DNA from: Haloterrigena gelatinilytica
GTDB taxonomy: Archaea; Halobacteriota; Halobacteria; Halobacteriales; Natrialbaceae
Direction of reading: 5' to 3'
Assembly (NCBI RefSeq): GCF_013342145.1
Contig: NZ_JABUQZ010000001.1
Coordinates: 3,720,001 to 3,784,000, forward strand
DNA: 64,000 bases
The notes beneath the pieces are model-generated. The model was not told the origin of the DNA. It made no database searches and was given only the letters and a program-made list of their open reading frames with translations. Of the stretch, positions 1 through 64,000 are shown piece after piece (within the stretch, counting starts at the first letter, position 1; each line of letters opens with the position of its first letter). Made by a program: the position numbers and the translations under genes.

Positions 1-255
1 AACGTGAGAAAGCCCACCACTCGGTCGACGAACGTCGGTTCAGGCAAGATCACCAAGAACTGGGAGTACAGGAGTAGCAGCCCAGTCGGCTCTGCATATC
101 ACTGGCAGGCCAAAATCTGGACCGTTGACGCCTTCGGGACCTCTGCAATGGTAGATGCAGAAATCGACCCGTACAGCTCTGGAAACGTTAAGGCGAAGAC
201 GGGTACATTCTGGCCGTACCAGTCATGGTCGACTGCTACCCTTACCGTGAAATAG
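1..255 (+). CDS. C-terminal part of unknown protein, open at window edge
   Basis: The frame is open from the first base and ends with TAG at 253. A GTG at 4 could start an 83-residue protein, but a continuation from upstream is equally likely. The residues are rich in Ser, Thr, Tyr and Trp with alternating hydrophobic positions, as in a secreted beta-sheet domain. The composition is not strongly acidic, unlike most of the window, and this edge is AT-richer. No family is recognised. Confidence 0.45.
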   Translation, partial: NVRKPTTRSTNVGSGKITKNWEYRSSSPVGSAYHWQAKIWTVDAFGTSAMVDAEIDPYSSGNVKAKTGTFWPYQSWSTATLTVK

Positions 256-344
256 CAGTCCCGAAGGGTCACCCACGGTGTCCCGTCTCCAGTAACCAAC
301 CGCAATACTAAATCTATCTCGGATAGAATATTAACCAAACAATA

Positions 345-548
345 ATGGAAATTAACAAATCCAGAGTTCGAACGCTCCAAGTATTAGCTGCGGCTATCGT
401 CCTGTTCGCCATCTTCGCAATGCTACTGTCCGGTCAACCGGTGTTCGTGGCTGTGATAAGTGGGATAACGGCGGGCGGCCTCACGTTCATGCTAACCGCC
501 CTGATTCTGTTCGCATATTGGGGATTCCAGTCCTCGTTCAGCAAATAA
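345..548 (+). CDS. Small two-helix membrane protein, unknown
   Basis: A 67-residue protein with a short basic N-terminus and two hydrophobic segments (about residues 12–29 and 32–58), so probably a helical hairpin in the membrane. An AT-rich stretch with a TATA-like element just upstream of the ATG suggests leaderless transcription. It sits in the same low-GC stretch as a second tiny hydrophobic ORF at 637. No family is recognised; the start is the only in-frame ATG. Confidence 0.55.
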   Translation: MEINKSRVRTLQVLAAAIVLFAIFAMLLSGQPVFVAVISGITAGGLTFMLTALILFAYWGFQSSFSK

Positions 549-636
549 CACATCGCTTCTGTTCTTCGACAAACCCTTTTAAGTAACTCAGAATAGACTC
601 CATCCTAGAATAAGTAGTTTTTAACTACATCGAGAA

Positions 637-774
637 ATGAGAAAAGGGCCGCAGCCAACTCTGGAGAGATATTCACTGGCATTACTTCTGTATGTTGCTG
701 GCGGGCCCGCACTCATGCTCCCAATGACAGCTACTATCATTGATGCGATAAACCTCGTTGCTCTAATCACATAG
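637..774 (+). CDS. Possible 45-residue membrane peptide
   Basis: ATG at 637 opens a 45-codon frame ending in TAG at 772–774. The product starts with a charged stretch (MRKGPQPTLERY) followed by an almost continuous hydrophobic segment, consistent with a single membrane span. An AT-rich region precedes the ATG. It resembles the neighbouring 67-residue membrane protein in size and style, which is the main reason to take it seriously. No family is recognised. Confidence 0.35.
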   Translation: MRKGPQPTLERYSLALLLYVAGGPALMLPMTATIIDAINLVALIT

Positions 775-784
775 ACGGAGCTTT

Positions 785-1345
785 TCAAGGGCCTTCCGCG
801 GTCTCCGGGCCGCCGAGTTCGCCGGCGCGGTCCCGGAGCGTCCGGATCGACTCGACGTCGACGCCGTGATCGGACAGGACGGCTTCGGGTACCCCGGCTG
901 CGGCGGTCTCGGCCGCGTCGGCCCGTCGCTCGAGGCTCCGCATCTCGGCGACGGTCGTCGCGACTTCCGCGCGGTAGCGCCCCTCGCTGAGGTCGCCGGC
1001 CTCGCGGGACTCGTTCAACTCCTCGAGTCTGTCCTCGAGTTCCGTCAGGCGCCGGTCGGTCTCGTTGAACTGCGCGGCGATGACGGCCGCTTTCGTCTCG
1101 TTGGACTCGGCGTTCGCGATTCGGACGCCGAAGGCCCGCTCCGAGACGTTGCCCTCGAGTTCGGCGTTCTGGACGCCGACGGCGGCGGCGAACTGCGCGC
1201 CGGGTTCGATCGATTCGGTTCCGTCGTCGGCGTCGGTCTCCGACTGCGCGCCGTCGCTTGAGGTCGCGCTCGCCGCCGCGAAGGGGACCGCGACCGTCGC
1301 GACGAGGAGAATCGCTGCCAGTGCGATCGACGTGGTTCGGTTCAT
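785..1345 (-). CDS. Secreted helical protein (DUF7096-like)
   Basis: A 186-residue protein with a Sec-type signal peptide (residues 1–26, MNRTTS then Ala/Val core). A coiled-coil-prone region follows with the pattern LTELEDRLEELNESRE. The motif around GAQFAAAVGVQNAELEG and RAFGVRIANAESNE matches a common haloarchaeal secreted family that I recall as DUF7096; its function is unknown. The start is placed at the second Met (1345), because the first 11 residues of the longer frame precede the signal peptide. It lies downstream, on the same strand, of a membrane-tethered regulator gene. An upstream motif around 1417–1425 is shared with the genes at 2787 and 3861. Confidence 0.75.
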   Translation of the reverse strand: MNRTTSIALAAILLVATVAVPFAAASATSSDGAQSETDADDGTESIEPGAQFAAAVGVQNAELEGNVSERAFGVRIANAESNETKAAVIAAQFNETDRRLTELEDRLEELNESREAGDLSEGRYRAEVATTVAEMRSLERRADAAETAAAGVPEAVLSDHGVDVESIRTLRDRAGELGGPETAEGP

Positions 1346-1516
1346 TGGTGGGTGTTGTCTTCGTGTGGTGATAGACACTCGAGACGATGACTTGGGTTCA
1401 CCGACGGTTAACGCGATTCAACGCCGTTTTCGATCCGACGCCGTCGGGCGATTTCGTCGGTTTCGACGATTCGTGTCTGCCATCCGTCCGGAGCGGAATG
1501 CGGTTTCGGTTCGCTC

Positions 1517-2674
1517 TCATGTCGATTCGGGACCGCCGCCCTCGTCGGGCAGCGAGAGCACGTTCTCGCGACCGAGGCGGAACGACTCGAGTTTCCCCTC
1601 CTCGCGGAGGCCGCTGACGACCTTGCTCGTCTTCGCGTCGGTCCAGTCGAGTTCCGCGACGACGGCTTGCTGTTTCATCCGGCCGCCGTTCTCGCGGACG
1701 AGCCGAAGGACCTGTTCCTCGTTACTGAGCAGGTCCGGATCCGGCGCCCCGGTCCCGGTCCCGGTTGCGCTCGTACTCGAGTCTGCCGACTGTGCGGACT
1801 GCGCCAACTCTGCCGGCTCCGTCGGTTCGTTGCTCGGTGGCGACGCCGTCGCATCGTCCGCTCGAGCGGCGTCGGGATCGCTTCGATCGGCGTCTCCGTC
1901 GGTCGGCGGCGCGCTCGGCCGCGAGCGGGTGCGATACCACCAGAGGCCTGCGGCACCGAGTCCGACGACGGCGAGGCCGGCCGCTGCGAGCAGCGCCGAG
2001 GACGGCCCCGTCCCCGCAGCGGTGACGACGACGCGCGGCTCGCCGGAGACGAAGTCGGTGTCGCCGCCCCGCCAGATGACCGCGCGATCGCGTTCGTCGT
2101 CGGGTTCCGGCGCGACCGAGGTTCGCTCGTATCCGTCCGGCCACTCGATCAGCAATCGGGTTCCGTCGTCGAGGTAGATCCCCTCGAGCGCGTCGCCCGC
2201 CCGGAGTTCGTCGCCCTCGCTGGCGGCGAACCCGCGCCATTGGAACGTGTACCTGACGACGCCGTACTCTCGAGCGAACGACCGTCGCTCGGTCTCCACG
2301 GCGAACCCGTCGGCGGACATCTCGCGACCCGTCGCGTTCTCGGCGGTGGCGACCGTTTCGGCCATTCGATCGGCGAAGGATCGCGTGTGGTTGTCCGGAT
2401 CGTCGCGGATATCGTCCCGCAGCGATTCGAACGCCGTCGTGCTCTCCTCGTCGTCGAGCCGAACGAGGAACTCGAGGCGCCACTCGGCGGTCCCGTTCGA
2501 TCGGAGCGCGACGTCCATTCGGACCTCGTCCGCGTCGATCTGGTCCTGCTGGATCGCGAACGGCGTCGACTCGGACTGTCCGGCGTCCGTGGCTCCGGCG
2601 GCGGCGCCGATCGGGCCCGTTGCGGCGAGGAGGAGCGCGGCGACCACGGCCATCACGCCGACGCGATCGTTCAT
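1517..2674 (-). CDS. Membrane-tethered winged-helix regulator (DUF7345/DUF7343-like)
   Basis: A 385-residue protein with a signal peptide (1–27), an extracellular domain (about 35–220), one membrane span (about 226–247), an acidic/Ser-Thr linker (250–312) and a C-terminal winged helix (about 317–376, with LSNEEQVLRLVRENGG then KTSKVVSGLREEGKL). The order puts the DNA-binding domain in the cytoplasm and the sensor outside. This is a recurrent haloarchaeal architecture, named here from memory. The TATA-like run GTTTTAAC 23–31 bases upstream of the ATG suggests a leaderless transcript. Its neighbours on both sides are secreted proteins, which suggests a link to surface sensing; the targets are unknown. 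Confidence 0.8.
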   Translation of the reverse strand: MNDRVGVMAVVAALLLAATGPIGAAAGATDAGQSESTPFAIQQDQIDADEVRMDVALRSNGTAEWRLEFLVRLDDEESTTAFESLRDDIRDDPDNHTRSFADRMAETVATAENATGREMSADGFAVETERRSFAREYGVVRYTFQWRGFAASEGDELRAGDALEGIYLDDGTRLLIEWPDGYERTSVAPEPDDERDRAVIWRGGDTDFVSGEPRVVVTAAGTGPSSALLAAAGLAVVGLGAAGLWWYRTRSRPSAPPTDGDADRSDPDAARADDATASPPSNEPTEPAELAQSAQSADSSTSATGTGTGAPDPDLLSNEEQVLRLVRENGGRMKQQAVVAELDWTDAKTSKVVSGLREEGKLESFRLGRENVLSLPDEGGGPEST

Positions 2675-2786
2675 ACGAGTGGGTACTTTTCACCTCTGTT
2701 AAAACATGCGGAAGCTGGGAGAGCGTCGCTACCTACCTTCAACGGTGCAACAGGGCTGAAACGGCGAAGAAGTGTTCAACGAATGT

Positions 2787-3035
2787 TCATTTCCCGGCGC
2801 CGTTCAACTCTGCGTCGGCACCGCCGGGCGTGAGGCCCCGAACGACCTCACCGAGCGACTCGAGGAGGCCGCCGACGAAGTCGGATATCTCCCCGAGGGC
2901 GTCGAGGACGAACTCCGGTACCGGATCCGGAAGCTCGTCCGGTGGACCGTTGGCCGGTTGTGCTGCCGCCGCGCCCGTTGCGCCGACGAGGAGTGACATC
3001 GTAATCGCGATCGCGAGTAGCGTTCGTCCGTGCAT
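2787..3035 (-). CDS. Small secreted protein with amphipathic repeat helix
   Basis: An 82-residue protein when started at the second Met (3035), which sits right before a signal peptide (MHGRTLLAIAITMSLLVGA, cleavage after AAA). The mature part is a single amphipathic stretch with the pattern VPEFVLDALGEISDFVGG then SLGEVVRGLTPGG. The same pattern occurs in the secreted protein at 3861–4409, so the two look like diverged paralogues. Function is unknown; no enzyme motif is seen. Confidence 0.65.
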   Translation of the reverse strand: MHGRTLLAIAITMSLLVGATGAAAAQPANGPPDELPDPVPEFVLDALGEISDFVGGLLESLGEVVRGLTPGGADAELNGAGK

Positions 3036-3462
3036 CACAGTTCTCCATTGGACGTTCACCCTCTTGAACCGGTCAGTTCGTGAGCTCGTTTTGCGCCGAT
3101 TTACGCCCGTTATCGATCGTTTTCGACCGCTCTCAGTTCATCACGTGCCGGATGGTTCCACGCACTGACGCCGAACCGAGCGATGCCGTCGCCTCCGATA
3201 GCGATACCGACGCGTCCGGTAGCCACACGCGACCGGCACGTATTACACCGACTTGATGCGGCGTCGCCGTTCTCGTACTCACTCTCGTCTCTGATCCGTG
3301 TTCTCGTGGCGATCGAGTACGTCGACGGATGCGTCTCGATGCATGAGCCGACAGGAGCGTCAGCGAGGGTGCATCAATGGGGGACGGCGGCAGTGAAGAG
3401 GAGCGTCAGCGAGGGACGGGACCGGTGGAGGGTGCGTCAGCGGGGGACGGTGGCAGCGCCGT
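3036..3462. other. Gene-free stretch with candidate regulatory motif and direct repeats
   Basis: No convincing gene is present; the open frames here are basic and lack family features. The part next to the secreted gene holds TTTACGCC at 3100–3107 and a GTTTTCG element. The left-hand part of the repeat region contains an exact 16-base direct repeat (3354–3369 and 3400–3415) plus related copies of a GGGGGACGGYGGCAG element at about 3379 and 3442. Confidence 0.5.
3354..3456. repeat. Short degenerate direct repeats
   Basis: GGAGCGTCAGCGAGGG occurs at 3354–3369 and again at 3400–3415. A third, diverged version follows near 3430. A second unit, GGGGGACGGCGGCAG, appears around 3379 and, with one change, around 3442. 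The block lies just past the 3' end of the minus-strand gene at 3463. Confidence 0.6.
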
Positions 3463-3837
3463 TCAGGCTCCCGGAACGCCGAGCGCCGTGATCGAGCCGA
3501 TACCGAGCAACTCGAGGGCCGCGAGGACGACGACCGCGGCCGCCCACGCGGCGAGGCCGACCGCGCCGGAGCGAAGCCAGCCGAGTCGATAGCGCCACTT
3601 GACGACCGCGATCCACGCGACGGCGGCCAGCAGACCGCCGAGCAGCGGAATCGGCTCGAGGAACGCCCAGGCCAGCGCGCCGAGCAGCGCGGTTACCACC
3701 GCGTGGCCGTAGTCGCGGGCGTCCGCGGCGACGTGGGTGCCGGTGTGGAGGGCCGCGCCGCCGACTAACAGGCTCACGGCGAACGCCAGCAGCCGGTCCT
3801 CGAGTCCGATCGGCGCCGGGGAAGCGAATGGTGGCAT
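3463..3837 (-). CDS. Small polytopic membrane protein, unknown
   Basis: A 124-residue hydrophobic protein with about four membrane segments (around 14–32, 43–60, 64–78 and 92–115). A His-containing stretch (HTGTHVAADARDYGH) lies between segments one and two. No catalytic motif is apparent, and I do not recognise the family with confidence. Only 23 bases separate its ATG from the 3' end of the secreted-protein gene at 3861, so the two are probably co-transcribed. Confidence 0.65.
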   Translation of the reverse strand: MPPFASPAPIGLEDRLLAFAVSLLVGGAALHTGTHVAADARDYGHAVVTALLGALAWAFLEPIPLLGGLLAAVAWIAVVKWRYRLGWLRSGAVGLAAWAAAVVVLAALELLGIGSITALGVPGA

Positions 3838-3860
3838 GGGATGGGGAAGTTACGGGAGAC

Positions 3861-4409
3861 TTATTCGTCGCCGCCCGATTCGTCGTCGCCATCGGTCTGT
3901 TCGCTATCGTCCGAGGAGCCCGGTTCGACAGACTCCTCATCGTTCGATTCGCCGGTTTCGTCGGTCTTGCCGTCGCCGTTCTCGTCGGCGTCCGCGCCGC
4001 CGTCGCGTTCAGCGCTGTCCGAGTCAGCGTCCCCGCTTCCGTCGCGTTCGTCGGCGCTCTCGCTCTCGTCTTCGTCGCCATCAGGCGTCACGTCGCTGAT
4101 CGCGTCGCCGAGCGAACCGCCGAGGTCTCCGCTCAGGAACGACGAAATCCGCTCGTGGATCGCGGAGACGTGATCGGGAACTTGGCCGGGGAGCTCGACG
4201 TTCGGTCCCTGTCCGTTCCGATCGTCTGCGGCGGTATCGCCGGCGGTTCCGTTCCCGCTTCGATCCGCGTTGTCGTTCGCGTGTCCTTCGTCCGCGCTCT
4301 CCGAACTCGCGTCCGGGGACACGGGCGCGTTCCCGGGCGCCGCGGCGGCGAACCCGGTGGTTGCGATCAGTACTGCGCAGCCGACTGCGATGAGCGTCGT
4401 TCGTTTCAT
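3861..4409 (-). CDS. Secreted, very acidic low-complexity protein
   Basis: A 182-residue protein started at MKRTTL (4409). It has a signal peptide (1–23, ending AAAA), a Ser/Asp/Asn-rich linker, a short amphipathic section (VPDHVSAIHERISSFL then GSLGDAISDVTPDG) and a long Asp/Glu/Ser tail. The amphipathic section resembles that of the secreted protein at 2787. The tail is disordered and typical of halophilic exported proteins. The upstream region holds two copies of a TTNACGCC motif. Function is unknown. Confidence 0.65.
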   Translation of the reverse strand: MKRTTLIAVGCAVLIATTGFAAAAPGNAPVSPDASSESADEGHANDNADRSGNGTAGDTAADDRNGQGPNVELPGQVPDHVSAIHERISSFLSGDLGGSLGDAISDVTPDGDEDESESADERDGSGDADSDSAERDGGADADENGDGKTDETGESNDEESVEPGSSDDSEQTDGDDESGGDE

Positions 4410-4749
4410 AGCTCGCATCCCGCTCTCGGTGGCCGGACCGACTTGAAGGGGGTTCGTCGTGGATCGGGTTTTCGAGCGTTTGACGCCATTTGAGGGACGT
4501 TTTCGCGGGTTTGTCTCCGGTTTAACGCCGATCGAAGGCGGGGATCCCGTCGCCGAGGCGTCGGGTCGAGCGCAGCGGCGAACACGACTCGAGCGCGCGC
4601 CGTCCGGTCGACGACGCCGCGCATCCGAGCTGGCGATCGGCGCGGTCTCGAGGGGGCGCTATCGGAGGCTTGCACGCGATGCTATCGGGTCCGATTCTCC
4701 GGCGCCTCGAGTACCGAAACGCTGTGAGTTCGCCGGCGCGAATCCGACG
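4410..4749. other. Gene-free stretch carrying two TTNACGCC motifs
   Basis: No supported gene. Two motif copies lie at 4480–4487 and 4522–4529, with a GTTTTCG element between them, upstream of the minus-strand secreted-protein gene. The rest is GC-rich sequence without obvious repeats. Confidence 0.4.
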
Positions 4750-5310
4750 CTACGAGTCCGACGCCTCGAGCGCCGTCTCGACGCCGCTGACCAGATTGGT
4801 CGCGGTCGTACCGCCCTCGTCGCGCCAGTGGACCTCGCCGGCGCCGTCGACGGCCAGCGTCGTGGGCGTGCCGGTGACGCCGTAGTCCTCGAACAGCGCG
4901 CCGTCCTCGTCGACGGCGAGGGTCCAGTCGCCGTCCTGCTCGGCCCACCAGTCGGCCAGTTCCGACGGCGAGGACGCGGCGCCGGAGTACTCGTCGACGA
5001 CGCTCACGACGTGGACGTCGCCGTCGGGACCGACCTCGCGGGCCGTCGCGAGTTCGTCGCGGGCCTCGCCGACCCGCGAGAGCATGGCGCGGCTGGTCGG
5101 ACAGGTGGTTCGAATGCAGTTGACGAGCTGGACCTGCCCTCGGCTCGGAACGCCGATCGTCCCGCCCTCGCTCCCGGGCGCGTCGACGGTCGTGAGCTCG
5201 ACCGCCGACTCGTTGGACTCGTCGCCGTCGTTCGAGTCGGCGCCGTCCTCGAGGCAGCCCGACCCCGCCGCCAGTACCGCCGTGCCCGCGATGAATGCGC
5301 GTCGTTTCAT
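4750..5310 (-). CDS. Thioredoxin-fold lipoprotein (Sco/TlpA-like)
   Basis: A 186-residue exported protein. It has an N-terminal twin-arginine-like start (MKRRAFIAG) and a lipobox GSGC with Cys19, so it is probably a lipid-anchored protein on the outer face of the membrane. A thioredoxin-like fold follows, with Cys65 and Cys70 (NCIRTTCPTSRAM) and a cis-proline loop GTPT at 147–150. The CX4C spacing differs from the CXXC of thioredoxins and the CXXXC of Sco1. The likely role is thiol–disulfide chemistry or copper handling outside the cell. The partner is not apparent from the neighbours. Confidence 0.7.
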   Translation of the reverse strand: MKRRAFIAGTAVLAAGSGCLEDGADSNDGDESNESAVELTTVDAPGSEGGTIGVPSRGQVQLVNCIRTTCPTSRAMLSRVGEARDELATAREVGPDGDVHVVSVVDEYSGAASSPSELADWWAEQDGDWTLAVDEDGALFEDYGVTGTPTTLAVDGAGEVHWRDEGGTTATNLVSGVETALEASDS

Positions 5311-5466
5311 GTCGTATCGGACGGCCGCCGCCCGCCGGTTCGGCTCCGTATACGAGTTCGTCGCCGCGGAGTCACGTGTTTGTTTCCCCGGCTTCGGCCA
5401 CGTGGCCCGGCACGAGAACGAGTGGTCAGCCGGCGGAATCGTACCCCTCCGATCCGTCGGGGAGCG

Positions 5467-5697
5467 TCAGTCGAGACAGACGTACGTCCGCGTCGTGCCG
5501 ACGTCTTCGAGCGGCCGGACCGCCGACGTGACCGTCGAGAGGAGGTCGTGCGGTCGCTCGCCCTCGAGTTCGACCACGACGTCGAAGTCGCCGGCGACGA
5601 CGTGCGCCTCGACGACGCCGTCGACCTCGCGAACCGATTCGCAGACCGCCTCGGACATGCCCGTCGCGACGTCGATCATCACGAATGCGTGAGACAT
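5467..5697 (-). CDS. Stand-alone Lrp/AsnC ligand-binding (RAM) domain protein
   Basis: A 76-residue protein with the beta-alpha-beta-beta-alpha-beta RAM pattern: AFVMIDVATG, then GVVEAHVVAGDFDVVVELE, then the ending TTRTYVCLD. There is no helix-turn-helix, so it is a stand-alone effector-binding protein of the Lrp/AsnC family, common in haloarchaea and usually oligomeric. Start at the ATG at 5697; longer in-frame openings run into the divergent gene. The 39 bases before the divergent gene at 5737 hold a TATA-like element for each direction. Confidence 0.8.
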   Translation of the reverse strand: MSHAFVMIDVATGMSEAVCESVREVDGVVEAHVVAGDFDVVVELEGERPHDLLSTVTSAVRPLEDVGTTRTYVCLD

Positions 5698-5736
5698 TAT
5701 CATTCGGACTTCGCGATCGAGCCACAAATAACGACC

Positions 5737-6057
5737 GTGCGCGGAGCGACCGACGCCAGCCCCGAACGGGCGGCGGTCTCGTCGTCGGTCAATCGGGCGC
5801 TCAAGGATCGGTGCAAGCGCCGCCTCGAGAGCTGGTCGCCGACGGTCCACTGGGGGCTGCTCGCCCGCGGGCGGCTGGACGGCATCGTCCGCTACCGACC
5901 CGACCGGGAGGACCAACTCCTGGGCGAACTGTTCGCGTCCGAGAGCGGACTCCACACCGCCACGGGCGAGGGGTCCGACGACGGCCGGTGGTTCGTCGGC
6001 GCCGGCAACGAGGCGGTGCTCGACGCGCTCCGCGAGATCGCGCGTGCGAACGTCTGA
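5737..6057 (+). CDS. Conserved-looking small soluble protein, unknown
   Basis: A 106-residue frame from the GTG at 5737 to TGA at 6057. The C-terminal half looks like a compact alpha/beta domain (GLLARGRLDGIVRYRPDRED, then GRWFVGAGNEAVLDALREIA). The frame is open far upstream, but that part overlaps the divergent Lrp-type gene, so the start is placed in the shared intergenic space. Codon bias and acidic composition support translation. Family and function are not recognised. Confidence 0.6.
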   Translation: MRGATDASPERAAVSSSVNRALKDRCKRRLESWSPTVHWGLLARGRLDGIVRYRPDREDQLLGELFASESGLHTATGEGSDDGRWFVGAGNEAVLDALREIARANV

Positions 6058-6134
6058 TCTGGGCGTTCGCTCCGCCGACTCGTTCTGCCAATTCTTGCAC
6101 AACGCGCTTATTCCGTGCCCCCGTCGGTCGTCCT

Positions 6135-6728
6135 ATGACCGCGACCACCGCCGAGATCGTGCTGTTCGACGGCTTCGACGAACTGGACGCGATCGGCCCC
6201 TACGAGGTGCTCGAGAACGCCGCCCACGCGGGCGCCGACCTCGAGGTCGACCTGGTGACCCTCGACGAGACCGACCTCGTCACGGCGAGCCACGACCTGC
6301 GCGTCGAACCGCAGGGGACGCTCGGCCGGCCCGACATCCTGCTCGTCCCCGGCGGCGGGTGGACGTCCGCCAACGAGGGCGTCCGCGCGGTCGTCGAGGA
6401 CGGCGTGTTGCCCGACAGGGTCGACGAATGCTACGCCGAGGGCTCGACGGTCGCCTCGGTCTGTACCGGTGCGATGGTGCTGGCCGAGGCCGACCTGCTC
6501 GAGGGCCGGCCCGCCGCTACACACCGGGTTGCCGTCGACGACCTCGAGGCCCACGCGGCGAACGTGGTCGACGAGCGGGTCGTCGACGACGGCGACGTGC
6601 TGACCGCCGGCGGCGTCACCTCGGGACTCGATCTGGCGCTGTGGCTCGTCGAGCGGGAGTTCGGCGAGGACGTCGCGAGCGAAGTGAGCGAGGAGATGGC
6701 CTACGAGCGCGGCGAAGTGTTCGGTTGA
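6135..6728 (+). CDS. DJ-1/PfpI family protein
   Basis: A 197-residue class I glutamine-amidotransferase-like protein. The N-terminus EIVLFDGFDELDAIGPYEVL is typical of the DJ-1/PfpI group, followed by VPGGG (71–75). The nucleophile elbow is ASVCTGAMVL with Cys110, and His130 (ATHR) lies nearby. Members include isonitrile hydratase-like enzymes, glyoxalase III/deglycases and chaperones; the GPYEV start suits the ThiJ/PfpI and isonitrile hydratase branch. Start at the ATG at 6135, with CTTATTCC about 20–27 bases upstream, so it is probably leaderless. Confidence 0.85.
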   Translation: MTATTAEIVLFDGFDELDAIGPYEVLENAAHAGADLEVDLVTLDETDLVTASHDLRVEPQGTLGRPDILLVPGGGWTSANEGVRAVVEDGVLPDRVDECYAEGSTVASVCTGAMVLAEADLLEGRPAATHRVAVDDLEAHAANVVDERVVDDGDVLTAGGVTSGLDLALWLVEREFGEDVASEVSEEMAYERGEVFG

Positions 6729-7104
6729 TAACAGCCCGTACAGATATCGGCGGTCGCGTTGCTCTCGTCTCGAGTGAGTAGCAACGGGAGCGTTCCGTTA
6801 TCGTGGCAACAGGGAGTTGCCACGCCCTCCCCAGCCGATTCGCTCGTTCGCTTCGTCTGCTCACGGGCGCGAAGCGCCCGTTCGCACGGTACGCGGGACC
6901 GAAGGTCCCGCGCCACTCACTCACTCATCCCTCGCGCACTGTCATCGATCGGCTCTCGCTTCGCTCAGGCACGATCGACAGCGCGCGCCACGCAACGCGG
7001 CGCGGTCAGCACGAGAGGAGCGACGGACCACTATCTCCCGAGCCACCGCGCCCGGTTGCTCCTTGCCAAATTGCTATCCGTGACGCCCGGGTAGGCAGGG
7101 CCAC
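6729..7104. other. Gene-free stretch with consecutive GC-rich hairpins
   Basis: No supported gene. Several perfect inverted repeats follow one another: AACGG/CCGTT at about 6781–6797, CGTGGCAAC/GTTGCCACG at about 6801–6823, ACGGGCGC/GCGCCCGT at about 6863–6881, and GCGGGACC/GGTCCCGC at about 6893–6911. The pattern resembles the haloarchaeal intergenic elements scattered between genes, or a structured RNA or terminator complex behind the DJ-1 gene. Confidence 0.55.
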
Positions 7105-7755
7105 ATGAACGCAGTGCTGTTCGACATGGACGGGGTCCTCGTCAACAGCGAGGACTACTGGACCGAGTTCCAGGCCGAAGACATCCTTCCGGCGGCCGTC
7201 CCCGACGACGACGTCGACGTCGCCGAAGTGACCGGGATGAACTACCGCGAGACCTACGACTACCTCGAGGCGGAGTACGGGACCGCCGTCTCCCGCGAGG
7301 AGTTCGAGGAGCGCTTCGAGGAGACCGCTCGCGAGATCTACCGCGAGCACGTCGACCCCGTCGACGGTCTCCACGACCTCCTCGCCGAACTCGACGACCG
7401 CGGGGTCGAGCGAGCGCTCGTCTCCTCGTCTCCGCACGAGTGGATCGACATCGTCCTCGAGCGATTCGACCTCGAGGGGTCGTTCGACCACGTGATCAGC
7501 GCCGAGGACATCGACGCGGCGGGCAAGCCGGAGCCGGACGTCTTCGAGTACGCCGCGAGCGAGGTCGGCGTGCCGGCCGAGGAGTGCGTCGTCGTCGAGG
7601 ACTCGGAGAACGGCGTCGAGGCCGGCGCGCGGGCCGGCGCGCTGGTCGTGGCCTACCGAATCGACGCCCACGACGACCTCGACCTCTCGCCGGCCGACGA
7701 GATCGCGGACTCGGCCGCGGAACTGCGGGAGACGGTCCTCGAGTTGGCGTCGTAG
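7105..7755 (+). CDS. HAD-superfamily hydrolase (beta-phosphoglucomutase-like)
   Basis: A 216-residue HAD phosphatase. Motif I is FDMDGV (nucleophile Asp7, acid/base Asp9), followed by a small helical cap (about 17–80). Motif II is LVSSSP, motif III Lys is in GKPEPD, and motif IV is VVEDSENGVEAG. The architecture is that of the beta-phosphoglucomutase/phosphoglycolate phosphatase subfamily; the substrate is probably a sugar or glycolytic phosphate but cannot be fixed from sequence. It stands alone on the plus strand, convergent with the helicase gene. Confidence 0.88.
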   Translation: MNAVLFDMDGVLVNSEDYWTEFQAEDILPAAVPDDDVDVAEVTGMNYRETYDYLEAEYGTAVSREEFEERFEETAREIYREHVDPVDGLHDLLAELDDRGVERALVSSSPHEWIDIVLERFDLEGSFDHVISAEDIDAAGKPEPDVFEYAASEVGVPAEECVVVEDSENGVEAGARAGALVVAYRIDAHDDLDLSPADEIADSAAELRETVLELAS

Positions 7756-7887
7756 CCGGCTCGATATCACGTCGGGACCGTCGGCTCGACATTTCGATCA
7801 GTCAGTGCACCGACCCGCGTATCTGGGCGCTACCGAGAACTCCTCTTTCACACCCCGTTCGAGGCCTCGAGCCGGATCCGACGCCGG

Positions 7888-10248
7888 TCAGACGACGTCG
7901 ACCGTTCGACTCGAGACGATCGGCACCAGCGGCTCCTCGGGGAAGGCGACGCTGACGGTGAACTCGAGGTCCTCGGCGTCGGCGCCGAAGACGCCGACCG
8001 GGACGGTGTCCGTATCGCGCAGGTAGGTGTTCGTACTGGTCATCTCGACCCCGTTGACGGTCACGCGAATGCCGGCCCGCGCGGGCTCGCCCACGTTGCG
8101 GACGGTCACCTCGCAGACCTCGTTCTCGCCGGTGGCGATCGTCTCCGGGAACTCGCCCCAGTCGATCTCGAGGGCGGGCAGCGACTGGGCGCCCTCGTAG
8201 ACGCGCTCGGCGACGCCCTCGGAGAGGCCGGCGTCGACGAGTCCCTCGACGCCGACGGCGACGATGTCGCCGGGGGCCGACAGCCCCTCTCTGGCGAGTT
8301 TGCTCGCCCGGCCCGGCCCGACGCCGTCGATGGCGGTCAGTCCGACCGCGTCCTCGGCGACGCCGTTCTCGATGCGGGCCTCGACGCGCCGGGCGAGGTT
8401 CGCGGCGTGGGGGCCGACGAACCGATCGAGGAAGGCGCCCAGCGCCGAGACGAGTCGCGTCGCGTTGCGCCGGATCACCCACGCGTCACTGGCCAGTTCC
8501 GACGGCGTCGAGCCGTCGGCCGCCCCTCGGAGGATGGCCAGCACCTTCCGTTGGCCCGCCTCGAGGTCGTCGGTCTCCTGGCCGACGAGCACGGCGTTGA
8601 TCGCGTCCCGCTCGGACTGGCGGGCCGACACCGAGTCGAACTCCTCGGCGGTCGCGACCGTCTCGAGGATGTCGCCGGTCTCGAGGGTCGTCTCGCCATC
8701 GGTGATGCGGTCACAGAGGTCCGCGAACCCCGCGGCCGTCTCGAGTCGCAGGTAGTACTCGGAGGCGAGTTTTCCCCGCGGCGTCGGTTCGATCGAGAGG
8801 TCGTCGGCGTCCATCTCGACGAACCCGCGGTCGACGAGGTCCTCGAGGCAGTTCCGAACGCGTTCACGGAGATTGGGAAAGTCGTACGCCTCGGGTTTCG
8901 ACTGGCCGCGGACGTAGTAGAACGTGGTCTCGAGCCAGTCCATGACCGCCTCGAGATCGGTGATGGTCCCCATCGCGATCTCGGCGTTGAGGTGGGTCTC
9001 TAAGCTCTCGGCGAGGCGGGACTCGATCTCCTTGCCGTCCCGGAGCAGCCGGCGGTACTTGTCCGCGTCCGCGCCGTCGCAGACCACCCAGCCGTAGCCG
9101 ACGTCGTCGTAGCCGGGGCGGCCGGCGCGACCGAGCATCTGGAGGACGTCGAGGGGGCTCATGTCGACCTCGCCCTCGAGCGGATCGTGGTATTTCGTGT
9201 CTCGGATCACGACGCAGCGAGCGGGCAGATTGACGCCCCAGGCCAGCGTCGACGTCGAAAAGAGGAGTTCGACGTGGCCCTCCTTGAACCACTCCTCGAC
9301 CAGATCCCGGTCGTTCTTCGAGAGGCCGGCGTGGTGGAAGGCGACGCCGTCTAACACCGACTTGCGGAGCGTGGCGTCGTCGAGTTCCTTCGCGTCGGTA
9401 TGAAAATCGTAGTCGCCGCGAGCGCCCATCGGCACGTCGCGTTCGGCGATCTCGTCTCTGGCCTTCTTGGCCGCCTGCACGGTGTCCTGGCGGGAGGAGA
9501 CGAAGACGAGCGCCTGGCCGTCTTCTCGCAGATGCGGTTCGGCCAGATCGAGGGCGCGATACAGGCGGCGGTACTTGTCCGCGAAGGCGTTGTCGCCGTG
9601 CGTGTAGGTCTTGACGCCCGATTTGAGATCGACGGGTCGGTACTCGTCGCCGAACTCGAAGGTGGTCTCCTCGGGGGCGTCGAGCCACGAGGCCACGTCG
9701 TCGACGTTGGGCATCGTCGCCGACAGGGCGACGACGCGCGGGTCACAGAGCCGTCGGAGCCGCGAGATCGTCACCTCGAGCACCGACCCCCGTCGATCGG
9801 CGTCCAGCAGGTGGACCTCGTCGATGACGCAGACGTCGACGTCGGTGACGAAGTCGTACCGCCGGGAATCGTGTTTTCGGGTCGCCGAGTCGAGTTTCTC
9901 GGGGGTCATCACGAGGATGTCCGCGCGCCGCGCCCGGCGGGGATTCAGATCCCGTTCGCCGGTGACGACGTATACCGAGTAGTCGAGGTCCTCGAAGCGG
10001 TCCCAGTCGTCTTCCTTCTCGTTGGTCAGGGCTCGCAGCGGCGCGATAAAGAGCGCGGTGCCGCCGTCGGCCAAGGCCTTGCAGATCGCCAGTTCCGCCA
10101 GCGCGGTCTTGCCCGAGGCCGTCGGCGCGCTCGCGACCACGTTGTCCTCGGACTCGAGCAGCCCTGGCAGTGCCTCGCGTTGCATTCGGTTGAACTCCTC
10201 GAAGGCGAAGGCGTCGGCGAATTCGGGGAGAACCTCGGCGACCTCCAT
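7888..10248 (-). CDS. Ski2-family (Hel308-like) DNA/RNA helicase
   Basis: A 786-residue superfamily 2 helicase. It has a Q-like region (about 18–25), Walker A APTASGKT (41–48), DEVH box (143–146), SAT (176–178), motif V region STLAWGVNLPA (333–343) and motif VI QMLGRAGRPGY (370–380). A winged-helix and ratchet region follows, then helix-hairpin-helix residues (IDGVGPGRASKLAREG). The last about 110 residues look beta-rich (EVTVRNVGEPARAGIRVTV) and are unlike the usual Hel308 tail. The likely role is in DNA repair or fork processing, or RNA unwinding. Start at the ATG at 10248; a TTG three codons earlier is less likely. Confidence 0.88.
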   Translation of the reverse strand: MEVAEVLPEFADAFAFEEFNRMQREALPGLLESEDNVVASAPTASGKTALAELAICKALADGGTALFIAPLRALTNEKEDDWDRFEDLDYSVYVVTGERDLNPRRARRADILVMTPEKLDSATRKHDSRRYDFVTDVDVCVIDEVHLLDADRRGSVLEVTISRLRRLCDPRVVALSATMPNVDDVASWLDAPEETTFEFGDEYRPVDLKSGVKTYTHGDNAFADKYRRLYRALDLAEPHLREDGQALVFVSSRQDTVQAAKKARDEIAERDVPMGARGDYDFHTDAKELDDATLRKSVLDGVAFHHAGLSKNDRDLVEEWFKEGHVELLFSTSTLAWGVNLPARCVVIRDTKYHDPLEGEVDMSPLDVLQMLGRAGRPGYDDVGYGWVVCDGADADKYRRLLRDGKEIESRLAESLETHLNAEIAMGTITDLEAVMDWLETTFYYVRGQSKPEAYDFPNLRERVRNCLEDLVDRGFVEMDADDLSIEPTPRGKLASEYYLRLETAAGFADLCDRITDGETTLETGDILETVATAEEFDSVSARQSERDAINAVLVGQETDDLEAGQRKVLAILRGAADGSTPSELASDAWVIRRNATRLVSALGAFLDRFVGPHAANLARRVEARIENGVAEDAVGLTAIDGVGPGRASKLAREGLSAPGDIVAVGVEGLVDAGLSEGVAERVYEGAQSLPALEIDWGEFPETIATGENEVCEVTVRNVGEPARAGIRVTVNGVEMTSTNTYLRDTDTVPVGVFGADAEDLEFTVSVAFPEEPLVPIVSSRTVDVV

Positions 10249-10272
10249 CACCCTCAAACGGGAAGCGCCGGG

Positions 10273-10579
10273 TCAAAGGCGTTTCCTTCGAGGTCGCCGA
10301 CCCGACCGGCCCGCGGGCGAGGCGCCGAGGACCGCGCCAGCGGTGGCGAAGACGAGCGGGTAGCGGACGCCCCGAGGAAGACGGTGGGGAGGAGCTGCGG
10401 CCCCATCGATCGGCTCACCTCGAAGCCGACGACCGTTCCCTCGGCGCTGGCCCCGGTGACGATCGCACCCAGCCCCAACACGACGGCGTAGCCGATCGTC
10501 CCGCGCTCGCGGCGACGGCCGCGGCCCTCGAGTCGCGCGATGCGGGTCCCTCGTCGGATACCGTCGACTGCGGGAACAT
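10273..10579 (-). pseudogene. Frameshifted small membrane-protein gene
   Basis: Protein-like sequence is spread over three frames. It starts at ATG 10579 (MFPQSTVSDEGPASRD), continues as GTIGYAVVLGLGAIVTG and GTVVGFEVS in a second frame, then after the CCCC run at 10370–10373 as VRYPLVFATAGAVLGASPAG in a third, ending at TGA 10273. Joined, this gives a protein of about 100 residues with two membrane spans. Two shifts are needed, so it is either a decayed gene or a stretch with sequencing errors. Confidence 0.42.
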
Positions 10580-10635
10580 CGAACCGACAGCGACGGACCG
10601 TAATACAATTGAGGGCTGTAATTCGTCGCTCGCGA

Positions 10636-11157
10636 TCAGACGGCCGTTTCCTCGCTCGAGGCCGCCGTCTCCTCGAGTTGGTCGCTCAACAGCCGCGAGG
10701 CGCGTTCGGGCTCGGGGACGCGCTCGAAGACGAGTTCCGGTTCGCCGGAGCCGGCGGTGTAGACGGTCAGGTCGCCGTAGCCCAGCGCGCGGCCGAGGAC
10801 GCTCTGGCTGAGGCTGGTGTTCTGGACGCGCTCGAGGCGAAACTGGGTGACGTCCCGCGAGACGACGCCGTACTTCTTGTAGAGTTCCGAGGTCGTGATG
10901 ACGTAGCGGGTGTTCGTCCAGACGAGGTAGCGCGCGCCCGCCAGAGCCGTCCCGGCGACGGCGACGAGGACGCCGACGAGCGTCAGGAGTCCGACGCCGT
11001 CGCCCGCCGTCCACCCGGTCAGAACGAGGCCGACGATCGCGACCGCGACGCCGAGCGGGAGCCGCGATCCCATCGAGACGGGGTGGGGACGACTCTCCCA
11101 GACGATGTCGTCCTCGTCGCTGATGTGAAACCAGTCGGGCGTCGTGCTGAACGCCAT
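10636..11157 (-). CDS. PH-domain membrane protein (bPH2/DUF304)
   Basis: A 173-residue protein. Two hydrophobic segments (about 33–50 and 57–76) are followed by a bacterial PH-like domain with TNTRYVITTSELYKKYG and RLERVQNTSLSQSVLGR. The pattern (short cytosolic N-terminus, hairpin in the membrane, PH domain) is that of YdbS/YdbT-type proteins. Their molecular role is uncertain, though some bacterial members are involved in envelope homeostasis. It is followed downstream by the frameshifted remnant. Confidence 0.85.
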   Translation of the reverse strand: MAFSTTPDWFHISDEDDIVWESRPHPVSMGSRLPLGVAVAIVGLVLTGWTAGDGVGLLTLVGVLVAVAGTALAGARYLVWTNTRYVITTSELYKKYGVVSRDVTQFRLERVQNTSLSQSVLGRALGYGDLTVYTAGSGEPELVFERVPEPERASRLLSDQLEETAASSEETAV

Positions 11158-11205
11158 TGTCGGCGGTATTCCGTTCGCTCCCGTAAAGCTATGGGTACGT
11201 CTCGC

Positions 11206-11901
11206 TCAGACGGACTCGCTGCGGGACGCCTGCACGTCCAGTCCGGGGCTGTAGTAGTACACCGGGTCCGACTCCGGAAGCTCGAACCCGTTCGCCCGCA
11301 GGAGCGTGTTCGTCTCGACGTCCGCGGTTGCGGGATAGAGCGTCCACGGCTCGTGGTCGACCCGCGTCCGCCGGAGCGTCCCGTCCGGCGCTTCGGTGTA
11401 GAACCGGTATCGTTCGACGAGAAACCGCGCCAGCGGATCGTCCGGCGCCGAAATCCCCTCGCCCGTCGGCCCGTAGGTGGCCTCGTACGCCGCCGGCCGC
11501 GCGCCGGGGTGCTTGCGCCGACTCGAGAACCGAACGCGGCCGCTCTCCCGATCGGACTCGAGGGCGATCCGGGCGTAGTAGTAGGGCAGATGATGGAACA
11601 GCCGCGCCCCGAGGACGCTCGCGATCCCCTGCGCGTCGAGGCTGAAGAAGTAGACGGCCGGCTCGCCGTCCCGGCGGACGTACGTTCGGAGGTTGATTTC
11701 GGGCAGCCGTATTCCAAGTCGTCTCGGGCAGCCCTGCGGCCGGACGGCGACGTTGGTGAACGGAACCACCGAGAGCCAGCCGCGGCCGTCGTGCTCGTCG
11801 ACGGTGAGGCCCCTCGGGAGGTGGGCTTCGAGAAGTGACGGCTCCACCGGCCAGTTCTCGAAGAGGAGGTGCCGCCAGCCCATCTGCAGCGGAACGACCA
11901 T
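11206..11901 (-). CDS. DUF2071 (YqjF-like) protein
   Basis: A 231-residue protein started at the Met before VVPLQMGWRHLLFENW. Family signatures are the opening MGWR..LFENWPV, the middle GWLSVVPFTN and the arrangement INLRTYVR..GEPAVYFFSLDA. DUF2071 proteins resemble an acetoacetate-decarboxylase-like fold, but no activity is established. The frame opens 38 codons further upstream, but those residues are basic and do not match the family. It is convergent with nothing nearby and divergent from lipA. Confidence 0.85.
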   Translation of the reverse strand: MVVPLQMGWRHLLFENWPVEPSLLEAHLPRGLTVDEHDGRGWLSVVPFTNVAVRPQGCPRRLGIRLPEINLRTYVRRDGEPAVYFFSLDAQGIASVLGARLFHHLPYYYARIALESDRESGRVRFSSRRKHPGARPAAYEATYGPTGEGISAPDDPLARFLVERYRFYTEAPDGTLRRTRVDHEPWTLYPATADVETNTLLRANGFELPESDPVYYYSPGLDVQASRSESV

Positions 11902-12047
11902 ACCTCCACAACCGGTCGGCAACCAAGTAATCGTTCCGCTGAAACGTCTCCCGTCCGGACGACCAGCGCGACAGGAGACGTCTCGGCTGCGATCGTCCGG
12001 GGACTCGAGGGGCACCGTTTTTCACCGCCCGTCGCTAGAGACCGGGT

Positions 12048-13010
12048 ATGAGCAGCGCACGTAAGCCCGACTGGCTCAAGATGCGGCCGCCGTCGGGTCG
12101 GGAGTTCACCGACATCCGGGAGACGCTGCGCGAGCGGAACCTCCACACGGTCTGCGAAGAGGCCAACTGTCCGAATCTCGGCGAATGCTGGTCGGGCGGC
12201 GCCGGAACGGGTGACGGGGAGGGCGGCACGGCCACGTTCATGCTGATGGGCGATCGCTGCTCTCGAGCCTGTAACTTCTGTGACGTCGAGACGGGTGGGA
12301 TGGAGGCCCTCGACCCCGACGAGCCGGAAAACGTCGCCGAGGCGGTCGCCGAGATCGGGCTGGATTACGTCGTCCTGACCTCTGTCGACCGCGACGACCT
12401 GCCCGACCAGGGCGCGGGCCACTTCGCGGAGACGATTCGCGAGATCAAGGAGCGCCATCCGGGCATCCTCGTCGAGGTGCTGATTCCCGACTTCCAGGGC
12501 GAGGAGCGTCTCGTCCGGAAGATCATCGACGCCGATCCGGACGTGATCGCCCACAACGTCGAGACCGTCGAGCGCCTGCAGTTTCCCGTCCGGGACCGCC
12601 GTGCGGGCTACGAGCAGAGCCTAAGCGTCCTCGAGCAGGTCGACCGCGAGTCCGATATCTACACGAAAACGTCGATCATGCTCGGCCACGGCGAGTACGA
12701 CCACGAAGTCTACCAGACCTTGGCCGACTGCCGCGAGCGCGGGGTCGACGTCGTCACCCTCGGCCAGTACCTCCGGCCCTCGATGGACCACCTCGAGGTG
12801 CGACGGTACGATCATCCCGACAAGTACGAGACGTGGCGGCGAGTCGCCGAGGAGGAACTCGGATACCTCTACTGCGCCAGCGGGCCGATGGTGCGCTCGT
12901 CGTACAAGGCCGGCGAACTGTTCGTCGACGCCGTGCTCCGGGAAGGCAAGAGCGTCGAGGAGGCGCGAGCGGACGCGCGACGCGACGGGCAGACGCCGGC
13001 GGCCGAGTGA
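12048..13010 (+). CDS. lipA: Lipoyl synthase
   Basis: A 320-residue radical SAM enzyme that inserts two sulfur atoms into octanoyl-lysine on the E2 lipoyl domain. The auxiliary cluster ligands Cys36, Cys41 and Cys47 (CX4CX5C) precede the radical SAM motif CSRACNFC (Cys71, 75, 78). The C-terminal GPMVRSSYKAGE supplies the conserved RSSY serine. The gene lies directly upstream of the 2-oxoacid dehydrogenase operon whose E2 carries the lipoyl lysine. A short T-rich element about 25 bases before the ATG suggests a leaderless transcript. Confidence 0.95.
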   Translation: MSSARKPDWLKMRPPSGREFTDIRETLRERNLHTVCEEANCPNLGECWSGGAGTGDGEGGTATFMLMGDRCSRACNFCDVETGGMEALDPDEPENVAEAVAEIGLDYVVLTSVDRDDLPDQGAGHFAETIREIKERHPGILVEVLIPDFQGEERLVRKIIDADPDVIAHNVETVERLQFPVRDRRAGYEQSLSVLEQVDRESDIYTKTSIMLGHGEYDHEVYQTLADCRERGVDVVTLGQYLRPSMDHLEVRRYDHPDKYETWRRVAEEELGYLYCASGPMVRSSYKAGELFVDAVLREGKSVEEARADARRDGQTPAAE

Positions 13011-13211
13011 TTCGGCTCTCACTGAGCACTCGGTCTTGGACAACTCTTCTCCAATTTGAGCGGTCCATCGCTGCGGTCACGCTACTCGAACAGCAGTAGC
13101 GCCCGCGACCGGTATCGCAACTCGCTGCCCGTCAGCGGCCAGAACTGTACAGTCGTGTCCAGATCTTTTCGGCGTGGCGGGCAAGAATCTCACCAATAGT
13201 AAAATATTTTG

Positions 13212-13227
13212 GGAAACTCCTTTATCC
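13212..13227 (+). promoter_or_regulatory. BRE/TATA promoter of the 2-oxoacid dehydrogenase operon
   Basis: GGAAACTCC followed by TTTATC matches an archaeal BRE plus TATA element. Spacing predicts transcription starting near 13249, where an ATG begins a seven-codon mini-ORF whose stop overlaps the GTG of the E1 alpha gene at 13269. Confidence 0.55.
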
Positions 13228-13268
13228 CGAGCGATAGTTCACTAGGGTATGTACAGGTGGGTTGTCCC

Positions 13269-14396
13269 GTGAGTACGATACAGCGCGACCCCCGAGAACG
13301 AGTACAGGTGCTCGACGAGGACGGCCGGGTCCTCGAGGGCGCCGATGTGCCCGACCTCTCGGCCGACGAACTCGTCGAGATGTACGAGCAGATGCGGCTG
13401 GTGCGCCACTTCGACGAGCGGGCGGTGAGCCTCCAGCGGCAGGGGCGGATGGGTACCTACCCGCCCCTGTCGGGGCAGGAGGGGTCCCAGATCGGCAGCG
13501 CCCACGCGCTCGCCGAGGACGACTGGGTGTTTCCCAGCTACCGCGAACACGGCGTCGGCCTGGTGCGCGGCGTGAGCCTCGAGCGAACGCTGCTGTACTG
13601 GATGGGCCACGAGCGGGGCAACTACATCCCGGAGGACGTCAACATGTTCTCCGTCGCGGTGCCCATCGCGACCCAGATTCCCCACGCGACCGGCGCGGCG
13701 TGGGCCTCGACGCTCAAGGGCGAGGAGAAGGCCTTCATGTGCTACTTCGGCGACGGCGCCACGTCAGAGGGCGACTTCCACGAGGGGCTGAACTTCGCCG
13801 GCGTCTTCGACACGCCGACCGTCTTCTTCTGTAACAACAACCAGTGGGCCATCTCGGTGCCTCGCGAGCGCCAGACGGCCAGCGCCACGCTGGCCCAGAA
13901 GGCCGAGGCCTACGGGTTCGAGGGCGTGCAGGTCGACGGGATGGATCCGCTGGCGGTCTACAAGGTCACCAACGAGGCCGTCCAGAAGGCAAAGGATCCC
14001 GACTCCGTCGAGGACGACTCCCCCGGCGACGCGACGCGGCCGACGCTGATCGAGGCCGTCCAGTACCGTTTCGGCGCGCACACGACCGCGGACGATCCCT
14101 CGGTCTACCGAGACGAGGACGAGGTCGAACGCTGGAAGGCGAAGGATCCGATCCCGCGACTCGAGTCGTACCTGCGAAACGAGGGGATCCTCGACGACGA
14201 CCGCGTCGACGCGATCGACGAGCGCGTTCGGGAGGATGTGGCCGACGCGATCGAGACCGCGGAGTCGATCGAACGGCCCGATCCCGAGGAGATCTTCGCC
14301 CACGTCTACGAGGGAATGCCCCGGCGCTTACAGCGGCAACTCGAGTACTTCGAATCGATTCGCGAACGCCACGGCGACGACGCGCTTCTTGAGTGA
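13269..14396 (+). CDS. pdhA: 2-oxoacid dehydrogenase E1 alpha subunit
   Basis: A 375-residue thiamine-diphosphate enzyme subunit that decarboxylates a 2-oxoacid and acylates E2 together with E1 beta. The ThDP/Mg motif runs from [14 protein letters not shown] to CNNNQWAIS, and the phosphorylation-loop region ends [18 protein letters not shown] 13269 is preferred over an in-frame TTG at 13209, because the promoter lies between them and an AGGTG ribosome-binding site sits nine bases before the GTG. First gene of the E1α–E1β–E2–E3 operon. The substrate may be pyruvate or a branched-chain 2-oxoacid: haloarchaea often oxidise pyruvate by a ferredoxin enzyme instead. Confidence 0.92.
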
Positions 14397-14400
14397 TACC

Positions 14401-15429
14401 ATGGCAGCAGAGACTGAACCTGAATCGGAGTCGGTATCGGACGTATCGGAGACGGAGAACCTCACCCTCGTCCAGGCGGTTCGAGACGGGCTGGAGACGG
14501 AGATGCAACGCGACGACGACGTCGTCGTCATGGGCGAGGACGTCGGGAAGAACGGCGGCGTCTTCCGGGCGACGGAGGGGCTGTACGACGAGTTCGGCGG
14601 CAATCGCGTGATCGACACCCCGCTGGCCGAGTCGGGGATCGTCGGCACGGCCATCGGGATGGCCGCCTACGGGATGCGCCCGGTGCCCGAGATCCAATTT
14701 ATGGGCTTTATCTACCCCGCGTTCGACCAGATCGTCTCCCACGCCGCGCGCCTGCGGACGCGCTCGCGCGGACGATTCACCTGCCCGCTGGTCGTTCGCG
14801 CGCCCTACGGCGGCGGCATTCGGGCGCCCGAACACCACTCCGAGTCGACCGAGGCGATGTTCGTCCACCAGCCCGGACTGAAGGTCGTGGTTCCGTCGAC
14901 GCCCTACGACACGAAGGGGTTGCTCACGAGCGCGATTCGGAGCCCGGATCCGGTGATCTTCCTCGAGCCCAAACTCATCTACCGGGCGTTCCGCGAGGAC
15001 GTGCCCACGGGATCCTACGAGGTGCCCCTCGGCGAGGCCGCGATCCGCCGCGAGGGCAGCGATATCTCGGTCTACACGTGGGGGGCGATGACCCGACCGA
15101 CGCTCGAGGCCGCCGAGAACCTCGCCGAGGAGGGGATCGACGCCGAGGTGGTCGACCTGCGGACGCTGTCGCCGTTGGACGAGGAGACGATCGTCGACTC
15201 CTTCGAGAAGACGGGTCGCGCCGCCGTGGTCCACGAAGCGCCGAAGACCGGCGGGCTGGGCGCCGAGATCACCGCGACCCTGCAGGAGGAAGCACTACTG
15301 TATCAGGAGGCGCCGGTGGAGCGTATCACGGGTTTCGACACGCCGTTCCCGCTGTACGCGCTCGAGGACTACTACCTGCCCGAACCGGCGCGCATCGAGG
15401 ACGGCATTCGAGACGCCGCGGAGTTCTGA
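14401..15429 (+). CDS. pdhB: 2-oxoacid dehydrogenase E1 beta subunit
   Basis: A 342-residue partner of E1 alpha. The family signatures are VVVMGEDVGKNGGVFRATEG, DTPLAESGIVGTAIGMAAYG and the C-terminal transketolase domain (VVDLRTLSPLDEETI, VVHEAPKTGGLGAEI). It contributes to the thiamine pyrophosphate site and to E2 binding. Only four bases separate it from pdhA and two bases from the E2 gene, so translation is likely coupled. The first about 17 residues are acidic and probably disordered. Confidence 0.94.
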   Translation: MAAETEPESESVSDVSETENLTLVQAVRDGLETEMQRDDDVVVMGEDVGKNGGVFRATEGLYDEFGGNRVIDTPLAESGIVGTAIGMAAYGMRPVPEIQFMGFIYPAFDQIVSHAARLRTRSRGRFTCPLVVRAPYGGGIRAPEHHSESTEAMFVHQPGLKVVVPSTPYDTKGLLTSAIRSPDPVIFLEPKLIYRAFREDVPTGSYEVPLGEAAIRREGSDISVYTWGAMTRPTLEAAENLAEEGIDAEVVDLRTLSPLDEETIVDSFEKTGRAAVVHEAPKTGGLGAEITATLQEEALLYQEAPVERITGFDTPFPLYALEDYYLPEPARIEDGIRDAAEF

Positions 15430-15431
15430 TC

Positions 15432-17120
15432 ATGGTCAGGGAGTTCGAACTACCGGACGTCGGCGAGGGCGTTGCAGAGGGCGAACTGGTCTCGTGGCTG
15501 GTCGAGAAGGGAGACACGGTCTCGGAGGACCAGCCGGTCGCGGAGGTCGAGACCGATAAGGCGCTCGTGGAGGTTCCCGCGCCAGTCAACGGGACGGTCC
15601 GCGAACTGCACGTCGACGAGGGCGAGGTCGTCCCCGTCGGGACGGTGATCATCTCGTTCGATGTAGAGGGTGAAGAAGCGGAGCAAACGACCGACGAGGA
15701 ACAGGAGCGGGCCGGCGAACCCGAAGGCGTGGACACACCGGACGAGGCGACTGGGGCCGGAACTGAAGCCGAAGCCGCAGGCGGTGAATCCGCCGGCAGT
15801 CCCGAAGCGATCGGCGCCGACGCCGAGGAGACCGCCACGCCCCAGGACCGCGTCTTCGCGCCGCCGCGCGTGCGACGCACGGCCCGCGAGGAGGGGATCG
15901 ACCTCTCGCGCCTCGAGGGCAGCGGCCCCGGCGGTCGGATCACCGCGGCCGACGTGCAGGCCGCCGCGAGCACCGGTCCGATGGACGGCGGAACGCAGAC
16001 CCAGCAGCCGGCGGAGACGGCGGCCGAATCGGACGCGACGACCGGCGACTCGAGCGAGACCGGCGGCGTTGCAGTCGAAACGGAGGGGCAGCCCGAACCC
16101 GGGACCGAGGCCGGAACCGAATCCGGAGCCGCGAGTACCAGCGAACCGACGACTCCACCGTCGGGCCTCGAGTCCGCGGACCGCGAGAAGACGCTCGCTG
16201 CACCGGCGACTCGACGGATCGCTCGGGAGAAGGGCGTCGACATCGACGCCGTCCCGACCGACGAGCAGCGAGAGGGCGAGGCGTTCGTCACGCCCGAAGC
16301 GGTCCGGGAGTACGCCGAGGCCCAGCAGCGGGCCCAGGAGGCCGACCGGGAGGCGGTCGAGGCGGGCGAACCGGTCGGAACGAAGGGGACCGATTTCGCC
16401 GAGGGCGAGCGCGAGCGTCGGGAGCCGTTCAGAGGCGTGCGCAAGCGGATCGCCGAGGCGATGGTCGAGTCGAAGTACAGCGCGCCCCACGTCACCCACC
16501 ACGACGAGGTCGACGTCACCGAACTCGTCGAGGCGCGCGAGGAGCTCAAACCCCGCGCCGAGGAGCGGGGCATTCGGCTGACCTACATGCCCTTCATCAT
16601 GAAGGCGGTCGTCGCGGCGCTACAGGAGTACCCCGAGATGAACGCGGTCATCGACGAGGAGAGCGACGAGATCGTCTACCGCGACTACTATAACGTCGGG
16701 GTCGCCACCGCGACCGACGTCGGCCTGATGGTGCCCGTCGTCGAGAACGCCGACGAGAAGGGGCTCCTGCAACTCTCCTCGGAGATGAACGAACTCGTCC
16801 AGAAGGCCCGCGAGCGGTCGATCAGCCCCGGCGAACTGCGGGGCTCGACGTTCACGATCACCAACGTCGGCGCCATCGGCGGCGAGTACGCCACGCCGAT
16901 CATCAACTACCCCGAGGCGGGGATCCTCGCGATCGGCGCGATCAAGCGCAAACCGCGCGTGATGACCGACGAGAACGGCGCCGAGTCGATCGAGCCCCGC
17001 TCCGTGCTGACCCTCTCGCTGTCGTTCGATCACCGGCTGATCGACGGCGCGATCGCCGCGCAGTTCACCAACGCCGTCATGGAGTACCTCGAGAACCCCA
17101 GCCTACTATTGCTCGAGTGA
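15432..17120 (+). CDS. pdhC: Dihydrolipoyl acyltransferase E2, apparently with two subunit-binding domains
   Basis: A 562-residue E2. An N-terminal lipoyl domain carries the lysine in ETDKALVEV (Lys43), followed by an acidic linker. A peripheral-subunit-binding domain (about 139–175, PPRVRRTAREEGIDLSRLEG then GPGGRI) and a second, related segment (about 258–300, APATRRIAREKGVDIDAV) follow. The catalytic domain ends with DHRLIDG (533–539). The linkers are Glu/Asp/Ser/Thr-rich, as expected in halophiles. A single lipoyl domain with two binding-like segments is unusual. It is the core of the complex encoded by this operon and the substrate of LipA. Confidence 0.93.
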   Translation: MVREFELPDVGEGVAEGELVSWLVEKGDTVSEDQPVAEVETDKALVEVPAPVNGTVRELHVDEGEVVPVGTVIISFDVEGEEAEQTTDEEQERAGEPEGVDTPDEATGAGTEAEAAGGESAGSPEAIGADAEETATPQDRVFAPPRVRRTAREEGIDLSRLEGSGPGGRITAADVQAAASTGPMDGGTQTQQPAETAAESDATTGDSSETGGVAVETEGQPEPGTEAGTESGAASTSEPTTPPSGLESADREKTLAAPATRRIAREKGVDIDAVPTDEQREGEAFVTPEAVREYAEAQQRAQEADREAVEAGEPVGTKGTDFAEGERERREPFRGVRKRIAEAMVESKYSAPHVTHHDEVDVTELVEAREELKPRAEERGIRLTYMPFIMKAVVAALQEYPEMNAVIDEESDEIVYRDYYNVGVATATDVGLMVPVVENADEKGLLQLSSEMNELVQKARERSISPGELRGSTFTITNVGAIGGEYATPIINYPEAGILAIGAIKRKPRVMTDENGAESIEPRSVLTLSLSFDHRLIDGAIAAQFTNAVMEYLENPSLLLLE

Positions 17121-17234
17121 GCGTAGACGGACCCACGACTCGTCACCACCGATTTACGATTCACCGATTATGTACGCTGAACCACCGCACACACGAGACG
17201 CGCCGTACGCACACACCGGGGAGGGAGCGAACTG

Positions 17235-18713
17235 ATGGTCGTCGGAGACGTCACCACCGGAACGGACGTCCTGATAATCGGCGCCGGCCCAGCGGGCTAC
17301 GTGGCCGCGATCCGCGCCGGACAGCTCGATCTGGACGTCACGCTCGTCGAGAAGGAGGCCTACGGTGGGACCTGTCTGAACCACGGCTGCATCCCGTCGA
17401 AGGCGCTGATCACGGCGACCGACGTCGCCCACGACGCCCGCAACGCCGAGGCGATGGGGATCCACGCCGACCCCGCGATCGACCTCGCGGGGATGGTCGA
17501 CTGGAAGGACGGCGTCGTCGACCAGCTCACCAGCGGCGTCGAGAAGCTCTGCAAGGCCAACCAGGTCAACCTGCTCGAGGGGACCGCCACCTTCACTGAC
17601 GAGCACACCGCCCGCGTCTCCCACAGCGGCGAGGGGCAGGGCTCGGAGACCCTCGAGTTCGAACACGCCGTCATCGCGACCGGCTCGCGACCGATCGAGA
17701 TCCCTAACTTCGAGTTCGGCGACGAGCCCGTCCTCAACTCCCGACAGGCGCTGGCGCTCGACTCCGTCCCCGACTCGCTGGTCGTCGTCGGCGCCGGCTA
17801 CATCGGGATGGAACTGGCCAGCGTCTTCGCCAAGCTGGGCACCGACGTGACGGTTATCGAGATGCTCGACTCGATCCTTCCGGGCTACGACGACGACCTG
17901 AAACGGCCCGTCAAGAAGCGGGCGAACGACCTCGGCATCGAGTTCGAGTTCGGCTACACGGCCTCCGAGTGGCACGAACGGGCCGACGGCGAGGGGATCA
18001 CGGTCGCCGCCGACCCCGTCGAAGAGACCGCCGCCGACGGCGGTAGCGCCGAGGCCGTCGAGAGCGAACCGGGTGACTCCCTCGAACTCGACGCCGAGAA
18101 GGTCCTCGTCGCCGTCGGCCGCGAACCCGTCTCCGACACGCTCGAGCTCGAGGCCGCGGGCGTCGAGACGAACGACCGCGGCTTCATCGAAACCGATTCG
18201 CGCGCACGCACGAACGTCGACCACGTCTTCGCCGTCGGCGACGTCGCGGGCGAGCCGATGCTCGCCCACAAGGGCAGCGCGGAGGGGCAGGTCGCCGCCG
18301 CGGTCATCGCCGGCGAGCCCGCGGCGATCGACTACCAGGCCATGCCCGCGGTCGTCTTCACCGATCCGGAGATCGCGACCGTCGGGATGACCGAGTCCGA
18401 GGCCGCAGAGAACGGGTTCGAGACCGTCGTCGGCCAGTTCCCGTTCCGGGCCAGCGGCCGCGCGCTGACGACCGGCGAGTCGGACGGGTTCGTCAAGGTC
18501 GTCGCCGAGGAATCCGACGGCTACGTGCTCGGCGCCAGCATCGTCGGCCCCGAGGCCTCCGAACTGATCGCGGAACTGGGGCTCGCGATCGAACTGGGCG
18601 CGACCCTCGAGGATGTCGCGTCGACGGTCCACGCCCACCCGACGCTCTCGGAGTCGGTAATGGAGGCCGCCGAGAACGCGCTCGGCCACGCGATTCACAC
18701 GTTGAACCGGTAA
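17235..18713 (+). CDS. lpdA: Dihydrolipoyl dehydrogenase E3
   Basis: A 492-residue flavoprotein disulfide reductase that reoxidises the dihydrolipoyl group with NAD. It has an FAD motif GAGPAGYVAA (16–25), redox disulfide GGTCLNHGCIPSK (Cys47, Cys52), NAD motif GAGYIGMELA and active-site HAHPTLSE near the C-terminus. An acidic insert (about residues 256–277) sits in the NAD domain region. The 114-base gap from pdhC carries no gene. Last gene of the operon; an inverted repeat just downstream (CCGCCCG/CGGGCGG, 18724–18751) may help end transcription. Confidence 0.95.
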   Translation: MVVGDVTTGTDVLIIGAGPAGYVAAIRAGQLDLDVTLVEKEAYGGTCLNHGCIPSKALITATDVAHDARNAEAMGIHADPAIDLAGMVDWKDGVVDQLTSGVEKLCKANQVNLLEGTATFTDEHTARVSHSGEGQGSETLEFEHAVIATGSRPIEIPNFEFGDEPVLNSRQALALDSVPDSLVVVGAGYIGMELASVFAKLGTDVTVIEMLDSILPGYDDDLKRPVKKRANDLGIEFEFGYTASEWHERADGEGITVAADPVEETAADGGSAEAVESEPGDSLELDAEKVLVAVGREPVSDTLELEAAGVETNDRGFIETDSRARTNVDHVFAVGDVAGEPMLAHKGSAEGQVAAAVIAGEPAAIDYQAMPAVVFTDPEIATVGMTESEAAENGFETVVGQFPFRASGRALTTGESDGFVKVVAEESDGYVLGASIVGPEASELIAELGLAIELGATLEDVASTVHAHPTLSESVMEAAENALGHAIHTLNR

Positions 18714-18854
18714 GCGGCGCGTCCCGCCCGTAGCCGCCGCTTTTCGGGCGGAGAACGCGCCGTCGATCATCGCTGATTCTCCTCGAGCGGGAATATCTCT
18801 CTCGGAGTGGGAATTACCTCTGCACCCTTCATTAGGGGGGACCTCTCTTCGAAT

Positions 18855-20015
18855 ATGAACACAACACCCACCTCGAACTCCGCTCTCCGACGCCGAACCG
18901 TCCTCTCGATGGCTGGTACGGGCGCCCTCGGCGCCCTCGCGGGTTGTCTCTCCGGCCTCTCGAGCGACGACACCACGGCGACCGAACCGGACAACGAGTC
19001 CGACGTTGACGAAGAGGGGAACCCGCTGACCGACTACGAGTACACCGAGCCGCCGCAGATCGTCGACCTCGCCGAGCAGGGCCACAAGTCGACGCTGCGG
19101 ACCGTCTCCGCGCGCCACCAGCTCGTGAGCGACGAGGCCACGGGCGGACCGGTCGAACTCCCCGAGGTGTGGGCCTGGCAGGCCGACGACCTCGCGCCCA
19201 GCGTGCCGGGACCGATCTACCGGATGCAAGAGGGCGAGACGTTCGAACTCACGTTCGAAAACGATCACGGTCGGCCACACACCGTCCACGTCCACGCTGT
19301 CGGCAAGTCCTGGAAAGACGACGGTGCGCCCGTCTCCACGCGGACGAAGGTCTACCCCGGCGAGAGCAAAACGTACGTTCTCGAGGGCGACGTCCCCGGG
19401 ACGCACTTCTACCACTGTCACTACCAGACGCACAACCACCTCGACATGGGGATGTACGGCATCATCCGTGTCGACCCCGAGGGGTACGAGGCGCCCGACC
19501 GGGAGTACTTCCTGACGCTCCGGGAGTGGGACAGCCGACTCCACGAACAGACGGCCGGCGGCGACGCCGAGTACGACGTCGGCGACCGCCAGCCGAACTT
19601 CTACACGGTCAACGGGCGAAGCGCGCCGACGACGTTCCACCCCGAACTCGGCTCGCCGCTGCTCATGTCCGAGGGCGAGACGGTCCGTATCCACGTCGTC
19701 AACGCGGGCTACGAGACCCACGCGTTCCACACGCACGGCCACCGATTTACCGTCGTTGAGGAGGAGGGCAGTCCGATCCCCGAGGCGGCCCGCTACGAGC
19801 AGGACGTCGTTCCGATCGCGCCCGCCGAGCGACTCACCCTCGAGTTCGAGGCCGACGCGGACCCCGGACTCTACCCGGTCCACTGTCACAAGGTCGACCA
19901 CGTCACGACCGACGGTCGCTACCCCGGCGGGATGGCGACCGCGATCGTCTACGAAGAAGCGATGGATACCGAGGAGTTCGCCGAGGTAATGGACGACGCC
20001 GGATACGAGGGCTAA
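18855..20015 (+). CDS. Two-domain multicopper oxidase, exported
   Basis: A 386-residue protein with a twin-arginine-type signal (LRRRTVLSMAG) and a lipobox-like LAGC (Cys31), so it is probably folded in the cytoplasm, exported and lipid-anchored. Domain 1 ligands are HVH (145–147), HCH (187–189) and HLDMGM (195–200). Domain 2 ligands are HAFHTH (289–294), HCH (343–345), His349 and Met360. The two-cupredoxin layout resembles small laccases and copper nitrite reductases; the substrate is uncertain, and no nitrite or denitrification genes are adjacent. Start at the Met before NTTPTS. Confidence 0.88.
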   Translation: MNTTPTSNSALRRRTVLSMAGTGALGALAGCLSGLSSDDTTATEPDNESDVDEEGNPLTDYEYTEPPQIVDLAEQGHKSTLRTVSARHQLVSDEATGGPVELPEVWAWQADDLAPSVPGPIYRMQEGETFELTFENDHGRPHTVHVHAVGKSWKDDGAPVSTRTKVYPGESKTYVLEGDVPGTHFYHCHYQTHNHLDMGMYGIIRVDPEGYEAPDREYFLTLREWDSRLHEQTAGGDAEYDVGDRQPNFYTVNGRSAPTTFHPELGSPLLMSEGETVRIHVVNAGYETHAFHTHGHRFTVVEEEGSPIPEAARYEQDVVPIAPAERLTLEFEADADPGLYPVHCHKVDHVTTDGRYPGGMATAIVYEEAMDTEEFAEVMDDAGYEG

Positions 20016-20048
20016 CCCTGATCCGTTCGCAAACGGTTCTCCGGCGGG

Positions 20049-20342
20049 TCACTGCACGTACAGCGAGTACGCGATCACCAAGAAGCCGGCGAGAACGAGG
20101 AGACTCTCGAGTAAAATCCCCGTCGCGAGCCGAACGCTGAGGAGTTCGTAGAGCATTCCCGCGAGGACGAGCCCGAGCGTCACGAGCCCGAACCCGGCGG
20201 CGAGATAGCCGAGCGGACGCTGGCGCGTCCGCCGATAGGCTTTGAACGCGACGTACGTGATAACTCCGCCGACCACCAAGACGAGCGTCTTGACGACCGC
20301 GAGTGCGAGCGCGATTTCGGTGACGCCGGTGTACGGACTCAT
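20049..20342 (-). CDS. Small membrane protein (DUF7521-like)
   Basis: A 97-residue protein with three hydrophobic segments (about 8–28, 41–64 and 71–93) and a basic loop (KAYRRTRQRPLG) after the first. The resemblance to haloarchaeal DUF7521 is from memory. Its ATG overlaps the stop of the upstream regulator gene (ATGA), so the two are translationally coupled. It may be a membrane partner or the regulated product of that regulator; the function is unknown. Confidence 0.75.
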   Translation of the reverse strand: MSPYTGVTEIALALAVVKTLVLVVGGVITYVAFKAYRRTRQRPLGYLAAGFGLVTLGLVLAGMLYELLSVRLATGILLESLLVLAGFLVIAYSLYVQ

Positions 20343-20716
20343 GTTTCCTTTCGCACCTCCGACCACAGTTCCGCGAGGCGCTCGTCTGCCGTCCGGGCCG
20401 GACGCTCGATCTGGACCGCCAGCGACCGATCCTCGTCCAACGTGATCGTGATCTCGTCGAACGCGATCGCGTACTTGCTCGCGTGGTGACCGTCCTGGCG
20501 GATCTCGGTCGACTCCTCGAGCAGCGTCGAGTCGGTCAACACCTCCAGCTTCCGATACAGCGTCGACTGAGGGATCTCACACCGCTTCGTGAGCTCAGAG
20601 GCCGTCATCGGTTCCTCGAGATTCCGGATGATCTCGCGGCAGTCGGGATCGTCCAGCGCGGAGCAGATCTCCTCTGCGGACGGCGTCGACTCCGAAGCGA
20701 TCGGGTCCCGGACCAT
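20339..20716 (-). CDS. Winged-helix transcriptional regulator
   Basis: A 125-residue regulator. An ArsR/MarR-like winged helix occupies about residues 13–75 (EEICSALDDPDCREIIRNLE, MTASELTKRCEIPQSTLYRK). A beta-hairpin wing (ASKYAIAFDEITITLDE) and a short helical tail follow. The pair regulator plus three-span membrane protein is common in haloarchaea, often next to metal or redox genes. It is convergent with the multicopper oxidase gene. No metal-binding Cys cluster is present, so the signal is unknown. Confidence 0.82.
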   Translation of the reverse strand: MVRDPIASESTPSAEEICSALDDPDCREIIRNLEEPMTASELTKRCEIPQSTLYRKLEVLTDSTLLEESTEIRQDGHHASKYAIAFDEITITLDEDRSLAVQIERPARTADERLAELWSEVRKET

Positions 20717-21687
20717 TCGTATACCCGTTACGACGCACGTGGTTTATCGGCATCGATGCGCGTCCCCGCTTGCAACGCCCAATGCGTGGCTCCCGATGCG
20801 GGTCGGTCGCTCGGAGACGCTTTCACTCGCGCCTCGAGCCGAACTCCATCGCGACACCTTCTTGCGCGTCCACGCTCGAGTACGGGCACGCGGGTCTCAT
20901 TCGGTCCGACCGCGTCTGCGAGGACGGGATGACCGACCGACCTCCGCCCGCGTGATATTCTAGCGCAATCGTCGATTATCGGAGCTCGTGCTCGAAAACG
21001 ACGTGCGTTTATACCTGTTGCTATCGCGACTGAATGTGGGAAAACCGTGGCACGGTAGCGGGTTCCGAACCGTCTTCGGTTCGACGGCCTTATATAGTAA
21101 CCCGGGCATTCATACTAATGCGAACGACGTGGTGCACATCGCCACGTCCCCTCCGGCCGCGTTCCGGCACGGAGGTAGGCACTGCATCCACCCCGTACGC
21201 GACCGTCGGACTGGTCCGATGGTCTTATCCGTATCAGGGCATTTCGAACGTGATGTGCTCGTGGCCGGCGTCGCCGGCTACGGCGATCCGATGCCCTTAT
21301 ACGTAATCGGGCGCTCAGATTGGATCGCAACCGTCTCGCCGGATGCGGATTCCGGCGAGGAGCGATCCGACGCCCTTAAGTGTATACGGGGATTCGGATG
21401 GATTGCAAAGAACATGTGATCGACGGGACGTTCAACTCGTCCCGTCATCTCGGACCACTCGAGTCCGAAGGGGTTAAGTACCCTTCGTGGCTTACGAGTA
21501 GGTCCGAAGGAGATGAGGATTCCACCCCTGCGGTCCGCCGTACAGATGGGATCTGATGTTAGCCTTGGTAGTTCGGTGACGCCCGATCGGTCGACGATCA
21601 ACGGTCACCGAACGTGGACCCATGTGTGAGTGTGTATCTTAACATTCACCGCCAACAAACCCTCCCCAACTGGGGAGAACAGATAGC
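20717..21687 (+). promoter_or_regulatory. rRNA operon upstream region with five tandem promoters
   Basis: The stretch has no gene. Five TATA-like elements, each preceded by a TCCGA/TCGACG box, occur at about 21089–21097, 21224–21234, 21296–21303, 21375–21386 and 21472–21480. The same box repeats before each: TCGACGGCCTTATATAG, GGTCCGATGGTCTTATCC, GATCCGATGCCCTTATACG, GATCCGACGCCCTTAAGTG and AGTCCGAAGGGGTTAAGTA. Tandem promoters are established for haloarchaeal rRNA operons. Between 20717 and 21060 nothing else was identified. Confidence 0.75.
21557..21574 (+). other. 5' half of the 16S precursor processing stem
   Basis: TGTTAGCCTTGGTAGTTC is the exact reverse complement of 23235–23252 downstream of 16S. 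Such flanking stems form the bulge-helix-bulge substrates cut during archaeal rRNA maturation. Confidence 0.85.
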
Positions 21688-23151
<1,464 letters not shown>

Positions 23152-23234
23152 ACAGACCGAGACCAGGCCGACGGCCTGGCTCACTAGCGGTTTCCACGTT
23201 CGATCGACCAGCGTTTGGCCGATCGGGCACCTTA

Positions 23235-23252
23235 GAACTACCAAGGCTAACA
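23235..23252 (+). other. 3' half of the 16S precursor processing stem
   Basis: GAACTACCAAGGCTAACA, the exact complement of 21557–21574, lies between 16S and tRNA-Ala. Confidence 0.85.
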
Positions 23253-23287
23253 CTTTCGCGCTCTGTCCGCCCCACTGGGGCGGACGT

Positions 23288-23359
23288 GGGCCCATAGCTC
23301 AGTGGTAGAGTGCCTCCTTTGCAAGGAGGATGCCCAGGGTTCGAATCCCTGTGGGTCCA
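23288..23359 (+). tRNA. tRNA-Ala(TGC)
   Basis: A 72-base tRNA in the 16S–23S spacer, the usual archaeal position. The acceptor stem is GGGCCCA/TGGGTCC with one G·U pair. Anticodon stem CCTCC/GGAGG encloses TTTGCAA, giving anticodon TGC. The T loop is TTCGAAT. CCA is not encoded. Confidence 0.97.
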
Positions 23360-23495
23360 TGACTCGGAGCGGATCGAATCGTGCCCCTTAAGTGGGGCAG
23401 GCGATTTCGATCTAATCCGAACGAACCGATGCACCAGTCCGTGTAAACGTGGCTGGGAAGGGTTAATGCATGCCGCGTCTACGGCGTGCAGATGA

Positions 23496-23544
23496 GACCG
23501 TGTGTACGTGTAGTCCAGGCGTCCACTGGACCCGTTCCCGGGTC
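23496..23544 (+). other. 5' arm of the 23S precursor processing stem
   Basis: GACCGTGTGTACGTGTAGTC and the next three bases (23496–23518) pair with 26531–26555, apart from a two-base bulge. A second segment at 23528–23544 pairs with the sequence at about 26504–26520, with one mismatch. The unpaired stretch between the two helices fits a processing site. Confidence 0.8.
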
Positions 23545-23582
23545 ACATACCATTGCACTCTGTGCAATGCCGATCCGATGAA

Positions 23583-26490
<2,908 letters not shown>

Positions 26491-26503
26491 TCGCATCTGG
26501 ATC

Positions 26504-26555
26504 AGACCCGGAAACGGGTCCAGGCGCTAACTGGACTACACGTACTAACACGGTC
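26504..26555 (+). other. 3' arm of the 23S precursor processing stem
   Basis: Two segments complementary to the 5' arm lie between 23S and 5S. The inner helix is GACCCGGAAACGGGTCC; the outer begins CTGGACTACACG and ends ACACGGTC at 26555. Confidence 0.8.
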
Positions 26556-26602
26556 ACACCACCGATATTGGTATTGCGGCGGTTCGATTCCGCTGATCGG
26601 CG

Positions 26603-26723
26603 TTCGGCGGCCACAGCGGCGGGGTTCCACCCGTACCCATCCCGAACACGGACGTTAAGCCCGCCTGCGTTTCGGCGAGTACTGGAGTGCGCGAGCCTCT
26701 GGGAGACCCGATTCGCCGCCACC
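26603..26723 (+). rRNA. rrf: 5S ribosomal RNA
   Basis: About 121 bases. Ends GGCGGC and GCCGCC pair to form helix I. Internal CCCGTACCCATCCCGAACAC and GTACTGGAGTGCGCGAGCC are characteristic haloarchaeal 5S segments. Distal gene of the rRNA operon. Confidence 0.96.
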
Positions 26724-26742
26724 ACTCATACTTCATCATTAC

Positions 26743-26770
26743 GCCCCGCACAGCACCGGCTGTGCGGGGC
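26743..26770 (+). terminator. Hairpin behind the rRNA operon
   Basis: Perfect 11-bp stem GCCCCGCACAG/CTGTGCGGGGC with a six-base loop, followed by a pyrimidine- and AT-rich stretch (TACTCGTATTTATAG). Confidence 0.65.
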
Positions 26771-26825
26771 TACTCGTATTTATAGCGGGTACTGTCGCAC
26801 AGTAACGACTGTGCCGTACCGCTAT

Positions 26826-26833
26826 GCTTAAAC
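26826..26833 (+). promoter_or_regulatory. TATA-like element of tRNA-Cys
   Basis: GCTTAAAC lies 26–33 bases before the tRNA-Cys 5' end, the normal archaeal spacing for transcription starting at or near the mature end. Confidence 0.45.
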
Positions 26834-26858
26834 GACCGCAGTGACAAGGGACAAATGC

Positions 26859-26934
26859 GCCAAGGTGGCAGAGTCCGGCCGAACGCAGCGGCCTGCAGAG
26901 CCGCCCACCGCCGGTTCAAATCCGGCCCTTGGCT
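26859..26934 (+). tRNA. tRNA-Cys(GCA)
   Basis: A 76-base tRNA. Acceptor GCCAAGG/CCTTGGC with discriminator T. Anticodon stem GCGGC/GCCGC encloses CTGCAGA, giving GCA. T arm is GCCGG/CCGGC around TTCAAAT. CCA is not encoded. It follows the rRNA operon terminator with its own TATA-like element. Confidence 0.95.
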
Positions 26935-27356
26935 TTCTGTCGTAATCGACTTGAAGAGCGGTCGCTCTAAGCTGGTATCGAGGCACTGTTTCGCAGAGTA
27001 GATCCGAATACCAGTTTCATGCTGTGATGGCTTCGTGCGTACCACGTGAGGAATCCGGGATCAGCTGGTGGTTCGACAACGGCGATCGACCAGTCGGCTG
27101 GTCACGGTCTTCTCCATTGCCGCGTTGCTCTTGTGGAATCGGCCGTCGAAAAAGAAGGACGAGCACAGGGATGTCTCGGCAGAGTCATCCCTGCTCGCGT
27201 CACTTGCAGAACCTTGGTCTGCTGCAGATTCCTCATCCGTCGAAATCTGAACACACGTTGAGCACTTCCTCGCTCACGTCGTTTGAGAGACTGCTCCCTG
27301 TGTTCTCTTCTCTGTTCAAATTGCTCTGGTCGCTTTGTAATTGGTCGTCGCAAAAG
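26935..27356. other. Gene-free spacer between tRNA-Cys and tRNA-Lys
   Basis: No supported gene. The open frames are basic and Ser-rich with no family match and do not share the acidic composition of real proteins here. The base composition is lower in GC than the flanks. A short hairpin (AGAGCG/CGCTCT) lies at about 26955–26968, but no repeat or integrase remnant is recognised. Confidence 0.4.
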
Positions 27357-27430
<74 letters not shown>

Positions 27431-27456
27431 TGTGGATGCTACTTTCGGGGAGTGAT

Positions 27457-27464
27457 GGTTAAAC
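27457..27464 (-). promoter_or_regulatory. TATA-like element of tRNA-Lys
   Basis: On the minus strand GTTTAACC lies 27–34 bases upstream of the tRNA-Lys 5' end. Confidence 0.45.
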
Positions 27465-27533
27465 GTTTCTTTCTCTGCTCACCCGACGACCGGGTGCGGG
27501 TGGGGGTGTTGGGCGCACTCGAGCAACCTTCGC

Positions 27534-28229
27534 TCAGTCGAAGTACTCTTCGAGTGCGTCGGTGACGATTTCGCCGGGGAGAACGCCGTCGACGGAGGCG
27601 CGGCGGCGGAGGTCCCGATACGTCGACGGCGAGAGCGTGAGTTCGAGTTGGCCCAGTGTGACGCCGTGATCGGCCAGCGCCTGCTCGATCGGAGTGCCGT
27701 CGTTGATGGTGCTGGCGACGCTCCGGACCTCGCGGACGGTGAGGTTGCCGTCGAGGGTCGCCCAGGCGAGAAGGAGTCGCGCTTCGCCGCCGACGCGAGC
27801 GATGTGTTTGGCGGCGGTGGGTGCGATGCGGCCGAGCGCAACCTGTTTGCGGACCGACCGCGGGAGGTCGTGGACGCGAGCCCACTTGCGGATAAACGAG
27901 ACCGTCGCGTCGCCACCGGCGCGTTCGGCTGCGGCCTTGTAGGAGCCTTCGCCGCGGACGAGCGCGGCGCAGGCGGCGGCGCCGCGCAGCATGTAGAGGT
28001 GGTCGTCGTTCGTCGAGCCGCTGGCGAACTCGCGGACGGTTTCGGCGGCGTCGGCGAGGCTCTCGGGATCGTCGGGATCGAACTGGACGGCTTCGCGGGC
28101 GCGCGTGCCGGCGACCGATTCGTCGCCCCGGATAACTGGTGCACCGACGGGTGATTCACGGTCCGTCGGGATCGAACGACCATCCGCACGACGGCGATGT
28201 GAGCTGTCACCGGGCCGATTGTCGGTCAT
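27534..28229 (-). CDS. Haloarchaeal conserved protein (DUF7119-like)
   Basis: A 231-residue protein started at MTDNRPGD. The central region (YMLRGAAACAALVRGEGSYK, FIRKWARVHDLPRSVR, PTAAKHIARVGGEARLLLAW) is helical and matches a family I recall as DUF7119. The order resembles the ParB/HTH-like helical bundles that bind DNA. The last 40 residues (LGQLELTLSPSTYRDLRRRA, then ALEEYFD) have a ribbon-helix-helix look. It may be a DNA-binding protein; no function is established. The frame runs another 55 codons upstream, but that part is basic and unlike the rest. Confidence 0.75.
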   Translation of the reverse strand: MTDNRPGDSSHRRRADGRSIPTDRESPVGAPVIRGDESVAGTRAREAVQFDPDDPESLADAAETVREFASGSTNDDHLYMLRGAAACAALVRGEGSYKAAAERAGGDATVSFIRKWARVHDLPRSVRKQVALGRIAPTAAKHIARVGGEARLLLAWATLDGNLTVREVRSVASTINDGTPIEQALADHGVTLGQLELTLSPSTYRDLRRRASVDGVLPGEIVTDALEEYFD

Positions 28230-28281
28230 GCCTCCCGATAAGGACTTGAACGCTAAAAAAGCCGCTGCCGTGGCGAATCTC

Positions 28282-28428
28282 TCACTCGTCGCGTTTTTCG
28301 GCGAGATGCTCCCAGATTTCCGTGCAGCCGGCCCCTTCCTCGATGTCGTCGAGGTGGGCATCGTCGCGCTCTTCGTCGTCCTGCTCGGGTTCAATTGTCT
28401 CCGGTTTGCATTCGGCCGCGTCAGTCAT
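28282..28428 (-). CDS. Small conserved acidic haloarchaeal protein
   Basis: A 48-residue protein from the ATG at 28428, starting MTDAAECKPETIEPEQDDEE and ending GAGCTEIWEHLAEKRDE. A similar short acidic protein occurs widely in haloarchaea, as I recall, which is the main support for it. Two cysteines are present, but no metal motif. It lies 52 bases upstream of the DUF7119-like gene on the same strand and may be co-transcribed. Function unknown. Confidence 0.65.
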   Translation of the reverse strand: MTDAAECKPETIEPEQDDEERDDAHLDDIEEGAGCTEIWEHLAEKRDE

Positions 28429-29217
28429 GGATGCCTTTTCGAACGCAGCGGGCATAAGTACCACCTCGACTGCAAGCGATACCCGTGCTCGGTCTTACAG
28501 GTCAGTTATGCCGCTATCTCCGACGCCCCACCGTTTCGAATCGTGATGCCGGCGGGTGATTTCGTTCGAAACGCGCGTCACGGACCGGCGCCGTGAGAGC
28601 GAACGCTCGAGAAAGAAACCAGTTAGAGCGACCGAGCGTCCAGTTTGAGGAAACGAGTCCGATCCGGCCGTCGACGACTCGAGCGAGAGCGGGCAGATAG
28701 CGGGTATCGAGACGGTAGGGGGGCCGTACGGGCGGCGTAGTGGGTCTCGTGAAGACTCGTTTTCCCGTCGGTTGTCGAGAGTCGACCGACGAAAACCGAC
28801 CGCGCCGCATCGAGAATCCGCGGGTGGTGACGGTCGACAGAGACTGACGGCGGATGTCGCAGGCCGTACGGAAAGGCAAAGCGCCCTCTCTGGAGGGAGT
28901 GACGGATACCGGCCGCCGAGTCGCACATCGCAGGCAAAATAATCCGGTAGATGAGGCACCGAATCGGAGATTATTGTGCAGTGTGAACAGGCAACAGAGA
29001 TTGATCGGGTGCGGGACGATATCGATCGGATCCGTCGATCCGACGCGCGGTTCGGGTCTGTTGGAACACAGTCCGCTGTCTCGAGTCCGCGGCGACGGAT
29101 GTAATCGGCGTCGACGCGTTTCGGCCGACAGTCGTCGCTGTATCAAGACGTTCTTCCCGATCGGTTCGCGAGCGCGCTCTCGCGGCGCCTAAGTGAGTTC
29201 GCCGTGAGCGTTCTCGT
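28429..29217. other. Gene-free stretch of about 790 bases
   Basis: Long open frames exist on both strands, but all are Arg/Ser/Pro-rich, lack acidic bias and overlap each other, so none is supported. No tRNA, hairpin array or mobile-element end was recognised. The left end should contain the promoter of the small acidic gene and the right end that of the DUF6360-like gene. Confidence 0.45.
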
Positions 29218-29505
29218 ATGTCAGATCGACTGATGACGGTTAACGCGTACACGACCTTAGACTACGTCGAGGCCGTCGCGAAGGGAGTGGCGTTCGAGTG
29301 GGAATCGGTCGCCGTCGTGAACGCGACCGCCGACACGGAGGATCCCGACTGCGTCCGCCTCCAACTCGAGTTGGACAACCTCGCTGAGGAACACCTGCCC
29401 AAACACATGGAAGACCTCGAGTTGACGCCCGATCAGGCGCGGGCGCTGGCGGCCGACCTCGAGAAACACGCCGATCGGGTCGACGACGCGCGGACCGACG
29501 AGTGA
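29218..29505 (+). CDS. DUF6360-like haloarchaeal protein
   Basis: A 95-residue acidic protein. The opening MSDRLMTVNAYTTLDYVEAV, the core VAVVNATADTEDPDCVRLQL and the C-terminal TPDQARALAADLEKHADRVD match a family I recall as DUF6360. It looks like a small alpha/beta domain with a strand-rich middle. No catalytic residues stand out. It stands alone, 98 bases before the ferritin-like gene on the same strand. Start at ATG 29218; an internal Met at codon 6 is possible. Confidence 0.78.
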   Translation: MSDRLMTVNAYTTLDYVEAVAKGVAFEWESVAVVNATADTEDPDCVRLQLELDNLAEEHLPKHMEDLELTPDQARALAADLEKHADRVDDARTDE

Positions 29506-29603
29506 GAGGACGCCCTCGCGATCGGGGAAATCGGCCGCTCGCAGGCGCCTGCCGTCGCAGGCTGGCGATTTTTTCACGGCGCCGGTGAATCGCCGGCTGG
29601 ATC

Positions 29604-30098
29604 ATGAGCATGGACACGATTCAGGACTTGTTCGAGCACGGCCTCGAAGACATCTACCACGCCGAGCACCAGCTGCTCGACGCGCTCGAGGATTTAGAGA
29701 GCAACACCGAGCGCGAGGAGATCGCGCAGGCGTTCTCGGAGCACCGCGAGGAGACGCAGGACCAGATCGACCGACTCGAGGAGGTCTTCGACATGTTCGG
29801 CGAGCCCCCGGAGAAAGAGGAGTGCGAAGGGATCGAGGGCCTGATCGAGGAGTACGAGGAGTTCGAATCGATGGACCCCTCCCAGGAGGTCATGGACTAC
29901 CACAACATGGCGGCCGCCGAGAAGACCGAACACTACGAGATCGCCGCCTACGGCAATCTGATCCCGCTGGCCGACCAGCTCGGGATGGACGAGGCCGCGG
30001 ACCTGCTCGAAGAAAACCTCCGTGAGGAGCAAGATGCGCTGGACGAACTGAAAGAACTCACCGAGGAGTTCGAGATGGACGCCATTCCGGCGGAGTGA
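29604..30098 (+). CDS. Ferritin-like DUF892 (YciE/YciF) protein
   Basis: A 164-residue four-helix protein. The start LFEHGLEDIYHAEHQLLDAL, the central HREETQDQIDRLEEVFDMFG and the motif AAAEKTEHYEIAAYGNLIPLA are characteristic of DUF892, with the carboxylates and His residues of a ferritin-like di-iron site. Bacterial relatives are induced under stress. It is followed five bases later by a small acidic ORF. The function in archaea is unknown. Confidence 0.9.
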   Translation: MSMDTIQDLFEHGLEDIYHAEHQLLDALEDLESNTEREEIAQAFSEHREETQDQIDRLEEVFDMFGEPPEKEECEGIEGLIEEYEEFESMDPSQEVMDYHNMAAAEKTEHYEIAAYGNLIPLADQLGMDEAADLLEENLREEQDALDELKELTEEFEMDAIPAE

Positions 30099-30103
30099 TT
30101 CCG

Positions 30104-30253
30104 ATGGCTGACGAGAACGACGACGACACCGACGACGAGGAACAGACCCAGTACGGCGGGACCGAAGACCAGGAGCCGACGACCGATATCGAAGACGAGG
30201 ACGAGGATGAGGACGAGCGCGCCGAGACGGACAACGAGGGCGTCGACAAGTAG
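30104..30253 (+). CDS. 49-residue hyperacidic protein
   Basis: ATG at 30104 opens a 49-codon frame ending in TAG at 30251–30253. More than half of the residues are Asp or Glu. It starts five bases after the stop of the DUF892 gene, with a GGAGTGAT sequence upstream that can serve as a ribosome-binding site. The spacing and bias suggest a real second gene of a two-gene operon, or a disordered partner. No family is recognised. Confidence 0.55.
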   Translation: MADENDDDTDDEEQTQYGGTEDQEPTTDIEDEDEDEDERAETDNEGVDK

Positions 30254-30478
30254 CCGTCCCGTCCGTCGCTTCTCTCATCGTCTCGCGCGTCGGGGAGCCG
30301 CTGGATTCCGTTCGCTTCAGTCTCGGACCCGTTCGGCGAGCCGGCGGGGCGCGTTCGCGTGCTGTGGACGGAAACGGTCGATAACTGAGCGCTTAGTATC
30401 GCGCAATGGGATGTTAATTGTTGGCACACAGCAAACAAATAGGTGGCTGCGCGTGGTGGTATCGCGGGTGATCGAACG

Positions 30479-31939
30479 ATGTCGGACGTTCCATCCAAGA
30501 CGGCTCGAGCGGAGTGGGGAACGCGCTTCGGCTTCCTGATGGCGATGATCGGCGCGATGGTCGGCGCCGGGAACATCTGGCGGTTCCCGTACGTGATGGG
30601 GAACAACGGCGGCGGGGCGTTCGTGCTCGCCTTCCTCTCGCTGCTGTTCCTCCTCGCGGCACCGGGACTGATGGCCGAAGTCGCGCTCGGCCGGTACACC
30701 GAGAAGGGCGTCATCGGTGCCTTCCGGGACGTCGTCGGCCGAGGTGGAATGGTCGGACTCGGGGTCGTGGTCCTGCTGGTCAACGTCGCCCTGATGTCGT
30801 ACTACTCGCCGGTGATCGCGTGGACGCTTTACTACGCGATCCACTCGCTGCTGTTCACGTTCACGGCGGCGGGCTTCGAGGCCGAGGCGTTCATGACCGG
30901 GCTCTTCGAGAACTCGGCGCTGATGATCGGCCTCCACACGGTCGTGATGGGCTCGATCGCGGCGATCCTCGCACTGGGGATCCGTCGCGGCGTCGAGCGG
31001 ATCGTCGTCTACGCCGTCCCGGCGCTGGTGACCGCGCTCGTGATCATGACGATCCGGGGACTCACGCTGCCGGGCGCCAGCGAGGGGATCGCCTTCGCGT
31101 TCGACGTCCAGTGGGAGTACCTGACCTACAGCGACACGTGGATCGCAGCGCTGGGACAGGCGCTGTTCTCGACCGGGCTCGGCTGGGGGATCGCGCTGAC
31201 GATCGGCAGCTACCTCCGGGAGTACGACGACGTCCCGCTCGGCGGGGGCGTCTTCACGGCGATCGGTGAGTCGAGCGTCGGCATCCTCGCGGCGCTGGCG
31301 ATCTTCCCCGTGGTCTTCGCGGTCGGCGTCGAGCCGGACGTCGGTGCCGGGCTGGCGTTCGTCTCGCTCGTGCAGGTCTTCCCCGAGATCCCGTTCGGCG
31401 GTCTCGTCGCGATCCTCTTCTTCGTCGGCTTCTTCCTCGCGACGTTCACGTCGGGGCTGCTCATCACCGAGGTCGGCGTGACGACGGTCAGCGAGGAGAC
31501 GCGCCTCGATCGGACCCAGACGACGCTGGTCGTCTGCGGCGCGATCTGGCTGCTCGGCCTTCCCAGCGCCTACTCCGTCGACGTCCTCGACTACCTCGAC
31601 TTCGTCTTCGGGAACTGGGGGCTCCCGCTGGCGACGCTGGCTATCATCGGCGTCATCGGCTGGGTCGTCGGTCCGAGACGGCTCCGCCTGCTCGCGGTCA
31701 ACCGAAACGCGGGCGTCTACGTCGGCCGCTGGTGGGATCCGCTGATCAAGTACGTCATCCCCACCGTCATGATCTTCATCATGGCGTACTTCGCGTGGGA
31801 GAACTTCGGCACTCCCGAGATGATCGGCGGCATGCTCGTGATCGCGTTGTTCCCGATCATCGGCTACGCGATCATGTCGGTCCTCGAGGGCCGGGGCGGT
31901 CGACCCGACACGGCCGGGGTCACCGGAGGTGACGACTGA
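30479..31939 (+). CDS. Sodium-dependent NSS-family transporter
   Basis: A 486-residue polytopic membrane protein of the neurotransmitter:sodium symporter family, with about 11–12 spans. The TM1 signature is GAMVGAGNIWRFPYVMGNNG, whose unwound region binds Na+ and substrate; GRYTEKGVIGAFRDV follows as the first cytoplasmic loop. The likely substrate is an amino acid or related compound. Its stop overlaps by one base the ATG of a small membrane protein, matching the two-component arrangement of bacterial MetP/MetS. Start at ATG 30479. Confidence 0.9.
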   Translation: MSDVPSKTARAEWGTRFGFLMAMIGAMVGAGNIWRFPYVMGNNGGGAFVLAFLSLLFLLAAPGLMAEVALGRYTEKGVIGAFRDVVGRGGMVGLGVVVLLVNVALMSYYSPVIAWTLYYAIHSLLFTFTAAGFEAEAFMTGLFENSALMIGLHTVVMGSIAAILALGIRRGVERIVVYAVPALVTALVIMTIRGLTLPGASEGIAFAFDVQWEYLTYSDTWIAALGQALFSTGLGWGIALTIGSYLREYDDVPLGGGVFTAIGESSVGILAALAIFPVVFAVGVEPDVGAGLAFVSLVQVFPEIPFGGLVAILFFVGFFLATFTSGLLITEVGVTTVSEETRLDRTQTTLVVCGAIWLLGLPSAYSVDVLDYLDFVFGNWGLPLATLAIIGVIGWVVGPRRLRLLAVNRNAGVYVGRWWDPLIKYVIPTVMIFIMAYFAWENFGTPEMIGGMLVIALFPIIGYAIMSVLEGRGGRPDTAGVTGGDD

Positions 31940-32262
31940 TGGCGTTCGGACTGTCTACCGAGGTGCTCGGCATGCTCGCCTTTACGCTGTTGGCGTTCTG
32001 GGGCGTCGCCGGGTGGGCGCTCGTCCGGACCCTGCGTCAGGAGGGCCGCAAGGTCGAGATCCTCCGTCATCAGGACCGCATGGACACCTACTCGCCGCGG
32101 GCGCTCGCGGAACTCGGCGAGTGGATCGAAGCGAACCCCGACGATCCGCTGGTCGACGACGCGCGCGACCGGTACAACGAGTGCGTCGAGACCCTGCGAC
32201 GGACCGACCGGCACTTCTACGACTGGTCGGACGAGGAGATCGCGAGCCTCGAGCGTCGCTGA
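31939..32262 (+). CDS. Small membrane subunit downstream of NSS transporter
   Basis: A 107-residue protein with one N-terminal membrane span (about 6–28), then a charged, cytoplasmic helical region (LVRTLRQEGRKVEILRHQDR, and a tail of three helices). The ATG overlaps the transporter stop (TGATG). In bacterial MetPS, a short single-span MetS protein is needed for the activity of the NSS protein MetP. That analogy suggests an accessory role here, but the soluble tail is longer than in MetS. No sequence match beyond the layout is claimed. Confidence 0.7.
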   Translation: MAFGLSTEVLGMLAFTLLAFWGVAGWALVRTLRQEGRKVEILRHQDRMDTYSPRALAELGEWIEANPDDPLVDDARDRYNECVETLRRTDRHFYDWSDEEIASLERR

Positions 32263-32308
32263 CCGCGCGCCGCTACTTCTTTTACCGCTGGGCGTGCTAC
32301 CGATAGCT

Positions 32309-32791
32309 GTGACAACGCCGGCGTCCGGAGCGGCCGACGGTGACGGCGGGCTCTCGATCCGTCCAGCGGAGCGGGCGGATCTGCTCGCGATCGTCCGTAT
32401 CGAGAACGAGTCGTTTTCCCAGCCGTGGCCCTACGACGCCTTCGAGCGGTTTCTCGGCGACGACGGGTTTCTCGTCGCCGTCGAGGGGGGCACGATCGCC
32501 GGCTATATCGTCGCCGACGTGGGCACGCAGTTCGGCCGGGAACTCGGCCACGTTAAGGACATCGCCGTCCATCCGGACCACCGCGACTCGGGGATCGGAA
32601 CCGCCTTGCTCACCCGGGGAATGGCCGTGCTCACCGCCCGCGGTGCCGACTCGGTCAAACTCGAGGTTCGCCGGACCAACGACGGCGCGAAGCGGCTCTA
32701 CCGCCAGTTCGGCTTCGAGCCGCTCCGACGCGTGCCGGGCTACTACGGGAACGGCGAGGACGCGATCATCATGCTGCGGAAACTCGAGTAG
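32309..32791 (+). CDS. rimI: Ribosomal protein alanine N-acetyltransferase family (RimI-like)
   Basis: A 160-residue GNAT. The acetyl-CoA motif is VHPDHRDSGIGTALL, preceded by ELGHVKDIA. The C-terminal YGNGEDAIIMLRKLE and NDGAKRLYRQFGFEPL are typical of RimI, which acetylates N-terminal residues of ribosomal or other proteins. In archaea the Ard1/RimI homologue modifies many protein N-termini. GTG 32309 is chosen because a TTTTACC element sits about 25 bases upstream, predicting a leaderless mRNA; a GTG five codons earlier is the alternative. Confidence 0.88.
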   Translation: MTTPASGAADGDGGLSIRPAERADLLAIVRIENESFSQPWPYDAFERFLGDDGFLVAVEGGTIAGYIVADVGTQFGRELGHVKDIAVHPDHRDSGIGTALLTRGMAVLTARGADSVKLEVRRTNDGAKRLYRQFGFEPLRRVPGYYGNGEDAIIMLRKLE

Positions 32792-32893
32792 GCGGGCGAG
32801 ACCCGGTATGAGAACGGACGTGCCGTCCGAGAGTCGCCAGCGCCAGCGACCGCGGACGTGGCCGTTTTACCGCCGGCGTTCCTACCCGCGAGC

Positions 32894-33400
32894 ATGGGAT
32901 ACGCCTGCCCCGTCTGCGACGCCGAACAGGCCGACGCGGAGCACCTCGCGAACCACCTCGCGATTACCGCCTCGCTTGGCCGCGAGGACCACCGCGCCTG
33001 GCTCGAGGAGCACGCGCCCGACTGGAGCGACTGCAGCCCCGAGGAACTGGGCGAGATCGTCGGCCAGTACGCGCCCGAGATCGACACGCCGGAGTTCGAA
33101 TCGGCGAGCCACGGACACGACCACGGCCGACCGGGCGGCCTCGAGGAGGGACTGGCCCGCCAGAGCCGCCAACCGGGTCGAGGCGACCAGCTCGGCGGCC
33201 GGTCGGGCCGGGACGGCATGAGCGCCGAAGCCGAGAGCGCCCTCGAGGAGGCGCGGGAGCTGACCCGGCGGATGCAGGAACCGGCGGACGCGGGCGAAGA
33301 GGGGGCCGCGTCGGGCGACGAGACGGGAGCCGCCGAAACGACCGACGACGGCACGGCCGCTGACGACGACGGGTCGTCGGAACGCGAAACTGGTAACTGA
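32894..33400 (+). CDS. DUF5810 zinc-ribbon protein
   Basis: A 168-residue protein started at MGYACPVCDAEQ (Cys5, Cys8). A helical segment, LANHLAITASLGREDHRAWL, matches the family I recall as DUF5810. The second half is acidic and probably disordered. A TTTTACC element 23–30 bases before the ATG implies a leaderless transcript. It is followed 21 bases later by a DUF5809 gene, a pairing that recurs in haloarchaea from memory. Function unknown. Confidence 0.8.
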   Translation: MGYACPVCDAEQADAEHLANHLAITASLGREDHRAWLEEHAPDWSDCSPEELGEIVGQYAPEIDTPEFESASHGHDHGRPGGLEEGLARQSRQPGRGDQLGGRSGRDGMSAEAESALEEARELTRRMQEPADAGEEGAASGDETGAAETTDDGTAADDDGSSERETGN

Positions 33401-33421
33401 CTACCGCGAGCACGTCGAGGT

Positions 33422-33841
33422 ATGCACACTGACGGGACGTTTGCGCCGGCGTCGGCCGAGGAGGCCCGGGACCGCTACGAGGAGGTCGGTCCCGCGGCCC
33501 AGACCGTCGTACGCGAGGTCGCCAAGGCCATGGAGTTCGACCGCGAGGAGTACGACGACCGCGTCACCGGCGACGTCGTCGAGACCGCCCGCGACGCCCT
33601 GTTCGCCAGCCTGCTCGAGGTCCGCGTCGGCACGCGCGAGGAGTTCGAGGACTGGCACGAGGAGTACGACGGCGAGGTGACGGTCGTCGGGAGCGAGAAC
33701 GTCGACTCCGTCGTCTGGCACGCCGGTCCCGAGGACGACGCCGTCGCCGCGACCTTCCAGAACGAGGAGGAGGCGGCGGTCGCGACCCTCCGGCGACAGG
33801 CGTTCGGCCGGCTCTATCGGGACCTAGTTGAGGCGAACTGA
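33422..33841 (+). CDS. DUF5809 protein
   Basis: A 139-residue acidic protein. It has a long N-terminal helix (about 12–70, ARDRYEEVGPAAQTVVREVA) and a beta-rich C-terminal half (VTVVGSENVDSVVWHAG, then AVAATFQNEEEAAVATLRR). It matches the family I recall as DUF5809, typically next to DUF5810. No catalytic or metal residues are evident. Being paired with the zinc-ribbon protein suggests a joint, unknown role. Confidence 0.8.
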   Translation: MHTDGTFAPASAEEARDRYEEVGPAAQTVVREVAKAMEFDREEYDDRVTGDVVETARDALFASLLEVRVGTREEFEDWHEEYDGEVTVVGSENVDSVVWHAGPEDDAVAATFQNEEEAAVATLRRQAFGRLYRDLVEAN

Positions 33842-33930
33842 GCGTCGGTCGCCGCAAAACCGGTCCCGGTCTCTTCTCTCCCGATCGCCGAACGGCACCT
33901 ATTACCCGTTCGAGGCCGACACACCGGTCG

Positions 33931-34518
33931 ATGACTGCACCCGACGAGTGGACGCTCCGCGAGGAGGTCACCGAGTACGAGACGCCCTGGTACGACGGCG
34001 GGTACGATCTGCTCGAGCAGCCCGACGGCACCGAGAAGCGCTACTACTGGGCGGATCTGCCGGACGCGGTAATCGTCGTCGCCAAGATAGACGGCACCGC
34101 CGTGGCGGCTCTCGACGGCGAGACGGCCGACGGGACCGAGGGCGAGCACCTCCTGTTCGTCGAGCAGTACCGGCCGACGATCCGCGAGACGCACCTCGAA
34201 CTCCCCGCGGGCATCGTCGAGGACGGCGAATCCTACACGCACGCGGCCGCCCGCGAACTCGAGGAGGAGACCGGCTTCAAACCCTCGAGCACCGCCTTGC
34301 TTCAGGAGTACGCGGTCGCGACCGGCGTCCTCCGCCACGATCGGGGCGTCGTCTTCGCCGAGGGGCTCGAGCCCGGCGAGCGCGAACTCGACAGCAACGA
34401 GTTCCTCGAGGTGACGACGGTGCCCGTCGACGAGGCCGTAGAGCGCGCCCGCGAACTGCCGGCGAACGACTCGACGCTGTCGGCGCTGTTGCTGGCGAAA
34501 GAAGACGGCCTGCTCTGA
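33931..34518 (+). CDS. Nudix hydrolase (ADP-sugar pyrophosphatase-like)
   Basis: A 195-residue Nudix protein. The Nudix box is GIVEDGESYTHAAARELEEETGF, here split as GX5E and RELEEETGF, with all metal-binding Glu present. The upstream VEQYRPTIRETHLELPAG is the ADP-ribose pyrophosphatase hallmark. Likely substrates are ADP-ribose or related nucleoside diphosphate sugars. A CTATTA element about 24–33 bases upstream suggests a leaderless transcript. Confidence 0.9.
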   Translation: MTAPDEWTLREEVTEYETPWYDGGYDLLEQPDGTEKRYYWADLPDAVIVVAKIDGTAVAALDGETADGTEGEHLLFVEQYRPTIRETHLELPAGIVEDGESYTHAAARELEEETGFKPSSTALLQEYAVATGVLRHDRGVVFAEGLEPGERELDSNEFLEVTTVPVDEAVERARELPANDSTLSALLLAKEDGLL

Positions 34519-34658
34519 CGCTCGCCGGGAGCGATCGCGTGGTCGAACGCGGGCGGTCTCGAACGCGTCGTACGGGAACGACGAGTCGGGACGGCCCGTT
34601 GCTCGCGAGCGGGACTCGACCCGTGGGCTTATTCTGTCCGCGTCCCAATCCGGGCGTA

Positions 34659-35024
34659 ATGGACGGCGAAATCTCCCCCGACGAGGTCAAGGAACTCCTC
34701 GAGGACGACGCGGACGTCCGCGTCATCGACATTCGCGACGAGCAGAGCTTCGAGCACAGCCGCATTCCCGACAGCGAGAACATCCCGTTTCACGAACTCA
34801 CGAGCCGCGTCGAGGAACTCGAGGGCGAGGACCGCATCGTGACGGTCTGTCCCCACGGCAAAGCCAGCGTGCAGGCGGCCCAACTCATCGGCTCCTACGA
34901 GGGGACCGCCGACGCGACCGTCGAGAGCATGGCGGGCGGCCTCGAGAAGTACGGGCTGAAGTTCGGCCTCGTCGGCAACGAGGACGAGGCGGACGAATCG
35001 GCGAACGCCGAATCCCCCTTCTGA
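34659..35024 (+). CDS. Rhodanese-like sulfurtransferase domain protein
   Basis: A 121-residue single rhodanese domain. The conserved VIDIRDEQSFEHSRIPDSEN is followed by the active-site loop VCPHGKAS with Cys64 as the persulfide carrier. The tail is acidic and disordered. It could deliver sulfur to biosynthesis or act in redox protection; no partner is nearby. A CTTATTC element about 25–33 bases before the ATG suggests leaderless transcription. Confidence 0.9.
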   Translation: MDGEISPDEVKELLEDDADVRVIDIRDEQSFEHSRIPDSENIPFHELTSRVEELEGEDRIVTVCPHGKASVQAAQLIGSYEGTADATVESMAGGLEKYGLKFGLVGNEDEADESANAESPF

Positions 35025-35230
35025 TCTCGCGACCGCGTTTCTCCCGCGGCTTCGCTTTTTCGTATCGACGGTATCGATGCCAAAGACGGTTCTCCGCGAG
35101 GATCGAGGATGGACCGACGGCGAAAGCAACGCGAGACCGATCGCTGGTGTAGGTGAAAACCGAAGTCGGTGAAGAAGCGATACGGGAGGCAGCCGCGGCG
35201 TTCGGAAGTCGTCTCAGAGCATCGCGGGCA

Positions 35231-35524
35231 TTATGCGACGTTGAAGCCGCGGTCCCGAAGGAACTCTTCGATGCGGCCGGTGTGGTTGCCTTGTAGCTCG
35301 ATCTGGTCGTCTTCGACGGTCCCGCCACAGGCGAACTTCGATTTGAGATCCGACGAGAGACTGTCCAGATCGACGTCCTTCGGATCGAATCCTTCGACGA
35401 TCGTTACCTCTTTACCGTATCTGCGCTCGTCAATGCGGATGTTGAGTTGCTGTTGTCCCTTGGCCACGTCCTCGCAGACGCAGAGTTCCTCGGGCAGCCC
35501 GCACGTCGAGCAGACTTCCGACAT
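35231..35524 (-). CDS. Translation initiation factor aIF1 (SUI1 family)
   Basis: A 97-residue SUI1 protein that assists start-codon selection on the small subunit. The N-terminal extension has four cysteines (Cys5, 8, 15, 17: [13 protein letters not shown]), probably binding zinc. The core follows: [20 protein letters not shown], a SKFACGGTV loop, and a C-terminal [12 protein letters not shown]. Start at the ATG at 35524 rather than three codons earlier. Confidence 0.93.
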
Positions 35525-35608
35525 TACGTTCACTGGTACGAATCGGCCATATTAAACACTATCGGGACCCGTATGCCGTCTCGCGGTTCTTTTTGAGTGA
35601 GCGGACGC

Positions 35609-37921
35609 TCAATTCCCCCGTTGATCGCCGCCAGGGAGGCGTTCCCGCGCGAGTTCGTCGACGATCGCCATCGCCTCGTCGGCCCCCTCGCGATCGACGC
35701 CGCCGCCGTACACCGCCCGTTCGTACCGCTCGAGGACGGTCTCCGCCCGCGGATCGACTCCCGCGTCGGCTTCCTCGGCCAGCGCCTCGAGGTAGCCGCG
35801 CGCGGATTCCGAGCGCTCGCGGGGGCGATGGGAGACGGCCAGCAGGCGCTCGAGGCGCCGGTAGGCGCGTTCGGCGTCTCGGTCGGGATCGTCGCTGCGC
35901 CGTTGCCAGTAGAGGCCGACGGTCCGGCGGAGCCGCGCGACCGCGCCGGTGCGGTGGACGCTCGCGACCAGTCCGGTGAGGGCCACGAGGGCGACGGTGG
36001 CCGCCTCGCGGGAGATCGAAAGTCGCTCGACGAGCGCCGCGAGCCAGCCGTCGTCGTCCTCCTCGTCGGCGGCCGAACTGTCGTTCGCCGCCGGCTCGAC
36101 CGGATCGGGCTCCGGAGACGAGTCGTTTCCGTCGGTCTCGTTGTCCGGCCCGTTCCCGGTGTCGGGGTCGGAGTCGTTCCAGTCCTCGCTCTCGTTGTTG
36201 CCGACGATCTCCGACGGAGGCTCGTCGGGTTCGTCCTCCGGTTCCTCCTCGGAGAGCGGCACGTCCTCGCTCGAGTCGGTGTCGACGTCCTCGGCGCCGT
36301 CCTCGCGGGCCTGCTCGACCTGCTCGTTGTGAGCCGCGTTGCGGGGACCGGACGGCGTCGGTTCGAAGGCGACCCAGCCGTGGTCGGGGAAGTAGACCTC
36401 GACCCAGGCGTGGGCGTCGGTCCCGCGGACGACGTACTCGTCGTCGTCGACCTGCTGGCCGCTCGTGTAGCCGGTGACGTAGCGGGTCGGCACGTCCTCG
36501 GCCCGCAGCATCTGGGCCATCGTCGTCGCGAAGTAGACGCAGTAGCCCTCGTCCATCTCGAGGAGGAACGCCTCGGCGACGTTGCCGCTCGGCCGATCGA
36601 CCTCGAGGGAGTAGCCCTTCGTCGACCGGAGGTAGTCCTCGATCGCGACGGCTTTCTCGTAGGGCGTGTCGGCGTCGGCGGTGATCTCGGCCGTTCGGGC
36701 CTCGAACTCGTCGGAGGTGTCCTCGGGCGTCTGGAGGTACCGCTCGGCGATCGGGTCGGGGTAGTCCGTTCCCGCCCGCTGGAGGGTGGCGGCGTCGGGA
36801 TCGATCACCGCGCTCTCGACGGCGTACGTGTCGCCCTCCACGAGGGGGTTGTTCGGATGGATCTGCCCGTGGCTCGAGACCTGGGTGTGCTGGGTGAACT
36901 CCCCGCCGACGGTGACCGGCTGCGGGGCGGCGGGCATGACGCCGAGCGTGGTTTCGGCCGTGACGAGCTGGCGCACGCGTTCGGTCTCGCCCGGCGGCTC
37001 CCCGATGGGGCCCCCGTAGTCGCTGCGGTCGCCGGTCCGAACCCACTCGTCGCCGGCGAAGCGATCGTAGACGCCCGTCCGCCAGTAGGAGGCCCGGTCG
37101 GCTTCGACCGTAAACCGGACCTCCGGCGAGAGATCGACCGAGCCGCCGATGCGCGAGCGATCCGATGCGTGATCGATGGTTCCCTCGAGCGTCCCGGCCT
37201 CGGTCCCGGCGAAGTGGCCCGGCGTCCCCGAGCCGCCGGGGACGACCGTGACGGTCAGCGAGAGCACGACGATCAGCGCGAACAGGGCCGCGAGCAGATT
37301 TGCCTGAGCGATCGAGCCGCCGCGGCGCTCGAGTTCGCCGCAGCCGACGGCGCCGATCGCGGCCAGCGTTCCCACCAGCGTGGGCACCGTCCCCGCGTCG
37401 CCGGTCAGGACGAGAAAGAGCAGCGCGATGCCGCCGGGAACGACGCCGAGCGCGTACCGTCCCCGGACGGCGAGATACCACGAGAGGAAGACGGGCGCGG
37501 GGACGAACGCGAGGGTCCAGACGCCCGCTTCGACCATCCGGAGCAGGGGGAGGCCGGTCGCGAGCGCGGCGGCGTCCGAGAGCAACACGTCGCCCGCCGA
37601 GAGCAGCACCTCGACGCCGAGGCCGGTGTACTCGAGGTAGTAGGCGAAGCCGAGCGCGCCCGCGACGACCGCGGCGACCGTCGCGGTCCGCGGGCGGATC
37701 GCCCACGCGAGGACCGTCGCCGCGACCAGCATCGCCCCGACGAGGGCCAACAGCGTCTCGGTCCCGCCGACGACCCGCGTCACGTCGCGCAAGACGCTCA
37801 CGTACGACGCCGTCAACACCAGCACGCAACAGCACGCGAGCAGCCGGAACGTTCCGGGACCGACCGATCCGTCCGCGTCCGGCGCGATTTCGATCGTCCG
37901 GGAATCGGATTTCGTACTCAC
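35609..37921 (-). CDS. Membrane transglutaminase-like protein (DUF3488/DUF4129 type)
   Basis: A 770-residue protein. Six or so N-terminal membrane spans (to about residue 190) are followed by an extracellular region. The transglutaminase-like triad is Cys in DEGYCVYFATTMAQML, His in GTDAHAWVEVYFPDHG and Asp within the latter. A long acidic linker, one more span and a C-terminal cytoplasmic DUF4129-like helical domain follow. The likely function is a protease or crosslinker of surface proteins. It is the last gene of a MoxR–DUF58 operon; its GTG overlaps the DUF58 stop (GTGA). Confidence 0.9.
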   Translation of the reverse strand: MSTKSDSRTIEIAPDADGSVGPGTFRLLACCCVLVLTASYVSVLRDVTRVVGGTETLLALVGAMLVAATVLAWAIRPRTATVAAVVAGALGFAYYLEYTGLGVEVLLSAGDVLLSDAAALATGLPLLRMVEAGVWTLAFVPAPVFLSWYLAVRGRYALGVVPGGIALLFLVLTGDAGTVPTLVGTLAAIGAVGCGELERRGGSIAQANLLAALFALIVVLSLTVTVVPGGSGTPGHFAGTEAGTLEGTIDHASDRSRIGGSVDLSPEVRFTVEADRASYWRTGVYDRFAGDEWVRTGDRSDYGGPIGEPPGETERVRQLVTAETTLGVMPAAPQPVTVGGEFTQHTQVSSHGQIHPNNPLVEGDTYAVESAVIDPDAATLQRAGTDYPDPIAERYLQTPEDTSDEFEARTAEITADADTPYEKAVAIEDYLRSTKGYSLEVDRPSGNVAEAFLLEMDEGYCVYFATTMAQMLRAEDVPTRYVTGYTSGQQVDDDEYVVRGTDAHAWVEVYFPDHGWVAFEPTPSGPRNAAHNEQVEQAREDGAEDVDTDSSEDVPLSEEEPEDEPDEPPSEIVGNNESEDWNDSDPDTGNGPDNETDGNDSSPEPDPVEPAANDSSAADEEDDDGWLAALVERLSISREAATVALVALTGLVASVHRTGAVARLRRTVGLYWQRRSDDPDRDAERAYRRLERLLAVSHRPRERSESARGYLEALAEEADAGVDPRAETVLERYERAVYGGGVDREGADEAMAIVDELARERLPGGDQRGN

Positions 37922-39036
37922 GACGTCACCTCCGGTTCGTCTGGACCGCCGTCGGTCCCGTCTCGCCCCCGCCGATCGGACGCGCCGGGCCCGTCGTACG
38001 GGGTCGTCGTTCGGTCGGGATCCCCGACGAGCCGCTCGAACGGGATCGATCGATCGTCGATCACGACCCGCGTCCCGTCGGCGTCGCTCCGGATCACCAC
38101 GTCCGCCTCCGCTCGCCGACTCGCCTCGAGTTCGCCGGCCTCGAGGCGGGCCGCCGCCGCCAGCAGCCGCCGGGAGTGGTCGCGGCCCGATCCCGGCTCG
38201 CAGTCGCCGTTCGGGAGCGCGAGACCGACGTCGACGTCGGTCTCGAGGAGGTGTACCGCGACGCTCGCGACGGCCGTCGCCAGCTCGTCGCCCCGGTCGG
38301 GCGCGCACTCGGCGGCGATCGTCGCCGACCCGGTCTCCTCGGTGTCCGCGTACTCCGTGACGACGAGGTCGGCGTCGGGCCGCTTGGCGGCCGACTTCCA
38401 GTGGACGTCCCGCAGCGAGTCGCCGCGCTGGTACTCTCGGAGGTGGTCGAACGCCTCGCGATCCTGTCCCGCGAGCGCGTCGGTGACCGCTCGGATGGCG
38501 CTGCCCGGGCCGGACCGAACCTCGTAGACGCGCGGGTAGACGAGGACGGTCGTCGTCCCCTCGTCGGCGAACCGACGCCGGACGAGGCCGAAGAGGTCGC
38601 TGACGGTGATCGTCGCCGGCCCCAGTCGGTGTTCGCCCCGCTCCTCGAGTCGGATCTCGTACCCGACGCCGCCGTCGCCCTCGAGGGTCGTGTCGACGAC
38701 GGGCGCGCCGTCATCGATCGCGGTCGTCCCGTCGTCGCCCGCGAGGACCGTGACGCCCTCGCCGACGTCGTCGCGGACGGTCGCCGAAACCGCCGACGAC
38801 GTCTCGAACTCGAGTTCGATCGTCCGTCGATCGCCGGGGAACCCCTCGGGGACGGGCGCGCGTCTGATCCCGGGGCGGTCGGCCCGGCCGACCGCGACCA
38901 GTCCGGCGAGCAGAACTACCGCCAACGGCACCACGACGGCGTTGAGCGCCCGCGGGCCGAACTTCCACCCCATCGCCAGCGAGACGACCACGACGAACAG
39001 CGCCGTCCAGCCGCGGATCGTCAACCGCATCGTCAC
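37918..39036 (-). CDS. DUF58 (vWA-like) membrane protein
   Basis: A 372-residue protein. Two hydrophobic segments at the N-terminus (about 8–25 and 29–49) are followed by a beta-rich region. The DUF58 signature runs from FDHLREYQRGDSLRDVHWKS to RPDADLVVTEY. It typically works with a MoxR ATPase and a transglutaminase-like partner, as in this operon. The GTG at 39036 overlaps the MoxR stop (GTGA); an ATG two codons later is the alternative. The C-terminal about 25 residues are acidic and low-complexity. Confidence 0.9.
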   Translation of the reverse strand: MTMRLTIRGWTALFVVVVSLAMGWKFGPRALNAVVVPLAVVLLAGLVAVGRADRPGIRRAPVPEGFPGDRRTIELEFETSSAVSATVRDDVGEGVTVLAGDDGTTAIDDGAPVVDTTLEGDGGVGYEIRLEERGEHRLGPATITVSDLFGLVRRRFADEGTTTVLVYPRVYEVRSGPGSAIRAVTDALAGQDREAFDHLREYQRGDSLRDVHWKSAAKRPDADLVVTEYADTEETGSATIAAECAPDRGDELATAVASVAVHLLETDVDVGLALPNGDCEPGSGRDHSRRLLAAAARLEAGELEASRRAEADVVIRSDADGTRVVIDDRSIPFERLVGDPDRTTTPYDGPGASDRRGRDGTDGGPDEPEVTS

Positions 39037-39995
39037 TCGACCGGCACGCGCTCGAGGGCGTTTTCGACGACCGTCGCGCCGTCGCGCTCGCGATCGCCCG
39101 CCTTGATCCGGTGGGGGAGGACGACGGGCGCCTCCGTCTGGACGTCGTCGGGGATGACGTAGTCGCGGCCGTCGGTCACCGCGCGCGCCTGGGCCGCCCG
39201 CAGGAGGGCGATCGTCCCGCGGGGGCTGACGCCGACGCGGGCGTGCTCGCGGGTGTAGCCCGCCAGCCGCGTCGCGTACTCCCGGACCGGCCGCTCGACG
39301 CGCGTTTCCGCGACGGTCTCGCGGGCCGCGACGATCGTCGCGCGGTCGGTCACCGGCTCGAGCGACTCGATGGGGTGGTGCCCGACGGTCCGGCCGAGCA
39401 GTTCGGCCTCCTCGTCGGGATCGGGATAGCCCAGGTGGAGCTTCTTCATGAAGCGGTCGAGCTCCGCGAAGGGCAGGTCGTAGGTCCGGTTCGGTTCGAT
39501 CGCGTTCTGGGTCGCGATGACCGTGAACGGATCCGGCAGCTCGCGGGTGTCGCCGTCGACGGTCACCTGCTCTTCCTCCATGGCCTCGAGTAGCGCCGAC
39601 TGGGTCTTCGGCGGCGCGCGGTTGATCTCGTCGCCGAGCACGACGTTGCCGAAGACGGGACCGGGCTGGAACTCGAACTCGCGGCTCTGCTGGTTGAAGA
39701 CGTTCACGCCGGTGACGTCCGTCGGGAGGAGATCGGGCGTGAACTGGATCCGGCGGAACTCGCAGTCGATCGAGGTGGCGATCGAGCGGGCCAGCATCGT
39801 CTTGCCGACGCCGGGGACGTCGTCGAGCAGGACGTGGCCGCGGCCGAGCATCGCCGTCACGACGTGTTCGACCACGTCCTCGTGGCCGACGATCACCTCG
39901 GCGACGTTCGCCTCGAGTTCGGCACAGAGGTCGGCGACCGTCGAGACGGCGAGGCGATCGGTTCCGGTCCGAGACGGCGGGTTCGCGTCATTCAT
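39033..39995 (-). CDS. MoxR-family AAA+ ATPase
   Basis: A 320-residue AAA+ ATPase. Walker A is DDVPGVGKTMLARS, Walker B is VVLGDEINRAPPKTQ, and sensor 1 is VIATQNAIEP. The C-terminal lid ends in VLPHRIKAGDRERDG. MoxR proteins act as chaperones that assemble or insert metal into partner vWA proteins; the partner here is presumably the DUF58 protein encoded next. First gene of the operon. Confidence 0.93.
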   Translation of the reverse strand: MNDANPPSRTGTDRLAVSTVADLCAELEANVAEVIVGHEDVVEHVVTAMLGRGHVLLDDVPGVGKTMLARSIATSIDCEFRRIQFTPDLLPTDVTGVNVFNQQSREFEFQPGPVFGNVVLGDEINRAPPKTQSALLEAMEEEQVTVDGDTRELPDPFTVIATQNAIEPNRTYDLPFAELDRFMKKLHLGYPDPDEEAELLGRTVGHHPIESLEPVTDRATIVAARETVAETRVERPVREYATRLAGYTREHARVGVSPRGTIALLRAAQARAVTDGRDYVIPDDVQTEAPVVLPHRIKAGDRERDGATVVENALERVPVE

Positions 39996-40288
39996 GGCTC
40001 GAGTACGGACACGGCGAGGACCCAGTTAAACCGCTCATCAGTACGTCAGTAGTGGCTCTGAAACATATGCTTTGCGTCGACATCTCTCGAGTTGCTCCAG
40101 ATCGCGAGAACGCGTCCGTCGCGGTTTGTTCCCCGTGGCCGCAGCCTCCTGGCGGTCGCTGACCGGCCGCGTCGCCGTCGCCGTGTCGATAACAGCCCAA
40201 AGAACCGAAGATCGGGCCGGACAGCGGACGGTACTCCCGTCGCTACCCGGCTAACGATCAGAGAACGATACCACTACACCGAACCGGC

Positions 40289-40483
40289 TTACAGGCGTTC
40301 GAGGTTCGTCGCTCGGGGGCCCTTTTCGGCCTCCTCGATCTCGAACTCGACCTCCTGACCCTCCTCGAGGTCGGGGCCGCCGACGTCCTCCATGTGGAAG
40401 AACACGTCCTCGTCCGCGTCGTCAGTTTCGATGAATCCGTAGCCGCCAGTGTCGTTGAAGAATGCGACCGTACCTTGCGCCAT
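40289..40483 (-). CDS. cspA: Cold-shock domain protein
   Basis: A 64-residue cold-shock protein. RNP-1 is GGYGFIET and RNP-2 is DVFFHM. It binds single-stranded nucleic acids and serves as an RNA chaperone. The ATG at 40483 is preceded by AGAGGTGCA, and a strong TATA (CTTTATATTTCC) sits about 25–34 bases upstream. The longer open frame to 40531 contains that promoter, so it is not used. Stand-alone gene. Confidence 0.95.
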   Translation of the reverse strand: MAQGTVAFFNDTGGYGFIETDDADEDVFFHMEDVGGPDLEEGQEVEFEIEEAEKGPRATNLERL

Positions 40484-40506
40484 TGCACCTCTATAGAACC
40501 ACGACG

Positions 40507-40518
40507 GAAATATAAAGC
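40507..40518 (-). promoter_or_regulatory. TATA box of cspA
   Basis: On the minus strand GCTTTATATTTC lies 24–35 bases before the cspA ATG. This predicts a start site directly in front of the AGAGGTG ribosome-binding sequence. Confidence 0.6.
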
Positions 40519-40590
40519 TTCGGGAGCACACTCGCAGGCACCTCTGAGATATCGGACCTGTACCGGGTTCAGAGAGCGATTCGCGGGGGG

Positions 40591-41025
40591 CTACCAGTTT
40601 TTGCAGTCCGGGCAGACGAGGACGCCGTCCTCGCGCCAGACGCGGTCGGTGTCGCTCGCACAGCGGTGACAGGTGTACTCGCCCCAGCCGTACGTCGAGA
40701 GGCCGGTATCGCCGATCGGTCCCTCGTCGATTGGGTCGTCGTCGGTCGCTTTGTCGTCGGTCGCGTCTTCGTCGGTCGCGGCGGTCTCGACGTCAACTAC
40801 GCCGTCAGTGGACTCGGTCCCGTCCCGCTGTTCCCGATCGCCGTCCGCTGACCGCCGCTGCTCCGGGCTTCCGTCTTCGAATCCCGACTGCGATGCGTCG
40901 GCGTCGCTCGAGTCCGGGTCCGGATCCGGATCAGCGTCCGCGTTCGCGTCCACCTCGTCCTCTCGAGCGTCGTCCTCGGTGCCTTCGGACTCGAAAAAAT
41001 CCGTGAGTGTCGCGTCGTCGGTCAC
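40591..41025 (-). CDS. Acidic zinc-ribbon protein (DUF7573-like)
   Basis: A 144-residue protein from the GTG at 41025 (TDDATLTDFFESEG). Residues about 15–110 are a low-complexity Asp/Glu/Ser/Ala region. The C-terminus has two CXXC pairs (YTCHRCASD and LVCPDCKNW) forming a zinc ribbon. The layout of short helical start, acidic linker and terminal ribbon matches the family I recall as DUF7573. Function unknown; binding to RNA or protein is possible. A longer opening to 41148 has a basic, unlikely N-terminus. Confidence 0.75.
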   Translation of the reverse strand: MTDDATLTDFFESEGTEDDAREDEVDANADADPDPDPDSSDADASQSGFEDGSPEQRRSADGDREQRDGTESTDGVVDVETAATDEDATDDKATDDDPIDEGPIGDTGLSTYGWGEYTCHRCASDTDRVWREDGVLVCPDCKNW

Positions 41026-41157
41026 GGGTAGCCGTACGGCCGGCGCCGGCTTAGTGGCTCCGCTCGCCGCCCGATGGGACCGGGTTCGGTCGTGCGGACC
41101 GCCACCGTGCGACGGCGTACCGGCACGGCCAAGTAGCATCGGTGACAACCCCCGGAC

Positions 41158-41352
41158 ATGGACACCGTCACTCCGATGAACGTTATCGTGGACAACCTCA
41201 CCGAGATGATCGACCTCTTCGGCGACGTCGCGATGGGCCAGGGGCTCGCGCCGCTGCTCGTCCTCTTCGGCGGCCTCCTGATCGTCTTCTCGATGGGCGT
41301 CTTCGGCGCGCTCACTCTCGGCGCCGTCGGGAGCCTCTTCTCCGCGAACTAA
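41158..41352 (+). CDS. Small membrane protein, unknown
   Basis: A 64-residue protein with one long hydrophobic segment or two short ones (about 29–62: GLAPLLVLFGGLLIVFSMGV, then GALTLGAVGSL). The start may be Met1 or Met7. It is divergent from the zinc-ribbon gene, sharing a 132-base intergenic region. I recall similar short proteins in haloarchaea but cannot name a family. Confidence 0.6.
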   Translation: MDTVTPMNVIVDNLTEMIDLFGDVAMGQGLAPLLVLFGGLLIVFSMGVFGALTLGAVGSLFSAN

Positions 41353-41379
41353 TCCCGGCGCCGGCGATCGGCGCCGACG

Positions 41380-42399
41380 TCAGTCGTTTTCGCCGTCCGT
41401 CGCCGTCGCCAGCGCCTCGCTCGCGCGCTCGATCGCGTCCTCGAGGTCGGGGCCCAGCGGCGAGCCGACGACGATGCCGTCGACGTGCTCTAAGGCCGCT
41501 TCGAAGCGCTCGGCGACCGTCTCGGTCGTCCCGGCGATACAGAATGCGTCGATCATCTCGGGCGTCACGCGGCCGAAGGCCTCGTTCAGGTCGCCGCGCT
41601 CCAATGCTGCGCCCACGTCTTCGGCCGCGTCGCGGTCGATATCGTGGCGCTCGAGGACGGGGTCGGCCGCGCCGCCGGCGATGAAGGCCACGGGCGGTCG
41701 GGCCGCCTCGCGGGCCGCCGCTTCCTCGCCCGCGACGCTGACGCTGGCGAAGGCCAGCGACTCGAAGGCGCCACGATCGTCCGGGCGGTCCGCCAGGCCT
41801 TTTTCGAGTTCGTCCGCGGCCCACTCGAGGTCCCGGGGGTGGGCCGCGTTGATCAACACGCCGTCGGCGTGTTTCGCGCTCATCCGGAGCATGTGGGGTC
41901 CCTGGGCGCCGACGTAGACCGGAATCTCGCCCGCGGGCTCGAGGTTCAGCGACGCGTCGCGCGCGGTGAACGTTCCCTCGTGGGTGACGGTCTCGCCGTC
42001 CCAGAGGTCCCGCGCGAGGTCGAACGTCTCGAGGACGCGCCGGAGCGGCCGGTCGCGCTCGACGCCGAGATTGGCCAGCGAGGAGCGGTCGCCGGCGCCG
42101 ACGCCGAAGACGGCCCGCCCGTCGCTGACCTCGTCGATCGTCGCCGTCTGCGCGGCGAGTTTGACGGGGTGGGTCTCGTAGGGGTTGACGACCCCCGGTC
42201 CGAGGCGCAGGTCGTCGGTCGCCGACGCCATCCGCGAGAGCACGACGAACGGGTCGCGGTTGAAGTAGTGGCTGCTCGCGAAGGCGGCGTCGAACCCGAC
42301 GGCCTCCGCGCGCGCCGCTAGGCCGGCGATGCGGTCGGGCGGATGCTCGGGGGTGAGTTCGATCGCCCAGGTCGCGTCCTCGGTTCCGCCCTCGCTCAT
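41380..42399 (-). CDS. mer: F420-dependent 5,10-methylenetetrahydromethanopterin reductase-like protein
   Basis: A 339-residue luciferase-like (TIM-barrel) enzyme. The pattern WAIELTPEHPPDRIAGLA, then ASSHYFNRDPFVVLSRMA, the loop LRLGPGVVNPYETHPVKLA and FGVGAGDR are typical of Mer and F420-dependent relatives. Haloarchaea use folate-type C1 carriers rather than tetrahydromethanopterin, so the true substrate may differ. The gene lies near cofE, needed for the F420 tail, which supports F420 as cofactor. Confidence 0.85.
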   Translation of the reverse strand: MSEGGTEDATWAIELTPEHPPDRIAGLAARAEAVGFDAAFASSHYFNRDPFVVLSRMASATDDLRLGPGVVNPYETHPVKLAAQTATIDEVSDGRAVFGVGAGDRSSLANLGVERDRPLRRVLETFDLARDLWDGETVTHEGTFTARDASLNLEPAGEIPVYVGAQGPHMLRMSAKHADGVLINAAHPRDLEWAADELEKGLADRPDDRGAFESLAFASVSVAGEEAAAREAARPPVAFIAGGAADPVLERHDIDRDAAEDVGAALERGDLNEAFGRVTPEMIDAFCIAGTTETVAERFEAALEHVDGIVVGSPLGPDLEDAIERASEALATATDGEND

Positions 42400-42575
42400 C
42401 CGTCGATCCTCCGCGTCCGTCCGCGCTGCCGGTCGCTCGCCGTCCGGGCGAGCGGCGCCGATCCTGCCTGTCGGTTCATGTCCGCAGGGTCGGCCAGCGC
42501 GGTGAAAAGCCCACCGTCACCGGAGACGGTGGCCGCCGTCGGAAACCGGAGTGCGAGAGAACCGAGCGCCGCCGA

Positions 42576-43394
42576 CTACTCGGCGCGCGCCCGGAAGAAC
42601 AGCGCCGCCCCGCGGCGGTCGAACTCGAGGTGCGAGAACCCCGCCTCGCGGAGGCGGTCGCGAAACGAGTCGACGTCGAACGGTTCGGCGCCGACCGTCA
42701 GTCGCGCGACCGCTCGCACGGGCGCCGCGCCGAGCACGTACTCGTCGACGATCGTCGTCCCGACGAGCCGGCCGCCGGGCCGGAGGACGCGCCGCAGTTC
42801 GGCCAGCGCCGCGTCGACGTCGGGGAAGAGGTGCAGCGCCCAGCAGCAGGCGACCCGGTCGAACGCGCCGTCGTCAATCCACAGTTCGTCGGCGCTCATC
42901 CGCGCGAACGCGACGTTCCCGAGCCCCTCGCGGACGGCGTACCGCCGTGCCCGCTCGAGCATGCCACCGGAGATGTCGACTCCCAGCACTGACGCGGCGT
43001 CGCGGGCGACGCGGCGGGTGATCCGGCCCGTGCCGCAGGCGACGTCGAGCACGCTCGGTGCTTCCGTGTCTCCTTCAGCCGCGGGTTCGGTCGCGAATTC
43101 GGCCTCGAGGGCGAGCATCGACGCGATCGTCGAGCGGTCGTCTCGCGGCGCGGTCGCGCCGCCGACGAAGCGGTACAGCGGCTGGAACCAGACCGGCGTC
43201 TCGTAGACGGGTGCCAGCCGGTCGAAGAACGTCTCATGTGCTGCGTTGTCCACAGCAGCAGGGACCGGAAAGCGCGGAATCCCGTCCGCGATCGGAACCG
43301 TCACGCCGCAGTTCGGACAGGCCAACTCGCCGTCCCGTCGCGACAACCCCTGGCCGCAGCGTCGGCAGACGTACGCCGAATCGGTCGCGTCCAT
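42576..43394 (-). CDS. SAM-dependent methyltransferase with N-terminal zinc ribbon
   Basis: A 272-residue class I methyltransferase. Residues 10–29 hold four cysteines (CRRC and CPNC), forming a zinc ribbon. The Rossmann core has VLDVACGTGRITRRVA as motif I, VLGVDISGGMLERAR as motif II and RRVLRPGGRLVGTTI. The combination resembles RlmA-type or UbiE-like methyltransferases; the ribbon favours RNA or a protein as substrate. It lies between the mer-like gene and cofE on the same strand. Confidence 0.85.
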   Translation of the reverse strand: MDATDSAYVCRRCGQGLSRRDGELACPNCGVTVPIADGIPRFPVPAAVDNAAHETFFDRLAPVYETPVWFQPLYRFVGGATAPRDDRSTIASMLALEAEFATEPAAEGDTEAPSVLDVACGTGRITRRVARDAASVLGVDISGGMLERARRYAVREGLGNVAFARMSADELWIDDGAFDRVACCWALHLFPDVDAALAELRRVLRPGGRLVGTTIVDEYVLGAAPVRAVARLTVGAEPFDVDSFRDRLREAGFSHLEFDRRGAALFFRARAE

Positions 43395-43530
43395 CGCCGC
43401 GATCTACGGCCGCGTCGGCCTTGAGTCTCCCCGCCGGCGTCTCGAGACCGTCGCTCCGCTCAGCGCTCGCGGGTCACGCCCGCTCCCCGCTCGCCGTACC
43501 GAGATCTTCGCTTCGATCGGATCTCGCCTC

Positions 43531-44301
43531 TCAGCCGTCGAACTCCCACTCCCGAAGCGCCTCGCGGACGAGGTCGTCCTCGACCCCTCTGAACAGTTCG
43601 TCGCTGCCGCCGTGGTCGCCGAACTCCCAGTCGCGGACGGTCACCGCGGGAACCCCGCCCGCGCCCTCGCCGGTGACGAGATTTGCGGCGGCCGCGAGTT
43701 CGTCGACCACCGACTGGACGGTGACGCCGAGTTCGTGGCCGTCGCGGTCCTCTTCGCCCCGCCAGTCCCGGCTCGCGGGCATGCCGGCCCAGCCGATCGC
43801 GACACCGGTCTGGCCGTGTCGGAACGGCCGCCCGCAGGTGTCCGTGACGATCACAGGGACGTCCTCGTAGCCCCGTTCCTCGAGTCCCGCGCGGATGCGC
43901 TCGGCGCTCTCGCTGGGCTTTCTGGGCAGGAGGAGGATGTCGTGGTCCGGTACGTTCGACCGATCGATCCCCGCGTTCGGGCAGATGTGGCCGAATCGCG
44001 TCTCGGCCAGCAGGAACGGGACGTCGATCAACAGCTCCGCGCTCTCGTCTAAGACGGCCTGCGCGAACCGCGGGTCCTTCTCCTCGCCGGCGATCTCCTC
44101 GATCCGGTCGGCGATCTCCTGTGCGCGGCCGCTGACGGGGTAGTCCTCGAGGTCCGCTAGTCGTCCCTCGGCCTTCGAGACGATCGTGCTCGCGACGGTG
44201 AGCACGTCGCCGGGCTCGAGATCGGCCCGCTCCGCGACGAGTTCGGCGATATCGTCGCCGGGACGGACCTCGGGCAGGCCCGTCACTGGTTCGAGTTCCA
44301 T
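43531..44301 (-). CDS. cofE: Coenzyme F420-0:L-glutamate ligase
   Basis: A 256-residue CofE, which adds glutamates to F420-0 with GTP. The start MELEPVTGLPEVRPGDDIAE, the core VVASKIVSKAEGR-like VASTIVSKAEGRLADL, and TDTCGRPFRHGQTGVAIGWAG are the family signatures, the last contributing metal and GTP contacts. The longer open frame extends upstream to 44637 over the neighbouring gene and is not used. It serves F420 enzymes, of which a mer-like gene is next to it. Confidence 0.95.
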   Translation of the reverse strand: MELEPVTGLPEVRPGDDIAELVAERADLEPGDVLTVASTIVSKAEGRLADLEDYPVSGRAQEIADRIEEIAGEEKDPRFAQAVLDESAELLIDVPFLLAETRFGHICPNAGIDRSNVPDHDILLLPRKPSESAERIRAGLEERGYEDVPVIVTDTCGRPFRHGQTGVAIGWAGMPASRDWRGEEDRDGHELGVTVQSVVDELAAAANLVTGEGAGGVPAVTVRDWEFGDHGGSDELFRGVEDDLVREALREWEFDG

Positions 44302-44434
44302 ACTCGAGGGTGGGAAAGCGACGACAAAAGGGTGATTAAACGTATCGGTGCCGCGACCGTGACGCGCCGCACGCGCTCGTTCGCCGTCGCCGTCGTGCCC
44401 CGCTACCGCACTCCAGGCCGCCGGTTTCGGCCGG

Positions 44435-45193
44435 TCAGTGACGGTCGCGTTCGACCAGCGACCCGCCCTCGATGCCGTCCACCTCGAGCCCCGCGGCGCC
44501 GCAGACGTCCCACAGGGTCGCGCCGTTGCTCGTGAGTACCGGTACCCCCAGTTTCGACTCGAGTTCGCCGACGGCCGCGAGCGAGCGGTAGTTCGTACAG
44601 GAGACGAAGACGGCGTCGAGTTCGTCGCCGTCACCACCGCCGTCGACGCACTCGAGCACCTGCCGGACCGCGTCGTCGGGGGTCAGCGCGCCGATCTCCG
44701 TGTTCGCCTCGAGGCCGCGGCCGTCGATCGAGGCGACCGCGAACCCCGCGGCCTCGAAGAACTCTCGCTCCTTCGCGTCGAGATCGGCGGTGTAGGGCGT
44801 GACGACCGCGATCCGCTCGGCGTCGAGGGCCTCGAGGGCGCGGACGACCGAGCGGGCGGTCGCGACCGCGGGGACGCCGGCCGCTTCCGAGAGGCGGTCC
44901 TCGAGTTCGGCGTCGAACCCCGGCCCGTGGAGCAGGCTGCCGGTCGTGCAGGCGTAGGCGACGGCGTCGACGTCGGCGTGGCCGAGCAGTTCGGCCGCCC
45001 GCGCCGCGTCGTCGCTCATCGCGTCGAGTTCGCCGACGGTCACCGCCTCGAGCGCCATGCGCGCGCCGTGGACGGTGACGTCGTCGGGGAGCGAACGGCG
45101 GAACTCCGGTTCGGCCGTCGTGTTCGAGGAGGGGACGATCAGTCCCAGTCGGCCGCGCACGTCGGCGGTGTCGGGAGCGTCGGCGTCGGTCAT
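44435..45193 (-). CDS. Asp/Glu racemase-superfamily protein (maleate isomerase/hydantoin racemase type)
   Basis: A 252-residue two-domain protein. The PSSNTTAEPEF motif (21–31) and the two catalytic cysteines, Cys82 in AYACTTGSLL and Cys199 in VSCTNYRS, match maleate cis-trans isomerase and arylmalonate decarboxylase relatives. Hydantoin racemases belong to the same superfamily. The gene follows hyuB by seven bases, so it is probably the last gene of the operon and acts as an isomerase or racemase of the pathway's substrate or product. The substrate is not known. Confidence 0.85.
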   Translation of the reverse strand: MTDADAPDTADVRGRLGLIVPSSNTTAEPEFRRSLPDDVTVHGARMALEAVTVGELDAMSDDAARAAELLGHADVDAVAYACTTGSLLHGPGFDAELEDRLSEAAGVPAVATARSVVRALEALDAERIAVVTPYTADLDAKEREFFEAAGFAVASIDGRGLEANTEIGALTPDDAVRQVLECVDGGGDGDELDAVFVSCTNYRSLAAVGELESKLGVPVLTSNGATLWDVCGAAGLEVDGIEGGSLVERDRH

Positions 45194-45200
45194 CGGTCAC

Positions 45201-46916
45201 TCACCCCCCGTCTCCCTCGCCGTCCGCGTCGGTCGTCTTCCCGGCCGCGCGATCCGCCTCGAGCGCGTCCGCGTCGCGCTCGGCGGGATCGCCGTGGCCG
45301 CCCCCGCCGGGCGTTCGGACGGTCACGGTCGTTCCCGCCGCCACGTCGACGGTCGTCTTCGCGGCGACTTCCTCGCCGTCGATCAGGTTCTCGCCGGTCG
45401 CGCCGCTCTCGCCGCCGGCGACGCCCTTTGGCGCGTGACGGCGGCGCTCGGTCAGCAGCGACACCGTCGCCGGCTGCTCGACGGTGACGGTGCGCTCGAG
45501 GCCCAGCCCGCCGCGCTGGCGGCCGCGACCGCCGCTTTCGGGCCGGAGCGCGTAGCGCTCGACCCGGAGCGGATACTCGGTCTCGAGGGACTCGACGGGC
45601 GTGTTCAGGGTGTTGGTCATGCCGACCTGGACGCCGTCCATCCCGTCGCGATCCGCTCGCGCGCCGAAGCCGCCGCCGATCGTCTCGTAGTAGGTGAAGG
45701 AGCCGTCGCGGGCGCCGATGGTCAGGTTGTTCATCGTCCCCTGTCCCTGGGCCGGCACGCGGTCGGGCGCCGCCTCGGCGAACGCGGTGAAGACCACGTC
45801 GGTCACGCGCTGGCTGGTCTCGACGTTGCCGCCGACGACGGCGGCGGGCGACTCGGGGTTCAAGAGCGTCCCTGCGGGCGCGCGGACGTCGACCGGCTCG
45901 TAACAGCCGTGGTTCGGCGGGATCTCGGGATCGGTGATACAGCGGACGACGAAGTAGACCGCGCTCTTCGCGACGGCCAGCGGCGCGTTCAGGTTCCCGT
46001 CGAGTTGGCCGTCGGTGCCCGCGAAGTCGACGTCGATCGTCGCGCCGTCGATCGTGACCGCGACCGTGATCTCGACGTCCTCGTCGGTGACGCCGTCGCC
46101 CTCGAGGACATCGGTCGCCTCGTAGGTGCCGTCCGGAAGCTTCCGGATTTCGTCTTCGATCCGCTCGCGCGAGTAGTCGATGACGGCGTCGAATCCCTCG
46201 AGGACCGTCTCGCGGCCGTGCTCGTCGAACAGCGCGGCGAGGCGTTCCTCGGCGCGCTCGTTGGCCGCCTGCTGGGCCCGGAGGTCGGCGCGGCGCTCGC
46301 CGGGGTTGCGGACGTTCGCGAGCACGAGCGAGCGGACCTCTTCCCGGGGCTCGCCGCCCTCGACGATCCGCGTCGGCGGCAGGCGAAGCCCCTCCTGGTA
46401 GATCTCCTGGGCGCCGGCGGGCATGCTGCCGGGGGTCATCCCGCCGACGTCGGCGTGGTGGGCCCGCGAGACCGCGTAGCCGACGATATCGCTCTCGTCG
46501 CCCGCACCGTCCGCGCCGTCGACGCCGGGCGCGATCGGCGACACCATCGTCACGTCCGGCAGGTGCGTCCCCCCTCGGAAGGGGTCGTTCAGGATGAACA
46601 CGTCGCCGGGTTGGGGGTCGTACTCGAGGACGGCGTCGACGGCCGCGGGCATCGCGCCCAGGTGGACGGGAATGTGCTCGGCCTGCGCGATCATCCGCCC
46701 TTCGGCGTCGAACAGGGCGGTCGAGCAGTCCCGGCGCTCCTTGATGTTCGGCGAGTAGGCGCCGCGGATCAGCGTCTGGCCCATCTCTTCGGCGACGCTC
46801 TCGAGCTGGTTGCGCAGCACCTCGAGGGTCACCGGATCGATGCCGTCGGCGTCCGTCGCGTTCGATTCGTCAGGTTCGGTCGTCGCGTCCGCGGTCTCGT
46901 TGGTATCTGGCGTCAT
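45201..46916 (-). CDS. hyuB: Hydantoinase/oxoprolinase subunit B
   Basis: A 571-residue HyuB. Family blocks are DPVTLEVLRNQLESVAEEMGQ, IKERRDCSTALFDAEGRMIA, DVFILNDPFRGGTHLPDVT and the Gly-rich GGGFGARADRDGMDG with the C-terminal RTPGGGGHGDP. It pairs with HyuA in ATP-dependent opening of cyclic imides such as 5-oxoproline or N-methylhydantoin, or in ketone carboxylation (acetone carboxylase-type). No third small zinc subunit, as found in acetone carboxylase, is nearby, which favours the ring-opening function. The ATG overlaps the stop of hyuA by four bases. Confidence 0.93.
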   Translation of the reverse strand: MTPDTNETADATTEPDESNATDADGIDPVTLEVLRNQLESVAEEMGQTLIRGAYSPNIKERRDCSTALFDAEGRMIAQAEHIPVHLGAMPAAVDAVLEYDPQPGDVFILNDPFRGGTHLPDVTMVSPIAPGVDGADGAGDESDIVGYAVSRAHHADVGGMTPGSMPAGAQEIYQEGLRLPPTRIVEGGEPREEVRSLVLANVRNPGERRADLRAQQAANERAEERLAALFDEHGRETVLEGFDAVIDYSRERIEDEIRKLPDGTYEATDVLEGDGVTDEDVEITVAVTIDGATIDVDFAGTDGQLDGNLNAPLAVAKSAVYFVVRCITDPEIPPNHGCYEPVDVRAPAGTLLNPESPAAVVGGNVETSQRVTDVVFTAFAEAAPDRVPAQGQGTMNNLTIGARDGSFTYYETIGGGFGARADRDGMDGVQVGMTNTLNTPVESLETEYPLRVERYALRPESGGRGRQRGGLGLERTVTVEQPATVSLLTERRRHAPKGVAGGESGATGENLIDGEEVAAKTTVDVAAGTTVTVRTPGGGGHGDPAERDADALEADRAAGKTTDADGEGDGG

Positions 46917-49072
46917 TGGGAATCACCCCCTCGCGTCATGACGAGGGTGCCGTCCGCGAGGATCTCGCCCGCCCAGGTCGGCGGGACGACGGTCGTGCTC
47001 TCGGCCTGCTCGAGGATCGCCGGACCGGAGACCGTCGACCCGGCCGCGAGGCGGTCTCGGTCGTACACCGTCGCCTGCCGCGGCTCGGTGCCGGCGCCGG
47101 GGAAGTGGGCCTCCCGCGTCCCGACGCGCGCGTCGCCCGGCCCCTCGTGGCGGACGGTCGGCTCCGATCCCGGCACGGTCGCCGTCGCGCGGAGGTTGAC
47201 GACCTCGACGGCCTCGTCTAACGCGTAGCCGTACGCGCGCTCGTGGGCCTCGTGGAACCGCTCTGCGACGGTCTCCGCGTCGAACTCCTCGTCGGCGGGG
47301 ACGGTCAGTTCGAAGCTCTGGCCCGCGTAGCGGCAGTCGGCCGCGCGTTCGACCCGCGCCGCGTCGGGGTCGGAGGCGTCGGCGAGGACGTCCGCGACGA
47401 GGTCGTCGTAGACGGCCTCGATATTCGCGGGATCGGCGGTCGCGAGATCCGCGCCCACCGTCCGAACGGCGTCGTAGCTCTCGTCGGCCGCGAGCAGGCC
47501 GAAGGCCGAGAGGACCCCGCCCGGTCGCGGGACGACGACGCGGTCGACCTCGAGCGAGTCGGCCAGCGTCGCGGCGTGCATCGGACCCGCGCCGCCGAAC
47601 GCGACGAGCGCGAACTCGCGGGGGTCGTGACCGCGCTCGACGGTCACCGAGCGGATCGTCCGCGTCATCGTCGCGTTCGCGACGCGGTAGACGCCGCGGG
47701 CCGCCTCGAGCGCGCTCTCGAGACCGGCCTCGTCGGCCAGTCGCTCGAGGGCCTCGCGGGCCGCCTCGACGTCGAGGGTCATCTCGCCGCCCAGCGCGGT
47801 CTCGGGGCCGATGTAGCCCAGCACGACGTTGGCATCGGTGACGGTGGGTTCGGTGCCGCCCTTGCCGTAACAGGCGGGGCCCGGGTCGGCGCCCGAGGAG
47901 CGGGGCCCGACGCGGAGCGCGCCGCCGGCGTCGACCCAGGCGATCGAGCCGCCGCCCGCGCCGACCGTGTTGACGTCGACCATCGGCGTTCGGATCGGGA
48001 GGCCGTCGATCTCGGCGTCGGTCGTCCGCTCCGCGCGGCCGTCCCGGACGAGGCTCACGTCGCTCGAGGTGCCGCCCATGTCGAAGGTGACCAGCCCCTC
48101 GACGTCCTCGTCGTCGACGGTCGCCGCGGCGCCGACGACGCCCGCGGCCGGACCGGAGAGCGTCGTCGTCACGGCGTGGTCCCGAACCGTCTCGGGGTCG
48201 GCGATGCCGCCGTTGGCCTGCATGATCCGCGGCGCCGGCACGCCGGCGTCCTCGGATTCCTCGACCAGCCGACCGACGTAGCGGTCGATCGCGGGCCGCA
48301 CGTAGGCGTCGACGGCCGTCGTCGACGTGCGCTCGAACTCGCGGAACTCCGCGAGCACCTCGTGGGACGCGGAGACGGGGACGTCGAGTTCCTCCCGCAG
48401 CGTCTCGACGACGCGCTCCTCGTTTTCGGGGTCGGCGTAGGCGTGCAGCAGCGAGATCGCGACGGCCTCGACGTCCCGTTCGCGCAGCGTCGCCGCGAGG
48501 TCTCGGACCTCGTCGGGATCGACCGCCTCCTCGACGCCGTCGGCCGTCGTCCGCTCGCTCACTTCGAAGCGCCGCTCTCGGGGCACCAGCGGCTCGGGTT
48601 TCTCGGCCTCGAGGTCGTACAGATCGGGGCGGTCCTGCCGGCCGATCTCGAGGACGTCGCGGAAGCCCGCGGTGGTCACGAGGGCGGTCTTCGCGCCGCC
48701 GCGCTCGAGCAGGGCGTTGACCGAGACGGTCATCGCGTGGGCGAACTCGTCGATCTCGGCGGGGTCGATCCCCGCGTCGTCGCAGGCCTTGCGCAGGCCC
48801 TCGAGGACGCCGACGTGCTGGGGATCGGTCGAGGGTACCTTCGCGGTGACGAGGTCGTCCTCGACCGAGAGAGCGACGTCGGTGAACGTCCCGCCGACGT
48901 CGACGCCGATTCGGGTGGCGCCGTCGGCGGATTCGGAGCTATCGCCGCCACCGTCGCTCGAGGCGGGCGCGCCGCCGTCGGTGCGGAGCGTACGGCGGTC
49001 CGTTTCGGCGGTCGATGCGGTTCGCGTTTCGTCTGCGTTGTCCGTCTTCGGGTTCGAGTTCGTCTCTGTCAT
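46913..49072 (-). CDS. hyuA: Hydantoinase/oxoprolinase subunit A
   Basis: A 719-residue HyuA. The actin-like nucleotide motif is RIGVDVGGTFTDVALS (after an acidic 50-residue N-terminal tail), with VTFDMGGTSSDVSLV as the second phosphate loop. Further blocks are MTVSVNALLERGGAKTALVT, YVRPAIDRYVGRL and LVAFGGAGPMHAATLA. It hydrolyses ATP and works with HyuB. The gene starts four bases after the transporter stop and overlaps hyuB, so all are probably translated from one mRNA. Confidence 0.94.
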   Translation of the reverse strand: MTETNSNPKTDNADETRTASTAETDRRTLRTDGGAPASSDGGGDSSESADGATRIGVDVGGTFTDVALSVEDDLVTAKVPSTDPQHVGVLEGLRKACDDAGIDPAEIDEFAHAMTVSVNALLERGGAKTALVTTAGFRDVLEIGRQDRPDLYDLEAEKPEPLVPRERRFEVSERTTADGVEEAVDPDEVRDLAATLRERDVEAVAISLLHAYADPENEERVVETLREELDVPVSASHEVLAEFREFERTSTTAVDAYVRPAIDRYVGRLVEESEDAGVPAPRIMQANGGIADPETVRDHAVTTTLSGPAAGVVGAAATVDDEDVEGLVTFDMGGTSSDVSLVRDGRAERTTDAEIDGLPIRTPMVDVNTVGAGGGSIAWVDAGGALRVGPRSSGADPGPACYGKGGTEPTVTDANVVLGYIGPETALGGEMTLDVEAAREALERLADEAGLESALEAARGVYRVANATMTRTIRSVTVERGHDPREFALVAFGGAGPMHAATLADSLEVDRVVVPRPGGVLSAFGLLAADESYDAVRTVGADLATADPANIEAVYDDLVADVLADASDPDAARVERAADCRYAGQSFELTVPADEEFDAETVAERFHEAHERAYGYALDEAVEVVNLRATATVPGSEPTVRHEGPGDARVGTREAHFPGAGTEPRQATVYDRDRLAAGSTVSGPAILEQAESTTVVPPTWAGEILADGTLVMTRGGDSQ

Positions 49073-49076
49073 TCGT

Positions 49077-50282
49077 TCAAAGGAGCAAGACGTCGTAGAG
49101 CGTTCGGAGGCCGATACCGATCACGACGACCGCGACGAGTCCGCCCAGCACGTTCTGGAGGGTGCTGTTCGTGTACTCGCCGAGCAGTTCGTCGTTGTTC
49201 ATCGCGTAGATGAGGAAGACCGCGAGGATGGGCAACAGGAGCCCGTTGGCGACCTGCGCGAAGACGATGACCTCGACGGGGTTGTAGTCCAGCGCCGAGA
49301 AGAGGATGCCGATGCCGATGATCGTCAGCCAGATCGCGCGAAAGCGGGTCGATTTGAGGTCGCGCTCCCAGCCGAGCGCGCCGGCGGTGGCGTAGGCGCC
49401 GGCCAGCGGCGCGCTCATCGAACTCGTGAAGCCGGCCGCGAAGAGGCCGATCGCGAAGAACGTCAGCGCGTAGCCGCCGAAGACCGGCTCGAGTTGGTCG
49501 GCCATCTCGCCGACGTCGCTGATCTGGGTTCCCTCGGGGAACACCGCGGCCGCGGTGACGACGATCGCCGTCGTGATGACGCCGCCGACGGCGACCATCG
49601 CGATCGTGTCAGTCCGACACTCCGCGAGGTCCGCGGCGCCGTCCCACCGCTCCTGGACGGTGCTCGCGTGCAGGAACAGATTGTAGCCGACGACGGTGGT
49701 CCCGACGAGACCGGCGATCAGGTACGCCGAGCCCTCGGGGACCGTCGGCACGAGGCCGCCCGCGAGCGCCGTCGGGTCCGGACGGACGATAATCGCGTTG
49801 AGCACGAACGCCAGGCCCATCACGATGACGAGACCGATGAAGACCCGCTCGATCAACTTGTAGCTGCCCGTCCACAGGAGGCCGGCGGCGACCAGCCCCA
49901 TGATCGGGCCCCAAATGTTCTCGCTGATGCCCGTGATCGTCGCCAGGCCGGCGGCGCCGCCGACGATATTGCCGGTCTGGAACGCCGCCGTCCCGATCCC
50001 GATCGCGCTCACGACGAGCGCGATCGTCACGCCCCTCGCGAGCGGGTTCGAGAACTCGTTTCGAAACGCTTCCCCCAGTCCCTCCTTCGTGATCAGGCCG
50101 AGCCGCGCGCTCATCTCCTGGAGCACCATCGTCGCCAGGATCGAGAACGCGATCGTCCACACGAGCAGATACGCGTACTCCGCGCCGATGACGCTCGCGG
50201 TCGTGACGGTTCCCGGTCCGACGAACGCCGCCGCCACCAGCGCTCCGGGCCCGATCGCCTTGAGTCGGTCTACAATGCCCAT
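49077..50282 (-). CDS. Divergent NRAMP-family transporter, lacking the canonical metal motifs
   Basis: A 401-residue polytopic protein of about 11 spans with NRAMP-like layout, started at MGIVDRLKAIGPG. The TM1 motif is GPGTVTT (22–28 region) instead of the usual DPGN. The TM6 motif is VGYNLFLHA instead of MPHNIYLH; only the Asn and LH remain. Loss of the metal ligands suggests it does not carry divalent metal in the usual way. B. subtilis YcsG, an NRAMP relative, is encoded with the 5-oxoprolinase genes, so this protein may import the cyclic substrate of HyuAB. Confidence 0.8.
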   Translation of the reverse strand: MGIVDRLKAIGPGALVAAAFVGPGTVTTASVIGAEYAYLLVWTIAFSILATMVLQEMSARLGLITKEGLGEAFRNEFSNPLARGVTIALVVSAIGIGTAAFQTGNIVGGAAGLATITGISENIWGPIMGLVAAGLLWTGSYKLIERVFIGLVIVMGLAFVLNAIIVRPDPTALAGGLVPTVPEGSAYLIAGLVGTTVVGYNLFLHASTVQERWDGAADLAECRTDTIAMVAVGGVITTAIVVTAAAVFPEGTQISDVGEMADQLEPVFGGYALTFFAIGLFAAGFTSSMSAPLAGAYATAGALGWERDLKSTRFRAIWLTIIGIGILFSALDYNPVEVIVFAQVANGLLLPILAVFLIYAMNNDELLGEYTNSTLQNVLGGLVAVVVIGIGLRTLYDVLLL

Positions 50283-50490
50283 GATACGTGTACACATATG
50301 ACCCTCGGCGAGAGGACCAAAATGGTTGTTAAGAATCGCACACACGAGCCGACGACTCGCTCGACCCCGTTCGACCATCGTATGAAATCGTATGAAGCCG
50401 TTCGATCGATGTTCGAATCCGCCGTTCGGTGCCCGAACGCGAAGGGAAGAGGGAACACGACTGCAACTCGTTCGCCGAGGCCGCTGAACC

Positions 50491-51036
50491 TCAGTCGCCT
50501 CCGCCTTCGGTGACGATCACCTTCGAGACGCCCCGTTCGATCTCGATTTCGGTGGGCATGTCGACGGTGCTGCGCTCGAGGAACCGGGTCATGAACCAGC
50601 GGATCGCTTCCGACGGGAAGACGATGTGGTAGACGTCGTCCTCCTCGCGGCGCACCTCGAGGAAGCCACAGAAGGAGAGCCACTCGAGCACCTCGCCGAC
50701 GCTCTCGAACCGCTGGGCGTACTCGCGGGCGTGGTAGTCGGAGACGCGGTCGGCCGCCGCCACGAACTCCGGATCCGGATCGCCGCCGTCGTAGCAGTGC
50801 TCGAGGAAGGCGTGGAGGAAGTCGACGTCCAACAGCACGTGTTCGCCGGAGGTCAGCATCCGGTAGTACTGCTCTAAGTTGTCGCTCGGCCGGCCGCTCG
50901 CGGCCTCGAAGTTCGCCGCGTAGAACGTCAGCGCCCGGCGAACGAGTTCGCTCTGTCCGTGGTTGGTCTCGGACAGCAGCGTCTCGAGGGCCGCGTGCGA
51001 GTCTTCGTCGAGAGATACCGTGACACGTTCGGTCAT
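50491..51036 (-). CDS. Ribbon-helix-helix transcriptional regulator with C-terminal domain
   Basis: A 181-residue protein. The N-terminal RHH (residues about 3–42: RVTVSLDEDSHAALETLL, GQSELVRRALTFYAAN) binds DNA as a dimer. A larger alpha/beta C-terminal region (EVLEWLSFCGFLEVR, FPSEAIRWFMTRFLERSTV) may sense a ligand. It lies 208 bases upstream of the transporter of the hyu operon and on the same strand, so it could regulate that operon. A tight palindrome-like sequence (GTGTACAC) just upstream of the transporter start is a candidate operator. Confidence 0.85.
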   Translation of the reverse strand: MTERVTVSLDEDSHAALETLLSETNHGQSELVRRALTFYAANFEAASGRPSDNLEQYYRMLTSGEHVLLDVDFLHAFLEHCYDGGDPDPEFVAAADRVSDYHAREYAQRFESVGEVLEWLSFCGFLEVRREEDDVYHIVFPSEAIRWFMTRFLERSTVDMPTEIEIERGVSKVIVTEGGGD

Positions 51037-51135
51037 GCCACGAGGTAGAACGCGAAACGGGTATAGTTCACGGGATTTGCCGGCGCGAAGACAGTCACTC
51101 GACCACTCCGCTACCTCGGCGCTCCGTCGCGGCGC

Positions 51136-51651
51136 TCAGCCGGTCCGTTCTTCGACCGCGAGCGAGCCGTCCTCGACGGTCGCGACGAGCATCGTCGCGC
51201 GGTCGGCGGGGCTGGCGCCGGTCGCGCTCCCGGGATTGAGTACCCGAACGCCGTCGACCGTCGTATCGACCACCTCGTGGGTGTGGCCGGCGACGGCGAC
51301 GGGGTCCTGGTCTCCGTCTCTTTCGCTTCGAGCGGTCTCGACGACGCGCTCGTGCCAGCCGCGCGGCGACCCGGTGCCGTGGGTGACGACGAACGTCACG
51401 CCGTCGACTGCGAGGGTCGCCGTCGTCGGGACGTCGATCGTCGCGGGATCGGTGTTGCCGCGGACGGCCGTCAGGTTCGCGGGGCCGCCCGCGAGGTCGA
51501 CCAGCCGCTCGTAGGCCTCGTTCGAGTCGAAATCCCCCGCGTGGATCGCGTGGTCGGCGCGCTCGATCTCGTCGACGACCCAGTCGGGGATCGATCGCTC
51601 TCGAGTGGGGACGTGCGTATCGGAGACGATCGCGACGCGTGACCGTGCCAT
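51136..51651 (-). CDS. Metallophosphoesterase (YfcE/MJ0936-like)
   Basis: A 171-residue calcineurin-like phosphoesterase. Metal-binding motifs in order are SDTHVP (9–14), HAGDFDS, VRGNTDP, THGTG and AGHTHEV, the full set for a two-metal site. The family hydrolyses phosphodiesters or phosphomonoesters; MJ0936 and YfcE are close relatives. Start at the ATG at 51651, 61 bases from the divergent Nudix fusion gene, which could share its regulation. Confidence 0.9.
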   Translation of the reverse strand: MARSRVAIVSDTHVPTRERSIPDWVVDEIERADHAIHAGDFDSNEAYERLVDLAGGPANLTAVRGNTDPATIDVPTTATLAVDGVTFVVTHGTGSPRGWHERVVETARSERDGDQDPVAVAGHTHEVVDTTVDGVRVLNPGSATGASPADRATMLVATVEDGSLAVEERTG

Positions 51652-51712
51652 GGACGAGGGTACGGCGTCCGGTCCCGAAAGCGATTCCCTCCGGGCGGCC
51701 GTTGCCTCGCGT

Positions 51713-53227
51713 ATGAGCGAGTTACCGGGCTCCGGGCGCGATCGCGACGGCGACGAGTCCGCCAGCGACGAATCGGACGTAGCGCACGTCGTCACCGCCT
51801 TCCTGCGAAACCGGGGCGACGTCCTGCTGTTGCGACGCAGCGACGCCGTCGGGACGTATCGGGGCCAATGGGGCGGCGTGTCGGGGTTCGCGGAGGGGCA
51901 ACCGGACGAGCAGGTTCTCATCGAAATCCGCGAGGAGACCGGCCTCGAGGCCGCCGACGTCTCGCTCGTCCGGTCCGGACGCCCCGTCGAGTTCGAAGAC
52001 GCCGACCTCGGACGCGAGTGGGTCGTCCACCCGTACCTGTTCGACTGCGAGACCCGCGAGATCGAACTGAGCGAGGAACACGACGCCGTCGAGTGGGTTG
52101 CCCCGACGGCGATGCTCGACCTCGAGTCCGGGCTGGACGCCGAGAACGCGCACGAGACCGCCGCTGGAGACGAAATCGACGTGACGGTCCCCGAACTCTG
52201 GACCGCCTACGAGCGCGTCGCGCCGACCGTCCGCTCGATCGCGGCCGACGACGAACACGGCGCCGCCTCGCTGTCGATCCGCGCGCTCGAGGTGCTGCGC
52301 GATCGGGCGGGACTGCTCGTCGCCGAGCGTGGCGAGGCGACGTCGTCGCCTCGGGACGACGAACGGGGAACCCGTGAGTCCGACGCCGATCCCGAGGGCG
52401 AGTGGGACGAACTCGCCGAACTCGCCGGTCGGTTGCTCGAGGCGCGCCCCTCGATGGCCGTTCTTCGGAACCGGATCAACCGGGTGATGGCCGAGGCGAC
52501 CGACGGCGCAGAGGGTGACGACGCCGCTGCCGGTGCGCCCCGCGTCCTCGAGTCGGCGCTGTCGAACGTCGACCGCGCGCTGGCGGCCGACGAAGACGCC
52601 GCGGCGAACGCCGGCGAGCGGATCGACGGCTCCGTCATGACGCTCTCGCGGTCCGGGACCGTCTTCGAGGCGCTCCGCGACGGCGACCCGTCCCGCGTGT
52701 TCGTCGCCGAGTCCCGGCCGGCCCGGGAAGGGCTCGACGTGGCCGAAGCGCTGGCCGCGAGCGACGACGTCGACTGCCCCGTAGCGGTCCACACCGACGC
52801 GGCAGCGGCGCACGTCCTCTCGAGCGAGGGCGTCGACCGCGTCGTCGTCGGCGCCGACACGGTGCTCCCCGACGGTGCCGTCGTGAACAAGACCGGCACC
52901 CGCGGGCTGGCGATCGCCGCCGCCCGCGAGGACGTGCCGGTCTCGGTCGTGGCCGCCACCGACAAGGTCTCGACGCGCGAGGGCGTGAACCTCGAGTCCG
53001 GCGATCGATCGGCGGTCTACGACGGCGAGGCGGCGGTCGACGTGCTGAACCCGACCTTCGACGTGACGCCCGCCGACTGCGTCGACGAGATCGTCACCGA
53101 GCGCGGCGCGCTCGAGGCGGCGGACGTCGGGGACGTGGTCGAAGAGTTGCGAGGGCTCGAGACGTGGCGAACCGATAGCGAGTTGACGGGCCGAGAAACG
53201 ACAGACCGAAACCTTTCGAGGGAGTAG
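51713..53227 (+). CDS. Nudix–eIF2B/ribose-1,5-bisphosphate-isomerase-like fusion
   Basis: A 504-residue fusion. Residues about 20–160 are a Nudix domain; the box GFAEGQPDEQVLIEIREETGL keeps the EETG core, but Ile replaces the first Arg and the spacing deviates. Residues about 225–490 are an eIF2B-alpha/R15P-isomerase-like domain, with GADTVLPDGAVVNKTGTRGL near the catalytic Asp. The linker is acidic. A role in nucleotide or ribose-phosphate metabolism is plausible: R15P isomerase acts in archaeal AMP degradation. ATG 51713 is chosen over 51650, which would overlap the divergent gene. Confidence 0.85.
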   Translation: MSELPGSGRDRDGDESASDESDVAHVVTAFLRNRGDVLLLRRSDAVGTYRGQWGGVSGFAEGQPDEQVLIEIREETGLEAADVSLVRSGRPVEFEDADLGREWVVHPYLFDCETREIELSEEHDAVEWVAPTAMLDLESGLDAENAHETAAGDEIDVTVPELWTAYERVAPTVRSIAADDEHGAASLSIRALEVLRDRAGLLVAERGEATSSPRDDERGTRESDADPEGEWDELAELAGRLLEARPSMAVLRNRINRVMAEATDGAEGDDAAAGAPRVLESALSNVDRALAADEDAAANAGERIDGSVMTLSRSGTVFEALRDGDPSRVFVAESRPAREGLDVAEALAASDDVDCPVAVHTDAAAAHVLSSEGVDRVVVGADTVLPDGAVVNKTGTRGLAIAAAREDVPVSVVAATDKVSTREGVNLESGDRSAVYDGEAAVDVLNPTFDVTPADCVDEIVTERGALEAADVGDVVEELRGLETWRTDSELTGRETTDRNLSRE

Positions 53228-53454
53228 CGACTCCCGGCGGCCGTGACGAAGTGTTACCCCCTCCGAGCCCCTTGTGACGAGGATTTTCCCCGAGCCGCCA
53301 CTTCGTTCGACGACAAGTGCGCAGTGTCGCGATAGGTGTCGATTCGCTTCGAGAGCGACCGCTCGAATCTCGCCGTAGTCGATCTCCGCAGCACCGTTGG
53401 CGCATCTTGCCGTTCGACCAAACCTTCAACTCCGGCTCGAGCGTATCGCCGGCT

Positions 53455-54384
53455 ATGCAGTTCGAACTCGAGCGCCTCGGCGTACACGACTCGGTCGAAG
53501 CGGTGTTTCCGCCGTCGGAACTCGCGGACTATCTCTCGGACCTGCCGATCGCGGTCGGCGTGATCGGCGACGACGAGATCGCGGCCTGCGACGCCGTGGT
53601 CACCTTAGAGCACCGCGAGGCGTTCCTCGAGGTCGACTGGGTGCACTCCATTCAGGCTGGCGTCGACCGATTTCCGTTCGACGAGTTCGAAGCCGACGAC
53701 GTGATCCTGACGAACAGCACGGGCATCCACGACCGATGGGTCGGCGAGACGGTCGCGGGCTACCTGCTCTCGTTCGCGCGGCGGCTCCACGTCCACGTCG
53801 CGAACCAACAGGAACGGCGCTGGGACCAGCCCGAGTGGGACGAGGGCTTCACGCTGTCCGGGACCACGGCCTGCGTGCTCGGCACCGGCACCCTCGGAAG
53901 CGGCGTCGCCGAGGTGCTCGGTTCGCTCGGCGTCCGCGTCACCGGCGTCCGCCGTTCCGCGGAGCCCGTCCCCGGCTTCGAGGAGGTCTACGCGACAGAC
54001 GACCTGCTCGAGGCCGTCACCGACGCCGAGTTCGTGATCGTGACGCTGCCGCTGACCGACGAGACGCGCCACCTCGTCGACGCCGACGTCTTCGAGGCCA
54101 TGCGCGCGGACGCCTACTTCGTCAACGTCGGCCGCGGCCCGGTCGTCGACGAGGCGGCGCTGATCGACGCCCTCGAGTCGGAGACCATCGAGGGTGCGGC
54201 GCTGGACGTCTTCGAGACCGAACCGCTCCCCGAGGAGTCGCCGCTGTGGGAGTTGGACGAGGTGATCGTCACGCCCCACTGCGCCGCCTTCACCGAGGAC
54301 TACTTCCGGGCGGTCGGTGACATCGTCCGCGAGAACGTCTCGCGGCTCGAGTCCGGCGAAGAATTCCACAACCGCGTCGTCTGA
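53455..54384 (+). CDS. D-2-hydroxyacid dehydrogenase
   Basis: A 309-residue NAD(P)-dependent enzyme. The nucleotide-binding loop is VLGTGTLGSGVAEVLGSLGV (GXGXXG), followed by NVGRGPVVDEAALIDAL. Catalytic Arg/Glu/His are represented in VHSIQAGVD, FETEPLPEESPLWEL and TPHCAA. It reduces 2-oxoacids or glyoxylate-type compounds; substrate specificity cannot be read from sequence. Start at MQFELERLG, where the family fold begins. Confidence 0.9.
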   Translation: MQFELERLGVHDSVEAVFPPSELADYLSDLPIAVGVIGDDEIAACDAVVTLEHREAFLEVDWVHSIQAGVDRFPFDEFEADDVILTNSTGIHDRWVGETVAGYLLSFARRLHVHVANQQERRWDQPEWDEGFTLSGTTACVLGTGTLGSGVAEVLGSLGVRVTGVRRSAEPVPGFEEVYATDDLLEAVTDAEFVIVTLPLTDETRHLVDADVFEAMRADAYFVNVGRGPVVDEAALIDALESETIEGAALDVFETEPLPEESPLWELDEVIVTPHCAAFTEDYFRAVGDIVRENVSRLESGEEFHNRVV

Positions 54385-54489
54385 CCAGCGCTCGGGTGAC
54401 GGCCGATCGTCGTCCGACTCAGTGCTCGGTGGACCGACGGGAGACGGCGGCACCCACGAGACCGACCGTCGCGACCGCGCTCGACCTCG

Positions 54490-55644
54490 TCAGGATCGCT
54501 CGTCGTCGCGTCGCCGATTCGAGAGGAGATACCCTGCGGTACCGAGGCCGGCGAGCGTGCCGGCGACCCCGAATCCCGGCAGCGAATCGTCGTCGCTCTC
54601 GTCGGATTCTCCACCGGCTCCGTCGGTCTCGTCGCTCTCACTCGGATCCGCGGCGGTCCCGTCGCCGTCCCCCGCCCGGTCCTCGAGATCGGCCAGCGCC
54701 GTTCGAAGCGTCACGATCTCGAGGTCGCGCTCTTTCGCCGCCCGAATCGCGAACCGGATCCGTTCGGGGGTCGTCTCGTCGAACTGGCTGTGACCGACCG
54801 CGATGCCGAGGGCGTCGTTCGCGGCGACGTCGTCGAAGAAGGCCTCGATCTCGGCTTCGCTCACCGCGTGCCCGTCGATGCTCGAGCGACCGAGCGCGTG
54901 CGGATCGAGTCCCTCGAGCGCGTTCACTCCGTCGCCGCCGCGGTTCGCGAACGCGGCGTAGTGGTCCCGAACGAGGTCCTCGACCAGCCCGTCGCTGCGA
55001 CCGAACGGCGAGACGAACCCGTCGACCTCGACGCCCAACTCCTCGAGCGCGTCCTTCGAGCCGACGACCTCGTCTCGGATCCGGTCCTCGGTGAAGCGGA
55101 CGTACGCGGTCTCCGCGTCGAACGACTCGCCGATCGGCTCCGCGAGGTCGAGGTAGATGCCGGTGTCGTCCCGGTCGCCGCCGGCGACGGCGTTCTCGAC
55201 GGTTCGATCGCCGTCGCTGATCACGATCTCCTCGCCCTCGTATTCGGCGAGGAAGCTCCCGTCGAGATAGAGCCGTTCGTCGCCGGCCGCGGCCGGCGCG
55301 GTCAGATAGAGGTTGCCGACCGCGACGTGACTCGCGGTGTGGGCCATGATCTCCCAGCCCGCGTCCTCCATTTCCCGCAGGTGTTCCGGGAGCAGCCCCC
55401 ATGAGGTGTCGACGTGGTCGACGACGGCCGCACTACAGGCGGGGACGCCCTCGTCCTGATGGACGGGGAACGTGTCCGTCCAGTCCTCGCGCCAGCTATC
55501 GTCGTAGACGAACACGACGCGACCGTTCGTGTCCGATCCGGCGGAACCGACGACCGCTCCGGTGCCGGCGGTCCCGAGTCCGGCCACCGTCAACGCGCCC
55601 GCCGCGCCGAGCCGGCAGACGTCTCGTCGGCCGAAACCGCTCAT
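54490..55644 (-). CDS. Exported polysaccharide-deacetylase-like protein with PGF-CTERM
   Basis: A 384-residue protein. A Tat signal (GRRDVCRLGAAGALTVAGLG) precedes a NodB-like domain with the Asp pair VYDDSW (48–49) and the metal His pair in AHTASH (102, 106). A low-complexity Asp/Gly/Ser stretch precedes the terminal PGFGVAGTLAGLGTAGYLL plus arginines (from residue 356), the archaeosortase ArtA-type C-terminal signal. It is predicted to be secreted folded, then cut and lipid-linked at the surface. The substrate is unknown, perhaps S-layer glycans. Start at MSGFGRRD. Confidence 0.85.
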   Translation of the reverse strand: MSGFGRRDVCRLGAAGALTVAGLGTAGTGAVVGSAGSDTNGRVVFVYDDSWREDWTDTFPVHQDEGVPACSAAVVDHVDTSWGLLPEHLREMEDAGWEIMAHTASHVAVGNLYLTAPAAAGDERLYLDGSFLAEYEGEEIVISDGDRTVENAVAGGDRDDTGIYLDLAEPIGESFDAETAYVRFTEDRIRDEVVGSKDALEELGVEVDGFVSPFGRSDGLVEDLVRDHYAAFANRGGDGVNALEGLDPHALGRSSIDGHAVSEAEIEAFFDDVAANDALGIAVGHSQFDETTPERIRFAIRAAKERDLEIVTLRTALADLEDRAGDGDGTAADPSESDETDGAGGESDESDDDSLPGFGVAGTLAGLGTAGYLLSNRRRDDERS

Positions 55645-55847
55645 GGTCGGCAACCTCGATCGTCGCCCGTAGTGCGTTCGTTCCGCCGAAGCAGTGGAGT
55701 AGATCGATCGGTCCGTACGCGACTGTCCATGATCTCGTCTTCGAGATCTCGGGCCGTTATTATTATACGGTTAAGTGCAGTAGAACGGGCGAATTCGGGG
55801 TTCGGTCCGAGCCCGATTTGTTCGCCGACCGCGTTCTACGTCCGACG

Positions 55848-56357
55848 ATGACTTTCCCTCGGCTCTCGCTCCGCGAGGCGACGTCCGCAGACGCCGCGTC
55901 GATCGCCGCCGTCCACGAGGCGTCGATTCGCGTCCTCGGCAGCGACGGGTACGACGACGAGCAGGTCCGGGCGTGGCTCTCGAACGTCCATCCCGAGCGG
56001 TACCCGCTCGAGCAGGACGGATTCCGCGTCGTCGTCGCCGACCACGAGGCCGACGGCGTCGTCGGATTCGGCCTGCTCGACTGCGAGCCCGCCGGCCGCG
56101 GCGATCCGTCGACCGGCGAAATCGGGGCCGTCTACGTCCACCCCGATCACGCGCGCCGGGGCATCGGTCGGGCGATCCTCGAGACGCTCGAGTCGGCCGC
56201 CCGCGATGCGGGCCTCGAGTCGCTCGTGCTGACCGCCTCGAGAAACGCCGTCGGGTTCTACGAGCGACAGGGCTACGCGGGCGTCGAGACGGTTCGCCTC
56301 GAGATGGAAGACGGCGTGGCGCTGGCGTGTCTGGAGATGCGAAAGGCAGTGGTGTAG
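55848..56357 (+). CDS. GNAT-family N-acetyltransferase
   Basis: A 169-residue acetyltransferase. The acetyl-CoA motif AVYVHPDHARRGIGRAIL and the C-terminal FYERQGYAGVETVRLEM are typical. The N-terminal LREATSADAASIAAVHEAS is the usual start of the fold. The substrate is unknown. An AT-rich stretch with TTATTATTATAC at about 55756–55767 may carry the promoter, leaving a leader of about 60 bases. It is divergent from the deacetylase gene. Confidence 0.87.
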   Translation: MTFPRLSLREATSADAASIAAVHEASIRVLGSDGYDDEQVRAWLSNVHPERYPLEQDGFRVVVADHEADGVVGFGLLDCEPAGRGDPSTGEIGAVYVHPDHARRGIGRAILETLESAARDAGLESLVLTASRNAVGFYERQGYAGVETVRLEMEDGVALACLEMRKAVV

Positions 56358-56436
56358 GACGCCGATTCGGCCGGGTCGTTCGCTGCAGGACGATGCTACC
56401 CGGTGCTTTTCGACCGTGGTGGCCCTACGATCGCGT

Positions 56437-57438
56437 ATGGATATCGGACTCGGTCTCCTCACCGCCCAGCAGCGACCGGACGACGACCGTTCGACCGCGG
56501 CGATCTACGAGGAACTCTTACGTCTCGGCGAGGCGGCCGACGACGCGGGACTCGATAGCGTCTGGACCTCGGAACATCACTTCGCCGACGACGGCTACCT
56601 GTCGGGGACGATTCCGACGCTGGGCGCGCTCGCGGGACGAACGGACGATATCGAGGTCGGATCGGCCGTCGCACTCGCGCCCTTCTACGACTCGGTCCGA
56701 CTCGCGGAAGATTCCGCGACGATCGCCGCGCTCTCGGACGATCGGCTGACGCTCGGCCTCTCGATCGCCTACTGGGACCGCGAGTTCGAGAACTTCGGGA
56801 TTCCCAAAGCCGAGCGCGTAGAGCGGACCGAAGACGCCATCGCAGTCCTGCGAAACGCCTGGGAACCCGGCCCGCTCGAGTACGACCCCGAGTACCACGC
56901 TATCGATCCCGAGACGGAAGTCACGCCGACGCCGGACGAGTCCCCGCCGATCGTCCTCGGCGGACTCGCGAAACCCGCCGTCAGGCGCGCGGCCCGGCTG
57001 GCCGACGGCTGGTGTGCCAACGAGATGCTGTCGCTCGCGGACGTCCGAACGCGCATGGACGACATCGAACGGGTCCGCGACGAGGAGGGGATCGACGGCG
57101 AGTTCACGACGTATCTCATTCGATACGGGTTCGTCGGGGATTCGAAAGCTGACGCGTGGGAAACGATGCGAGACGGCTACTTCTACCAGCAACGGAAGTA
57201 CGCCGACTGGATGGAAGACGAGTCGGTCGACGCCCTGTCCGACGAGCGGAAAGCGGAACTGAAAGAGGACGCGATCTTCGGGACGCCCGAGCAGGTTCGC
57301 GAGGAACTCGCGGACTACCGCGAGGAATTAGGCGACGACGTCCACGTCATCTTCCGGTCGTACTGTCCCGGCATCGGAACGGACGAACTGCTCGAGTCGG
57401 TCGAACGCCTCGGAACCGAGGTCGCGCCGGCGTTGTGA
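56437..57438 (+). CDS. Luciferase-like monooxygenase (LLM) family oxidoreductase
   Basis: A 333-residue TIM-barrel flavin- or F420-dependent oxidoreductase. The start MDIGLGLLTAQQ, the SVWTSEHHFADDGYLSG loop (His pair) and FRSYCPGIG at the end are typical of the LLM family; PPIVLGGLAKPAVRRAARLADGW marks the flavin-binding region. FMN or F420 is used; the presence of cofE in this genome makes F420 possible. The substrate is unknown. It is convergent with engB. Confidence 0.88.
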   Translation: MDIGLGLLTAQQRPDDDRSTAAIYEELLRLGEAADDAGLDSVWTSEHHFADDGYLSGTIPTLGALAGRTDDIEVGSAVALAPFYDSVRLAEDSATIAALSDDRLTLGLSIAYWDREFENFGIPKAERVERTEDAIAVLRNAWEPGPLEYDPEYHAIDPETEVTPTPDESPPIVLGGLAKPAVRRAARLADGWCANEMLSLADVRTRMDDIERVRDEEGIDGEFTTYLIRYGFVGDSKADAWETMRDGYFYQQRKYADWMEDESVDALSDERKAELKEDAIFGTPEQVREELADYREELGDDVHVIFRSYCPGIGTDELLESVERLGTEVAPAL

Positions 57439-57618
57439 CGATACCCGTTCAGTAGCGGAGGTGAGCGCAATTCACGGGCGCGAGCGAGGCCAACGGCTGA
57501 GCGAGCGGGCCGACGACCGACGTGGAGAGCGCGGCGCGCTCGGAACGGAGGGAGGAGTGCTTTTGATCGGAATTTTGCCGAGAGCGCGACGGAGTCGCGC
57601 TCGCAGAGTGAAATTTCG
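57439..57618. other. Intergenic element with hairpin between convergent genes
   Basis: No gene fits. A perfect stem GAGCGCGA/TCGCGCTC with a CGGAG loop lies at about 57582–57602. Upstream is a GCTTTTGATCGGAATTTTGCC stretch resembling a sequence commonly seen between haloarchaeal genes, from memory. The position between two 3' ends fits a bidirectional terminator. Confidence 0.5.
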
Positions 57619-58236
57619 TTAGAAGAACTTGAACAGATCGTCCCGGTTCTGCTCGTGCAGATGGGTGCGGACGGCCTCGTTGAGGGAGCTGATCTGGCCG
57701 TTCTTGGCGGTGATCGGCGCGATGGTCTCCTGCCACTGTTTCCACGGCGGGTAGAGTCCGAGCCGGTCGCAGAGTTCGTTCAGGCGCTCGTCCTTCTCGT
57801 CGACCTTGTCCATCTTGTTGACGGCGACGACGGTCGGGACGTCGACGTCCCGCAGGAAGTGGAACATCTCGACGTCGTAGGGGATCTCGTCGGGGCCGGA
57901 GTGACGGTCGATGATATCGACGGCGCTCTTGCCGTCGACGACCAGAACCCCGACGAGGATGTTGTCGGCGTACTCCTCGACGTACTGGACGATGTCGGTC
58001 TTGATCGCCTCGCGGTACTCCTCGTCGACCCCGCTCATGAAGCCGAAGCCGGGGAGGTCGGTGACGACGAAGTCCTCGGCCGCCCAGTCGTAGTGGTTTG
58101 GTTGGCGCGTGACGCCGGGTTTGCCGCCGGTGTCGAACTTGTGCCCCGTAATCTCGCGCATGAGCGTGGACTTGCCCACGTTCGAGCGACCGACGAGGAC
58201 GACTTCCGCCTCGCGGTCGGGACGCGTATCGAACAT
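57619..58236 (-). CDS. engB: EngB-type GTPase
   Basis: A 205-residue GTPase. G1 is GRSNVGKST (16–24), G3 is DLPGFG, G4 is NKMD and G5 is near APITAKNGQ. EngB (YsxC/YihA) acts in assembly of the large ribosomal subunit in bacteria and has archaeal homologues. A TTTATAC element 25–31 bases upstream of the ATG implies a leaderless transcript. Confidence 0.94.
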
Positions 58237-58260
58237 ACGCCGTCGTAGGGGCGTCGCGGG

Positions 58261-58267
58261 TTTATAC
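58261..58267 (-). promoter_or_regulatory. TATA box of engB
   Basis: GTATAAA on the minus strand, 25–31 bases before the engB ATG, predicts transcription from about the start codon. Confidence 0.5.
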
Positions 58268-58287
58268 GTCGTGATCGGCCCCGCGGA

Positions 58288-58761
58288 CTAGACGACCGTC
58301 ACGACGAGGACGCCGCCGACCATCGACGCGACCGCGAGCGCGGCGGTCGCGACGAGTCGGGTCCGCGACGGCGACGCCTCGAGGTCGACGTGACGGCTGT
58401 CGCGGGCGGTCTGGACGCCGAACCACGCGATCGAACTACAGCCGACGAGCAGCGCCGCGTCCGCGAACTGGGCCGTGGTCGCGCCGCCGTCCCAAAGGCT
58501 TCGAACGGTCGAGACGGCGACGACGAGCGCTGCGAGGACGTCCGCGGTGCCGACGAGGACGTTCCACGGGAGTGTTACCGGACCGAGCGCGACCGCCTCG
58601 CGGACGCCGCCGACGATCGATAGGACTGCGGCGACGACGAGTCCGGCCAGCAGCACGGCCGTCATCGGGTCCGCGACCGCGTCGCGTCCGAACGCGGCCA
58701 GATATCCGCCGGTCACGACCAGCAGCCCCGTGCCAAACCACGGAGCGAAGCGCCGAATCAT
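58288..58761 (-). CDS. Polytopic membrane protein, unknown
   Basis: A 157-residue protein with about four to five hydrophobic segments (around 8–24, 34–52, 68–84, 96–113 and 134–157). The short loops carry few charges. I do not recognise a family. It lies upstream of engB on the minus strand and is divergent from the DUF389 gene, with which it shares 144 bases. Confidence 0.7.
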   Translation of the reverse strand: MIRRFAPWFGTGLLVVTGGYLAAFGRDAVADPMTAVLLAGLVVAAVLSIVGGVREAVALGPVTLPWNVLVGTADVLAALVVAVSTVRSLWDGGATTAQFADAALLVGCSSIAWFGVQTARDSRHVDLEASPSRTRLVATAALAVASMVGGVLVVTVV

Positions 58762-58905
58762 GTCTGTGGGTTGAATTGATCGGCGGAAGTAGCTATCGGT
58801 TCGATCGGTCGGCGCCGGTTTGCGATCGATCCGTCGTGGTGAAACCCGACGCCTGCGCGGCGAAAGCGCCCCAAGTTATGAGCCCGGGGGTACTCACCCA
58901 CCTAC

Positions 58906-60198
58906 GTGCGGCTCGTTCAGTTGACGGTACCGACGGGGAAGCGGGAGACGATCCTCGAGGAGCTCGACGACCGGGGGATCGACTACGTCCTGACCGACGA
59001 GGAGAGCAATCGGGGGTACACCGCGGTCGTCTACTTCCCGCTGCCGGATCCGGCCGTCGAACCGGTGCTCGACGAGCTCCAGGACGTGGGCGTCGACGAG
59101 GACGCCTACACGGTCGTCGTCGACGCGGAGACGGTCGTCTCGCGGCGCTTCGAGGCTCTCCGCGAGGAGTACGAGAACGGCGACGTCGAGACCGACCGCA
59201 TCTCGAGACAAGAGCTGCAGTCCGAGGCCGATTCGCTGACGCCGACGTTCGCGGTCTACGTGATTATGACGGTCATCAGCGCCGTCGTCGCCACCGCGGG
59301 ACTGTTCCTCGACTCGCCGGCCGTCGTCGTCGGGTCGATGGTGATCGCGCCGCTGATCGGGCCGGCGCTCGGGCTGAGCGTCGGCTCGGTGATCGACGAC
59401 GAGGAACTGTTCAAGGAGAGCCTCGTCTACCAGATCCTCGGGATCGTCCTCGCGATCGGCGCGGCGGCGATCTTCGCCCTGCTAGTCAGGGTAACCAACA
59501 TCGTGCCGCCGGGGCTCAACATCAGCACGGTCGGCGAGATCTCCGAGCGGCTCGCGCCGGACCTGCTCTCGCTGGCGATCGCGCTGGGCGCCGGCGTCGC
59601 GGGGATCATCAGCATCGCGACGGGAACCGCCGTCGCCCTGGTCGGCGTCATGATCGCGGCGGCGTTGATCCCGCCGGCCGCGGCAGCCGGCATCGCGATC
59701 GCGTGGGGCGAACCCGCCGCCGCCATCGGCGCGACCGTGCTCGTACTGGTAAACGTGCTCTCGGTGAATCTCGCCGGGCTCCTGACGCTGTGGTGGGCCG
59801 GTTATCGCCCGGAAAACCTGTTCTCGCTCGGCGAGACGGAACAACGCGTTCGCAGGCGAGTGCTCGGACTGGCCGTGATCGTCCTCGTCTTCGCCGTCTT
59901 CCTCGGGGCCATCACCTACTCGTCGTACACCGTCTCGACGTTCGAGGAAAACGCCAACGACGAGGCCCAACGCGTCCTCTCCGAGGAGGAGTTCGCCGAG
60001 TACCAGCTCCTCGAGTTCGACGTGGTTATGGACGAGAGTTATCCCTTCATCGGGCCGCAACGCGTCGTCGTCACCGTCGGCGGCCCGCCAGGCGAAGCGC
60101 CGCCCGAGCTGGCCGATCGGTTACACGAGCGGATCAACCAGCACACGGACGAGGAGGTCGACGTCCAGGTCAGGTACGTCGGGCTCCTCGAGCGCTGA
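58906..60198 (+). CDS. DUF389/TIGR00341 membrane protein
   Basis: A 430-residue membrane protein. An N-terminal ACT-like soluble part (MRLVQLTVPTGKRETILEEL, then AVVYFPLPDPAVEPVLDEL) precedes the DUF389 membrane core (MTVISAVVATAGLFLDSPAV, VVGSMVIAPLIGPALGLSVG), about six spans, and a soluble C-terminus. The family occurs widely in haloarchaea; its function is not established. GTG start at 58906, with a TATA-like GTTATG about 28 bases upstream. Confidence 0.9.
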   Translation: MRLVQLTVPTGKRETILEELDDRGIDYVLTDEESNRGYTAVVYFPLPDPAVEPVLDELQDVGVDEDAYTVVVDAETVVSRRFEALREEYENGDVETDRISRQELQSEADSLTPTFAVYVIMTVISAVVATAGLFLDSPAVVVGSMVIAPLIGPALGLSVGSVIDDEELFKESLVYQILGIVLAIGAAAIFALLVRVTNIVPPGLNISTVGEISERLAPDLLSLAIALGAGVAGIISIATGTAVALVGVMIAAALIPPAAAAGIAIAWGEPAAAIGATVLVLVNVLSVNLAGLLTLWWAGYRPENLFSLGETEQRVRRRVLGLAVIVLVFAVFLGAITYSSYTVSTFEENANDEAQRVLSEEEFAEYQLLEFDVVMDESYPFIGPQRVVVTVGGPPGEAPPELADRLHERINQHTDEEVDVQVRYVGLLER

Positions 60199-60321
60199 GC
60201 CGCCCATTCTGATCGATTTCGCTCTCGCGCTCGCTCCGACTCCGGTCGCCGGCGACCCGGAGGTCGACGGCCGGTAGGATTATCCCGTTCCCGGCCCGTC
60301 GTTTCGTCGAACCCTCCGCCG

Positions 60322-61083
60322 ATGGTCCGAGCCTCCGTCGTCCAGTTACTGTTGTTCACCGCCGCGATCAGCGCCGCGACGCTGTTCGCGGGCAGCATCG
60401 CCACGGAGGCCGGGCTGTACGCCCAATCCGTCGAGGACGAGGGCGCACGGGACGTCGCGACGATCGACGGCGAAATTTCGCTCATCAACCATCCCGAGGC
60501 CGGGACGACGTACAACGAGACCGCCGACAACGTGACGATATACGCCAAGAACGTCGGCGGCGGCTCGCTCGAGGCCGACGCCGCCGACCTCCTGATCGAC
60601 GGCGAGTACGTGCGGTCCGTCGAGACCAGCGTTCTCGAGCGAGGGGACTCCCTCTGGCGCGAGGGGGCGGTCCTCGAGCTGACCGCACCGGCGTCGCTCG
60701 ATCCGGGGATCCACCGCGCGGTCGTCGACGCCGACGGCGCCCGGGATCGCCTCGAGTTCGAGCACCGAATCGCTTACTGGACCAGCCCGGACGGACAGAA
60801 CGGGACCGCCGACGACTGTACCGCGGAGAACTGTACCGTCTCCCTGAGCGAGAGCGGCGGCGAACTGACGCTCGAGATGGCGACGGAACTCGACCAGCCG
60901 AACGAATCGGTCGCGTACGCGAGTTCCAACGAGACCGTCGCGACGGTCGACCCCGAGAACGGGACGACCGACGCGGCTGGAACCGACTCGACGACGCTCT
61001 ACTTGCACGAAACCGGTGAGACCACCGTCACGCTCGACGTCGGGTGGGACACCGACGAGATCCTGATCCGCGTCGAGGAGTAG
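60322..61083 (+). CDS. ArlG (FlaG)-like protein with C-terminal Ig-like (Big_2) domain
   Basis: A 253-residue exported protein. One N-terminal membrane helix (about 8–27) is followed by an ArlG-like beta domain: SVEDEGARDVATIDGEISLI, then NVTIYAKNVGGGSLEADAAD and LLIDGEYVRSV. The C-terminal region (about 165–253, including YASSNETVATVDPENG then TGETTVTLDV) looks like a bacterial Ig-like Big_2 repeat. ArlG is part of the archaellum stator in the pseudoperiplasm, yet no archaellum genes are in this window. It may be a stand-alone or pilus-related anchor. Confidence 0.75.
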   Translation: MVRASVVQLLLFTAAISAATLFAGSIATEAGLYAQSVEDEGARDVATIDGEISLINHPEAGTTYNETADNVTIYAKNVGGGSLEADAADLLIDGEYVRSVETSVLERGDSLWREGAVLELTAPASLDPGIHRAVVDADGARDRLEFEHRIAYWTSPDGQNGTADDCTAENCTVSLSESGGELTLEMATELDQPNESVAYASSNETVATVDPENGTTDAAGTDSTTLYLHETGETTVTLDVGWDTDEILIRVEE

Positions 61084-61125
61084 CCGAACCGAATCGCGGC
61101 GACGGGATGCTATCGGAGACTCCGC

Positions 61126-61455
61126 TCACCGATCGCGGAGGCGCTCGAGGCGGCTCAACGGCGAGCTTTCCGCGGCGTCGTCCGCGTTCGAGTCCGACCG
61201 GTCGTCGTCGCCGCCGTCCGTCTCCGTTTTCCGTCCGCGCCGCTCGAGCCGGCGTCGAATCCAGGCTCGCGGCCCGCCGATCCGGTTCACGAGGTACGTC
61301 GGGAAGTAGCAGACCAGCGCGCCCAGCGTCAGGTAGAACGCGGCCCACTCGTACTGCCCCGTTCGGACCGACTCGAGGCCCAGAAAGAACATCGGGCCGG
61401 CCATCGAGAAGCCGGCGGCGGTCTGGAGCATCCAGAGGAGTCCGGGGCCTCTCAT
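61126..61455 (-). CDS. Small membrane protein, unknown
   Basis: A 109-residue protein. Two hydrophobic segments (about 5–25 and 35–57) are followed by a basic stretch (RRRLERRGRK) and a disordered acidic tail. No family is recognised. It lies just before the NOG1-type GTPase stop on the same strand, 19 bases after it, and may be co-transcribed with that gene. Confidence 0.65.
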   Translation of the reverse strand: MRGPGLLWMLQTAAGFSMAGPMFFLGLESVRTGQYEWAAFYLTLGALVCYFPTYLVNRIGGPRAWIRRRLERRGRKTETDGGDDDRSDSNADDAAESSPLSRLERLRDR

Positions 61456-61474
61456 CGGTGCGGGAGCCGTCGGG

Positions 61475-62464
61475 TCACTCCTCGAAGGGGAGTTCGGGCT
61501 CGTAGTCGACCGCCTCGATGGCCGCCTCGAGCACCGTCTCGACGTCCTCCCCGGTCTCGACGCTCATGGTGTAGTCGGCGTCCAGTTCCTCGAGCAGGTC
61601 CTCGTCCCAGACCTCCCGGCGGTCGATCTTGTTCGCGACGGTGAGGACCGGAACGGACTCGAACTGGTCGACGATCGAGTCCCGAAGCTCGAGCTGGGAC
61701 TCGAGGGGATAGCCGCACTCGCCGCTGGGATCGATCATCACGAGCATGCAGTCCGCGAGGTGCTCGATGGCGCTGACCGCCTGGGACTCGATCTCGTTGC
61801 GCTCGGCCGGCGGACGGTCGAGCAGCCCCGGCGTGTCGACGAGCTGGTACCGGAGGTGCTCGTGCTCGAAGTGTCCGAGGCCGATCCCCTTCGTGGTGAA
61901 GGGGTAGGAGGCGGTCTCGCCGCGGGCGCTGGTGACGTCGTTGACGAACGAGGACTTGCCGACGTTGGGGTAGCCGGCGACGACGATGGTCGGCTCGTCG
62001 GGGTCGATCTCCGGCAGATCCCGCAGGTCGTTTCGCGACTCGTTGATGTACAGGAGGTGGTCGTCGATCTGCTCGACGATGTCCGCGAGCCGAGCGAAGG
62101 CCTGCTTGCGGTGCTTGCGCGCGGTGTCCACGTCGGTCTTGCGCAGGCGGGGCTGGTACTCCTCGTGGATTTCGCGGGCCTTACGGCTGGCCCACATCAC
62201 TTCGGAGAGGCTCTGGCGGAGTTTGTCGACGTCGACGATCGCGTCCGCGAGTTCGTAGTAGAACGGGTGGGCGTCGTACTCGAAGTCCGGCCACGCCGTC
62301 ACGACGTTCTCTAAGTTGTCCGAGATGATGTTGGCCGCCGTCTGGAGCATCGACTGCTGGGCTTCGAGGCCGCGTTTGGCCTTGCCGGCCCGCGCCGCCC
62401 GCGAAAATGCCTTGTCGATCAGCTCTTCCGACGTGGGCGTCGTCGGAAGGTCTTCGAAAATCAT
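61475..62464 (-). CDS. NOG1-family GTPase
   Basis: A 329-residue GTPase. A long helical N-terminal region (about 1–155) precedes G1 GYPNVGKSSFVNDVTSA, G3 VDTPGLLDR and G4 NKID. The helical start and the fused GTPase match eukaryotic/archaeal NOG1, which takes part in 60S/50S subunit biogenesis. The eukaryotic NOGCT tail is absent, as in archaea. Start at MIFEDLPTTPTS with TATA-like CTTAAAAG about 24–30 bases upstream. Confidence 0.92.
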   Translation of the reverse strand: MIFEDLPTTPTSEELIDKAFSRAARAGKAKRGLEAQQSMLQTAANIISDNLENVVTAWPDFEYDAHPFYYELADAIVDVDKLRQSLSEVMWASRKAREIHEEYQPRLRKTDVDTARKHRKQAFARLADIVEQIDDHLLYINESRNDLRDLPEIDPDEPTIVVAGYPNVGKSSFVNDVTSARGETASYPFTTKGIGLGHFEHEHLRYQLVDTPGLLDRPPAERNEIESQAVSAIEHLADCMLVMIDPSGECGYPLESQLELRDSIVDQFESVPVLTVANKIDRREVWDEDLLEELDADYTMSVETGEDVETVLEAAIEAVDYEPELPFEE

Positions 62465-62624
62465 AGCGATACGTACGACGCGCGCTCTTAAAAGGTCGTT
62501 CGTTATCGCGCGACCGGTTCCGGTCGGCGGATTCGCCGCGGTCGTCCTGCGAACCCGGGCCACTGATGAACGGTCGCAGTATACGCGCCGTCTCCTTATC
62601 GTCGCTCGGCCCCTCTCTCTCTGT

Positions 62625-62996
62625 ATGACCAACTGGCGCGCCGTGTTTATCGGCTTCCTGCTCGCGACCGTCCTCGGAATCGTCGGCCTCGTCGTCCCCG
62701 GCATCGGCCAACTCGCCGCGGGGCTGATCGGCGGCTTCGTCGCCGGCTACGTGGCCGGCGGCGGCCTCGGCAGCGGCCTCTGGCACGGACTGCTCGCGGG
62801 CTCGCTCGGCGGCATCATCGGCGGCCTCCTGATCGGCGTCGCCGTCGGCCTCGCCGGACTCGCGCTCGGCCCAATCGGGGGCGCGATCTCCGGCGCCGCC
62901 GGCCTCGGTATCTTCGCGCTCGCCGTCGCGATCTCGCTGGTGATGGCCCTCGAGAGCGCGCTCGCGGGGGCCGTCGGCGGCGTTCTCAACCCGTGA
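62625..62996 (+). CDS. DUF5518-like small membrane protein
   Basis: A 123-residue, very hydrophobic, Gly-rich protein with about four spans. The pattern is MTNWRAVFIGFLLATVLGIV, then GGFVAGYVAGGGLGSGLWHG and GSLGGIIGGLL; it matches the haloarchaeal DUF5518 family from memory. GlyXXXGly motifs suggest tight helix packing. Start at the ATG at 62625, with CCTTATC 25–30 bases upstream. Function unknown. Confidence 0.85.
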   Translation: MTNWRAVFIGFLLATVLGIVGLVVPGIGQLAAGLIGGFVAGYVAGGGLGSGLWHGLLAGSLGGIIGGLLIGVAVGLAGLALGPIGGAISGAAGLGIFALAVAISLVMALESALAGAVGGVLNP

Positions 62997-63193
62997 CCGT
63001 CATCGGGACGGTCATCGATACGGGCAGCAGTCACGGTACCGAAATGAGGTAGATAACTGACAATATTTCCGCTATTACCGTATCCGATAGCTTCTGTTTT
63101 CTGCTCGCCGGCAGTTCAGTCGGAGTCTCGAGGTCGAACGTTCATCTCTCCTCGAACGCCCTATAGTCAGAATAAGTGAGTTTAATGATAACA

Positions 63194-63201
63194 GTTATAT
63201 C
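63194..63201 (+). promoter_or_regulatory. TATA-like element before the truncated lipoprotein gene
   Basis: GTTATATC lies 23–30 bases before the ATG at 63224, so the transcript is probably leaderless. Confidence 0.45.
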
Positions 63202-63223
63202 TCGACAATAGACAGGAAGGTGT

Positions 63224-64000
63224 ATGAATCGACGCGAGTATCTCGCGATGGGAGGTATCGTGGTGAGCGGCACGCTCGCCGGCTGTAGCGAAACCAGCGC
63301 GGACGATCCTGACGATACCGAGGACGGAGGCAACGGCGAGGAGTCGGGAGAGCCGTCGTTCACCGATATCGGAATCTCGACGGCGGGGTCGACGACCGTC
63401 GACGGCGAGTTCACGGTGACGGTATCCGCGACCAACGAGGGCGGTGCGGCCGGCGACTACGAGGACGAACTGGTCGCTACCGAGGGGCCGATCGACCTCG
63501 AGGAGTCGGTCGAACTCACCGATGTCGCCCCCGACGAGACGGCGACGGCGGATTTCGGTCCGTTCTCCGTCGACCACGTCACCGAGTGCGCGTTCGAACT
63601 CTCCGAGGCCGACGTCGACCACGAACTGTCGATCGAACCGCTGACCGCCGCGGTCGGTGAGACGCTCTCGCTCGGCGACGGGCTTCGAGCGACGCTGACG
63701 GACGTCCGCTACCAATCGAGCCTCTTCTACGAGGAGTACGTCTCCGAGCTGTTCGCGACCCAGAACGCGGGACGCGTCTTCACCTCGCCCGACGATGCAA
63801 CGCTCGTCGTCTTCGAACTCGAACTCGAGAACGTCGGTACGAGCTCCGTATCGCTCTCGCCGGCGGAGTTCGCGTTCAGCGAGAGCGAGTTCTACACGTC
63901 GCTGGCGGATCAGTCCCTCGAGAGCGCGGTCATCGATGACGACCCACTGGTCGGGAGCGGCGAAACGCTGCTCGGAACGGGCGTCACCGTCGACTTCTGG
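63224..64000 (+). CDS. Exported lipoprotein, cut by window end
   Basis: ATG at 63224 opens a frame with no stop before 64000 (259 codons). A signal with RR (MNRREYLAMGGIVVSG) and lipobox LAGC marks a Tat-like lipoprotein. An acidic linker leads to a beta-rich domain (GISTAGSTTVDGEFTVTVSA) and then a second one, LRATLTDVRYQSSLFYEEYV followed by VVFELELENVGTSSVSLSP, which resembles DUF4352-type adhesin-like domains. No enzyme motif is seen in the visible part. The C-terminus is outside the window. Confidence 0.8.
   Translation, partial: MNRREYLAMGGIVVSGTLAGCSETSADDPDDTEDGGNGEESGEPSFTDIGISTAGSTTVDGEFTVTVSATNEGGAAGDYEDELVATEGPIDLEESVELTDVAPDETATADFGPFSVDHVTECAFELSEADVDHELSIEPLTAAVGETLSLGDGLRATLTDVRYQSSLFYEEYVSELFATQNAGRVFTSPDDATLVVFELELENVGTSSVSLSPAEFAFSESEFYTSLADQSLESAVIDDDPLVGSGETLLGTGVTVDFW

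Follow-up and report, generated by a model that had tools for sequence, protein, structure and literature searches.

In the ribose-1,5-bisphosphate isomerase (R15Pi) of P. horikoshii, the 1-phosphate is contacted by Arg22, Arg65, Gln166, Lys215 and the backbone of Gly23, the 5-phosphate by Ser137, Lys240 and backbone atoms, and the sugar by Asp204, Asn214 and Lys215, with Cys135 and Asp204 as the catalytic pair, and an engineered C135S enzyme is described as inactive yet still holding ribose-1,5-bisphosphate (R15P) (PMC5789824). The same IF-2B fold occurs in methylthioribose-1-phosphate isomerase (MtnA) and in the alpha subunit of eukaryotic eIF2B, which has the isomerase fold without the catalytic Cys and is described as binding sugar phosphates (PMC8187479), while no partner subunits of the eIF2B GEF kind are given as known in archaea (PMC8576121).

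A Nudix domain joined to a domain of this type is already annotated in haloarchaea, where HVO_1934 of H. volcanii is listed as a 43.2 kDa NUDIX family hydrolase/eIF-2B domain protein, aIF2Bsu (PMC8576121), and was earlier studied as a putative initiation factor. The HVO_1934 single deletion is reported as wild-type-like in 12 conditions, and the HVO_1934/HVO_2706 double deletion as readily obtained and viable, with growth that the text calls indistinguishable from wild type, whereas the Figure 6 legend speaks of conditions with differences in panel A (PMC3828320). In H. volcanii, a network study records one or two interactions each for two aIF2B-like proteins, HVO_1934 among them, and its Section 15 argues against a heteromeric aIF2B complex (PMC8576121). 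Given this annotation together with the deletion and network results, the architecture is a known one and a role in translation is doubtful; what has been published on H. volcanii speaks against an important function of HVO_1934 in initiation. Sharing the annotated two-domain architecture, HVO_1934 is inferred to be the counterpart of the protein described here, and those parts of both papers (PMC8576121, PMC3828320) that deal with it carry no discussion of the Ser/Glu pocket reported below.

Results

We evaluated an ORF in a 64,000-nucleotide stretch of the Haloterrigena gelatinilytica genome (hereafter the window; NZ_JABUQZ010000001.1, positions 3,720,001 to 3,784,000) that a preliminary description had read as a Nudix domain fused to an eIF2B/isomerase-type domain. 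Both Pfam domains score above their cut-offs within the single ORF (Table 1), whose open frame extends from 51605, upstream of the start taken. The preliminary description had itself raised an assembly artefact as a source of the fusion, and this can be ruled out because the architecture is shared by 132 distinct sequences, drawn from 160 loci with a score of at least 430 against a fusion profile (some genomes are present twice, hence 160 loci and 132 distinct cores). Excluded from these 132 rows were 16 loci scoring below 430 (L001, L002, L071-L075 and L158-L166). Three of them, L071-L073, come from haloarchaea and are either truncated or lack the Nudix part, yet still have the Ser/Glu/Asp set of the pocket.

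Table 1. Coordinates of the fusion ORF, its parts and its divergent neighbour in the window
Feature	Position	Strand	Details
YfcE-family phosphodiesterase, divergent upstream neighbour	51136..51651	-	PF12850; TIGR00040 above cut-off
Nudix/IF-2B fusion ORF	51713..53227	+	504 aa plus stop; no internal stops on translation; start predicted
NUDIX domain (PF00293)	51791..52123	+	residues 27-137; Pfam E 2.1e-10, 41.2 bits, above gathering cut-off of 21.1
Nudix box region	51875..51946	+	residues 55-78; metal-site Glu71, Glu74 and Glu75 present; Ile70 in place of Arg
Acidic linker, variable	52121..52183	+	about residues 137-157, from alignments; low pLDDT at 147-151
Connector TVPxLWxAYERVAPT, conserved	52184..52228	+	residues 158-172; conserved columns 158-160, 162, 163, 166, 169, 171
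IF-2B domain (PF01008; eIF2B / sugar-phosphate isomerase type)	52256..53116	+	residues 182-468; Pfam E 5.1e-47, 160.9 bits, above gathering cut-off of 22.4
His182	52256..52258	+	position of R15Pi 1-phosphate contact Arg22; His 123/132, Arg 7, Ala 1, Gln 1
Ser312	52646..52648	+	position of R15Pi catalytic Cys135 (Tk Cys133); Ser 132/132
Glu339	52727..52729	+	position of R15Pi 1-phosphate contact Gln166; Glu 132/132
GADTVLPDGAVVNKTGT motif	52850..52900	+	residues 380-396; holds Asp382, Asn392, Lys393, each 132/132
Lys418	52964..52966	+	position of R15Pi 5-phosphate contact Lys240; Lys 131/132

Between the domains, the linker is acidic in this protein, as first described, and is variable across the family, where the conserved part is instead the TVPxLWxAYERVAP stretch directly after it. 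In one alignment, 60 of 64 rows have gaps at columns 137-144 of the linker, while in another 62 of 132 rows hold at least four letters there, and we regard the alignment of the linker across the fusion family as uncertain. The C-terminal motif of eIF2B-related sugar isomerases, also named in the preliminary description, is in place (Table 1). An AlphaFold2 model built from 57 aligned sequences (mean pLDDT 90.3, pTM 0.90) places the IF-2B part closest to R15Pi, with 5yfx as the best structural match (Z 32.7, 295 aligned, rmsd 2.7) and 3vm6 and 5yfs behind it (both Z 32.5), and structure comparison finds this fold in common with eIF2B alpha, beta and delta. For the Nudix part, 2fkb (YfcD; Z 15.9) and 3grn (Z 15.6) are tied.

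The Nudix half departs from the canonical box GX5EX7REUXEEXGU much as the preliminary description had seen, with EETG but with Ile70 instead of Arg before the first Glu and with a shortened Gly-to-Glu spacing. Arg stands at column 70 in 24 of the 132 distinct rows and is missing from 108. The metal-site Glu residues of REUXEE are kept in 123 (Glu71), 126 (Glu74) and 123 (Glu75) of the 132 rows, and all three together in 120, a result at odds with a family-wide loss of catalytic residues in this half, which had been entertained at the outset. Several solved Nudix hydrolases are reported to have altered boxes (PMC5389931), and the missing Arg therefore does not mean that activity is lost. The domain thus matches MutT/NudI/YfcD-type hydrolases in fold (2fkb, 3grn) and differs from them in its box and in its lack of a curated subfamily: no NCBIfam Nudix family reached its cut-off, which makes the substrate a guess, and BLASTP against E. 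coli YfcD gave only E 0.093.

Mapping the R15Pi contacts onto the fusion by alignments, with the R15Pi of the same genome (L001) as reference, we found a pocket that is partly kept and partly altered. That R15Pi and two further haloarchaeal ones (L074, L075) read R-R-C-S-Q-D-N-K-K at positions 182, 245, 312, 314, 339, 382, 392, 393 and 418. In the fusions, Ser314 (R15Pi Ser137), Asp382 (catalytic Asp204/202), Asn392 (Asn214) and Lys393 (Lys215) are each present in 132/132, Arg245 (Arg65) in 129/132 with Lys in 3, and Met248 and Arg254 are each found in 132/132 distinct rows. The 1-phosphate contacts Arg22, Arg65, Gln166 and Lys215 become His, Arg, Glu and Lys, so that two of the four are kept in this protein. 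Relative to R15Pi (PDB 5yfj, 5yfs, 3vm6), the fusion therefore shares the fold, the catalytic Asp and the ribose and 5-phosphate contacts, and differs in having Ser for Cys, Glu for Gln166, mostly His for Arg22 and an added Nudix domain. The preliminary description had asked after the catalytic residues of the isomerase half, and the answer is divided: the Cys is replaced by Ser in every fusion row and the Asp is retained in every one. MtnA rows L158 and L159, which share the IF-2B fold, have the catalytic Cys and Gln, and eIF2B alpha, which is without a Nudix domain, does not fully share the Asp and Lys kept in the fusion. A third pocket variant, H-N-D-S-I-D-N-R-K at the same nine positions, is seen in an HVO_2706-like IF-2B paralogue of the same genome (L002, 1402-2310), where Asp takes the place of the catalytic Cys, Ile that of the Gln and Arg that of Lys393.

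Against family models, the fusion scores 114.1 against a cut-off of 314.1 for TIGR00511 (R15Pi), 85 against 279 for TIGR00512 (MtnA), and 69.4 against 249 and 64.9 against 339 for the archaeal aIF2B subunit models PRK06372 and PRK08335, whereas a true R15Pi is encoded elsewhere in the genome (453.7-454.1 bits). The earlier view of the second domain as ribose-phosphate isomerase-type thus stands for the related fold, the kept Asp and the ribose/5-phosphate contacts, and falls for the catalytic Cys, which is Ser, and for TIGR00511. Because engineered C135S is inactive yet holds R15P, the natural Ser312 is predicted to have lost the classic reaction and to have kept binding. The fusion protein is probably not the known isomerase, and its second domain is probably a partner that converts or senses another phosphorylated sugar.

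Seeking relatives beyond Halobacteria, we found the complete fusion in two gammaproteobacterial MAGs (L150 3112-4377, L152 5968-7245; 43-44% identity). Genes around the L150 fusion are bacterial (MOSC, Fe-ADH, GAF/GGDEF/EAL, AhpC/TSA, Usp, sulfur transport), and the L150 and L152 contigs have a G+C of 57% and 55% versus 67% for the window; these cases possibly reflect transfer between archaea and bacteria. In a 369-genome sample of the class to which these MAGs belong, matches at E 1e-40 came from 8 genomes. One is the seed genome, and the other 7 have a free-standing IF-2B gene; in all 7, Ser312, Glu339 and Asp382 are present, while position 182 is His in 4 and Ser, Ser and Asn in the other 3. 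Upstream of the IF-2B gene, and on its strand, 4 of these 7 loci have a Nudix gene that matches the Nudix domain of the haloarchaeal fusion (E 3.3e-38 to 1.1e-36). The Nudix stop and the IF-2B start overlap by 8, 11 and 8 bases in three pairs, and a gap of 623 bases separates the genes of the fourth; around the other 3, no Nudix gene was found within the stretches examined. The IF-2B domains of two overlapping pairs are 92% identical, so that the three represent fewer independent cases. With 3 of 7 genes lacking a Nudix neighbour, one gap of 623 bases and no Nudix match in the haloarchaeal L072 and L073, the partnership is not obligatory.

A phylum search with the bacterial alignment (398 genomes, E 1e-35) gave 9 matches: the seed fusion, L185, L186 and six Cys-bearing MtnA-like sequences (L187-L192). 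L185 (1495-2295) and L186 (1498-2298) are divergent bacterial IF-2B variants with the motifs THSASSV, SSPG(F/M)EG and GCDT, and sit beside the free-standing Ser/Glu forms on a long branch. In a 40-row tree, the fusions (98/98) and the free-standing bacterial forms (100/99) are separated by a branch with 98/88 from R15Pi, MtnA and the HVO_2706-like L002. The tree fits one origin of the Ser/Glu signature; we are unsure of the place of the HVO_2706-like row, which has a long branch. In the open-licence literature, we found no paper on the Ser/Glu pocket or on the bacterial Nudix/IF-2B gene pair.

Within Halobacteria, the C-terminal domain of the family is present in 114 of 145 sampled genomes (best E 2.2e-35 or lower) and, at a threshold of E 1e-35, absent from 31 (best E 2.0e-27 or weaker, or none). 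A named-genome scan, in which the best 80 of 286 loci were kept, includes Haloterrigena, Natrinema, Natronorubrum, Haladaptatus, Halorussus, Halococcus and others, and with the best 80 of 286 relatives kept, the bacterial spread is a lower bound. Outside the order, no fusion occurs among the 20 matches listed for a 148-genome phylum sample, all of which cover the C-terminal part only (query from 125 on). Calling the fusion at E 2.2e-35 or lower and R15Pi above its cut-off, with presence lists compiled by hand, we counted 69 genomes with both, 45 with the fusion only, 25 with R15Pi only and 6 with neither (Fisher p 0.055, odds ratio 0.37), an association that is, if anything, negative. A tie of the fusion to the R15Pi pathway by co-occurrence is thereby rejected or at least weakened; the lack of a positive association speaks against a shared R15P pathway and says nothing direct for ADP-ribose.

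Of 119 loci longer than 8.5 kb, 57 (56 of 116 distinct) have a YfcE-family gene in divergent orientation upstream of the fusion. YfcE-like genes also adjoin L072 and L073, the two halobacterial members that have no Nudix match and keep the Ser/Glu/Asp set. E. coli K-12 has yfcE next to the Nudix gene yfcD, a parallel with the fusion that the Nudix sequence comparison does not support. A hydantoinase A gene and, after it, a gene for an Nramp-type transporter (46913-50378 of the window, minus strand) are ordinary neighbours.

Discussion

ADP-ribose pyrophosphatases convert ADP-ribose to AMP and ribose-5-phosphate. On our best reading, the fusion is not the canonical R15P isomerase, and it is not a factor of translation initiation either. 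In the mechanism we propose, a metal-dependent Nudix domain would hydrolyse a nucleoside-diphosphate-linked substrate and release a 5-phosphorylated pentose without a C1 phosphate, in the simplest case as those pyrophosphatases do, and the IF-2B domain would bind this product through the kept ribose and 5-phosphate residues Ser314, Asp382, Asn392, Lys393 and Lys418. It might then convert the product, for example by an aldose-ketose isomerisation that yields ribulose-5-phosphate and in which Glu339 and Asp382 serve as base and acid, or read it allosterically. That the genes overlap in bacteria and are fused in archaea suggests a connection between the Nudix product and the IF-2B ligand, and the kept ribose/5-phosphate contacts beside an altered 1-phosphate subsite (Arg to His182, Gln to Glu339) suggest a 5-phosphopentose lacking the C1 phosphate. 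Against this view of the subsite, His182 is not fixed (Arg in 7/132 fusions; Ser, Ser and Asn in 3/7 bacterial forms), and a bisphosphate ligand is still conceivable because Arg245 (129/132) and Lys393 (132/132) remain; against the mechanism as a whole, cells lacking HVO_1934 showed no phenotype under the conditions that PMC3828320 describes. Weighing these points, we lean slightly towards a Nudix domain partnered with a non-R15Pi domain that binds 5-phosphopentose, and hold evenly balanced the fuller proposal that a Nudix hydrolase acts in cis with a modified eIF2B/R15Pi-fold domain on a 5-phosphopentose that is then converted or sensed. That the IF-2B domain converts its ligand, as opposed to sensing it, seems rather doubtful to us, and ADP-ribose as the Nudix substrate is a tentative suggestion that we expect to fail sooner than to hold; breakdown of NAD or ADP-ribose, as the preliminary description had envisaged, is a possible role.

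The strongest competitor, which we nonetheless judge unlikely, is a sugar-phosphate sensor in which an IF-2B domain devoid of catalysis would bind a sugar phosphate and regulate the Nudix domain or a partner. The catalytic Cys is gone and the binding residues are retained, and in eIF2B alpha sugar phosphates are described as sitting in the ancestral catalytic pocket, with no isomerase chemistry, and activating eIF2B (PMC8187479), and the fusion may likewise be a sensor without isomerase catalysis; however, Glu339 and Ser312 are invariant in 132/132 fusions and in 7/7 bacterial forms, stricter than binding alone seems to need, and the small number of HVO_1934 interactions recorded in PMC8576121 also counts against a sensor. 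An initiation factor 2B subunit, by comparison, is very improbable. The fold common to eIF2B alpha, beta and delta and the one-way co-isolation of HVO_1934, treated as aIF2Bsu, with an RNA polymerase subunit would agree with it, but the viable H. volcanii mutants (PMC3828320), the network study's case against a heteromeric complex (PMC8576121) and the 31 of 145 Halobacteria genomes without the family domain at E 1e-35 do not. The Ser/Glu signature is also found in bacteria. To our knowledge, bacteria have no aIF2.

The two readings that keep R15P chemistry fare no better. Nudix PRPP pyrophosphatases that make R15P were reportedly described by Fisher and colleagues in 2002, and a PRPP shunt, with the Nudix domain making R15P from PRPP and the second domain turning it into ribulose-1,5-bisphosphate, would be in keeping with the remaining Arg245 and Lys393 of the 1-phosphate subsite. 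That subsite is altered, which rejects or at least weakens the PRPP to R15P idea, and with Ser for Cys and Glu for Gln in 132/132, an inactive engineered C135S (PMC5789824) and R15Pi as a separate gene in the same genome, we find the shunt improbable. A canonical R15Pi carrying an extra Nudix domain would account for the R15Pi entries as best structural matches and for the kept catalytic Asp, but hardly for a catalytic Cys that is absent or a true R15Pi elsewhere in the genome; falling short of the TIGR00511 cut-off and having Ser for Cys, the protein has this identity rejected or weakened, and we give it scarcely any weight.

Returning to a Nudix domain paired with a modified IF-2B pocket, a bolder form would be a distinct two-part enzyme or sensor family, encoded by overlapping Nudix and IF-2B genes in some Gammaproteobacteria and by one fused gene in Halobacteria and in two MAGs of Gammaproteobacteria. 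Its Ser/Glu pocket might carry out a reaction new to the eIF2B/R15Pi fold, e.g., a Glu-based isomerisation in which the substrate is a free 5-phosphopentose that the Nudix partner has released; taken whole, we think this more probably wrong than right. Worth following up are the Ser/Glu pocket and the paired genes in bacteria; the canonical isomerase reading fails on the catalytic Cys. Our results also bear on the mislabelled aIF2B subunits of archaea: HVO_1934 was taken for an initiation factor in deletion and pull-down work, whereas the findings presented here point to metabolite binding. The eIF2B/R15Pi fold is shared by isomerases of metabolism and by the sugar-phosphate-sensing core of eIF2B, a stress regulator of eukaryotes. 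A conserved branch with Ser for the catalytic Cys and Glu for a phosphate-binding Gln, tied to a Nudix hydrolase in both archaea and bacteria, would mean either that the fold has acquired a new chemistry or that an enzyme pocket has independently become a sensor.
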